Position numbers and translations under genes: made by a program. A stretch of DNA of 40,934 bases. Source: Pseudobutyrivibrio sp. (GTDB lineage Bacteria > Bacillota > Clostridia > Lachnospirales > Lachnospiraceae). Numbering within the stretch: the stretch's first letter is position 1; each line of letters opens with the position of its first letter. Below, piece after piece: positions 1-40,934 of this stretch. The notes below the pieces were generated by a model that saw only the letters and a program-made list of their open reading frames with translations, did no database searches and was not told the DNA's origin. The DNA lies in NCBI RefSeq assembly GCF_015057185.1, contig NZ_SVEV01000031.1, forward strand, positions 1-40,934, given 5' to 3'.

Positions 1-302
1 GCATCACCAATCTGGTCAGATGTAAGAGCTACCTGATCATATGTCTCAACATCCATGAAGTTGTAAAGCTCACCATCGTTGTAAAGATACTGCATATCCT
101 TACGATCGATACGTGCTGCTGGGAACTTCTCTGTAGGACGGAAAGATGTTTCTGTAACACCGCCACCCTTGATATCCTTAAGCTTTGTACGAACGAAAGC
201 TGCACCCTTACCTGGCTTTACATGCTGGAACTCGATAATCTGATAAACTTTGTTGTCCATCTCGATTGTCATACCGTTTCTAAAATCACCGGCTGTAATC
301 AT
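1..302 (-). CDS. efp: Elongation factor P, N-terminal part (runs off the left edge)
   Basis: EF-P binds ribosomes stalled on polyproline stretches and promotes peptide-bond formation. About 100 N-terminal residues are visible; the rest lies beyond base 1. The reading frame begins [17 protein letters not shown] and contains the KOW-like domain with the tip loop [16 protein letters not shown]. The lysine at position 32 is where B. subtilis EF-P carries its aminopentanol modification. The fragment then continues into the start of the OB domain ([17 protein letters not shown]). The ATG at 302 follows AAGGAGG at a good distance. A sigma-A promoter lies about 90 bases upstream, so the gene seems to be transcribed independently of the EAL gene before it. 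The identification is secure. Confidence 0.95.
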
Positions 303-391
303 TATAAAATCCTCCTTAACAGGTACAAGGCACCGCTGCCTCATACATTTAATACAAACTAATATTGGGCATATAGCCACTCGTATTCATG

Positions 392-420
392 ATTATATAA
401 TAAAATAAAACATATTTCAA
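392..420 (-). promoter_or_regulatory. Sigma-A promoter of efp
   Basis: On the minus strand, TTGAAA (415-420) and TATAAT (392-397) are separated by exactly 17 bases. The site sits about 90 bases before the efp start codon and after the terminator of the upstream gene. Match and position are both good, but no transcript data are available. Confidence 0.75.
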
Positions 421-439
421 GATTTTCTAACCCAAAAGA

Positions 440-462
440 ACCGGGACTAATAAAGTCCCGGT
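440..462 (-). terminator. Terminator of the PAS/EAL gene
   Basis: The arms ACCGGGAC and GTCCCGGT form an 8-bp perfect stem with a 7-base loop. The stem lies just after the stop codon at 478 and is followed on the minus strand by CTTTT. The U-tract is short, so termination may be partial. Confidence 0.7.
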
Positions 463-477
463 CCGTAAGTTTTAGAT

Positions 478-2211
478 TTATTCTGGAACTTCCCAACGAT
501 AACCCTTTTGATACATAGTATCTAATAGTTCATCAAGAGGCATTGGTTTTCCAAAGTAATAGCCTTGAGCTCTGTCACAACCAATCTCCTTTAAGAACTC
601 ATAGTTTTCTTCGCTCTCAACACCCTCACATAGTGGAGATATTCCCATCTCATTAGCTGCTCCAACCACATATTTAACAAGTGGCTTGGCCTTAGGACTA
701 TTGTCGATGCTACGAAGAAATGCCATATCAAGCTTCAATACATCAAATTCATAATTTGCGATAGAATTAAGTGATGAATATCCGCTTCCAAAATCGTCTA
801 TCCAAATTTCATATCCAGCATTTCGAATCTTTTTAACCGCTTCCTTGATTAATCCAGTATTATCATCAAATGCGCTCTCGGTAATCTCTATTTCAATCAT
901 ATTTCGAGGCACATCATAAATCTCGGTGAAATCCTCTAACAGCTTAAATACATCGCAAACCTCAAAATCGAGGCGGGATATATTGACTGATACAGGAACC
1001 ACAACCTCTCCAGAATCCTTAAGTGCACGATAATCCTGACATACTCTTTTTACCACATACTCATCCACAAAATGCATTAAATGGAAATACTCCAAGGTCT
1101 CTATAAAGTACGCCGGAGCAAGGATTCCATCTTTAGGATCAATCCATCTAACCAAAGCCTCGTAGCCACAAATATCTCCTGTAGCTACACGAATAATTGG
1201 TTGATAAAAAACTTTAATATAATCCTTGGCAATTGCCTCATCTATATGGTCTACAACAAACTGCTGCCTGCGAAGATTATCTCTTATAATATCATCATAG
1301 ACGCAATAATTGACATCATGTCTGGTTTTAATGCTGTTACATGCAAGTCTTGCATGGTCGCATGCCAATCCTATCTCGCCTCTAGGATCATCCATGTAAT
1401 AGATTCCAGCTTTTATTTTTACCTTCTTACTTAAATCCTCTGTAAGAAGCATTGATCGATAGACTTCTTCAACCTTTTCCTTTACTTCATGTCTAGGAAT
1501 AGTCGTAAATACAACAAAATGGTCATCCGAAAATCTGGCAACTGTTGCACCGATAAATACTTCACGTATGGTTTTGCCTAATTCCTTCAACAATTCATCG
1601 CCCATTTTAAATCCTTGACGCTCATTGTATAACTTGAAATTAGGGATATCAAAATGAATAAAGGTTACTTCTTGGCGTCTTACATCTGGTGTTTCAAGCA
1701 GAGCCTGCACCTTGTTATAAAAATAGGCCATCGTAAGTAAACCAGTTAATTCATCTGTCTCTCTATTTGTTGCCAAAACTTCAGCTTCAGCATAGGAATT
1801 TCTGTTTTTATTTACATATTCATTCTCATCTACGTCAACGATGAAAACAAAATAATAGCTTTTTCCACTTGGCGAATGTAGTAAATGTCCAAAATCCTCG
1901 ATATATTTAGTCTCACCCTTTTTGGTAATAATTCTGTATCTAACATAATCATGCCTTTTTTCAGCATACTTAGTCTGAGCTTCAATCTGATTTTCTATCT
2001 TGAAGAAATCATCAGGATGAATCATCCCTTTAAAGTTTCCACCAGTAAACTCCAAAAAATCCTCAAAAGAATCACAGCCAAACATCTCAATAATGTTTGG
2101 ACCTGCATAGATTATTTTTTCATCTCCATAGGCCTCATATATGAAGAAACCACCAGGTAATCCCCTTGGAATCCGACCACTTGCTTCACTTTGGTAAAAC
2201 TTATCGCTCAT
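478..2211 (-). CDS. PAS - degenerate GGDEF - EAL protein, probable c-di-GMP phosphodiesterase
   Basis: A soluble signalling protein expected to hydrolyse c-di-GMP. The order is a PAS-like sensor (about residues 20-135), a GGDEF domain (about 155-310) and an EAL domain (about 325-575). The GGDEF signature is replaced by SDDHF (232-236, counting from an upstream in-frame ATG at 2223), so cyclase activity is unlikely. The EAL side keeps its catalytic and metal-binding motifs: YEALVRW, SVNIS, EITES, IDDFGSGYSS, LKLDM, EGVES and QGYYFGKPMP. The frame is open from an ATG at 2223, but GGGGGT lies directly before the ATG at 2211 (MSDKFYQ), which I take as the start. No transmembrane segment is visible. 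The gene follows folC by about 40 bases with no terminator seen between them, so it may be co-transcribed with folT-folC. The signal sensed by the PAS domain is unknown. Confidence 0.88.
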   Translation of the reverse strand: MSDKFYQSEASGRIPRGLPGGFFIYEAYGDEKIIYAGPNIIEMFGCDSFEDFLEFTGGNFKGMIHPDDFFKIENQIEAQTKYAEKRHDYVRYRIITKKGETKYIEDFGHLLHSPSGKSYYFVFIVDVDENEYVNKNRNSYAEAEVLATNRETDELTGLLTMAYFYNKVQALLETPDVRRQEVTFIHFDIPNFKLYNERQGFKMGDELLKELGKTIREVFIGATVARFSDDHFVVFTTIPRHEVKEKVEEVYRSMLLTEDLSKKVKIKAGIYYMDDPRGEIGLACDHARLACNSIKTRHDVNYCVYDDIIRDNLRRQQFVVDHIDEAIAKDYIKVFYQPIIRVATGDICGYEALVRWIDPKDGILAPAYFIETLEYFHLMHFVDEYVVKRVCQDYRALKDSGEVVVPVSVNISRLDFEVCDVFKLLEDFTEIYDVPRNMIEIEITESAFDDNTGLIKEAVKKIRNAGYEIWIDDFGSGYSSLNSIANYEFDVLKLDMAFLRSIDNSPKAKPLVKYVVGAANEMGISPLCEGVESEENYEFLKEIGCDRAQGYYFGKPMPLDELLDTMYQKGYRWEVPE

Positions 2212-2249
2212 AGATACCCCCATTTATTGGATAGCTACAATTACACAAT

Positions 2250-3572
2250 TCACCTATTCTTGTTGATTGTACCATTTAAATGTGAAAAATTATTATACGA
2301 ATAGTATTTTTCTATTAAATAAAGCGAGCCGCAAATACAAAGCACCTCATCTTTTCGGACTAAATCTTTTATATTAGCCCCTTTTTCAAGTGCTACTGCA
2401 TCTATCCCATATTGGCGTATTTTATCCACTAACTCTTTTTGGGTCATAGTTCGTTTATTAGGAACCTCTTCCACATAGCAGCGCTTCGCAATAGGCATAA
2501 GCTTTTCTAATATTATATCTACCTCTTTATCCTTAAGGATTCCCATAAGAAAAACAATTTTTTGATTTGGAAAATATTGCTCTAAGGATTGTCTCAGCAC
2601 CTCAGCTCCTTGCCTGTTATGGCCACCATCCACAATTACATATGGATTTTCACCTGTAAGAGAAAATCTGCCAAACCATTTAGTACCCCTAATTCCCTCT
2701 GCTATGGCAGCATCAGAAATAGCATACCCTCTTTTTCTAAGCTGTTTTACAGCAAGAATAGCAAGAGCTGCATTATCCACCTGGTATGTTCCAAGTAGCG
2801 AGGTCTCATATTTTTCATCTAATTCAAACACTTGACCCTTAAGACTTCTACTTAAAACTTTTGGCTTTTGCCCATAAATTAAGTCCACCCCTATTCTCGC
2901 GGCAGCCTCTTCTAACACAGTGGAAACTTCTTTTTCCTGACTTGCAGAAACAACCACTGTGCCTGCCTTAATTATTCCTGCTTTTTCAGCAGCAATCTCT
3001 GCCAAGGTATTTCCCAATATAGACATGTGATCATAGCTTATAGGGGTAATTACTGTCACAATAGGTGCCGGTATAACATTGGTAGTATCAACTCTTCCGC
3101 CCATGCTCACTTCAAGAACAACCAAATCACATTTCATCTCCTTGAAATAAACAAAGCCCATCACAGTAAGAATTTCATATTCACTAGGGTAAATCCCTTT
3201 TGAAGCAAGCTCATCATAGGCAGGCTTCACCTCCGAGAAAATTTTTGCAAACTCATCATCTGATATTTCTTTACCATTCACAACAAACATCTCGTTATAT
3301 CGAAACAAAAAAGGCGAAGCAAATGTTCCCACTTTAATCCCTGCCTTATCCAATACAGATGAAATATATGCCACAGTAGAGCCCTTACCATTGGTTCCTG
3401 CCACATGAACATATTTCAAATCATTATGAGGGTTTCCTAATTTTTCCAAAAGAGCCTGCTCAGCATCTAGCGAAAACATATCCTTTAGAGGAACCCCTGT
3501 ATTTATCGGTGGTGCAAAATGAGGCAATTCCTCAAAAAAAGAAATTGCCTCTAAATAACTATATTTTTTCAT
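2250..3572 (-). CDS. folC: Bifunctional folylpolyglutamate synthase / dihydrofolate synthase
   Basis: FolC adds glutamate to dihydropteroate and to reduced folates, which traps folates inside the cell. The sequence shows the Mur-ligase type ATP loop HVAGTNGKGSTVAYISS, then ITPISYDHMSILG and AAEKAGIIK, and a C-terminal ligase domain (YVIVDGGHNRQGAEVL, VFLMGILKDKEVD). The 440 residues are normal for the family. The frame is open up to a TTG at 3590, but the ATG at 3572 has GAGAG upstream and begins MKKYSYLEAISFFEEL, as family members do. That start lies 14 bases inside the end of folT, a typical translational coupling. Transporter and trapping enzyme therefore share one message under the tetrahydrofolate riboswitch. 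Confidence 0.93.
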   Translation of the reverse strand: MKKYSYLEAISFFEELPHFAPPINTGVPLKDMFSLDAEQALLEKLGNPHNDLKYVHVAGTNGKGSTVAYISSVLDKAGIKVGTFASPFLFRYNEMFVVNGKEISDDEFAKIFSEVKPAYDELASKGIYPSEYEILTVMGFVYFKEMKCDLVVLEVSMGGRVDTTNVIPAPIVTVITPISYDHMSILGNTLAEIAAEKAGIIKAGTVVVSASQEKEVSTVLEEAAARIGVDLIYGQKPKVLSRSLKGQVFELDEKYETSLLGTYQVDNAALAILAVKQLRKRGYAISDAAIAEGIRGTKWFGRFSLTGENPYVIVDGGHNRQGAEVLRQSLEQYFPNQKIVFLMGILKDKEVDIILEKLMPIAKRCYVEEVPNKRTMTQKELVDKIRQYGIDAVALEKGANIKDLVRKDEVLCICGSLYLIEKYYSYNNFSHLNGTINKNR

Positions 3573-4074
3573 AAAGTCTAACTCTCTCAAAAGCCTTTAA
3601 CAATGTGTAGATCATAACAGTATTAACTACCAACATAATCAATTCTTTTGGTAGACGATACAAAATAGTATTCACATAGCCTAACTTAAGATAAAGCATA
3701 TTAAGCCAAATACTATTCAATAAAATGCCTACAACTACAGTATTAACGACCTGCGATACAACGATTCTCTGCAATGTAGGTCTGTGCTTATAGAGAATCA
3801 CTCCAAATATCACACCAGTCATCATACTACTGAATGTAAACCCAGGGAAAAATGGACCTGTAGGGTAAAGGAAAAATCCTCCTACATCCACAAGAATACC
3901 CATAATTCCTGCAATACCTGGTCCCAGCAACATACCTGCCACACACAATGGTATGAACGCAAATCGGATCTCAATAAATTGATTAATAGGCAACTTGAAA
4001 TATCCAAGTACTATTCCGATTGCTGTTAGCATGGCTGCAACTGTAAGTGTCTTTGTGTCTCGTAATTTATTCAT
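3559..4074 (-). CDS. folT: Folate ECF transporter S-component
   Basis: A 171-residue hydrophobic protein with about six membrane segments. It is expected to bind folate outside the cell and to work with the shared ECF module (EcfA, EcfA', EcfT), which is not in this window. It has the S-component features of a basic N-terminus, a first helix TVAAMLTAIGIVLGYFKL, then EIRFAFIPLCVAGMLLGPG, and short loops. Assignment to folate rests on three agreeing points: FolT-like sequence, a tetrahydrofolate riboswitch directly upstream, and a 14-base overlap with folC. The start ATG at 4074 lies 7 bases after AGGAGGTG, which is itself paired in a hairpin of the leader. Confidence 0.92.
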   Translation of the reverse strand: MNKLRDTKTLTVAAMLTAIGIVLGYFKLPINQFIEIRFAFIPLCVAGMLLGPGIAGIMGILVDVGGFFLYPTGPFFPGFTFSSMMTGVIFGVILYKHRPTLQRIVVSQVVNTVVVGILLNSIWLNMLYLKLGYVNTILYRLPKELIMLVVNTVMIYTLLKAFERVRLYEKI

Positions 4075-4080
4075 AAAAAT

Positions 4081-4120
4081 ACACCTCCTTTGCAGTCCCT
4101 ATTGCTTACAAAGAAGGTGT
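4081..4120 (-). promoter_or_regulatory. Hairpin covering the folT ribosome site (riboswitch expression platform)
   Basis: On the minus strand ACACCTTCTTTG (4109-4120) pairs with CAAAGGAGGTGT (4081-4092). This makes 12 base pairs with a single wobble. The second arm contains the whole folT ribosome site AGGAGGTG. There is no U-tract, so this looks like control of translation initiation rather than termination. That binding of folate stabilises the closed form is inferred from the family. Confidence 0.8.
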
Positions 4121-4142
4121 AATTATATATACATTTCCTATG

Positions 4143-4239
4143 TAGCAGCGGGATGCGACCATAAAACCGCGGCATAACCTTCGTCCTGATGACAACTCCC
4201 TGTTCACCAAGCACTTTACGCTTTACAGTCTACTCTGCA
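4143..4239 (-). promoter_or_regulatory. Tetrahydrofolate (THF) riboswitch aptamer
   Basis: Read on the minus strand, the leader carries the conserved THF-riboswitch blocks in order: AGAGTAGA, GCGTAAAGTGC, GGTGAACAGGGAGTTGTC, GGACGAAGG, CCGCGG and CGCATCCCGCTGC. GCAG and CTGC at the two ends close the P1 stem. Order and spacing match the known class found upstream of folT and folate genes in Firmicutes. It sits between the promoter (4256-4284) and the ribosome-site hairpin (4081-4120). Confidence 0.93.
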
Positions 4240-4255
4240 TTTCTAAATTTGCATC

Positions 4256-4284
4256 ATTATACATCATAGTAGCACCCATAACAA
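4256..4284 (-). promoter_or_regulatory. Sigma-A promoter of folT-folC
   Basis: On the minus strand TTGTTA (4279-4284) and TATAAT (4256-4261) are 17 bases apart. The expected transcription start, near 4249, lies about ten bases before the riboswitch. The -35 box and most of the spacer fall inside the outermost repeat of the large palindrome (4271-4283). Confidence 0.7.
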
Positions 4285-5011
4285 CCCCCATTTTATTCCT
4301 GCCTCCCCCCTCCTCTACTTTTACCCTTGCCCGCTCCATCTTCTCCCACTTGTTCCCTGCGCATCTAGCCCCTGCCCGCCGCCTGCCCCATCACCTCCAT
4401 GGAATACTTCGCAAGAATATTTTGTTTTCCAAATATGCAAGTGTCGCATCTTTATTAGCATGTGTCTTTCTCATGTCTGTACAATTTTGAAAAAGGTATT
4501 TTATGGGCGGACACCAGAAACTATATTTAGTGCAACTCAGGCTCAGGGGGAATTGGGCGATTTTGGAATGAACCTAGAAAAATAAAAGCTGAATTATCAA
4601 TATATTGGCATGCGTCGCTAGGACGGCGACGCAAGTGCGACACGCGACACGATGTCGTATAAAGCACGGTGCCAATATATGATAATCCAGCTTTGTAATT
4701 TTTCTTGGTGAATGTATTATGAGCCCAATTCCCCCTTGAGACCTGAGTTGTACCAATTGAGAATAACTAAAATGTCCGCCCAGCAAAAATACATTTTTCA
4801 AAATAGTTCATCCATAGAAAGACACATGCGGATGCTCCCTTTTGCATATTGGAAAACTACAATATTCGCGAAATTGTATTCCATGGAGGTGATGGGGCAG
4901 GCGGCGGGCAGGGGCTAGATGCGCAGTGGAAATTTTACATAGATGGGGCGGGCAAGGGTATTTCAAACATAAGGGCTGGAGGCAGAAAAAGAGCACCCTG
5001 TTATGGGTGCT
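4271..5011. repeat. 741-bp imperfect palindrome, no credible coding content
   Basis: Two arms of about 340 bases (4271-4610 and 4670-5011) are reverse complements in a series of matching blocks around a centre near 4640. Matching pairs are 4271-4283/4999-5011 (13 bp), 4299-4306/4978-4985, 4322-4334/4948-4960 (13 bp), 4336-4341/4941-4946, 4357-4405/4878-4926 (49 bp without mismatch), 4458-4471/4816-4829 (14 bp), 4504-4513/4773-4782, 4546-4558/4723-4735 (13 bp) and 4600-4610/4670-4680. Blocks between them differ more. The 49-bp block is far richer in GC than the neighbourhood. The open frames here are mirror images of each other and show no family resemblance. It may be a non-autonomous mobile element or the DNA of a very long structured RNA; I cannot tell which. 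Confidence 0.9.
4611..4669. other. Structured apex of the large palindrome
   Basis: The unpaired centre between the arms holds smaller hairpins of its own: GCGTCGC/GCGACGC (4612-4618 with 4626-4632) and CGACA/TGTCG around a CGA loop. GTGC and GCAC (starting at 4635 and 4664) enclose the second hairpin. The segment is rich in GC and CpG-like steps compared with the flanking DNA. Confidence 0.6.
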
Positions 5012-5013
5012 CT
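4986..5013 (-). terminator. Terminator of the phosphate transporter, overlapping its stop codon
   Basis: On the minus strand AAGAGCACCC and GGGTGCTCTT form a 10-bp stem with loop ATAACA followed by TTTTT. The stop codon TAA (5001-5003) lies in the loop. The first arm and loop also form the outermost block of the 741-bp palindrome. Confidence 0.9.
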
Positions 5014-6620
5014 TTGAGTGCGTATGCAATATTGATAGCGTGGTCGGCGCATCGCTCTAGGTCAGTGACCATATCGGAGAAGATGACACCTGCGATTGGT
5101 TCGCATTTATTTTCCATGAGTCTCTCAACGTGGTGATTGATGAGCTGTTTCTCTTGTTTGTCAACCTTGGACTCAAGCTTTTCGATTTTTGGAAGATTCT
5201 CGTAGTTTTCAGAGGTAAAGATGTCGATGGCAAGTTCAACCTCTTCCATTGAGTTTTCAGCCATTTCCTTAAGTTCCTTGGCTGCCTTTTTGGAAAGCTT
5301 AGTCTTTTTGTTTTTCATACGTGTTGCATATTCAATGATGTTTTCCGCATGATCTGAGATACGTTCTATATCAGTAACTGCAATTGTGATTGCAGATATT
5401 CTACGAAGATTCTCAGCAGATAAGTTCAATGTTTGGAGCTTTACCATTGCATCCTGAATTGCATGATTAAGGATGTTTACGGTTTCTTCACGCTCCTCTA
5501 CATCCTCGACCTTTTCAGGTGAGTAATCAAAGAAGCAGTCGATTGCCTTTTCGAAGTTTTCTGCTGCAATGGCACCCATTCTAGCTGCCTCAAGCTGAGC
5601 CTGATGAATAGCCATGTTTGGTGGTACATTGTTTACCTGAGTCATAAATACAAGCTGACGATCCTCTGCTGCTCTTGTCTCCTCTGGGAGCTCAGGAATG
5701 AATGTATATGTAAGCTTGATAATGTAATCTGTGATAGGGAAAATCAAGCATACTGCGATTATAGCAAAAATTGTATGTGTGTTAGCTATCTGACGTCCTG
5801 GATCAGTAGATGTAGACTGAATCCAATCTAATAGCGGTGTAACATTTATAATTATTACGATAAGTATTGCTCTCGTAATGTTAAATAGTAAGTTTAGAAT
5901 CGCTGAACGTTTACCATTTCTATTAGCTGTAAGTGCAGCCAAAAGGTTAGGTGTAACAGAACCGATGGCAGCACCAATTACCAAGTATACAGCAATGTCA
6001 TAATCAAGGATTCCCTGAACAACAAATGCCTGGAAGATAACTGTTGAAGATGATGACGACTGAAGTAATGCAGTAAATGCTATACCAAATAAAAGTGCTA
6101 AAAATGGATTACGTAAAGTTGTAAGGAAATTTACAAATACCTCTGATTTTGAAAGCGGTGCAATAGCAGCCTTCATAATGGTAATACCCTGAAAGAGCAT
6201 ACCAAATCCCATAACTACAGAACCAATATGCTTTACTAAATTGTTCTTCATGAACAAGTACATTACTGCACCAGCAAAAAGTAATAATGGTGTAAATGTA
6301 GCAATATTAAAAGCTGTAATCTGTGCTGTGATTGTAGTACCAATATTGGCACCAAGGATAACTCCAATAGCCTGAGCTAAGGTCATCATTCCGGAATTAA
6401 CGAAACCAATAACCATAACGTCAGTGGCTGATGAGCTCTGAACGAGAACCGTCATTGCGATTCCCACAAGAACAGCTACTAATTTGTTTGTAGTAGCCTT
6501 TTCTAAGATTATCTGAAGATTGTCACCGCAACTATTTTTAAGGCCTGTGGACATAATAGACATACCAAACAAGAATAAGCCCACTCCACCTAGCAGTGAT
6601 AAGAATTGTGCAATTGTCAT
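5001..6620 (-). CDS. Na+/phosphate cotransporter family protein with C-terminal PhoU-like domain
   Basis: A 539-residue membrane protein of the PNaS family, which couples phosphate uptake to sodium. The first 310 or so residues hold the two inverted Na/Pi repeats, each marked by a QSSS motif (VLVQSSSATDVMVIGFV and ALLQSSSSSTVIFQAFV). The C-terminal part (about 345-535) is an all-helical PhoU-like domain, in which such proteins are thought to sense or gate phosphate flux. Start MTIAQFLSLLGGVGLF follows AAGGAG at a normal distance. It is a single-gene unit with its own terminator overlapping the stop codon. The last three codons and the stop fall inside the terminal repeat of the large palindrome, so the palindrome may have supplied or copied the extreme 3' end. 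Confidence 0.9.
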   Translation of the reverse strand: MTIAQFLSLLGGVGLFLFGMSIMSTGLKNSCGDNLQIILEKATTNKLVAVLVGIAMTVLVQSSSATDVMVIGFVNSGMMTLAQAIGVILGANIGTTITAQITAFNIATFTPLLLFAGAVMYLFMKNNLVKHIGSVVMGFGMLFQGITIMKAAIAPLSKSEVFVNFLTTLRNPFLALLFGIAFTALLQSSSSSTVIFQAFVVQGILDYDIAVYLVIGAAIGSVTPNLLAALTANRNGKRSAILNLLFNITRAILIVIIINVTPLLDWIQSTSTDPGRQIANTHTIFAIIAVCLIFPITDYIIKLTYTFIPELPEETRAAEDRQLVFMTQVNNVPPNMAIHQAQLEAARMGAIAAENFEKAIDCFFDYSPEKVEDVEEREETVNILNHAIQDAMVKLQTLNLSAENLRRISAITIAVTDIERISDHAENIIEYATRMKNKKTKLSKKAAKELKEMAENSMEEVELAIDIFTSENYENLPKIEKLESKVDKQEKQLINHHVERLMENKCEPIAGVIFSDMVTDLERCADHAINIAYALKEHP

Positions 6621-6693
6621 TTCATTCTCCTTCTACCGTACTTCCCCTTCATGAGAAGTAAAATTCTTTTCCTTTTCACTTTTGTCCGAAGAT

Positions 6694-6722
6694 AGTTTAA
6701 CATGACAAGTAAAGAATGTCTA
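6694..6722 (-). promoter_or_regulatory. Possible promoter of the phosphate transporter
   Basis: On the minus strand TAGACA (6717-6722) and TAAACT (6694-6699) are separated by 17 bases, about 75 bases before the start codon. The -35 box matches consensus at 5 of 6 positions and the -10 box at 4 of 6, so this is only a candidate. Confidence 0.4.
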
Positions 6723-6747
6723 AGTTTTTCGTAAATTTCTATGTATT

Positions 6748-7980
6748 TTATATGTATGCCTTAATAAAAATGCCATCTTCACGATATTCTTCTGATATTA
6801 ACTCACCATTTTCACGAATTTTTGCAATACTACCTGCTTCTGAATAAGGCACAAGCTTCTCAATGTACTCTTTGCCATCTCGTAATAATTCTGCGAGAAT
6901 CTCACGTACTCTATCAAGCCCCTTTCCATTTTTAACCGATGTATGTACCGTGTAGTCGGCTCGCAAATCATGATAATCATGTTCGTCAGCCACCTTGTCA
7001 ACCTTGTTAAATATAGTAACAACAGGCTTGTTACAAACGCCAAGCTTGTCCAAGGTCTCATATACGATTTCCATCTGGCGGTCCATTTGTGGATTGCTAA
7101 CATCAACCACATGAATTATGAAATCAGCATATTTTGCTTCCTCAAGCGTGCTCTTAAATGCATCTACCAAATGATGAGGAAGCTTTCTAATGAAGCCTAC
7201 TGTATCTGTAAGCAAAATCTTTTGATCATTATCCAAAAGTAATTCTCTAGTGGTAGGATCAAGTGTTGCAAACAATGCATCCCACTCTAGAATATTGGCA
7301 TCTGTCATTTTATTTAAAAACGAAGATTTACCTGCATTTGTATATCCTACTATGGCAGCAACAGGAACTCCGTTTCGCTGTCTTTTACTTCTGGTGATTT
7401 CACGATGGCTTACCACATCTGCAAGCTCTTTTTTCAGCTGTGTAATACGTCCAGATATAAGACGTTTATCCATCTCCAGCTTTTTCTCACCTGGACCTCT
7501 AGTACCGATAGCACCACCGCCTCCTGCTGCAGTACCACCAACACGGGACATATTTTTACCAAAACCAGTAAGACGAGTCATCTCATAACGCAACTGAGCC
7601 AGCTCTACCTGAATCTTTCCCTCAGCAGTACCTGCTCTAGCTGCAAAAATATCAAGGATAATAAGCGTCCTATCCATTACCTTTGTATCTAATGCATCAG
7701 CAAGATTTCGCATCTGAGCAGGAGTGAGCTCATCATCGCAAACAATGCCTGTTGCCCCTGTCTCCCATATCAAATCTGCAATCTCATCTACCTTTCCAGT
7801 ACCAACATATGTACCGGGATTTCTTCTCTCAAGATTTTGCATAATCTGTCCAACCACCTGAGCACCTGCTGTCTCACAAAGTTCTTCCAGCTCATGCAGT
7901 GAATCCCATGCTTCAGCTTCATCCCCTTCGTTTACTGCAACTAATATAACTTTTTCTATAATTTTTTCTGTATTTACCAT
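6748..7980 (-). CDS. hflX: GTPase HflX (ribosome-splitting GTPase)
   Basis: HflX is a translation-factor-class GTPase that splits stalled or stress-inactivated 70S ribosomes. The 410-residue protein has the N-terminal HflX domain (about 1-125, with RRNPGTYVGTGKVDEI and GIVCDDELTPAQMRNL), and a linker with the glycine-rich GTRGPGEKKLEMDKR. The G domain follows: G1 GYTNAGKSS, G3 DTVGFIRKLPHHLV and G4 NKVD. Length and motif order are normal. The start MVNTEKIIEKV has only a weak AGGAAA ribosome site. A promoter with a perfect TTGACA box lies upstream. Confidence 0.95.
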   Translation of the reverse strand: MVNTEKIIEKVILVAVNEGDEAEAWDSLHELEELCETAGAQVVGQIMQNLERRNPGTYVGTGKVDEIADLIWETGATGIVCDDELTPAQMRNLADALDTKVMDRTLIILDIFAARAGTAEGKIQVELAQLRYEMTRLTGFGKNMSRVGGTAAGGGGAIGTRGPGEKKLEMDKRLISGRITQLKKELADVVSHREITRSKRQRNGVPVAAIVGYTNAGKSSFLNKMTDANILEWDALFATLDPTTRELLLDNDQKILLTDTVGFIRKLPHHLVDAFKSTLEEAKYADFIIHVVDVSNPQMDRQMEIVYETLDKLGVCNKPVVTIFNKVDKVADEHDYHDLRADYTVHTSVKNGKGLDRVREILAELLRDGKEYIEKLVPYSEAGSIAKIRENGELISEEYREDGIFIKAYI

Positions 7981-8003
7981 GTATCTATTTCCTAATTTTA
8001 ATC

Positions 8004-8017
8004 TAGGGCATGCCCTA
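8004..8017. promoter_or_regulatory. 14-bp perfect palindrome in the hflX leader
   Basis: TAGGGCATGCCCTA reads the same on both strands. It lies between the hflX -10 box and the start codon, where an operator or a short leader hairpin could act. No matching regulator is identifiable. Confidence 0.45.
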
Positions 8018-8025
8018 CCATTTTT

Positions 8026-8056
8026 ATAATAACATTATTTCCCATAATTTTGTCAA
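8026..8056 (-). promoter_or_regulatory. Probable promoter of hflX
   Basis: A perfect TTGACA (8051-8056) is followed on the minus strand by TATTAT (8026-8031) after 19 bases. The long spacer makes the exact -10 uncertain, but the whole segment is AT-rich and lies just upstream of hflX. Confidence 0.55.
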
Positions 8057-8075
8057 AATATCTATGAACAAAGTG

Positions 8076-8104
8076 CAAGTGCCTCCCATAAAGGGAGGCA
8101 CCTG
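8076..8104 (-). terminator. Terminator of surface protein gene 1
   Basis: GTGCCTCCC and GGGAGGCAC form a 9-bp perfect stem with loop ATAAA, extended by two more pairs past a mismatch. The stem lies 38 bases after the stop codon. The same hairpin, with one base changed in a stem arm, follows surface protein gene 2. Confidence 0.75.
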
Positions 8105-8141
8105 TTGTTTAGAATTAAATTTATTTATACTTCAGAGGAGA

Positions 8142-11100
8142 CTATTTAGTCTCTTGTCCTGCAGCATCTTTTACCGTATATGTCATAATAGCAAGAGCAA
8201 TAATACCAATTACCAATGCTATTAAATCGAAGCTACATGTTCCAAATCTTGAAAGGATAAACATAGCTACCGCATCTACTGCATCTACTGCATAAACTGC
8301 ACCACGTTTTCTACGTCCAACATAAATTCCTGCAACTCCAACAATTGCTACAAAAAGAATAATCCAATGGATGTAGCATACATGATCGAGTTCTACTGTT
8401 GAAACCACTGCCTGTGGGTCCTCATATAATAAGGCATATGTTGAGAACTGACCTGTTGAAATAGTTATTGTATTAGGGTCATCATCTGTATCATAAAGTA
8501 ATGTGCTTTTGCCTTCGTGGGCTCTCATGATGTAATATGTATCAGATAATCCTAAGTACTGCTCAGGAATACTAATTACAATATCGATAGGGTCTGTATC
8601 TGTTACTTGGTTCCAATCTTCTTCATCAAGTCTGAAGAACATGCTTATATCGAGATAATCTGCCATTGTAAGAGCTGGCAACTCTTCTGAATAAGACACA
8701 ACACCATCATCGATAACCTGTCTATCAAGTTCCGGAACAGTTTCCGTATCTATAGGTGTAACTTCTACCTTGATCTCAAGAATGCTGCCCGCTGCAACTG
8801 CTGCTCTCTGCTCCGGTGTAAGAATTGAGTTTGCTACTGCTGCTGCATCTGCAAGACTTGCACTTCTCTCTTCATTACCCTTATACTCAAGCGTTACGAT
8901 AACTGAACCTTCGCCAATGACATATGCTATAGGTCTATCTGTAACTGGAACTGATTCCATATTATCAAGGCTTTCAGCCTGGATAATTTCACCACCTGAT
9001 TCGTTAAGTTTATCTAGCAACTTCTGCTTGGTTTCATCTGACACATTACCCCAGATATCGCCACGATCGATAATATTTCCAAGGCCTATTGCATTGTCAT
9101 CTTCTATCACATCGTCTTTTTCTGTTGGTTTTGGTTCAGGTTCTCTATCCCTTACAGGCTCCTCTTCGGTGCGAACTGTTAAATCTGTTGGTTCTTCTGT
9201 AGGAACGATTTCATCTGTAGGCTCTGTTGTTGTAATTGGAGGATAATACTTATGAGTTGAACCTCCACCACCTGATGGTGTATTTGGTGTTGGATTTGAT
9301 TGATCCTCTTGTTTTTTTCCTTCATTGTTTGGATTAAAACTAAGTGATCCACCCTCAATAAATACATATGAGTTATACCCTGTATCTCCACAGTCACAAA
9401 TAACAAATTTTAATATTACATGATCACCTATATTTACTGGTATTTGCGCATTAAAAACATTTGATATACCATTCAAAGCCGATGATTCTTTCCCAGTCAT
9501 TACAATTGATGTTTTATGGAAGAATGTATGTTGGCATGAATCTATATCTGTACTACCACCATTACTCATTTCTGTTCCAGATTCACCTGCTCGTAAGTTT
9601 ACTATTGTTACTGGTACTTGTGATCCATCTGTTCTTGTAAGCTGAGCAATATTTTTATATGGTTCATTGTTAACCTTTACATATAATCCAAATGCATCGT
9701 TAAAATTAGAAGACTGGTCAAACTCTCTTGATGCAAATGCATAATTGAAATTAAGGAGATTTCCCTCCGCCACCATCTCAAATTCAAGTGAGGATGTATC
9801 TCCGCCATAATCATAATTCCAAGACGCTACATCAGCTGACAGCTGTGGGTCTTGTTCATTGTTTGCAACCTGGCCACTTGTATCTAATACGATACCTTGA
9901 GAAATGCCTATATCATCATCACCATTAGAAAATGTATATACTGTTCCTGTTTTCTTAGCATTTGTTGCTGTAATGCCATCACTTAATACAAGATTTACTA
10001 ATGACTCTGCACTCTTGCCATTATCATCGTCATATTTTAACGAACCATCTTGAACATCCACCTGGCTATCTGTAACAGGAATTTCATGCGTAACTCCATC
10101 GACAACTACTGTTAGTGTTTCAAGTGATGTAAATGGATTAACTGCTGCTACTCTCCAGTTGTTTCTTATATAGTAAACATTGAACAAATCAGGATTACTG
10201 CTATATGCTTCAGTTACTTCACCGTCTATGCCAAATGTTTCAAGTATTTCAGATAAATAAACTTCTGAATTTCCATCCAGTACGTACTGTTTGTCATTAT
10301 ATGTGAACTCAACTGTATAGAATGAGAAGCCTGTGGTTTCTGCTTCTACAGTATTGTTTATATTCTGTGTATCTAACTTTTCAGCTTCAGGATTATCTGG
10401 ATTTTCATCAGTAATATGATAAATATCAGCCTCTAAAAGTTCGTTATTTGCCTCTTCAAGTGCGAAAGAAACAGTTACCGTGCCCTTTGTTGTATCTGGC
10501 TGAATCTCGTTTCCTGCTGCGTCAACAACCTTAATGTCAAATGTATAAGAAGCTGCTACGTCCTCTGATTCGCGCTCTGACTCAACTGCTTCTTCTGCTA
10601 TAGCTGTCTCGACCTCAGTTGCACTTCTTGCTGAAAGTGTTGCTCCCTCAGGGAATACTCCCTTGTCAGCCTTTACTGTAATAAGGACTCCATCGACTAC
10701 TACACTCTGCACAAATTCAGAAGTCTCATCTGCTGTGCCAATAATTACTGTAATTACTGGGAGACTAGCATTAACTTTATATTCTCCAGGAATATTTGGT
10801 ACATAAACATACTTTGCACCTTCGATAGAAGAATCAAATGTACTTCCTGTACTTCTCTCAGGATCTAATGACCATGAGATTCCCGAAATCATAACTTCTG
10901 CTGAAGTTGTAATTGTCTCTACCCTATATGTAGGCTCTGCTGTTGGAGCTAATTCTTCTGCATCTTCAATCTCTGCAGCCTGTGCAACCATTGCTGGAAA
11001 TAATAAATCTACTACAAATGCCACAGGATCACTTCCGTTATCCTCTGAAGGTGCAGCTGACTCTGCTGATGGTGCTGCTTCTACTGGTGTAGCCTCTGTT

Positions 11101-11702
11101 GAATCTACTGTAGGTTCAGCTGCTTCTGTAGTATCGGTTGTCTCTGTTACTTTCTCAACAACTGTTTCCTCAGTAGCCTCTGTTGTCTCACCATCAACGT
11201 TTTCTTCTACTACTTCCTGGTCTGATTCTGGTACGAGTACTTCCTCAACTTCTTCATTCTCAGGATTCTCTTCTGATTCAACTACTTCCTCTGTAGTAGG
11301 AGCGTCTGATTCAACATCTACTGTCTCCTCAACCATCTCTTCTTCAAGAATTTCTTCCTCAAGGACTTCTTCTTCAATTAATACTTCCTTATATGTTTCA
11401 ACTGTAGCATTAATTGAATCTGGGAATACGATATCTGATTCAGAAGCGCCAAATGTCAAGTGCTGTACAGCAACTTCTTCATCAATACTGCCTATTGCAG
11501 TAATGTAACGCTCTCCAACTGTGTTCTCTGCATAAAGCGCAGGAGAACTAAATCCTAATGTGAAAACTGTAGCAAACGCTACGAGAAGTGCGATTGTACG
11601 ATAAATTATATTATCACGTACAACCATTTTCTTTGCGCTTTTTAATAAAGCCTTTCCAGCGCATCTAAGAAGGTCTTTTTTTGATATATTTCCTTTACCC
11701 AT
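8142..11702 (-). CDS. Large surface-anchored protein, paralogue 1
   Basis: About 1186 residues, function unknown; probably an adhesin or cell-surface scaffold. Visible in order (counting from the in-frame GTG at 11708): a basic tail (about 1-35), a signal-type hydrophobic stretch (36-58) ending SPALYA, a Glu/Thr/Ser-rich acidic region (about 105-225), and beta-rich domains including GAKYVYVPNIPGEYKV and ITVKADKGVFPEGATLSA. A paralogue-specific middle, a Pro/Thr/Glu linker, a conserved domain (IGLGNIIDRGDIWGN to STGQFSTYALLYE) and a C-terminus with two hydrophobic segments split by GRRKRG complete it. No LPXTG sorting motif is present, so the C-terminal helices should anchor it. The ATG at 11702 follows GGGGGTG and is preferred over the GTG at 11708. 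The gene is 3' of its longer paralogue, with its own leader element and terminator. Confidence 0.8.
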   Translation of the reverse strand: MGKGNISKKDLLRCAGKALLKSAKKMVVRDNIIYRTIALLVAFATVFTLGFSSPALYAENTVGERYITAIGSIDEEVAVQHLTFGASESDIVFPDSINATVETYKEVLIEEEVLEEEILEEEMVEETVDVESDAPTTEEVVESEENPENEEVEEVLVPESDQEVVEENVDGETTEATEETVVEKVTETTDTTEAAEPTVDSTEATPVEAAPSAESAAPSEDNGSDPVAFVVDLLFPAMVAQAAEIEDAEELAPTAEPTYRVETITTSAEVMISGISWSLDPERSTGSTFDSSIEGAKYVYVPNIPGEYKVNASLPVITVIIGTADETSEFVQSVVVDGVLITVKADKGVFPEGATLSARSATEVETAIAEEAVESERESEDVAASYTFDIKVVDAAGNEIQPDTTKGTVTVSFALEEANNELLEADIYHITDENPDNPEAEKLDTQNINNTVEAETTGFSFYTVEFTYNDKQYVLDGNSEVYLSEILETFGIDGEVTEAYSSNPDLFNVYYIRNNWRVAAVNPFTSLETLTVVVDGVTHEIPVTDSQVDVQDGSLKYDDDNGKSAESLVNLVLSDGITATNAKKTGTVYTFSNGDDDIGISQGIVLDTSGQVANNEQDPQLSADVASWNYDYGGDTSSLEFEMVAEGNLLNFNYAFASREFDQSSNFNDAFGLYVKVNNEPYKNIAQLTRTDGSQVPVTIVNLRAGESGTEMSNGGSTDIDSCQHTFFHKTSIVMTGKESSALNGISNVFNAQIPVNIGDHVILKFVICDCGDTGYNSYVFIEGGSLSFNPNNEGKKQEDQSNPTPNTPSGGGGSTHKYYPPITTTEPTDEIVPTEEPTDLTVRTEEEPVRDREPEPKPTEKDDVIEDDNAIGLGNIIDRGDIWGNVSDETKQKLLDKLNESGGEIIQAESLDNMESVPVTDRPIAYVIGEGSVIVTLEYKGNEERSASLADAAAVANSILTPEQRAAVAAGSILEIKVEVTPIDTETVPELDRQVIDDGVVSYSEELPALTMADYLDISMFFRLDEEDWNQVTDTDPIDIVISIPEQYLGLSDTYYIMRAHEGKSTLLYDTDDDPNTITISTGQFSTYALLYEDPQAVVSTVELDHVCYIHWIILFVAIVGVAGIYVGRRKRGAVYAVDAVDAVAMFILSRFGTCSFDLIALVIGIIALAIMTYTVKDAAGQETK
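8274..8295. repeat. Short 9-bp tandem repeat inside paralogue 1
   Basis: GCATCTACT occurs twice in tandem and is followed by GCAT. It encodes the AVDAVDAVA stretch between the two C-terminal hydrophobic segments. Paralogue 2 has a different sequence here (AIDLADSAA), so this looks like a recent slippage event. Confidence 0.6.
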
Positions 11703-11826
11703 AAGCACCCCCTGTAAAAAAATAACCTGCTCTCATACTAGAGTGCAAATGTGAAATATTATATTTATATGTATATATATATCATGAATTAATTATGTAA
11801 TGTTTGTGAGTTCAGTAACACCACCT

Positions 11827-11842
11827 CTGTTTTGGTGCGTTT
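11827..11842 (-). promoter_or_regulatory. Shared upstream element, copy 1
   Basis: The 16 bases CTGTTTTGGTGCGTTT (plus-strand reading) are identical to 17358-17373. Both copies lie about 130 bases upstream of a surface protein gene and are preceded at equal distance by TTCRGTAACA. The surrounding leaders have diverged, so this element appears to be retained. In copy 1, CACC and GGTG around it could form a small hairpin. Operator or RNA element cannot be decided from sequence. Confidence 0.6.
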
Positions 11843-11872
11843 ACCATTTTTTATAATTAATATATACAAAAT

Positions 11873-11903
11873 GCAGGTACCTCCCATAAAGGGAGGCACC
11901 TGC
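11873..11903 (-). terminator. Terminator of surface protein gene 2
   Basis: GCAGGTACCTCCC and GGGAGGCACCTGC form a 13-bp stem with one mismatch and loop ATAAA, followed on the minus strand by ATTTTG. It is nearly the same as the hairpin at 8076-8104, so the duplication included the terminator. Confidence 0.8.
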
Positions 11904-11936
11904 CAAGGGGGGTAATATATAAATTTTTCGGGGAGA

Positions 11937-14900
11937 CTATTTGTTTCTCTGCTCTGCAGTTTCTTTTGACTGATGAGTCATTACAGCTAGTGCTGCAACT
12001 CCGATAATCAGTGCTGCAAAGTCAAGGTAGCATGTACCAAGTCCTGAGAGAATAATCATTGCTGCAGAATCTGCAAGGTCAATTGCATATACTACGCGAC
12101 GTCTTCTACGTCCTACATATATTCCAGCAACTCCTACTACTGCTACTACAAGAATCATCCAATGAACGTGGCAAACATGACCTATTTCTAATGTTGTGCC
12201 TACTGCCTGTGGCTGATTGTACATAAGCGCATATGTAGAGAACTGACCTGTTGAAATAGTAATTGTATTAGGATCTTCATCTATATCACTAAGTAATGTG
12301 CTTGCGCCCTGATGAGCTCTCATGATGTAGTAATCATCTGATAATCCTAAGTAATTCTGTGGAATATCAATTACGATATCGATAGGGTCTGTATCTGTAA
12401 TTCTGTTCCAATCCTCCTCGTCAATTCTAAAGAACATACTTATGTCAAGATAGTCTGCCATTGTAAGGTCTGGTAATTCTTCTTTATAAGAATTTGCTCC
12501 GTCATCGATGACCTTTCTATCTGCTTCTGGTACAGCTTTCTTGTCGAGTGGTGTTACCTCAACCTTGATTTCAAGAATGCTTCCTGCTGCAACTGCTGCA
12601 CGCTGCTCTGCTGTAAGGATAGAGTTTGCTACTGCTGTTGCATCTGCAAGACTTGCATTTGTAGTAGATGTATCGCCCTTGTACTCAAGCTTTACAATAA
12701 CTGAACCTTCGCCAATTACGAATGCTACTGGAGTATCCTTTACAGTAACTGCATCCATATTTTCAAGGTCATCTGCCTGAATAATTTCACCGCCTGTTTC
12801 GTTAAGCTTATCTAATAATTTCTGCTTAGTATTATCTGACATATTGCCCCAGATGTCTCCACGGTCGATAATGTTTCCAAGACCAATACCTTCTGTTTCA
12901 ATCATATCAGCAAGTGCAGTTGTCTGTGCATTTGTTGCATTTTCTACTACCTCTGCTGGTGCCTCTGTAATAAATCCAGATGCCTGAGGTGCTGCTTCTG
13001 TTGTCTGAGGTGCTGCTGGTCCATAGTGCTTACGGCTAGATGAAGACTGTATAGGGTTTACAATCCTTACAGCATAATTTGAATGCTGAATTTCTTTGCC
13101 GTTTTTTTCTACTAAGTAGAATACTGTGTACTCACCAACTTCTTTGAATTTAGGAGCCTCTTCTGTATATACTCCATCCTCAGTGTCACTGTATTTAACT
13201 ACTGCATCCTTATCCTCGATGATAACTGGGAAGCTGTGCTCCTCACCATCGTATACAGCTTCTGCTGTTTCTTCTACTGGCTCTACTACTTCGATTGGAT
13301 CCTGAGCCTTGATTGTAACTATAAAGCTACCTTCTTCGTAAACTACTCCATTCTTTTCAACCTTGTAGAATACCTCATATTCGCCTTCCTCTGTAAATAC
13401 AGGAGTTTTCTCTGTGTACTCATCATCAGAACCAACACTATAGGTGATTACTGCATTCTCAACATCAACTGTTACAGGGAATTCATGGTCCTGACCATCA
13501 TATGTAATTGTTGTATCCTCTACTGTTGGAACTGTTACTTCATAATCCTCAACAGTTACTACTGGTACTACCAAAATGTACTCAGAGTAATTGTCGTTTT
13601 CAACTACTAAATAAATATAGCCTGTTGTTCCTGCTGCACTGTCATTTACAGAGTAATAAACAGTGTCGCTATTTACAGTAATGTCAGTAATAATGTTGTC
13701 AAACTCTTCTGAGTATGGAAGATTATATCCATCATTTAATAATGCTACAGTATCATCTGCTCTAAGACCTTCAATCTGAGATGTTAATATAGCCTGGCCA
13801 TTCTGTGTTGCTGCTGCATTAATCTTTAATGGCTCATCTGCATAAACCATATATGACTCTGATGCCTGCTTACCAATCTGTACATTGAAGCTACCGTATG
13901 CTGTTCTAAAGTTTTCCTTTGTTGCCTTGAAATATACTGTGTACTCACCTGCGTTTACAAGTGCTGGTACATTGCTTGAATACTCAGTATTCTCATCTAA
14001 ACTATAAGATACAATTGCATCTGATGGTTCTGCTGTAATCTGAAGTTTTCTTGCTATTCCATCATATGTAAGCTGATATGTATTTGTTCCTGCATTGTAT
14101 GACATAGTGTCATTTGCTGCAGGTAATGTGTATGTTACTGAACCCTTTGTTCTAGCATGAACGCCTGATGTAACAGCTGATGCTGGTGTATTAACGTTTG
14201 CAGGTACTCTTGCCTTAATAACATAATCTGTATCTGGAGTTAATCCTGTAAATGTAACCTTGCCATTTGTAGCTGGCTTTACCCATCCAGAAATTGGGTT
14301 TGTTCCAGTTGTATCGTAAACACGATATTCCTGAAGCATTCTTCCTGTATACGATGGGTCGATATTAAGTGTAATAGTAGTTTCTGTAGTAACAATATTA
14401 TCTTCACCAACTTCTACAGGTCTTCTAGCATCTGAAGTATCATCTGTTCCATCTGTGTCTGCATCCTCTGCTAATGGTCTTGGCTGAATATCAAGTACTG
14501 CTGGCTGATTATTTGAGCCATATTCTGTAATTTCAATTTTCTCTCCGCAGAAATCGTAAGGATTGCCTGTGTTGTCTGTTCCACTTAAAGGAATACCTTT
14601 TTCATTATCTGAAATGATGTCATATTTTCTGCCTTCGCTACCATCTTCGTTAATTACTGTAACTGTATATGTAGTATTGGCCTTATCTACCTTTACCTGC
14701 TCTTTCTCATAATCAACTTTACCTGTTACAGCACCAGTCTGTGCTACTGTACCAAGGTTAAATGCATAATTAATTGTTGCGCCTGCTGATAATTCATTCC
14801 AAGAAACTGATATACCCGAATCTGCTCCTGAAATCATAGTTCCATGTCCTGCGGCATCAAATGTGCATACAGATGAGTTGTATGCAGTACCGTATGCATT

Positions 14901-17234
14901 ACCATTTGACCTTGTTGCATATTCAAAAATCTGTCTACCGCACCAATAACCAATATAGTATTTAGAAGGGAAATCGCCATCAACATCTGTTCTAACTACT
15001 AAAGCTGCACTATTAGGGTCAGTATGCTCATTAATTGCTGGCGCATCTACTAACTGAATCTGCTTGAGTTTTCCTTGTGAAAAAACGCCCATGCAAGGAG
15101 CATCGTCATTGCTCTGAATCATAACATCACAGCTGTATCCAAATGCATGCTCTGAATCATTTATTGTTGTCTGGAAGAATAGTGCATGGGCACCTGATGT
15201 AGTGCTATTATCCTGGCTTCCATCGTAATCATTTTCTAGGAAATAACTTCTATTGTCCTTTATTGACGCATTTTCATGTTCTGGGGTTACATCATCAATT
15301 GTAATAGGATTTGGATTAGCTGAACTAGATGTATACCAATTCCAATATCCATCATAACTAGTTCTCTTCACCCATCTGCCTTGATATTTTCCAATTACGT
15401 CAAAAGTGAAATCATCTATGATTGCATATGCCATCTGTCCATTAGAAACATAATATCTTTCAGCCTTACTATCATTATTGTAGAACGCCTGAACAGGAAT
15501 TGTTTCACATTCTTCGTTATTGTTAAATCTGACCTTATACCATTTTCCATCTTCTAGTCTGTTATTAGTCTGATTTGTTGTAAATGTAGTCTCAATTATT
15601 GTAGTCTCTGATGTAATATCACCACTAGCACCTGCTACAGCTGTGTAATTAGTTGTTCCATTATCTGAAACGTACCACTGATATGTACCTGCTGAAGCAT
15701 TTTCAATATCTACTACGAATGTAATGCTATTTCCTGTAGATCTCTTTCCATATGGATAACCATTATTTCCAATATCTACGATTCCACCTATACCTGTTAA
15801 TCTTAAAACATATGGAGAGAAGCTTGTTGTCTCAGCCTCTGCGGTAAGTCCGTTTTCCTTTGTCTCAAGTTTTTCTACTACTTCGCTTGCATTGTTAATA
15901 TCAGGGATGTGGTAAACTTCTGCTGTTGTCTCTTCGTCTGCTACAGATTCCACTGAAAATGAAACTATAACCTGACCCTTGCTTGTATCAGGCTGGATTT
16001 CGTTTCCAGATTGATCCAATACCGAAATATCAAATACGTATGATGTAATTACGTTTGTTTCTTCTTCTAATTCGTCAACTGCATTCTCTGCTATTTCTGC
16101 TACTTCTTCAGAAGCTCTTGATGCTGAAAGCTGTGCTCCCTCAGGGAATACACCTGCATCAGCCTTTACTGTAATAAGTACACCGTCAACTACTACGCTC
16201 TGCTCGAACTCAGGAGAAAGCTCTGCAGTGCCAATAATAACTGTGATTGTAGGAAGGTTTGTATTTACCTTGTATTCTCCAGGAATGCTTGGTACGTATA
16301 CGTACTTCGCGCCTTCGATAGATGAATCAAATGTTGCTGATGTGCTTCTCTCAGCATCGATTGTCCATGAAATCCCTGAAAGTGTAATTTCTGTAGAAGT
16401 CGAAACTGTCTCTACTCTGTATGTAGGCTCAGCTGTGGATGTAGACTCTTCTGCTGCTGGTGCTGATTCTTCAGCCTGCTCGTCCTCTGCTGCCTGTGCA
16501 ACCATTGCTGGGAATAATAAATCTACTACAAATGCAACAGGATCACTTCCGTTATCCTCTGAAGGTGCAGCTGACTCTGCTGCTGGTGTAGACTCTGCTG
16601 CTGGTGCTGATTCTACAGGTGTAGACTCTGTTGAATCTACTGTAGGTTCAGCTGCTTCTGTAGTCTCGGTCGTCTCTGTTACTTCCTCAACAACTGTTTC
16701 CTCAGTAGCCTCTGTTGTCTCACCATCAACGTTTTCTTCTACTACTTCCTGGTCTGATTCTGGTACGAGTACTTCCTCAACTTCTTCATTCTCAGGATTC
16801 TCTTCTGATTCAACTACTTCTTCTATTGTAGGAGCGTCTGATTCAACCTCTACTGTTTCCTCAATCATCTCCTCCTCAAGAGTTTCTTCCTCAAGAACCT
16901 CTTCTTCAATTAATACTTCCTTATAAGTTTCAACTGTAGCATTAATTGAGTCTGGGAATACGATATCAGATTCAGAAGCGCCAAATGCCAAGTGCTGTAC
17001 AGCAACTTCTTCATCAATACTGCCTATTGCAGTTATATAACGCTCTCCAACTGTGTTCTCTGCATAAAGTACAGGAGAACCAAATCCCATTGTGAATACT
17101 GTAGCGAATGCCACGAGAAGTGCAGTCGCACGATATAACATACGGTTACGTGCAACCATTTTCTTTGTGCTAGATACTAATGCCTTTCCAGCGCATCTAA
17201 GAATGTCTTTGTTTGAAATATTTCCTCTACCCAT
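11937..17234 (-). CDS. Large surface-anchored protein, paralogue 2, with Ig-like repeats
   Basis: About 1765 residues, function unknown; probably a cell-surface adhesin or stalk. The first 450 or so residues and the last 310 or so closely resemble paralogue 1: basic tail, signal helix, ALYA cleavage site, acidic Glu-rich region, VKADAGVFPEG domain, then IGLGNIIDRGDIWGN and the double hydrophobic C-terminus split by GRRRRR. The middle is different and longer. It contains an Ig-like stretch (GTYQWYVSDNGTTNYT), a fibronectin-III-like stretch (FTGLTPDTDYVIKARVP) and three related repeats of about 65-70 residues near 13060-14070. There is no LPXTG motif. The ATG at 17234 follows GGGGGTG and is preferred over the GTG at 17240. 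The gene is monocistronic as far as the hairpins indicate. Confidence 0.8.
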   Translation of the reverse strand: MGRGNISNKDILRCAGKALVSSTKKMVARNRMLYRATALLVAFATVFTMGFGSPVLYAENTVGERYITAIGSIDEEVAVQHLAFGASESDIVFPDSINATVETYKEVLIEEEVLEEETLEEEMIEETVEVESDAPTIEEVVESEENPENEEVEEVLVPESDQEVVEENVDGETTEATEETVVEEVTETTETTEAAEPTVDSTESTPVESAPAAESTPAAESAAPSEDNGSDPVAFVVDLLFPAMVAQAAEDEQAEESAPAAEESTSTAEPTYRVETVSTSTEITLSGISWTIDAERSTSATFDSSIEGAKYVYVPSIPGEYKVNTNLPTITVIIGTAELSPEFEQSVVVDGVLITVKADAGVFPEGAQLSASRASEEVAEIAENAVDELEEETNVITSYVFDISVLDQSGNEIQPDTSKGQVIVSFSVESVADEETTAEVYHIPDINNASEVVEKLETKENGLTAEAETTSFSPYVLRLTGIGGIVDIGNNGYPYGKRSTGNSITFVVDIENASAGTYQWYVSDNGTTNYTAVAGASGDITSETTIIETTFTTNQTNNRLEDGKWYKVRFNNNEECETIPVQAFYNNDSKAERYYVSNGQMAYAIIDDFTFDVIGKYQGRWVKRTSYDGYWNWYTSSSANPNPITIDDVTPEHENASIKDNRSYFLENDYDGSQDNSTTSGAHALFFQTTINDSEHAFGYSCDVMIQSNDDAPCMGVFSQGKLKQIQLVDAPAINEHTDPNSAALVVRTDVDGDFPSKYYIGYWCGRQIFEYATRSNGNAYGTAYNSSVCTFDAAGHGTMISGADSGISVSWNELSAGATINYAFNLGTVAQTGAVTGKVDYEKEQVKVDKANTTYTVTVINEDGSEGRKYDIISDNEKGIPLSGTDNTGNPYDFCGEKIEITEYGSNNQPAVLDIQPRPLAEDADTDGTDDTSDARRPVEVGEDNIVTTETTITLNIDPSYTGRMLQEYRVYDTTGTNPISGWVKPATNGKVTFTGLTPDTDYVIKARVPANVNTPASAVTSGVHARTKGSVTYTLPAANDTMSYNAGTNTYQLTYDGIARKLQITAEPSDAIVSYSLDENTEYSSNVPALVNAGEYTVYFKATKENFRTAYGSFNVQIGKQASESYMVYADEPLKINAAATQNGQAILTSQIEGLRADDTVALLNDGYNLPYSEEFDNIITDITVNSDTVYYSVNDSAAGTTGYIYLVVENDNYSEYILVVPVVTVEDYEVTVPTVEDTTITYDGQDHEFPVTVDVENAVITYSVGSDDEYTEKTPVFTEEGEYEVFYKVEKNGVVYEEGSFIVTIKAQDPIEVVEPVEETAEAVYDGEEHSFPVIIEDKDAVVKYSDTEDGVYTEEAPKFKEVGEYTVFYLVEKNGKEIQHSNYAVRIVNPIQSSSSRKHYGPAAPQTTEAAPQASGFITEAPAEVVENATNAQTTALADMIETEGIGLGNIIDRGDIWGNMSDNTKQKLLDKLNETGGEIIQADDLENMDAVTVKDTPVAFVIGEGSVIVKLEYKGDTSTTNASLADATAVANSILTAEQRAAVAAGSILEIKVEVTPLDKKAVPEADRKVIDDGANSYKEELPDLTMADYLDISMFFRIDEEDWNRITDTDPIDIVIDIPQNYLGLSDDYYIMRAHQGASTLLSDIDEDPNTITISTGQFSTYALMYNQPQAVGTTLEIGHVCHVHWMILVVAVVGVAGIYVGRRRRRVVYAIDLADSAAMIILSGLGTCYLDFAALIIGVAALAVMTHQSKETAEQRNK
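13060..14073 (-). repeat. Three Ig-like protein repeats in paralogue 2
   Basis: Three units share the pattern YDG, then a beta-strand run, then xITYS or VKYS, then P-x-F/L near GEYxVFYK, and a final GSFxVxI. They start at YDGIARKLQ, YDGQDHEFPV and YDGEEHSFPV. The last two are most alike and adjacent; the first is separated by a spacer of about 100 residues. Such bacterial Ig-like units usually extend a surface protein away from the envelope. Confidence 0.75.
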
Positions 17235-17357
17235 AATCACACCCCCTGTAAATGTGTTAGTGTTATATTACAGAGTAAATGTGTATATATAACCGATTAT
17301 ATAACGCTAAATTGTGAACTAATTTTGGAAATTTTGTGTTTTCGGTAACAGAGTGCC

Positions 17358-17373
17358 CTGTTTTGGTGCGTTT
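17358..17373 (-). promoter_or_regulatory. Shared upstream element, copy 2
   Basis: Identical over 16 bases to 11827-11842 and placed at about the same distance from the start codon of surface protein gene 2. TTCGGTAACA precedes it by 7 bases. It lies in the divergent region between this gene and thiT. No clear -35/-10 pair could be assigned for the surface gene. Confidence 0.6.
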
Positions 17374-17499
17374 TCATGCACTGTTATATTATAGTGTTAT
17401 AATTTCTCTATAACGTTTTCTGCTAACTTATTACCCACATGTAGCGCAATTTGGTTCATTTTTATAACATCATGGCTTGAATTTAGATGTAATTTATTA

Positions 17500-17528
17500 T
17501 TGAAACAAAAAACTTATTGTGCTATCTT
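17500..17528 (+). promoter_or_regulatory. Sigma-A promoter of thiT
   Basis: TTGAAA (17500-17505) and TATCTT (17523-17528) are separated by 17 bases. The expected start, near 17535, lies about 15 bases before the TPP aptamer. Confidence 0.7.
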
Positions 17529-17548
17529 ATTTACGAATTTAATAATTA

Positions 17549-17625
17549 GCTAGGGGCGCATTATTGCTGAGAGGTGTACACCGACCCTTATCACTTGAAC
17601 TGGATAATACCAGCGTAAGGAAGCA
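17549..17625 (+). promoter_or_regulatory. TPP riboswitch aptamer (THI element)
   Basis: The leader carries the hallmark blocks of the thiamin pyrophosphate riboswitch in order: AGGGGCGC, GCTGAGAGG, CCGACCCTT, ACTTGAACTGGATAATACC and AGCGTAAGGAAGC. It sits between the promoter and thiT, as expected for a thiamin transporter gene. Confidence 0.96.
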
Positions 17626-17633
17626 TTTGATAT

Positions 17634-17672
17634 GATCTCCTAGCATATATATGTATGAAGGGAGATTTTTTT
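17634..17672 (+). promoter_or_regulatory. Expression platform of the TPP riboswitch, covering the thiT ribosome site
   Basis: ATCTCCT (17635-17641) can pair with GGGAGAT (17660-17666), which is followed by a run of T up to 17671. The second arm is the thiT ribosome site. Alternatively CCTAGC (17639-17644) can pair with GCTAGG (17549-17554) at the 5' edge of the aptamer, freeing the ribosome site. The two pairings exclude each other. That TPP favours the closed form is inferred from the class. Confidence 0.65.
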
Positions 17673-17673
17673 C

Positions 17674-18243
17674 ATGATTAATCACGCATCTTTAAAAGAA
17701 TTCAAAAATGTTAAATTTACTGCAAAGAGACTTGCATTTTGTGCAGTTTCAATTGCTCTTGCCTTTGTTCTTTCAAATATCAAGGTATTCAAATTCCCTA
17801 CTGGTGGTTCTATAACAGCTTTTTCAATGTTAGTTGCATGCCTTCCAGGTCTATGGTTTGGCCCAGCAATCGGAATCGTTTCAGGCGTTGCATATGGTCT
17901 TTTGAATCTGATTGTTGATCCTTATATTCTATTTCCTGCACAGGTTATCGTAGATTATGTTCTTGCATTTGGTGCCCTTGGATTATCAGGCTTCTTCTCA
18001 AATTCAAAGCATGCATTTATTAAGGGATATATTGTTGCTGTATTGGGACGTTATGTATTTTCAGTAATCTCTGGTTGGATTTTCTTTGGCGAATGGGCTT
18101 GGGATGGTTGGAATCCATTTGCTTACTCATTAGCTTACAATGCTATTTATATTTTTGCAGAAGCAGCTGTTACTATTGTAGTATTATTACTTCCACCTAT
18201 TCGCGATCTTATGACATTGCTTAAAAACATGGCAACAGAATAA
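17674..18243 (+). CDS. thiT: Thiamin ECF transporter S-component
   Basis: A 189-residue membrane protein with about six helices that binds thiamin and works with the shared ECF module, which is not in this window. Family motifs include GGSITAFSMLVACLPG, WFGPAIGIVSGVAYGLLNL, GRYVFSVISGWIFFGEWA and YSLAYNAIYIFAE; the aromatic and glycine positions correspond to the thiamin site of ThiT. The start ATG at 17674 follows GAAGGGAG. The TPP riboswitch directly upstream supports the substrate. The gene is a single-gene unit ending in a bidirectional terminator. Confidence 0.94.
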   Translation: MINHASLKEFKNVKFTAKRLAFCAVSIALAFVLSNIKVFKFPTGGSITAFSMLVACLPGLWFGPAIGIVSGVAYGLLNLIVDPYILFPAQVIVDYVLAFGALGLSGFFSNSKHAFIKGYIVAVLGRYVFSVISGWIFFGEWAWDGWNPFAYSLAYNAIYIFAEAAVTIVVLLLPPIRDLMTLLKNMATE

Positions 18244-18249
18244 ATTTAA

Positions 18250-18280
18250 AAATGACTGAGGCTAAAAACCTCAGTCATTT
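18250..18280. terminator. Bidirectional terminator between thiT and the zinc-ribbon gene
   Basis: AAATGACTGAGG and CCTCAGTCATTT form a 12-bp perfect stem with a 7-base loop. The stem is flanked by T-runs on both strands. It separates two convergent genes (stop codons at 18243 and 18283). Confidence 0.92.
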
Positions 18281-18282
18281 TA

Positions 18283-19707
18283 TTATCTGTCTAATTTAAG
18301 AATATCTACCTTGAAATTGTTTGCTAAATTAAATACTGAATTCTCAGTCTCAAACTTATTAAGAAATACATCGTGGGATTCCACATTTTTAATATTAATC
18401 TTTGTTTCTCGTTCGAAACGATGTCTAGCATCTGTATTTCTGTATTTCATATAGGTTGTTCGCCCAAATACAATTGCTATCAAAGTAGCTATAACTATAG
18501 CATAAAGAGGTCGCTGGGAACCAAGTGGTTCATCAGATGTTACCAAAAACATAACTAATGTTAAGAACCACGCTACGAACCAAACAACTCCAGTCATTAA
18601 AGCAATTCTACTTTTGTTGACAGGAACACTGCCTATAGTTTCCGCTGTTCTGGCATTAACAGCAACATAGTGAATCAATTGATGTGGTCCTGGATTCTCT
18701 ATGTATGAGTAAAGCCATACTGGCAAATATGCAGCCAACCATTTTTCGCCATCCTTGGTAACATTAGACTGCTGCCACTCAACACCACGGTCATAATTAT
18801 GAACGCTGTCATTTAAAGCAAATTTAATAGCCTCATGTTCTTGATTATCAACTATATTCTGCAAATCACCCTTGTTTACATCACGCTTTTCAGAAGTATA
18901 TCCCTTTAAATAATTGGAATCGTATTTCACGCAATTTTCTGTATCGAAGGGTAATATTGCATTAATGATATTGTTTGTCTCATGCTCTGTAGATGCACCT
19001 GCACGTCTAGAGCTAGACTCTACAGTCAAGTCATCTATCTCCACATCGCACTCACGATTTACGCTGTATTTTTCAACTACATAAACTGTTTCTTTGTGCT
19101 CCTTGTCTCCGTGTCCTCTAGTTCTTTCGAATCTACGAACCTCGCGCTCACCTACACCAGTAAATGAGGCATGACCTTTCATATCAACAAGCATATATGG
19201 GAAATATACTCCCATAATATTTTCTGTAGTAAACTCTGACTTAAATCTCTTGTTTGCGTAAAACTGCCTTTTCCCAACAAACTGTTCTATGCGAGCTCTA
19301 GCTTCTTCTCTTTTCATTTTAAAAGGAAGAATGACATCTGGAACTGCACCATTTGGTACCTTTGTATTAATAGAAAGCATATTACGGCACCAATGACAGC
19401 GAGCCTGTGTAGTTTCATTTAAATCCACAACTACCTCGGCTCCACAGCTGGTACATTTCAAGGTAACAGTAGTGTCTGCAGAATTGTCAATGTCCACCGC
19501 ACCGCTACCTATTTGCTGTCCTGATAAATCGCCAACGCCTGATTTCATATCGTCCAAAACATCCGGCTTGAACACGTAGCGGCAGAAATTACATCTAAGC
19601 TCGCCAGTGCTTTCCTTTAGGCTAATATCAGTTGCACCACACTTAGGGCATTTGGTTTGTCCAACCTTAGCCCCAGCGGCAGTGTCAATTATATTTATAT
19701 CTGACAT
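18283..19707 (-). CDS. Zinc-ribbon membrane protein, YdjG-like
   Basis: 474 residues. Two zinc ribbons stand at the N-terminus: C20-x2-C23 with C39-x2-C42, and C85-x2-C88 with C104-x2-C107. A long soluble region follows (about 115-370, with FPYMLVDMKGHASF and YLPVWLYSYI), then two membrane helices (about 378-398 and 405-425) and a charged tail. The overall plan resembles B. subtilis YdjG, a membrane-stress protein that works with the SPFH protein YdjI. Here an SPFH gene ends 12 bases upstream and its stop codon lies next to this gene's AAGGGAG ribosome site, so the two are translated together. Biochemical role unknown. Expected location is the cytoplasmic membrane with the zinc ribbons inside. 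Confidence 0.75.
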   Translation of the reverse strand: MSDINIIDTAAGAKVGQTKCPKCGATDISLKESTGELRCNFCRYVFKPDVLDDMKSGVGDLSGQQIGSGAVDIDNSADTTVTLKCTSCGAEVVVDLNETTQARCHWCRNMLSINTKVPNGAVPDVILPFKMKREEARARIEQFVGKRQFYANKRFKSEFTTENIMGVYFPYMLVDMKGHASFTGVGEREVRRFERTRGHGDKEHKETVYVVEKYSVNRECDVEIDDLTVESSSRRAGASTEHETNNIINAILPFDTENCVKYDSNYLKGYTSEKRDVNKGDLQNIVDNQEHEAIKFALNDSVHNYDRGVEWQQSNVTKDGEKWLAAYLPVWLYSYIENPGPHQLIHYVAVNARTAETIGSVPVNKSRIALMTGVVWFVAWFLTLVMFLVTSDEPLGSQRPLYAIVIATLIAIVFGRTTYMKYRNTDARHRFERETKINIKNVESHDVFLNKFETENSVFNLANNFKVDILKLDR

Positions 19708-19719
19708 AACAAATCTCCC

Positions 19720-20895
19720 TTAGCCTAAGAATTTTGCCTTTGCAGCATCAAATTCTTCCTGAGAGATTACACCTGCATCCAACAATTCCTTCATTTGTTT
19801 AAGCTTTGTAACTGGGTCCTCAGCTGGAGCAGCTGCCTGTCCTGCCATCATCTGTGGCTGTCCATTTACTGGCTGCTGTAAGCCTGCAATACCAGAGCCT
19901 GCCATATTCATGCCCATACCCATGAAGCCCATGCCCATGGCACCTCCACCATTTTCACCAGCAGCTTGCATTCCACGTGCAACAGCCTGCTGCATGAATG
20001 AATTGCCTCTTGCGCCTGAAAGAGCATCTGCCTTTTTAACATCTGAAAGTAATGCCTTGCTATCCTCATCATATTCAATAGAAGCAATGGCAACTTTTGC
20101 GATTTCAAGACCTCTATCTGATTTCCACTGATAGTTTTCCTCTACTACATCAGAAAGAGTCTTAGCAAAGCCAAGCTGGTCTCCCTGAATCTTTGCCATA
20201 CGATTACCACGAGCTGGATCATTTGAATATGCTGAGAATGCTGCACCAAGTGAAGCTACAACCTCTGTAAAGAGCTGCTCTGAAGCATCATTATCCATAT
20301 CAGCAAAATCAAATATTCTGCCTGATGTAATGTATGAAACTGGTACGAATCCCTTTAAAAATGTAATAGGATCTACGATTTTAAGGCTATATGAACCTCT
20401 AGCCATAGCTCCTACCTGAGCATTAATGTACATATCATCCCAGTATATCTCTGACTGTGTACCAAATTTATTATTAGGAATCTCTTTGAGATTAATATAA
20501 ACAGCGGCCTGTCTTGAGCCAGGAATTCCACCATATTTAAAGCGTTCAAATGCCTGCTTAATAATGCCGTCAATCAATCCACCGCCTGTGAAAATTGACT
20601 GTGCATTAAGATCCTCAGTATTAAAAATATAGCCACCTACTTCAGAAATGAAACCAGTAACAGCATTATCCTGTAATGTTACAAGAGCATAGCCATCTGG
20701 AACCATAATTTTACTTCCATTTGTAATGATTCCCTCTGAACCATGTGTGTTGGAGCCTCTGCCTGCGTTCTTTCCTTTCTGAACTGCTGGTATAACACCG
20801 GCTGTTGGTGGTGCGTCTGCTGGCATAATCACGTCTATCCACTGATCTGCAAATGTTCCTGAAATTGCACCTGCGAATGCTTTAATAAAACCCAT
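19720..20895 (-). CDS. SPFH-domain protein with C-terminal SHOCT motif, YdjI-like
   Basis: 391 residues. The SPFH/band-7 type domain spans about 20-300 (MVPDGYALVTLQDNAVTG, YINLKEIPNNKFGT, YWDDMYINAQVGAMARGSY). It is followed by a Gly/Met-rich linker (about 325-360) and a short SHOCT-type helix pair at the end (EDPVTKLKQMKELLDAGVIS). The family includes B. subtilis YdjI, an SPFH protein associated with membrane-stress machinery and with PspA. No membrane helix is obvious; it is probably peripheral. The start follows AGAGGAGG. It is 30 bases downstream of the DUF1934 gene and 12 bases upstream of the YdjG-like gene. No pspA gene lies in the window. Confidence 0.8.
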   Translation of the reverse strand: MGFIKAFAGAISGTFADQWIDVIMPADAPPTAGVIPAVQKGKNAGRGSNTHGSEGIITNGSKIMVPDGYALVTLQDNAVTGFISEVGGYIFNTEDLNAQSIFTGGGLIDGIIKQAFERFKYGGIPGSRQAAVYINLKEIPNNKFGTQSEIYWDDMYINAQVGAMARGSYSLKIVDPITFLKGFVPVSYITSGRIFDFADMDNDASEQLFTEVVASLGAAFSAYSNDPARGNRMAKIQGDQLGFAKTLSDVVEENYQWKSDRGLEIAKVAIASIEYDEDSKALLSDVKKADALSGARGNSFMQQAVARGMQAAGENGGGAMGMGFMGMGMNMAGSGIAGLQQPVNGQPQMMAGQAAAPAEDPVTKLKQMKELLDAGVISQEEFDAAKAKFLG

Positions 20896-20925
20896 TTTTT
20901 TCCTCCTCTTGCTTTATAAAAAGCT

Positions 20926-21339
20926 TTACATATTTTTAACATTGATTTCCATTGATGTCTGTATTGCATCTGCGCCAGTTACAATGTCATATTCAATGCC
21001 AATTGCAATATTATTTCCCTCTTCTATTACCTGATAATGTCGGGTAAAAATTTCTAATGAAAGATTACCTAATGGTGTTGTGTATTTGTTAAGAGTCTTT
21101 TTCCCCGGCACCAATTCGATTTTAGAATTAAGCGCTCCCTTTTGTGTCATCGAAAAGGACTTACGATCAAATGCCATAAGGCACTCTATCACTCCATCCT
21201 CAGTAGTTCGGCGATAGGTCAGATATTTTTTGCCACCACGGTCCATAAAAGAACCTAGATAGCTTTCCTCTGACACCTCTTTATCACCACCCATTTTTTG
21301 TATTGAACGGAGTGTGATTTTACATGAATTTCCTGCCAT
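20926..21339 (-). CDS. DUF1934 (YwiB-like) beta-barrel protein
   Basis: 137 residues, soluble, no signal peptide. Alternating polar and hydrophobic strands with KYLTYRRTTEDG, ELVPGKKTLNKYTTPLG and IGIEYDIVTG fit the DUF1934/YwiB family, which folds as a small calycin-like barrel. Its function has not been established to my knowledge. It lies 12 bases after the GntR regulator and appears to belong to the ispE operon. The ribosome site before the ATG at 21339 is weak (TAGGAATT). Confidence 0.75.
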   Translation of the reverse strand: MAGNSCKITLRSIQKMGGDKEVSEESYLGSFMDRGGKKYLTYRRTTEDGVIECLMAFDRKSFSMTQKGALNSKIELVPGKKTLNKYTTPLGNLSLEIFTRHYQVIEEGNNIAIGIEYDIVTGADAIQTSMEINVKNM

Positions 21340-21351
21340 TATAATTCCTAT

Positions 21352-22026
21352 CTATACTTGTTCTCTAATTACTTCTCGAACAGCATTAATCTGGTTTGAA
21401 AGATGTGTGTGCATAACATCCTTTAAGTATTCTGCATCACGTCTAGCAAAGCCTTCGATTATAGTTTTATGCTCAGCAATCAGCTGCTGATAAACTGAAG
21501 GATTCTTTACATATTCATAGCGATAACGATACATCTGCTCCCTAGCTGAATTAATAATATTCTCTAGCTTTGGATTGGCAGCTGCAGCATAAATCACATC
21601 ATGGAATGCCTCGTCTGCTTCAACTATTCTGCGAACATCGTCAGATTTAGTAGCATCCTCAAAAGCTTTCATTGCTTCTTTTAATTCTACAAACTGACCA
21701 TCAGTCATACGTTCACAGGCACAAGTCACTGCCAAAGCATCAAGAGCATCTCTAACCTCTAGCACATCCTGCAAATCCTTCTCTGTCATTTTTGCAACCT
21801 GAGCCCCCTTACGAGGAATTGTAACTGCAAGTCCCTCCTGCTCAAGCATTCTAATAGCCTCTCTGATTGGAGTACGGCTAACCCCTAATTTGTTTGCCAG
21901 GTGCATTTCCATAAGTCTCTCTCCTGGCTTAAGCTCACCCTTCAAAATTGCCTCGCGAAGGGTGTTAAATACCACGTCTCTAAGTGGTAAATAATCATCC
22001 ATTTGAAGTGTAAGATTTTCTGTCAT
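21352..22026 (-). CDS. GntR-family transcriptional regulator, FadR/FCD subfamily
   Basis: 224 residues. The N-terminal winged helix-turn-helix (about 12-75) has the GntR signature LREAILKGELKPGERLMEMHLANKLGVSRTPIREA, here given only as its span: it runs from LREAILKGELKPG to SRTPIREAIRMLE. The C-terminal FCD domain (about 85-215) keeps the metal- or ligand-binding residues in DEAFHDVI, AEHKTI and HTHLSNQ. FCD members usually bind small carboxylates; the ligand here cannot be named. The start ATG follows AAAAGGAG. It lies 22 bases downstream of ispE and is probably in the same transcript. Confidence 0.88.
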   Translation of the reverse strand: MTENLTLQMDDYLPLRDVVFNTLREAILKGELKPGERLMEMHLANKLGVSRTPIREAIRMLEQEGLAVTIPRKGAQVAKMTEKDLQDVLEVRDALDALAVTCACERMTDGQFVELKEAMKAFEDATKSDDVRRIVEADEAFHDVIYAAAANPKLENIINSAREQMYRYRYEYVKNPSVYQQLIAEHKTIIEGFARRDAEYLKDVMHTHLSNQINAVREVIREQV

Positions 22027-22047
22027 TATATACTCTCCTTTTCTAGG

Positions 22048-22923
22048 TTATTTCCTATTATTGTATAGAGTCGTTAAATAAAGCTGTTTGACCATTTTGG
22101 TCTGTGTAAGAGCCTCCTTAGCTGCCCTAGCAGTTTTGTTATCTGGGAAAAATCCAAACACTGTAGGACCACTACCACTCATCATGGCACCAATTGCTCC
22201 ATTATCCATCATGTTCTTTTTGATATCTGCAATAATTGGATGCATCGGTATAGTAACATCCTCAAGCACATTTCCCATATGAGAACATATTGCCTGAATA
22301 TCCTTTGCCTTAATATCTGAAATAAGGCCGTCAATATCCGGATGAACCACTTTATCAAAGCATGAGTCCAAAGCCTCATATACTTGCTTAGTAGATACCG
22401 ATATGCCTGGCTTTGCAATGAGCACTGGGCATTTCACCATCGGATCTATCGGTGTAAGAATCTCCCCTATGCCTTCTGCAAGAGCTGTTCCTCTCATCAA
22501 ACAATACGGAACATCTGCACCTAGCTTTACGCCTCGTTCCATAAGTGCCTTACGACTAAGTTGAAGATTGAACATTTTGTTCATTCCAAAAAGAATAGCT
22601 GCTGCGTCTGTAGAACCGCCAGCCATTCCTGCTGCAACCGGAATATGCTTTTCAAGCTCAATGCTAACACCTTCTTTTAGCTGGAATTCTTCTTTAAGCA
22701 GCTTTGCTGCTTTGATGCACAGATTATCATCTCCAACTGTAAGAAATTTGAGATTGGTAGTCATAGATATACTACCATCTGAAGTCTTTTTAATCTTGAT
22801 AATGTCAAAGAGATTAACAGTCTGCATAATCATTTTTACTTCATGATATCCATCCTCACGAATCCCTGTAACATCTAATCCAATATTAATTTTTGCTAAT
22901 GCTTTTACTTCTAAATTATCCAT
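22048..22923 (-). CDS. ispE: 4-diphosphocytidyl-2-C-methyl-D-erythritol kinase
   Basis: IspE phosphorylates CDP-methylerythritol in the non-mevalonate isoprenoid pathway. This GHMP kinase shows LAKINIGLDVTGIREDGYHE at the N-terminus, the glycine-rich ATP loop PVAAGMAGGSTDAAAILFG and the C-terminal GAIGAMMSGSGPTVFGFF. The frame opens at 22947, but MDNLEVKALAK at 22923 follows GGAAA and matches the normal family start, giving 291 residues. It is the first gene of a likely operon with gntR, the DUF1934 gene and perhaps the SPFH/zinc-ribbon pair. Confidence 0.94.
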   Translation of the reverse strand: MDNLEVKALAKINIGLDVTGIREDGYHEVKMIMQTVNLFDIIKIKKTSDGSISMTTNLKFLTVGDDNLCIKAAKLLKEEFQLKEGVSIELEKHIPVAAGMAGGSTDAAAILFGMNKMFNLQLSRKALMERGVKLGADVPYCLMRGTALAEGIGEILTPIDPMVKCPVLIAKPGISVSTKQVYEALDSCFDKVVHPDIDGLISDIKAKDIQAICSHMGNVLEDVTIPMHPIIADIKKNMMDNGAIGAMMSGSGPTVFGFFPDNKTARAAKEALTQTKMVKQLYLTTLYNNRK

Positions 22924-22975
22924 TGTATTTCCATGTATTTTGCACACTAATGTATTTTGTATTCAATCTTTATAA

Positions 22976-23004
22976 ATTTTAACAAAGTAGCCACACTTTT
23001 ACAA
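22976..23004 (-). promoter_or_regulatory. Probable promoter of ispE
   Basis: On the minus strand TTGTAA (22999-23004) and TAAAAT (22976-22981) are 17 bases apart, about 50 bases before the start codon. Confidence 0.55.
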
Positions 23005-23131
23005 GTTTTTTGTATTAAAATAAATACAATCCAAAAGGTTATTTTTTCTCATTAAGAAACCGATAAAAAAGACAGGAAAAGGATTTCCGTATGGTTGTTA
23101 TATTTGGCCACAGTAACAAGGAGGTTATAAT

Positions 23132-23878
23132 ATGGATGTTAGTACTTATAGCAGCGTTTCTTCTAATATCGCTGGCACTTACACTAAAACTACGAACCCT
23201 GATGGTTCTGTAACTGAATCTCTTGAATTCAGCGCATCAAAGGAAGAAGTTAATGCTTCTAAATTTTCTGATGCCGCTGCAGTTTATGAAAAATCTTCTA
23301 ATGACAAAACCCTTGGCACTGATAATTACAAAAAGACTGATCGTAATGCTTTAATTCAGCAGCTAAAAGCTGACCAGGAAAAGATGATTAACAATCTTAT
23401 GGACATAGTTATGAAATCCATTTCTGGGCAGGGAAGCACATTTGCAATTGCAACACAGGATAATATGTGGAAATTCCTTGCTGAGGGCAAATTCACAGCA
23501 GATGAAGAAACAGTTAAGAAAGCTCAGGAAGATATTTCTGAAGACGGATATTGGGGTGTAAACAAAACTTCTGATAGAATCGTAGATTTCGCTATTGCTC
23601 TTTCTGGCGGCGATACATCTAAGGCGGATTTACTATTAGATGCTTTCAAAAAAGGCTTTGAAAAAGCTACAGGAACCTGGGGTAAAGAATTACCTGATAT
23701 TTCTAAAGATACCTACGATGCAGTAGAGGATAAATTCAATAAGTGGAAAAATGGCGACTACACATCCTCTAATAATAACAATGCCATCAACAATTTAGGT
23801 AACTTAGGTGGTGGTTATTCACTTAATTACATGGAAAACATTTCCACTGTAAGCTCTTCTACGTACATCGAAACCTAA
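23132..23878 (+). CDS. Unrecognised soluble protein with a conserved-looking helical domain
   Basis: 248 residues, no signal peptide or membrane helix. The first 70 residues are Ser/Thr-rich. A helical segment follows (NALIQQLKADQEKMINNLMD, about 70-90). Then comes a domain (about 135-210) with the landmarks YWGVNKTSDRIVDFAIALSG, AFKKGFEKATGTWG, LPDISKDTYDAVEDKFNKW. The tail is Asn/Gly-rich. The domain recalls proteins of unknown function found in other flagellated bacteria (DUF5610-like, from memory and not checked). The ATG at 23132 follows AAGGAGG, so it is well translated. It is the only gene on this strand between 18243 and the right edge, with its own leader and a large nested hairpin behind it. 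No function is proposed. Confidence 0.75.
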   Translation: MDVSTYSSVSSNIAGTYTKTTNPDGSVTESLEFSASKEEVNASKFSDAAAVYEKSSNDKTLGTDNYKKTDRNALIQQLKADQEKMINNLMDIVMKSISGQGSTFAIATQDNMWKFLAEGKFTADEETVKKAQEDISEDGYWGVNKTSDRIVDFAIALSGGDTSKADLLLDAFKKGFEKATGTWGKELPDISKDTYDAVEDKFNKWKNGDYTSSNNNNAINNLGNLGGGYSLNYMENISTVSSSTYIET

Positions 23879-23889
23879 AAACTAAATTC

Positions 23890-23996
23890 AAAGATGACCA
23901 AGCTGTTACGCTCACAAGCCTTAGTGTTACTCCGTTCGACTAAAATGTCTCACTTGAGTAACCTAAGAGCTTGTGAACTACAACTTGGTCATCTTT
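23890..23996 (+). terminator. Large nested hairpin ending in a U-tract
   Basis: Four stems stack in order: 23890-23902 with 23984-23996 (13 bp), 23912-23919 with 23969-23976 (8 bp), 23920-23924 with 23963-23967 (5 bp) and 23926-23932 with 23956-23962 (7 bp). Together they make about 33 pairs, perfect within each stem. TTTTT overlaps the end of the outer stem on the plus strand. It lies 12 bases after the unknown gene and faces the Crp-like gene, so it can end both transcripts. It is far larger than a normal terminator. Confidence 0.8.
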
Positions 23997-24054
23997 TTAT
24001 TTGCTGTATATTTTATTTTACTTAATGTTCTAACATTTATTTTTTCTCACCTGC

Positions 24055-24798
24055 TTAGCGCTTTTCCCACTCGTTAGCGACTATTGGTGTAAGGTAATCC
24101 TTCATCTGTACGTATTGTTCCTTGGAGATTACTATTCGTCGTCCTTTTCTGCCAATAAAGCCATCTTCCTGCAGCTTCTGTACTGCTCGATTGACGGTTT
24201 TAATAGAGAAGCCGCTTCGTTCGGCTAATTCCTGACGACTAATTCCAACTATATACTCGTCCTTAGGGTCATCAGCCTCATAATTCTTGGTAAGAAGATA
24301 AATGATTCGATCTACTCCCTGAAGAAAAAGTATCACTCTCTCGTTTCTACTTTCCTCCAAAAGGTAATCTCCTATTCTAGCTACTTCCATTCGAAGAGCA
24401 TTTTTATCATCCCAAATCCATCTATCAAAGCTTGCTCTGGACATCACTAACATAGTGCAATCCGTAACAGTTTTTAATGTGGTCATGTAAAGGGGAATTT
24501 CGAAGAATATTTCCATGGAGCCGAAAACCTTTATAGCGTGAAACCACATGTAATCGTAGACAACTCCTCGTATGCGGTAATCGATTGCTCTGACAGTGCC
24601 GTCTACTAAAATATAAACAGTGTCCGCCGGCGTATTTTCCTCCACGAAAATAGTATTTTTCTTTTTGGTGACAACCTGTGTAGATTCAAGAACCCATCGT
24701 GGTGCGTTACTCAACAGCTTGTTTAGGGTATCTGATTGCTTCTTAGGCAAGCTATTTTGTAATTCCATTATTCGACTAAAGTTCTCTTCTAATGACAT
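24055..24798 (-). CDS. Crp/Fnr-family transcriptional regulator
   Basis: 247 residues. The N-terminal cyclic-nucleotide-binding-type beta roll (about 35-140) includes FVEENTPADTVYILVDGTV and is followed by a long dimerisation helix. The C-terminal winged HTH has the recognition region SRQELAERSGFSIKTVNRAV. The cysteine cluster of FNR is absent, so it is not an oxygen-sensing Fe-S type. Typical cAMP-contact residues are also not clear, so the effector is unknown. It begins 2 bases after the stop codon of add and is the last gene of the nucleoside operon. Control of that operon is a reasonable inference. Confidence 0.82.
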   Translation of the reverse strand: MSLEENFSRIMELQNSLPKKQSDTLNKLLSNAPRWVLESTQVVTKKKNTIFVEENTPADTVYILVDGTVRAIDYRIRGVVYDYMWFHAIKVFGSMEIFFEIPLYMTTLKTVTDCTMLVMSRASFDRWIWDDKNALRMEVARIGDYLLEESRNERVILFLQGVDRIIYLLTKNYEADDPKDEYIVGISRQELAERSGFSIKTVNRAVQKLQEDGFIGRKGRRIVISKEQYVQMKDYLTPIVANEWEKR

Positions 24799-24799
24799 A

Positions 24800-25792
24800 T
24801 TATCTCCACTTATTTATTAGATTATTTTTAACCTCATCTGAAGCAAAACTCATCTCAACGGAATTAATATAAATTGTCCTTAGTTGCTCTTCGTCAAAAC
24901 CAAAAGCATCCACAACTTTATTAAATTCTTTCGTGAGATTTGTATTACTAACAGTTCTGTTATCTGTATTTAGTGATACAGGAATACCTCTTTCCATAAA
25001 AATAGAAATAGGACAATCCTTAATATCATCATAGGCTCTTGTCTGAATATTGCTGGTTGGGCAAAGCTCAACACCTATTTTGTGGGAGCTGCAATAATTC
25101 ATAAGGTCCACATCATTTGCCATAGCAATACCGTGACCTAATCTTTTAGTTCCAAGGGCGATGGCATCGCGAACATTTTGAATATTACCAGTTTCACCTG
25201 CGTGAATTGTATAAGGCATTCCAAGCCTTTTAACTTCATTAAATAATTCAGTCTGCAATGCCATTGGATGAGCGTCCTCATCACCTGCAATATCACAGGC
25301 AACAACTCCGCTGCCAAGCATCTCGCGAGCAGCGCGAACCATTTTTAGATTATTCTCATCATCTACAAATCCTCGCATCATGCAAACTATAATGCCAGTT
25401 TCAATGTCAAATTCCGCTCTAGCCTTTGCCAAACCTGCCTCAACAGATTCGATTATCTGATTAGTTGATAAGCCCTGCCCCATAGAAAAGGCAGGTGCAA
25501 ATCTAACCTCTAAATATTTAACATTCTCAGAAGCAGCATTTCTAGCTAGCCAATATGCTGAGGATTTGAGCCCCTCTGCATCCTGCAAGCAATGATTAGG
25601 CAATGTAAATCTCTCTAAATAATCTGCCAAACTTCGGCAATCATCATCAACCTGCATTAAATGTGCAAGTCTCTTGATATCATATTCTTCTCCGCGCTCA
25701 GCTAAGAGCTCTCTTGTATTTGCCAAATCCAATGAACCGTCCAAATGACAGTGTAGTTCTATTTTAGGCATCTGCTCAATTGAATGGGACAT
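24800..25792 (-). CDS. add: Adenosine deaminase
   Basis: Converts (deoxy)adenosine to (deoxy)inosine in the cytoplasm. 330 residues with the family's metal and catalytic motifs: H14-x-H16 in PKIELHCHLDGSL, the HAGETGN block with the catalytic glutamate, LGHGIAM, and LNTDNRTVSNTNLTKEF carrying the zinc-ligand aspartate region. The start MSHSIEQMPK follows AAAGGAG at a slightly long distance. It lies 26 bases downstream of cdd, so import and both deaminations are encoded together. Confidence 0.92.
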   Translation of the reverse strand: MSHSIEQMPKIELHCHLDGSLDLANTRELLAERGEEYDIKRLAHLMQVDDDCRSLADYLERFTLPNHCLQDAEGLKSSAYWLARNAASENVKYLEVRFAPAFSMGQGLSTNQIIESVEAGLAKARAEFDIETGIIVCMMRGFVDDENNLKMVRAAREMLGSGVVACDIAGDEDAHPMALQTELFNEVKRLGMPYTIHAGETGNIQNVRDAIALGTKRLGHGIAMANDVDLMNYCSSHKIGVELCPTSNIQTRAYDDIKDCPISIFMERGIPVSLNTDNRTVSNTNLTKEFNKVVDAFGFDEEQLRTIYINSVEMSFASDEVKNNLINKWR

Positions 25793-25818
25793 TGTGCCAC
25801 TTCTCCTTTAAGTAAAAA

Positions 25819-26241
25819 CTAAACCTCTAAATTTGATGGGCCAAAGCCTAGAGGAAGTAATTCCTCTAGCTTCATGACCTTTTCCTCGCCTGGAACATCC
25901 GTGCCTAAAATAACATCGAAGGTTTTAGGATCACAAAATTCCATCAAAACCTGTCTGCAAACACCACAAGGCGCACAGATAGGTAACTTTTCTGTAGAAT
26001 CAAAGCCTCCAACAACTGCGATTGCTGAAAACTCTTTATACCCCTCACTTACAGCCTTAAAAATAGCTGTACGTTCTGCACAATTGCTTGGTGTATATCC
26101 AGCATTTTCCACATTACAGCCAGTATAAACCTTGCCGTCTTTTGTAAGAAGTGCAGCACCAACCTTGTGCTTTGAATATGGTGTATAAGCAAACTTGCGT
26201 GCTTCTAATGCCATTTGTATTAATTCTTCATAGGTAACCAT
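25819..26241 (-). CDS. cdd: Cytidine deaminase
   Basis: Converts (deoxy)cytidine to (deoxy)uridine. 140 residues, the usual size of the small homotetrameric type. Zinc ligands and the catalytic glutamate are intact: C54-A-E56 in SNCAERTAIFKA, and C92 and C95 in APCGVCRQVLMEF. Substrate-binding NVENAGY precedes them. The ribosome site AGGAGG overlaps the stop region of the upstream permease, showing tight coupling. The C-terminus carries LLPLGFGPSNLEV, as in other family members. Confidence 0.95.
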   Translation of the reverse strand: MVTYEELIQMALEARKFAYTPYSKHKVGAALLTKDGKVYTGCNVENAGYTPSNCAERTAIFKAVSEGYKEFSAIAVVGGFDSTEKLPICAPCGVCRQVLMEFCDPKTFDVILGTDVPGEEKVMKLEELLPLGFGPSNLEV

Positions 26242-26253
26242 TAAGTAAGCCTC

Positions 26254-27186
26254 CTAACGAGATTTGATGTATGGCTTACCATTTGCTGCTGGTGCATTAG
26301 CTCGTCCAACAAATGCAATAAGAGCAATGATTGTAACCACATAAGGAATCATTGAAATAATATTTGGTGATACATAGTTTCCCTGACCAACAAGCGCCTT
26401 GATACCATTACATACACCAAAGATTAAACATCCCTTTAAAGCGCCCTCTGGAGAGAACTTACCAAAGATAACTGCTGCAATAGCAATGAAACCTTGTCCA
26501 ACGATAACTGTAGGTCTGAACTGTGAAACAGTTGCAAGTGTAACAAAAGCTCCGCCTAAACCTGCTAAAAATCCTGAAAGGATAACGCAAATGTAACGAA
26601 CTTTGTATACATCAATACCAAGTGACTCGCAAGCCTCTGGATGCTCGCCGCACGCTCTTAAATGAGCACCAAACTTTGTCTTATAGAATACGAACCAGCA
26701 AACCCATGCAACAACGAATACTAGGTATGCCATTGAATATACATTAAGAACATTGCTACCAAAGCTACCTGTTTCAAAAATTCCGTTGAAGATTTTTGGA
26801 AGCTTTGCTGATGAATCGATTGCAGGTGTATCTGAAGAATTGTAAAGAATTCTGCAGAGGAATACTGCAATACCAGGTCCAATAAAGTTAATTGCTGTAC
26901 CAGCGATTGTCTGGTCTGCATGTAAAGAAACACAAACTATAGCATGGATAAGTCCAAATAAGGCTCCGGCCAATCCACCGCACAAGAATGCAAGTAAACC
27001 ATTTCCAGTAGTAAGCGCTGTAATAGCACCTGTAACTGCACCGATTGTCATCATACCCTCGATACCGATATTTACAACACCACAACGCTCAGAGAAACAT
27101 GAGCCAAGAGCTGCAAATAAAAGTGGAGGTGTAGCAATCAATGCTGCATTTATTAATAATCCTAAATTCGAAATAATTGTATCCAT
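26254..27186 (-). CDS. Nucleoside ABC transporter permease, NupQ/YufQ-like
   Basis: 310 residues and about nine membrane helices; a BMP/ribose-type permease. Landmarks are ERCGVVNIGIEGMMTIGAVTG near the N-terminus and LRACGEHPEACESLGIDVYK, the cytoplasmic coupling region. The frame can start at a GTG at 27189 overlapping the stop of the previous gene. The ATG at 27186 is better placed after AGGAGG. With the other permease, the ATPase and the BMP lipoprotein it matches the nucleoside importer known from B. subtilis as NupNOPQ. Confidence 0.88.
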   Translation of the reverse strand: MDTIISNLGLLINAALIATPPLLFAALGSCFSERCGVVNIGIEGMMTIGAVTGAITALTTGNGLLAFLCGGLAGALFGLIHAIVCVSLHADQTIAGTAINFIGPGIAVFLCRILYNSSDTPAIDSSAKLPKIFNGIFETGSFGSNVLNVYSMAYLVFVVAWVCWFVFYKTKFGAHLRACGEHPEACESLGIDVYKVRYICVILSGFLAGLGGAFVTLATVSQFRPTVIVGQGFIAIAAVIFGKFSPEGALKGCLIFGVCNGIKALVGQGNYVSPNIISMIPYVVTIIALIAFVGRANAPAANGKPYIKSR

Positions 27187-27188
27187 CA

Positions 27189-28226
27189 CTATGCCTCCTT
27201 CTTTTTACCAATGCTTAAGAATAGTGCCTTGAAAACATGAGCAATAGCAATAAAGATAACTACGCAACCCATGATAATATTGATAATTTCTGAAGGGGCA
27301 TGAACCATTGTAAGCTTTGTTCCGCCGTACTTCATTGCACCGTAGAAAATACCTGCAAAAATAACACCAAGTGGATTAGATGAACCAATAAGTGCAACTG
27401 TGATTCCTTCGAAACCGTATCCTTCCTGGCTAGCAAACTGAGCAAGACGTCCGCCCATACCCATTACCTGAACAGCACCACCAATACCAGCTAAAGCGCC
27501 AGAAATTGCAAGGGCTGTAAGGATAGACTTTCCTGAGTCAATACCTGCATACTCAGCAGAGAACTTGTTGAAACCAACAGCCTTAAGCTTATAACCAAGT
27601 GTTGTCTTTTCAATAACAATCCAAGTAATTACTGCAAGTATAACTGCTATAACAATAGCATAGTTAAAATCGCCACTTTCAATTCTAGCTGACTCTAATA
27701 AATCCTTTGTAGCCTCACCGCCACCCTCTCTCTTTAAGAAGGTAGTGTTTACCATGTAGTTTGAAAGGTAATATGCGATCCAGTTGAACATGATGAAGGA
27801 AAGAACTTCGTGAATACCACGCTTTACCTTCATTACACCACAAACAAGTGACCAGAAAGCTCCAGCAGCAGCTGCTGCAATAATACAAAGAGGAATGTGG
27901 ATAATAGCTGGAACATCTACAAAAATACCAACAATAGTAGCTGCAAGTGTTCCAACAACAAACTGTCCTTCAGCACCGATATTGAATACACCAGTACGGA
28001 ATGAGAATGCTACAGAAAGACCTGTAAGCATTACTGGGCTGGCGTATGCAAGTGTTGTCATAATATTCTTTGGCTTGCTGATTACACTGTCGATAATCTT
28101 TGCGTAAGCCTCCATTGGGCTAACCCCTGCTATTACAAGGAAAATAGCACCAATTAAAAATCCGATAATAATTGCAATTACTGTATAAAGGAAATTGCTA
28201 TGTAAAATACTGGTTTTCTTATTCAT
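27189..28226 (-). CDS. Nucleoside ABC transporter permease, NupP/YufP-like
   Basis: 345 residues with about nine to ten membrane helices. Contains AFSFRTGVFNIGAEGQFVVG, the hallmark permease motif of this class, and LKAVGFNKFSAEYAGIDSGK. Its start overlaps the end of the ATPase gene by 8 bases and its stop touches the start of the second permease, so the three are translationally coupled. It forms the channel as a heterodimer with the NupQ-like protein (family knowledge). Confidence 0.88.
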   Translation of the reverse strand: MNKKTSILHSNFLYTVIAIIIGFLIGAIFLVIAGVSPMEAYAKIIDSVISKPKNIMTTLAYASPVMLTGLSVAFSFRTGVFNIGAEGQFVVGTLAATIVGIFVDVPAIIHIPLCIIAAAAAGAFWSLVCGVMKVKRGIHEVLSFIMFNWIAYYLSNYMVNTTFLKREGGGEATKDLLESARIESGDFNYAIVIAVILAVITWIVIEKTTLGYKLKAVGFNKFSAEYAGIDSGKSILTALAISGALAGIGGAVQVMGMGGRLAQFASQEGYGFEGITVALIGSSNPLGVIFAGIFYGAMKYGGTKLTMVHAPSEIINIIMGCVVIFIAIAHVFKALFLSIGKKKEA

Positions 28227-29763
28227 GGTTCTTACCTCCTGCCATCAAGAAGCCCAGCTCTTTTTCATTAGCATCTTTACCTGAAACGCTTCCTGTAATT
28301 TGACCATCAAATATAACTTCGATACGATCTGACAAGCTCATAATTTCATCAAGCTCGAATGAAACAAGAAGAACTGCTCTACCTTTGTTTCTCTGCTCAA
28401 CAATATATTTATGTACGAACTCAATCGCACCTACATCAAGACCACGTGTTGGGTTAACGGCAATAAGTAACTGCTTATCATTTTTAACCTCACGAGCGAT
28501 GATAACCTTTTGCTGATTACCACCTGAAAGAGTCTTTGCTGGACGGTTTTCGCAATGTGGTGGTCTGATATCAAACTTTTCAATAAGCTCTTCTGCATTG
28601 TCAGCAATTGCCTTTTTATCAAGGAAGCCCTTCTTTGAATAAGGAGCCTCATTGAAATGCTGTAAAATAAGGTTGTCCGCTACAGAAAAATCAAGAACCA
28701 ATCCATGCTTTTGTCTATCAGCTGGGATTGAAGAAACACCTGCATTAAATGTATCCTTTGGTGTTTTGTTGAAGATATCTACTTCATTAATAGTGATATC
28801 TCCACTCTCAGCCTTTTTAAGTCCTGTAAGGATCTCTACTAACTCAGTCTGTCCGTTTCCATCAACACCGGCCAAACCTACGATTTCGCCTTCGTGAACA
28901 TCAAGGCTAAGTCCCTTAAGGATATCTACACCACGGTAATCCTTTGCTTTAAGATTCTTTACAGAAAGCGCTACCTTTCCAGGCTCCTGCTCTTTCTTCT
29001 CAACCTTAAAGTTTACATTTCTACCTACCATCATGGCTGCGAGATCATTCTCTGTAACCTCTCCAACCTTAACAGTATCAATATATTTACCTAAACGAAT
29101 AATAGTACAATTATCTGCACAAGCCTTGATTTCTTTAAGCTTATGAGTAATAAGAATAATGCTCTTTCCATCAGCTGTAAGATTTCTGATGATTTCCATA
29201 AGCTCATCAATCTCCTGAGGAGTAAGAGAGGCCGTTGGCTCATCGAGAATAAGAGTATCTGCACCTCTGTATAAAACCTTGAGGATTTCTACTCTCTGCT
29301 GCATACCAACTGAAATATCTTCGATTTTGGCATCTGGATCAACTGCCATTCCATATTTCTCAGAAATTTCAAGAACCTTTTTTCTTGCAAGCTTTTTATC
29401 TACAACAATACCCTTGCGAGGCTCAACTCCCAAGATAATATTTTCTGTAACTGTAAATGGCTGAATCAACATGAAATGCTGGTGTACCATACCAATTCCA
29501 AGCTCAATTGCATGCTTAGGACTGTGAATGTCAGTTACTTTTCCGTTAATTGCTATTGTTCCCTCTGTAGGCTTGTAAAGGCCGTAAAGAACATTCATAA
29601 GTGTACTTTTTCCGGCACCGTTTTCGCCTAAGATGGCATGTACCTCACCCTTATGCACCTTCAAGTTGATGTGATCATTAGCTGTAAAGTTGCCAAATCG
29701 TTTAACGATTTCTTTCATTTCGACAACTACAGTGTTTGGATCCATGTGGCTCATCTTTTCCAA
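28219..29763 (-). CDS. Nucleoside ABC transporter ATP-binding protein, NupO/YufO-like
   Basis: 514 residues with two fused ABC domains. The first is complete: Walker A GENGAGKST, signature ISVGMQQRVEIL, Walker B LILDEPTASL. The second is degenerate at Walker A (GVDGNGQTEL) and has LIAVNPTRGLD at Walker B, but keeps the signature LSGGNQQKVI; this asymmetry is normal in the RbsA-like class. The start is a TTG at 29763, 8 bases after GGGAGG; the next in-frame ATG (29754) is less well spaced. It begins 26 bases after yjjW, which places the glycyl-radical enzyme genes inside the transporter operon. Confidence 0.9.
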   Translation of the reverse strand: MEKMSHMDPNTVVVEMKEIVKRFGNFTANDHINLKVHKGEVHAILGENGAGKSTLMNVLYGLYKPTEGTIAINGKVTDIHSPKHAIELGIGMVHQHFMLIQPFTVTENIILGVEPRKGIVVDKKLARKKVLEISEKYGMAVDPDAKIEDISVGMQQRVEILKVLYRGADTLILDEPTASLTPQEIDELMEIIRNLTADGKSIILITHKLKEIKACADNCTIIRLGKYIDTVKVGEVTENDLAAMMVGRNVNFKVEKKEQEPGKVALSVKNLKAKDYRGVDILKGLSLDVHEGEIVGLAGVDGNGQTELVEILTGLKKAESGDITINEVDIFNKTPKDTFNAGVSSIPADRQKHGLVLDFSVADNLILQHFNEAPYSKKGFLDKKAIADNAEELIEKFDIRPPHCENRPAKTLSGGNQQKVIIAREVKNDKQLLIAVNPTRGLDVGAIEFVHKYIVEQRNKGRAVLLVSFELDEIMSLSDRIEVIFDGQITGSVSGKDANEKELGFLMAGGKNHE

Positions 29764-29788
29764 TCTTTGTACCTCCCTTGATTTAGAT

Positions 29789-30628
29789 TTAGATGATTAT
29801 TATTTCCTCAAAACCCATATCCGAAAGAATATTCTTTAATTTTTCTAGCTCTTCTTTGGTAGGCACTCTCATGCTAGAATATTCTTTTCTCACTCCCATT
29901 GGTCTATAAGCTATGATTTTAATGCGAAATGGATTTATTCTATATAATGGGATTAGAAATTCTCCCATAGCTTTAAGGTTTTTAATAGGATCGTATAAGT
30001 CCGGAGCTATCACAGCCCGCACTTCACACAATTTACTATTTTCTCCTAAATACTGTGCATTTTCAAGTATTTTATAATTATCCGCACCAGTGACGTTTCT
30101 GTGGTCTTCATTAAAGAAAGCCTTGATATCAAGCATCACTCCGTCGGAGACTGCAAGTAACTCAGGATACTCTCTAAAATCTATTGTACCATTACTGTCA
30201 ATTAATGTCCCAAGATTTTCTTTTTTCGCTAATATAAATAATTCTTTTATAAAATCCGGTTGGAGCATACATTCACCGCCAGATACTGTAATGCCCCTAA
30301 TAAAAGGAATTTGTTTTTTAACAACTGACATTACCTCTTCTGCAGTCATATATTTGCTCTTTGGTGTACTGTCGTTTGGACAAACCTTTATACAAGTATC
30401 ACAAGAAATACATTTAGACGCATCAAAAGACACCTTCCCTTCTTCAAAGGAAAGTGCCTTTTCAGGACAGTGCTCTACACACACGCCACAGTTAATACAC
30501 TGTTTTCTTGTTTCTGGATTGTGGCAATATTTGCAATTAATATTGCAGCCTTGTAAAAAGATAGCCGTTCGGTTTCCCGGTCCATCAACCGAACTAAAAG
30601 GAATTATTTTTGTAACAATCCCCTGCAT
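29789..30628 (-). CDS. yjjW: Glycyl-radical enzyme activase, YjjW family
   Basis: A radical-SAM enzyme of 279 residues that installs the glycyl radical on its partner YjjI. The SAM-cluster motif C-x3-C-x2-C is seen in QGCNINCKYCHNPE, followed by two ferredoxin-like clusters (CINCGVCVEHCP and CISCDTCIKVCP) typical of activases of this type. TVSGGECMLQPDF is the SAM-binding GGE region. It starts one base after the stop codon of yjjI. Assignment to YjjW rests on sequence plan and the adjacent partner. Confidence 0.88.
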   Translation of the reverse strand: MQGIVTKIIPFSSVDGPGNRTAIFLQGCNINCKYCHNPETRKQCINCGVCVEHCPEKALSFEEGKVSFDASKCISCDTCIKVCPNDSTPKSKYMTAEEVMSVVKKQIPFIRGITVSGGECMLQPDFIKELFILAKKENLGTLIDSNGTIDFREYPELLAVSDGVMLDIKAFFNEDHRNVTGADNYKILENAQYLGENSKLCEVRAVIAPDLYDPIKNLKAMGEFLIPLYRINPFRIKIIAYRPMGVRKEYSSMRVPTKEELEKLKNILSDMGFEEIIII

Positions 30629-30629
30629 T

Positions 30630-32180
30630 TTATCTAACCTTTCTTTCTAAGATATGGCCATTCTTCGCAGCCCCAAGTCCAAGAGCAGTAGTATCTTGAA
30701 TAACATTGTTTCCTGCATCAAGCTTTTCCATTTCAGAACGCTTAACAAGATAACCTGTTACTCTGATAACATCACTGTTACTTGAATAGAAAGACATGTA
30801 ACGAAGATCTTTTACAAATGCTCCTTTTATAATATCCATTACATACTCTGGATTTCTGTGAACAGTTACGTCAATAGGGAATATGTCTCCTGTTCCAGAT
30901 GGGAAATACTTATGGAACTTTGAAAGTACATTAAGCTGGTCTATAAGCTCCTCTGGTTCTTCTCCAATTGGAATACGTGTACCAGGTGTAACACCTATAT
31001 CCTCTGCCAAACCTACCTGTGCATGAAGTAAGAAATGGCCATCTGTACCTTCGCAATATTTATTAGTATGAGACTGATTGAATTTATCAATAATCTCCAT
31101 AATTTCAACGCCCAACTGATTTGCTTCTTCGTCACTACCATAACGACCAGTTTTACCAGCCTTTCCCATAAAGTAGTTAACAGCATCAGCCATGCCAACT
31201 AAGCCAAACATTGCAGTGAATTTCTCACGCTGAATAAAGCCTTCTCGTGCAAGGAAATTGTTCTCAAAGAAGCCACTTTCCTCTACCTCGAATTTTATTC
31301 TGGCATCCATATATTTTGCCATTACGTCCATAACATATGGCAACTGTTTTTCTTTGAAATCTTCGATTGATGAAGAACGTTTTGCTATGTTACCAAGAAT
31401 CAAACGGCAAAGTGTATATGAACCGCCACCTAAATTTAAACCATTGTAGCAGCTTGCGATAACGTAATTATTGCCCTTGAATTCCTTAGCAAACATCTTG
31501 TGATTTGCAAAGCTTGGCTTAGCAGACACAAGAGCACATTCTACAGCTTCTTTTAAATATTCATCTGAGCTAACGCCCTCTTCGTATTTAAGTGAAAGGT
31601 TTGGAACTGCATCCTCTAAAACCTTCTCCGCCTCAAAAATATAATGTGCTGTCTTTGATGGTTTTGGTCCAATATCTGCATGCGCAAATGAATCCAAAAC
31701 TGTTCTGTCTACATTTAATAAGAATAGCTTGATTAACTTTGCAGCTGTAGCTTCATCAACAGTGTCGATGAATGGCTCCAATAAATCATCAAGCTGTCCT
31801 AAATATACTGGATAGTTTGTGACACTAGGCACATGTTTATAGAAGATTAAAAGAGTGTTTAATGCTTCATATAAATCTGTAGGAGGTTCCAAATTCAAAT
31901 ACTTGCAGCCTTCCTTCATGAGCTTCTGATAATCTGGTGCAATATATCTAGGTCTAAGTGGAGCATGTCCCTCACTTAAATCACAAATGCATCTGTCCTC
32001 CTGAGGACAATTCAATAGCTCATCAAGTCCAGGAACTTCGTCTAGAACTTCCAATAAGGAATCTGCCTTGTTTGCAAGACATGTAACCTTTTGTTCATGT
32101 GTAAGAGTTGCACTCTTAATAATATCTAAAATTTCTTCACGAGTCTTTTCAACTCTTTCATTAGAAATCGGTCTAATCAT
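30630..32180 (-). CDS. yjjI: Glycyl-radical enzyme of unknown function, YjjI family
   Basis: 516 residues from the ATG at 32180, the same length as I recall for E. coli YjjI. That ATG follows AAGGAGG; the frame is open 25 codons further up, but through a hairpin. The glycyl-radical motif is RVTGY, with the radical glycine at about 476, 40 residues from the end. A candidate active-site cysteine is C244 in IASCYNGLNLGGGSYTLC. No BMC encapsulation signal was seen. The reaction catalysed by YjjI is not established as far as I know. It sits between the nucleoside-binding lipoprotein gene and yjjW, inside the transporter operon. It needs anaerobic conditions to carry a stable radical. Confidence 0.88.
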   Translation of the reverse strand: MIRPISNERVEKTREEILDIIKSATLTHEQKVTCLANKADSLLEVLDEVPGLDELLNCPQEDRCICDLSEGHAPLRPRYIAPDYQKLMKEGCKYLNLEPPTDLYEALNTLLIFYKHVPSVTNYPVYLGQLDDLLEPFIDTVDEATAAKLIKLFLLNVDRTVLDSFAHADIGPKPSKTAHYIFEAEKVLEDAVPNLSLKYEEGVSSDEYLKEAVECALVSAKPSFANHKMFAKEFKGNNYVIASCYNGLNLGGGSYTLCRLILGNIAKRSSSIEDFKEKQLPYVMDVMAKYMDARIKFEVEESGFFENNFLAREGFIQREKFTAMFGLVGMADAVNYFMGKAGKTGRYGSDEEANQLGVEIMEIIDKFNQSHTNKYCEGTDGHFLLHAQVGLAEDIGVTPGTRIPIGEEPEELIDQLNVLSKFHKYFPSGTGDIFPIDVTVHRNPEYVMDIIKGAFVKDLRYMSFYSSNSDVIRVTGYLVKRSEMEKLDAGNNVIQDTTALGLGAAKNGHILERKVR

Positions 32181-32199
32181 GATTTCTCCTCCTTGATTA

Positions 32200-32235
32200 A
32201 GAATACCGAACCAGGAAGCCCTGATTCGGTATTCT
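32200..32235 (-). promoter_or_regulatory. Intercistronic hairpin between bmpA-type gene and yjjI
   Basis: AGAATACCGAA (32200-32210) pairs perfectly with TTCGGTATTCT (32225-32235), with CAGG/CCTG inside. There is no U-tract on either side and the yjjI ribosome site follows at once. This resembles a stabilising or processing hairpin that would let the binding protein be made in excess over the rest of the operon. Confidence 0.65.
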
Positions 32236-32282
32236 AGTATAGTGGCCTTTGTCACTTAATATTTAAATTGTGTGTATAAAGA

Positions 32283-33368
32283 TTAGTCTAATTCGTAAAC
32301 ATCGCCATACTGTGCTTCGAACTCTTCCTGTGTTGCAGGAACAACGATTTCTCCGCTAATGATCTTTGTCTTAACTTCTTCAACTGCTGCCTTAACATCA
32401 TCTGAAAGAAGGTCCTGTGTAGGAGCGATATCAACACCGCCTGCTGCAAGATCATATACCTTGTTTCCACCTTCGATTGTGCCATCTAATAAGTTAGAAA
32501 CTGTGTCATAAACTGAAACGTCAACTGACTTCATAGCTGATGTAAGAACTGAATCTGGAGCAAGGTAAGCCTGATCCTGGTCAACACCGATAGCGTATAC
32601 GCCATCGCCTGCTTCGTTACAAGCCTCGATAACACCGATACCAGTAGCACCAGCTGCCTGGAAGATGATGTCAGCGCCGTTTGTAATCATTGTGTTAGCT
32701 GATGTCTTACCAACTGCTGAATCAGAGAATGTGTTAGCATTGATCTGCTGAACCTTGCAATCTGGGTTAGCATCAAGAACACCTGCTACATAACCGTAAC
32801 CAAATCCGTGCATTGTCTCTGAAGCCATACCAAGAACAAGACCTACGTTGTTCTTCTGTGTTGTAAGACCTGCTACATAACCAACAAGGTAAGATGACTG
32901 CTCAGCCTTGAATGTAAGGCATGTTACATTGTCAAGATCTGCATTTGTTGAGTCATCAATAATAGCAAATTTAACGTCTGGGTTAGCCTCTGCAGCCTCT
33001 CTTGTAGCGTCTGCGAGCATGTAACCTACACAAATAATTAAGTCATAGTCTTCATCGATGAAACTTTCGATGTTTGCATTGTAATCAGCGTCTGTAGCTG
33101 ACTCAAGGTAGTTAACTGTAACCCCGAAATCCTGCTGAGCCTTCTGAAGTCCCTTCCAAGCTGACTGGTTGAATGACTGGTCATTAACACCACCAACGTC
33201 TGTTACAAGACCAATCTTGATTTCTGAGTTATCCTCTCCCTCAGATGTTGTTGTGCCAGTTGATTCTGAACCTGAGTTGCTAGCTGAATCGCTTGATGAG
33301 CTGCCACAAGCGATCATTGATACTGCCATAGCAGCGCATAGAAGTACTGATAATAACTTCTTTTTCAT
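32283..33368 (-). CDS. BMP-family nucleoside-binding lipoprotein (NupN/YufN-like)
   Basis: 361 residues. A lipoprotein signal peptide ends in SMIAC with the lipidated cysteine at 21, followed by a Ser/Gly-rich tether. The mature part is a BMP-family binding protein: IGLVTDVGGVNDQSFNQSAW at the N-terminal lobe, then VGYVAGLTTQKNNVGLVLG and QAAGATGIGVIEACNEAGDG. Proteins of this family bind purine nucleosides outside the membrane and deliver them to the NupOPQ-type importer, encoded here 2.5 kb downstream. The start follows AGAAGGAG. It is the first gene of the operon. Strong expression is expected because a hairpin separates it from the rest. Confidence 0.92.
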   Translation of the reverse strand: MKKKLLSVLLCAAMAVSMIACGSSSSDSASNSGSESTGTTTSEGEDNSEIKIGLVTDVGGVNDQSFNQSAWKGLQKAQQDFGVTVNYLESATDADYNANIESFIDEDYDLIICVGYMLADATREAAEANPDVKFAIIDDSTNADLDNVTCLTFKAEQSSYLVGYVAGLTTQKNNVGLVLGMASETMHGFGYGYVAGVLDANPDCKVQQINANTFSDSAVGKTSANTMITNGADIIFQAAGATGIGVIEACNEAGDGVYAIGVDQDQAYLAPDSVLTSAMKSVDVSVYDTVSNLLDGTIEGGNKVYDLAAGGVDIAPTQDLLSDDVKAAVEEVKTKIISGEIVVPATQEEFEAQYGDVYELD

Positions 33369-33451
33369 AGATTTCTCCTTCTCTTATAACTTTGTTTATT
33401 GTTTATTTACAATAACAGCATAAATATATACTGTATCGCACAATTAAAAAA

Positions 33452-33546
33452 GGTCATATGTCCTCTTTCGATAAGATTCTACACCTTTTGAAACAAATTA
33501 AAAAGTATTTTGTCCGTTTTAAGGATGTCGAAAGAGACAAATGACC
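33452..33546 (-). terminator. Long-stem, large-loop terminator behind the HD-GYP gene
   Basis: Left arm 33452-33471 and right arm 33528-33546 pair over 18 positions with one mismatch and one bulge, around a 56-base loop. On the minus strand the stem is followed by six T (33446-33451). It starts 23 bases after the HD-GYP stop codon. The stem is longer and the loop far larger than in ordinary terminators. It also lies upstream of the nucleoside operon, where it could act as an operator-like repeat. Confidence 0.75.
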
Positions 33547-33568
33547 AACTATTCTATAATATTTAGTT

Positions 33569-34666
33569 TTAAATGCAGGCTCGAATATACAGGTCTGTTC
33601 TTTCTCTCAAATCAACAAAGCTGCCATCATCTAGCTTTACCAAAGGGCTAGACAATGCATTTTCCTGTATCATTGCTATAATCCCTCTGGAATTATCTGA
33701 TAAAAGTACGCCTGTGCCTATATAGGCATCTGCTATATTTTCCAAGAACACCTGGAGTACTCTTTGATCATATTTAGATTTATCTTGCCTTTGAAATTGC
33801 GCAATTACCTCAAAAGGACAAATGCCAGCTCTGTAACATCTATCAGCTGTCATTGCATCATAAACATCTGTAATTGCAACTATTTTGGAAAAATCATTAA
33901 TAAAATCTTTGGACAAACCATATGGATACCCTGTTCCATCATTACGCTCATGATGCTGCAGCGCCGCTAACTTAATTCGCCTGTCCATCGGTTCTCCAAC
34001 CAACATATTGTAACCCAGTAAAGGATGCTCAGCCATTCGACCAAACTCCTCTCCTGTTAACTTACCAGCTTTTGTAAGGATTTCTTGTGGAATCATAGCC
34101 TTGCCAATGTCATGGTACAAACCACACATTGTCAATACATCTAATTCATTTTCATCTTTGATTCCAAGCCACAGTCCACAAACCCTTGAAATTATAGCCA
34201 CGTTTACTGAATGTCTAAATGTGGATGCATCAATCTCTTGAATATTCAGCATCATTGCCATTATTCCAAGACCTGTTGAATGCTTGTCAAAAACAGACTT
34301 AAGATCATTAATCAATTCATCATCATTTAACGGTGTCTGTTTCGTCACAAAATCATCTATTATTTTTTCTAATTCACTGGTGCATTTATTGTATGCACGC
34401 TTGAATTCATGAAATTCTTCGCTATTTTGAATTCTCCAAGATTGAGTCTCACCAATGAACTCATCTGGCGCATCAAAATCATATTTATTAATAGCATCCT
34501 CTTCATCCTGAATGAACAGTTGAGAAATGCCATAATAAGTAAAATGAAGTAATTGCTGCGCAGTAACTGGCGTATCAGCCTCGGCAAGTACCTGACCTCT
34601 TGGGCTGACAATTCTTTCCGCCAGAATCATTCCTGGTTTAATTTCATCAATAGGAATACTTTTCAT
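33569..34666 (-). CDS. HD-GYP domain protein, probable c-di-GMP phosphodiesterase
   Basis: 365 residues, soluble. The N-terminal 130 residues form a helical region seen in many HD-GYP proteins. The catalytic domain (about 140-310) keeps the metal-site residues H152, HDIGK (185-189), H214 in AEHPLLGYNML, and HHERNDGTGYP (238-248), the complete GYP signature. ITDVYDAMTADRCYR follows. It should degrade c-di-GMP to pGpG or GMP. It starts 15 bases after the TPR gene and is the last gene of the fapA operon, followed by a strong hairpin. It is the second c-di-GMP phosphodiesterase in the window and belongs to an unrelated family from the first. Confidence 0.9.
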   Translation of the reverse strand: MKSIPIDEIKPGMILAERIVSPRGQVLAEADTPVTAQQLLHFTYYGISQLFIQDEEDAINKYDFDAPDEFIGETQSWRIQNSEEFHEFKRAYNKCTSELEKIIDDFVTKQTPLNDDELINDLKSVFDKHSTGLGIMAMMLNIQEIDASTFRHSVNVAIISRVCGLWLGIKDENELDVLTMCGLYHDIGKAMIPQEILTKAGKLTGEEFGRMAEHPLLGYNMLVGEPMDRRIKLAALQHHERNDGTGYPYGLSKDFINDFSKIVAITDVYDAMTADRCYRAGICPFEVIAQFQRQDKSKYDQRVLQVFLENIADAYIGTGVLLSDNSRGIIAMIQENALSSPLVKLDDGSFVDLRERTDLYIRACI

Positions 34667-34680
34667 TATAGTGTCCTCTA

Positions 34681-36078
34681 TTACTGGCCTACCTCAGCAG
34701 CACTAAGCTCTGTGTCATCTGCTGCTATGTATACTGCAGCCTGCTTGCCCCATTTGTTACTTGGATACAATTCAACTACTCTGTTGAAACATTCAAGGGC
34801 TGATTCTGTATCTCCAGTAAGTCTGTAGCAGTCTCCTAGCAAGAAAAGTGCCGCACCTGTATTATAGGTTTCATCTATATCTACAACGGTTTTAAAGTTT
34901 ACGATTGCACTATCATAATTTTCTTCTGTATAGAAAGTATTACCATCATCATAATATCCCTGAATGATAGTTGGTGAAAGCAGAGTATATAAATTATCGT
35001 AGGCTGTCTGCCCCTGCTCTCCTAATACATCCTTTGTAACTAGCTGAATGTAATCACTAGCTGTGACTGCATCACCAGCTTCATAATAATTCTTTGCGGC
35101 AAGAAGATTATCGTATGATGTAGCAACATCTTGCTTGTCGTCATATGCGCTTAATTCATTTTTTAGACTATCAATTTCATCCTGAAGAGCCGCATTCTGA
35201 TTCTTTGCTTCGGCAAGAGAATTGTCTAAAGCAAGTACAGTATCGTTTTCACCTTGAGTGATGTTTTGTCTAACAGTTGGTACAACCAAGAAAAAGCAAA
35301 TTAGCAATCCCACAACAAGTCCCAAAAGGATATTCATAAAGCTTGATTTGGAATTGTCCAACATACTACGAAAGGAATTCTCTGACATTATGATAGTATC
35401 ATTGCCATCAGCGAATGTTACTACATCGTTTTTCTTTTTACGATGTCCTGTGTTTTCTTCCTTTAGACGTTCCTTTACCTCATGGATATATCTAATTGTA
35501 GTAGTATTGTTACTATCAATCTTCGCAGCAGATGCCAAAATTTTCCTTGCGTCTGCATATTTCTTTTCCTGTATATACAAAAGAGCTAACAGTTGATGTG
35601 CCTTAACCAAATTAGGATTCTGGCTAATAACCTTTTTTAGCTGAATCATTGCTAAATCCCTGCTGCCAGCCTTACAATAATCGATTGCCTGATTATACTT
35701 TTTAATTGTGGAATTAACCTTGCTTAATAAACCTGGATCATTTTCGATTTCAGCCAAATATCTATCTGCATCTGGATTATCATCCTCTTGTAGATTCTTT
35801 GATAATACCCATTCATTGATAGCGCGAACCAATTCTCCCACCTGGTAATAACACAATCCAAGCAAATTTCTAGCCTTTGTATTGTATTTATAATATTGAA
35901 GAGATGACTTCAGCGCATCAATTGCTCCAGATAAATCATGAACCTTCGCCTTTTCCAGTCCCTGATTATAGAACACATAAGATGTGTATATGATTTGTTT
36001 ATATAACAAAATATCGGCACCGCAATTATAGCAAACCTTGTCGTTGCCAACTTCAGTACCACACATAAAGCATTGCAT
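34681..36078 (-). CDS. Zinc-ribbon, TPR-repeat membrane protein
   Basis: 465 residues with an unusual plan: a four-cysteine zinc ribbon at the N-terminus (CFMCGTEVGNDKVCYNCG), TPR-like helical repeats (about 30-205), one membrane helix (about 248-268, LLGLVVGLLICFFLVVP), a coiled coil (about 280-315), then extracytoplasmic TPR-like repeats (FYTEENYDSAIVNFKTV, LGDCYRLTGDTESALECFN). The zinc ribbon and first TPR set should be cytoplasmic. TPR on both sides of a membrane suggests a scaffold joining an internal and an external partner; this is inference. It lies between the small protein gene and the HD-GYP gene, with a GGAG ribosome site. I do not recognise a named family. Confidence 0.75.
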   Translation of the reverse strand: MQCFMCGTEVGNDKVCYNCGADILLYKQIIYTSYVFYNQGLEKAKVHDLSGAIDALKSSLQYYKYNTKARNLLGLCYYQVGELVRAINEWVLSKNLQEDDNPDADRYLAEIENDPGLLSKVNSTIKKYNQAIDYCKAGSRDLAMIQLKKVISQNPNLVKAHQLLALLYIQEKKYADARKILASAAKIDSNNTTTIRYIHEVKERLKEENTGHRKKKNDVVTFADGNDTIIMSENSFRSMLDNSKSSFMNILLGLVVGLLICFFLVVPTVRQNITQGENDTVLALDNSLAEAKNQNAALQDEIDSLKNELSAYDDKQDVATSYDNLLAAKNYYEAGDAVTASDYIQLVTKDVLGEQGQTAYDNLYTLLSPTIIQGYYDDGNTFYTEENYDSAIVNFKTVVDIDETYNTGAALFLLGDCYRLTGDTESALECFNRVVELYPSNKWGKQAAVYIAADDTELSAAEVGQ

Positions 36079-36102
36079 CTATTATTCTCCGTCTAATTAT
36101 TC

Positions 36103-36249
36103 TTATTTTGTCCCGTTACTCTGCTGTGAGGTCATATTAAATAAAAGATCAGTTAAATCTGTAAGATCCCTTGCTTTAATATCAGCCTCTGCCTGCTCAA
36201 CCTCAATGGCAGGCTCATATTTTTTTAACTCTTCTTCAAAATCTATCAC
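36103..36249 (-). CDS. Small acidic protein of 48 residues
   Basis: A GTG start at 36249 overlaps the TGA stop of the fapA-like gene in the pattern GTGA. The product begins MIDFEEELKKYEPAIEVEQ and ends NMTSQQSNGTK. It is acidic and probably helical, with no membrane segment or cysteine. GAGG lies 8 bases before the GTG. The overlap, ribosome site, and fit of the frame into the gap before the TPR gene (24 bases) argue that it is a real gene. It is short enough to be missed by automated annotation. Function unknown; a regulator or linker for the neighbouring proteins is possible. Confidence 0.65.
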   Translation of the reverse strand: MIDFEEELKKYEPAIEVEQAEADIKARDLTDLTDLLFNMTSQQSNGTK

Positions 36250-37658
36250 TTCTGTACCTCGCCTACTATCTTTGTTAGTCTGACGCCTTCTTCAGTTTTT
36301 GATATTTCAACACGCTCATGAGTATCATTGATTGCCACATGACGATCATCTATTGAAATATTACTTCCAGCGTATACACGTCTATAAACTTTAATCGTAG
36401 CATTCTTACCAGCGACGATTACTTCCTTCATTTTTGCAAGTTTTTTCGTCTCTTCCTGTACAACTGCCTCATCTCGTATTCTAACTCGAAGCAATTGCAT
36501 ACGTCTAGGATCTTCCCTGACGTTAATGCCACGTTCCTCGCCTAAGCGATCAAAGTCTTCTATACCTTTTTTTATCTTTTGAACATTTGATGCGATAGCC
36601 TCAATCTTTTTGGCTAGAATATCAAATTCAGCCAAACGTTCAACATCTACACCTACCGCAACATTTGTTATTGTTCCAAATGAATTGCCTATATCATTGG
36701 CCTCTATGCCCTGCACCGCAGAAACATATCCACCAATTATAGACGCATTATTTCCATTAAGCTCGATTTTACCATCACATTTAATTCTGCTCTTAAAGAA
36801 ATAATCAGCAGTAATATTTCCTGCGCAACTAATAATTGCATATTCAACAAACTGCGCTGTAATAGAGCCATTGCAGCTAATTACAGTTTTTTCATTTCCT
36901 TTTACACCAGAAAGCAGGAACAAATCCTTGCCGGCTCTAATGTCGCAATCCTCAATTAAGCCATCAATAACAACATTTCCAGCAGCATCAATAATTGCCC
37001 CGTCATGGACTCCGCCGTGGACAATGACATCACCATTAAACTTAATATTACCTGTTTCAATACCTACATCTCCATTTATCTCATGCACTGGGGATACAGA
37101 TATTTTGCCCTGGTTTACTTCTATCTTGCCATCAATTTTTGCTGTGTATGTAAGATTATCAGCAGAACGATCAAAGCCACGTCCGATAAGAGGTGGCAAA
37201 TCTCTTACTGGTTTTGGCTCTAAAATTTGGCCTCTAACAGACATACCTCGAGAGCCCTGAACTGCTGGATGATAAATTGCAATAACATCCCCAGCCTGAA
37301 CAGTTTCGATTGTTTTTATACTCATATAATCTGCCGTTCCATCTGGTCTGATGGTAGGTTTGCGATTAAATTCCGTATCGAAACAATATTCAAAATATCC
37401 TGGAGTTCCCTGAACCTGAGCCGTTCCCTCAGCCACTTTAATTGGGCGACCATAAATAGGACTATCAGCCAGTCGAGAAAGCATGTCTTGATCTATTCCA
37501 AAGGAAATATTGGCATTACTCAAGAACCCAAGCAACTGCGCTGCAGTAAACTTGGGTACTTCATTTTTTCCATCAGGAATTTTAAACGTCATTGTCGCCT
37601 CTAATCCATTAGATGAAACCTGAACTTTTGGCGCAAATGCACTGATTGGTTCTGCCAT
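36246..37658 (-). CDS. FapA-like DUF342 protein (flagellar assembly protein A family)
   Basis: 470 residues. The N-terminal domain (about 1-170) is followed by a central right-handed beta-helix built from short turns (IETGNIKFNGDVIVHGGV, DGLIEDCDIRAGKDLFLLSG, SCNGSITAQFVEYAIISCAG), then a coiled coil (about 345-420) and a C-terminal beta region (YAGSNISIDDRHVAI). This is the layout of the FapA/DUF342 family, linked in several bacteria to flagella or polar localisation. The start follows GGGGGA, and a good promoter stands upstream. It is the first gene of a four-gene unit ending with the HD-GYP protein, which links this family here with c-di-GMP turnover. Confidence 0.85.
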   Translation of the reverse strand: MAEPISAFAPKVQVSSNGLEATMTFKIPDGKNEVPKFTAAQLLGFLSNANISFGIDQDMLSRLADSPIYGRPIKVAEGTAQVQGTPGYFEYCFDTEFNRKPTIRPDGTADYMSIKTIETVQAGDVIAIYHPAVQGSRGMSVRGQILEPKPVRDLPPLIGRGFDRSADNLTYTAKIDGKIEVNQGKISVSPVHEINGDVGIETGNIKFNGDVIVHGGVHDGAIIDAAGNVVIDGLIEDCDIRAGKDLFLLSGVKGNEKTVISCNGSITAQFVEYAIISCAGNITADYFFKSRIKCDGKIELNGNNASIIGGYVSAVQGIEANDIGNSFGTITNVAVGVDVERLAEFDILAKKIEAIASNVQKIKKGIEDFDRLGEERGINVREDPRRMQLLRVRIRDEAVVQEETKKLAKMKEVIVAGKNATIKVYRRVYAGSNISIDDRHVAINDTHERVEISKTEEGVRLTKIVGEVQK

Positions 37659-37704
37659 AAGTCCCCCACAAGCAACTAGTAAATAACATAAAGTATCATA
37701 ATAA

Positions 37705-37733
37705 TTATATTAGTTTATTTGCAGTTTGTCATT
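37705..37733 (-). promoter_or_regulatory. Sigma-A promoter of the fapA operon
   Basis: On the minus strand ATGACA (37728-37733) and a perfect TATAAT (37705-37710) are separated by exactly 17 bases, about 45 bases before the start codon. Confidence 0.72.
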
Positions 37734-37799
37734 GAATTTTCGAACAATAACGTATTTTTCATTAAATTTTCATTATTAGGCACAATTTGAACAAATATT

Positions 37800-38477
37800 T
37801 TAGTATTTTCCGTCGTTTGGAAGTCCCTTAACGGCCTTTACAACACGGCTTGTGCCAAGTCTGCTTGCGCCAAGATCAATAAATTTCTGAGCATCCTCAA
37901 GTGAAGCAATTCCACCTGCAGCCTTGATAAGCTTGCCATTTGTCATGTGGTCTGCCATAAGCTTGACATCATCAAATGTTGCTCCGCCTGTAGAGAAGCC
38001 TGTAGATGTCTTAATGTAATCTGCATCAGATTTTGATACAACTTCACACATCTTAATCTTCTCTTCATCTGTAAGAAGGCAGCACTCGATAATAACCTTA
38101 AGGAGCTTACCCTTGCACGCAGCCTTGATTGCATTAATCTCTGCAAGAACGTCATCAAAACGGCCTTCCTTAACCCAGCCTACGTTGATAACCATATCTA
38201 CTTCCTCAGCACCGTTATCGACAGCATCGCTTGCCATAAAGCACTTTGAAGCTGTTGTAGCATAACCATTTGGGAAACCAATTACTGTACAAATTGGAAG
38301 ATGTCCACCCTGCTCCTTAACGTACTCAGCAGCCTGCTTTACAAAGCTTGCTGGAATACAAACTGAAGCAGTCTCATACTTCATTCCATCGTCTACGATG
38401 CCCTTAATGTCATTCCATGTTGCGTCCACACCAAGTAAAGTGTGATCACATTTGCTTAAAATATTCTTAATATCCAT
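37800..38477 (-). CDS. deoC: Deoxyribose-phosphate aldolase
   Basis: Splits 2-deoxyribose-5-phosphate to glyceraldehyde-3-phosphate and acetaldehyde. 225 residues, normal size. The Schiff-base lysine is K156 in [16 protein letters not shown], the second active-site lysine is K185 in [10 protein letters not shown], and the aspartate region is [12 protein letters not shown]. The start follows AGGAGG. It stands alone between two hairpin regions, 4.4 kb upstream of the nucleoside operon. The acetaldehyde and triose products would feed fermentation. No phosphorylase or phosphopentomutase gene is in the window. Confidence 0.95.
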
Positions 38478-38497
38478 TTTCGTATCCTCCTATATAT

Positions 38498-38640
38498 GAG
38501 ACAGCCCTTATAATACTCCGTGCTCCCGCAGGGCACCCCTCACACCTTCGCTAGGCAACTTTCCGCTTCGCGGCGCCCTCCTAGCTCGGCATGATACTTC
38601 CCTGCTCGCGCTTTCCAAGTTTGAGTAGCTGTCTCTTTTT
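38498..38640 (+). repeat. Large multi-branched hairpin upstream of deoC
   Basis: GAGACAGC (38498-38505) pairs with GCTGTCTC (38628-38635), and TTTTT follows on the plus strand. The 122-base interior holds GCTAGG/CCTAGC (38550-38555 with 38580-38585) and CCGC/GCGG (38563-38573), and is rich in GC. As a terminator it faces the plus strand, where no gene ends. It may be an inserted intergenic element or part of the deoC leader. Confidence 0.6.
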
Positions 38641-38682
38641 ATCGTAACGTAAGTGTATAGGCTCAAACAATTCGTAGAATAA

Positions 38683-38765
38683 GCCAGTAGGCATCAAGCT
38701 ATTATATTACTTAAGCGAAACGTGTTGTTGAGCGAAGTAATATAATGCTTGTAGCCGTAACTGGC
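38683..38765 (-). terminator. Long hairpin behind valS
   Basis: GCCAGT/ACTGGC (38683-38688 with 38760-38765) encloses a 17-bp stem with one bulged T (38695-38712 with 38735-38751) and a 22-base loop. It follows the valS stop codon by 12 bases. The U-tract on the minus strand is poor (CTTATTCT), so it may stabilise the 3' end rather than terminate strongly. Confidence 0.6.
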
Positions 38766-38777
38766 GCAGGCTAGCCA

Positions 38778-40934
38778 CTAGCGCATTGATGCGAGGCGTG
38801 CCTCAACCTGAGCCATCATTGCCTCATATTTTGCAAGCTTTTCGCGCTCTTCAGCAACCTTTGCCTCTGGAGCCTTGCTCATGAATTTTTCATTTGAAAG
38901 CATTCCACGAGAACGAGCAAGCTCTTTCTCAAGCTTTTCTTTTTCTTTTGTAAGACGCTCCTTTTCCTTCTCAAAGTCTACAAGGTCTTCAAGTGGAACA
39001 AAAAGTGTTGCATCTGGTATAACTGCAGAAACAGCGTCATCTGAAATGCCTGCCTTGTCTGACTGAATAAATACTTCTGTTGCACCAGCAAGAGTCTTGA
39101 AGATTGGTGTAATCTCATCAAATGTTGCTCTTACATCTGCTGCATCAGCTACGATATGGATAGCTGCCTTCTTTGATGGTGGAACATCCATATCTGTACG
39201 AAGCTGTCTCATGCCACGAACTACGTCCTTAGCACGCTCTACCTTTGCTTCCTCTACTGGGAAGTTCATTGCCTCATCAAATACAGGCCAAGCTGAAAGC
39301 ATGATTGTTTCCTCTTCGCTCTGAAGTGTGCAGAAGATTTCTTCTGTGATGAATGGCATGAATGGGTGAAGCATCTTGAGGGCATTTGTAAGTGCAAACT
39401 TAGCTGTCCAAAGTGCTGCTTTCTTGCTAGCTGTATATTCCTCTGAGTACATTCTTGGCTTTACAATTTCGATGTACCAGTCACAGAACTCATCCCAAAT
39501 GAAATCATAAACCTTCTGAACAGCAATACCAAGCTCGTATTTATCCATGTTCTCAGTAACATCCTTTGCAAGGCTGTTTACCTTAGAGATAATCCACTTA
39601 TCCTCTGTTGCAAGGTCTGCATCAGCAGGCTTTGTAACCTCATTGTCAGCAAGATTCATCATGATAAATCTCGAAGCGTTCCATACCTTGTTTGCAAAGT
39701 TACGGCTATTTTCAACACGCTCGTTGTAGAAACGCATATCGTTACCAGGTGCATTACCTGTGATAAGTGTAAGACGAAGTGCATCTGCACCATAGTTATC
39801 AATAATCTCAAGTGGATCAATACCATTTCCTAAAGACTTAGACATCTTACGTCCCTGTGAATCACGAACAAGACCATGAATAAGTACTGTATGGAATGGG
39901 CTCTTTCCTGTGTGAGCATATCCTGAGAATACCATTCTGATTACCCAGAAGAAGATGATATCGTATCCAGTAACAAGTACGTCTGTTGGATAGAAGTAAT
40001 CAAGCTCCTCTGTGTTGTTTGGCCAACCAAGTGTTGAGAATGGCCAAAGTGCTGATGAGAACCATGTATCAAGTGTATCCTCATCCTGCTTCATGTGGTT
40101 GCATCCGCACTTAGGACAAACTGTTGGAGCGTCTTCTGACTTACAAACAACTGTCTCACCACACTTTTCGCAGTAGTATGCTGGGATTCTGTGTCCCCAC
40201 CATAACTGACGTGAAATACACCAGTCACGAATATTCTCAAGCCAGTGTAAATATGTCTTGTCGTAGTTCTTAGGAACGAACTGAAGCTCACCTGTCTTGA
40301 TAGCCTCGATAGCTGGCTTTGCAAGCTCTTCCATTGCTACGAACCACTGTGGCTTAACCATAGGCTCTACAGTAGTCTTACATCTATCATGTGTTCCAAC
40401 ATTGTGTGTATGGTCTTCAATTTTAACAAGGAGACCCATCTCATCCATCTTTTGTACGATAAGCTTACGAGCCTCATATCTATCCATACCCTCGAACTCG
40501 CCACCGTTTGCGTTGATAGTAGCATCATCGTTAAGGATATTGATTACAGGAAGGTTATGTCTCTTACCTACCTCGAAATCGTTAGGGTCATGTGCTGGAG
40601 TAATCTTAACAACACCAGTACCGAATTCCATATCAACATATTCATCAGCAACAACTGGAATCTCACGATTTACAAATGGAAGCATTACAGTCTTTCCGAT
40701 GATATCCTGATAGCGGGTATCCTTAGGGTTTACAGCAACAGCTGTATCACCAAGCATTGTCTCTGGACGTGTTGTAGCAAATGTAACGAAACGACCCGGC
40801 TCGCCTACGATTTCGTACTTCATGTGCCAGAAATGTCCTGCCTGCTCCTCATGCTCAACCTCAGCATCTGAAATAGAAGTCTGGCAAACTGGACACCAGT
40901 TAATAATACGGTTTCCCTTGTAAATGTAGCCTTC
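38778..40934 (-). CDS. valS: Valyl-tRNA synthetase, C-terminal part (runs off the right edge)
   Basis: Class I synthetase that charges tRNA-Val. About 718 residues are visible; the N-terminal part with the HIGH motif is beyond the right edge. The frame is open through the edge (IYKGNRIINWCPVCQTSISD at the boundary). Seen are the CP1 editing domain (TFATTRPETMLGDTAVAVNP), a zinc-binding-like insert (YYCEKCGETVV, CPKCGCNHM), the signature TWFSSALWPFSTLG, the KMSKS loop (GRKMSKSLGNGIDPLEII), the anticodon-binding domain, and a C-terminal coiled coil (about the last 65 residues). Everything looks intact. Confidence 0.96.
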   Translation of the reverse strand, partial: EGYIYKGNRIINWCPVCQTSISDAEVEHEEQAGHFWHMKYEIVGEPGRFVTFATTRPETMLGDTAVAVNPKDTRYQDIIGKTVMLPFVNREIPVVADEYVDMEFGTGVVKITPAHDPNDFEVGKRHNLPVINILNDDATINANGGEFEGMDRYEARKLIVQKMDEMGLLVKIEDHTHNVGTHDRCKTTVEPMVKPQWFVAMEELAKPAIEAIKTGELQFVPKNYDKTYLHWLENIRDWCISRQLWWGHRIPAYYCEKCGETVVCKSEDAPTVCPKCGCNHMKQDEDTLDTWFSSALWPFSTLGWPNNTEELDYFYPTDVLVTGYDIIFFWVIRMVFSGYAHTGKSPFHTVLIHGLVRDSQGRKMSKSLGNGIDPLEIIDNYGADALRLTLITGNAPGNDMRFYNERVENSRNFANKVWNASRFIMMNLADNEVTKPADADLATEDKWIISKVNSLAKDVTENMDKYELGIAVQKVYDFIWDEFCDWYIEIVKPRMYSEEYTASKKAALWTAKFALTNALKMLHPFMPFITEEIFCTLQSEEETIMLSAWPVFDEAMNFPVEEAKVERAKDVVRGMRQLRTDMDVPPSKKAAIHIVADAADVRATFDEITPIFKTLAGATEVFIQSDKAGISDDAVSAVIPDATLFVPLEDLVDFEKEKERLTKEKEKLEKELARSRGMLSNEKFMSKAPEAKVAEEREKLAKYEAMMAQVEARLASMR

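Follow-up and report, generated by a model that had tools for sequence, protein, structure and literature searches.

A dispersed non-coding palindrome of Pseudobutyrivibrio with the TwoAYGGAY motif at its tip: a probable MITE-like DNA element

The large palindrome that lies between a presumed folT gene and a phosphate-transporter gene in the window (the whole stretch of 40,934 nucleotides of Pseudobutyrivibrio sp. that was analysed, to which all positions below refer unless a contig or locus is named) represents a non-coding repeat that occurs dispersed in Pseudobutyrivibrio. We consider it probable, at roughly three chances in four, that this repeat is a MITE-like, non-autonomous DNA element of the genus in which recombination between the arms flips the core and rewrites the arms, and which is maintained as DNA. 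A broader reading is advanced more tentatively, the doubt slightly outweighing the confidence: that TwoAYGGAY is the apex of mobile DNA palindromes found throughout the Lachnospiraceae rather than an RNA family, the Pseudobutyrivibrio members having self-rewriting arms and a switch-like core.

Structure of the palindrome

The palindrome proper spans 4322-4960 (639 bp, arms and core; plus strand, as taken from its TwoAYGGAY tip). It is flanked by two genes on the minus strand, one (3559-4074; PF12822) for the S component of an ECF transporter, presumably FolT, and preceded by a THF riboswitch (4144-4239, minus strand), the other for a Na/Pi cotransporter, nptA (5001-6620; PF02690 and PF01895). 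A TPP riboswitch (67.1 bits) was also recorded elsewhere in the window, at 17542-17638 on the plus strand. The preliminary description had set the palindrome at 741 bp (4271-5011); an extra outer 13-bp inverted pair on the plus strand (4271-4283 and 4999-5011) does end at these positions, but it is separated from the main palindrome by a poorly paired stretch. Its right block takes in the stop codon of the cotransporter gene, and the pair probably stems from the flank and does not belong to the mobile unit. Two additional inverted pairs (I5 and I11) extend beyond the element.

The blocks follow each other in mirror order. Outermost are two outer stems, 4322-4341 and 4941-4960 (95% complementary), followed by a mostly unpaired stretch (4342-4356 on the left, 4927-4940 on the right) and then by the longest perfect pair, 51 nt at 100% (4357-4407/4876-4926), a real block that had earlier been measured at 49 bp. 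This pair holds the copy-specific inner arms, C-rich on the left (4357-4405) and G-rich on the right (4878-4926), the one being the full complement of the other. Further inwards lie 4415-4440/4842-4867, 4458-4471/4816-4829, 4473-4502/4786-4815, 4499-4513/4773-4787, 4527-4541/4742-4756 and 4545-4558/4723-4736. The conserved core (4406-4877) of this copy shares 76-96% identity with the other copies in the same genome, and its tip (4562-4719) matches the Rfam family RF01731, TwoAYGGAY (clan CL00106), with 54.5 bits against a gathering score of 43. Sequence and copy alignment place two hairpins in the tip, the first (4612-4632) with the loop TAGGACG, i.e. AYGGAY minus one base, and the second (4645-4657) with the loop CGA, from which GGA has been lost.

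This arrangement is far beyond chance, and the mirror-ordered reverse-complement blocks first noticed by inspection were borne out by the block listing, the fold and the shuffle scores. The half-versus-half alignment of 4271-5011 scored 163, compared with a maximum of 20 among 200 dinucleotide shuffles and a best score of 25 elsewhere in the window (741-nt windows, 50-base steps), while the minimum free energy of 4285-4990 was -408.8 kcal/mol (20 shuffles: -194.2, sd 8.6), the reverse strand behaving likewise. The initial impression that the region holds no credible protein also stands, the longest four ORFs across the element being only 68-95 aa. A protein-coding remnant was rejected, given the lack of any ORF of interest and the frame-breaking tip indels among copies, and a match to MIR8562 (38.5 against a gathering score of 211) was put down to chance, as any long hairpin may fit such a model.

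Copies and distribution

Searching the window's genome (G000) with the core gave at least 24 forward matches, three of them running into contig ends, and at least eight contig-end pieces; overall, the genome carries at least 21 interior loci and at least 11 contig-end pieces, these counts being lower bounds for which 40 of 53 candidates were scored. Four pairs of contig ends could be joined by eye through their matching private arms, so that four assembly gaps can be paired. Contigs with ends inside the repeat are C5, C11, C16, C30, C32, C36, C44, C52, C53 and C55. One copy (L024; contig C40, about 1388-1506) is split by ~120 bp of serial short hairpins, apparently another small element.

RF01731 matches were found 23 times in the window's genome, in 27 of the 29 Pseudobutyrivibrio genomes (up to 49 per genome), in 39 of 250 sampled genomes of the family and in 26 of 344 sampled genomes of the order. 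A pattern scan returned Pseudobutyrivibrio (mostly MD2005, but also P. xylanivorans DSM 14809) and Agathobacter ruminis as carriers. The hairpin reaches mostly 300-450 nt from its centre in Pseudobutyrivibrio and about 100-150 nt in other genera, with exceptions on both sides. A phage or plasmid origin was rejected, the core having no blastn match in either collection. The suggestion that the palindrome consists of two inverted copies of one element finds no support, since the core of the window copy is no more than about 71% identical to its reverse complement and it is the whole unit that recurs.

Mobility of the element

Copies that kept their ends carry GTTRCHATTCAC at both of them, in 15 non-redundant pairs of GTTACYATTCAC-type ends; these include two from one locus in two species (L344/L357) and one from a different 187-bp unit (L304). 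Exact 8-bp flanking duplications accompany five of the 15 pairs (chance probability 2e-21 to 4e-18), and the two pairs of the shared locus show a 7/8 duplication. A sixth exact 8-bp duplication was seen by eye at L072, and a looser ATTCAC-like motif stands on both sides of 23 of the 70 copies of the genus outside the window's genome. The 187-bp unit (L304:1162-1348, in G013) has GTTACTATTCAC ends and a different interior, and is situated at one of the two loci, A and B, that were each read in 28 genomes (locus A).

At locus A, the same two genes are separated by 97-183 bp in 11 genomes without the element and by 588-867 bp in three that have it; the remainder comprises four wider gaps without a detected element, two partial matches without the right gene and eight genomes with neither. 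The gap at locus B is 246-390 bp without the element (12 genomes) as opposed to 1,040-1,068 bp with it (two genomes), the other cases being one filled site cut by a contig end, one with the right gene reversed and 12 without the right gene. Between distant species the filled copies differ in their arms and may represent separate insertions. Presence and absence were also seen at L366 and L364, G025 copies that were read against empty relatives. Of the three possibilities raised in the preliminary description, the dispersed copies, empty sites, terminal repeats and 8-bp duplications in relatives favour that of a palindromic non-autonomous mobile element.

The three end-defined G021 copies have longest ORFs of 47-57 aa, and so no transposase gene of their own. 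Neither 400 kb of G021 nor a separate set of 416 sequences yielded an autonomous IS or a transposase gene with such ends, and the 187-bp unit and the element may share one transposase. Outside Pseudobutyrivibrio, a 9-bp (L127) and a 7-bp (L098) flanking duplication among 39 copies only suggest mobility.

The empty syntenic sites come from other loci, and the window locus itself gave none. The cotransporter gene is present in all 29 genomes, its downstream neighbours varying in most species, and an element match near the 29 orthologues was found only in G000, G011 and G019, with neighbours that differ between species. In G016, the two genes that flank the window copy share a contig, about 2 kb apart with another gene between them; there was no element match at either neighbour locus of this genome, and the intervening gene means that it does not offer a clean empty site. 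The window copy has no recognisable GTTACYATTCAC ends and no target duplication; most plausibly, it inserted long ago and its ends have since decayed.

Private arms

Complete copies are built of the core, an inner stem of ~45 bp (its left side usually C-rich), an unpaired stretch and an outer stem. Within a copy, the two arms match closely over 45 nt in the window's genome (mean 94%, minimum 82%; 20 copies) and similarly in MD2005 (mean 90%, minimum 73%; 29 copies). Between copies with cores at least 95% identical, mean arm identity was 0.56 in the window's genome, barely above the 0.50 of shuffled arms (seven pairs), whereas the arms of MD2005 do resemble each other (0.73; 0.41 shuffled; 37 pairs); the arm identities were taken with free end gaps and range widely, and all are means except the within-copy minima. 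Cores of copies with unrelated arms are up to 97% identical. Composition also separates the two parts in the window's genome, C making up 48% of the arms and 19% of the core. In another genus, two copies of G447 (L127 and L140) have long purine-rich left arms that are unlike each other, and private arms may have evolved on more than one occasion.

In MD2005, four copies whose duplications are intact (L240, L255, L262 and L273) have arms that are recognisably alike by eye, which indicates that a new insertion brings its arms along and that these become different later. The same observation led us to reject pre-existing palindromes, serving as insertion targets, as the main source of the arms. 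It also weighs on the proposal that the palindrome grows outwards, template-switch copying of flanking DNA making the arms from the target: similar arms brought by four young copies would mean that the main arms are element-encoded, and the C-rich arm composition is unusual for such an origin. Outward growth would account for the outer 13-bp pair of the window, which holds the stop codon of the neighbouring gene, for L028 and L031, where by eye the stop codons of both neighbouring genes fall within or at the outer stem, and for the outermost repeat of L366, which shares sequence with the empty site in G005; this G005 sequence could, however, be an excision footprint, and G007 and G014 lack it. 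We regard outward growth as quite unlikely as the general source of the arms, and read the outer pairs that contain neighbouring stop codons as probable cases of occasional outward copying of the flank.

Counts of changed columns in seven related pairs gave 57 changed alike in both arms and 96 changed in one arm only, in alignments that include non-arm columns and leave out L052 and L053 versus L055, the arms of which end nearer the centre. These counts allow arm conversion but do not prove it.

Core inversion and proposed mechanism

Of 12 orthologous loci with both flanks colinear, five have the core turned round in one species and seven do not; the 12 remain after dropping L342/L370, which gave no core alignment, L013/L090, which has a single flank, and six pairs in which only one flank could be used. 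The clearest form of the event, identical flanks and arms around a reversed core of about 98% identity, is found at L346/L361 and L341/L350. At a further inverted locus, L342/L362, L362 lacks part of its right half. The arms differ at the remaining two inverted loci, L204/L230 and L009/L228/L054, and opposite independent insertions are therefore possible there. The core evidence at L219/L220 is weak (29 nt).

A PHI-type permutation test on paralogous cores gave p = 0.004 for 20 copies of the window's genome, p = 0.001 for 13 of these and p = 0.001 for 18 copies of G021. Core recombination of this kind fits the likeness of cores within a species despite their unlike arms, and recombination between arms would explain both private arms and inverted cores.

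On the MITE-like reading, an element that is quasi-palindromic over its whole length would insert between genes with an 8-bp target duplication, as seen in relatives, by means of a transposase presumably supplied in trans. The arms of one inserted copy would then recombine with each other and flip the core, as the two clear loci indicate; where the same recombination is resolved as conversion, changes would be copied across and both arms rewritten together. Each locus would in this way gain private, near-complementary arms, and its terminal repeats and duplication would decay. Gene conversion would meanwhile swap sequence between the cores of different copies, in agreement with the recombination test. 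The palindrome would be kept as DNA, an explanation that needs no RNA function.

Position relative to genes

The 21 complete copies lie between eight convergent, 12 co-directional and one divergent gene pairs (ORF-based), a preference for gene ends that would be expected of an intrinsic bidirectional terminator or a stabiliser of mRNA 3' ends; avoidance of promoters alone, however, predicts the same distribution. Some insertions adjoin an existing terminator made of a hairpin and a T-run (e.g. L364 and L292, by eye, G007 included), and a terminator scan of 4000-5300 gave a single site, outside the element, where 1.2 were expected. We hold a terminator or stabiliser role to be highly improbable. 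Among the 12 co-directional copies, orientation relative to the genes is seven one way and five the other, and it differs between species.

RNA or DNA

The account of TwoAYGGAY in 2010 called it 'probably' an RNA and probably not cis-regulatory, with representatives in human gut sequences, gamma-Proteobacteria and Clostridiales (PMC2864571), and a later passage proposed it as a CsrA-binding sRNA on the basis of its GGA loops (PMC4333381). Passages of three other papers deal with its structure and stability (PMC11701678; PMC7657543; PMC11661157). The tip therefore belongs to a described family, contrary to our earlier belief that there was none; for the full 600-760-bp unit that belief holds, in that no description of it was found among the titles, abstract openings and cited passages searched.

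Mismatches between the arms bear on whether the palindrome is maintained as RNA or as DNA. An RNA helix accepts G-U and not C-A, whereas a DNA palindrome treats both alike. The ratio of G-T to C-A mismatches in the arms was 27:27 in 20 copies of the window's genome (L024 and L042 being left out for low arm scores, the arms of L024 nevertheless being visible separately), 51:56 in 35 copies and 34:36 in MD2005, as against 153:1 in the control, the THF riboswitch of the same genus (29 sequences). In the tip hairpins it was 3:5 in other genera and 0:0 in Pseudobutyrivibrio. With mismatches that are strand-symmetric, unlike those of the control, no RNA-level constraint is seen; this argues against an RNA role without settling it, because recent arm conversion could hide selection on the RNA. 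The idea of a gene for a very long structured RNA is accordingly weakened by the symmetric mismatches and the unbiased orientation, but is still conceivable.

One form of an RNA function would be that TwoAYGGAY binds CsrA, a very long RNA hairpin presenting the GGA loops and the many copies acting as a CsrA sponge, as might be supposed from the loop motif on which the published proposal was based (PMC4333381). We detected csrA in 38 of 39 TwoAYGGAY carriers (E up to 0.001) and in 88 of 211 non-carriers among the 250 Lachnospiraceae genomes (csrA above cut-off; Fisher p = 4e-12, uncorrected for shared ancestry), an association that the published sponge idea would lead one to expect and that hints either at new support for the link between this RNA and CsrA or at a by-product of ancestry. 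G219 is the sole carrier without csrA above the cut-off, and the window's genome has its copy on contig C39 (60490-60645; 92.4 bits). Two or three csrA matches occur in the carriers G036, G089, G094, G112, G118 and G208. A strict pattern found two CAnGGAYG hairpins in 13 and a single one in 15 of 45 elements from other genera. In Pseudobutyrivibrio the GGA loops are eroded, and none of 25 elements has two such hairpins (17 have one, eight none). In the window's genome, L030 retains ATGGAC in both loops, but 19 of 20 aligned copies have loops of the TAGGA/CGA type. The stems in other genera total 63:55 G-T versus C-A mismatches and lean towards G-U in the segment 84-130 nt from the centre (44:24), with no G-U excess in other helices. 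Orientation relative to genes, unbiased and variable between species, also speaks against a sponge, and on balance we consider this function unlikely, although it fares better than a terminator role or outward growth of the arms.

Implications and comparison with known systems

The results make a concrete case for revisiting an Rfam family so far handled as a structured or regulatory RNA, and the test of strand symmetry, G-T versus C-A, could be used on other orphan 'RNA motifs'. They also offer a natural series of long bacterial palindromes of varied age, whose orthologous loci allow arm homogenisation, inversion and core conversion to be followed. Long perfect palindromes are usually considered unstable in bacteria, and the tolerance of this genus for them is a testable question.

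The window palindrome and RF01731 coincide in its central 158 nt, which pass the gathering score of the model. That model has 168 positions and is typed Cis-reg, whereas here it forms the apex of a mobile palindrome of 600-760 bp; moreover, the Pseudobutyrivibrio members have mostly lost the second AYGGAY loop, and their helices lack a G-U signature.

Correia is a bacterial MITE, and named elements of this kind in PMC10969869 include RUP and QMITE. The element resembles bacterial MITEs in being non-coding, dispersed and intergenic, with terminal inverted repeats, target duplications and presence/absence between relatives. It is unlike them in being quasi-palindromic throughout, with locus-specific arms, an invertible core and no partner IS in the sequence scanned. 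Eukaryotic foldback (FB-type) transposons have very long inverted repeats that make up most of the element. The Pseudobutyrivibrio element shares such long repeats, but its host is bacterial and unrelated arms are found on cores that are 95-97% identical.

A last parallel concerns palindromes as targets. IS110 elements target REP sequences, and QMITE2 is given as a target of IS1111 in PMC10969869. The palindrome L408 (contig C197 of G005) contains a 402-aa IS110-family transposase gene (L408:927-2135, minus strand; PF01548 and PF02371) at its second tip hairpin, which shows that IS110 elements can target the palindrome. L408 retains its exact 8-bp duplication; in contrast to the QMITE2 and REP cases, the IS110 gene here has the appearance of a passenger, since it is the surrounding palindrome that owns the terminal repeats and the duplication.
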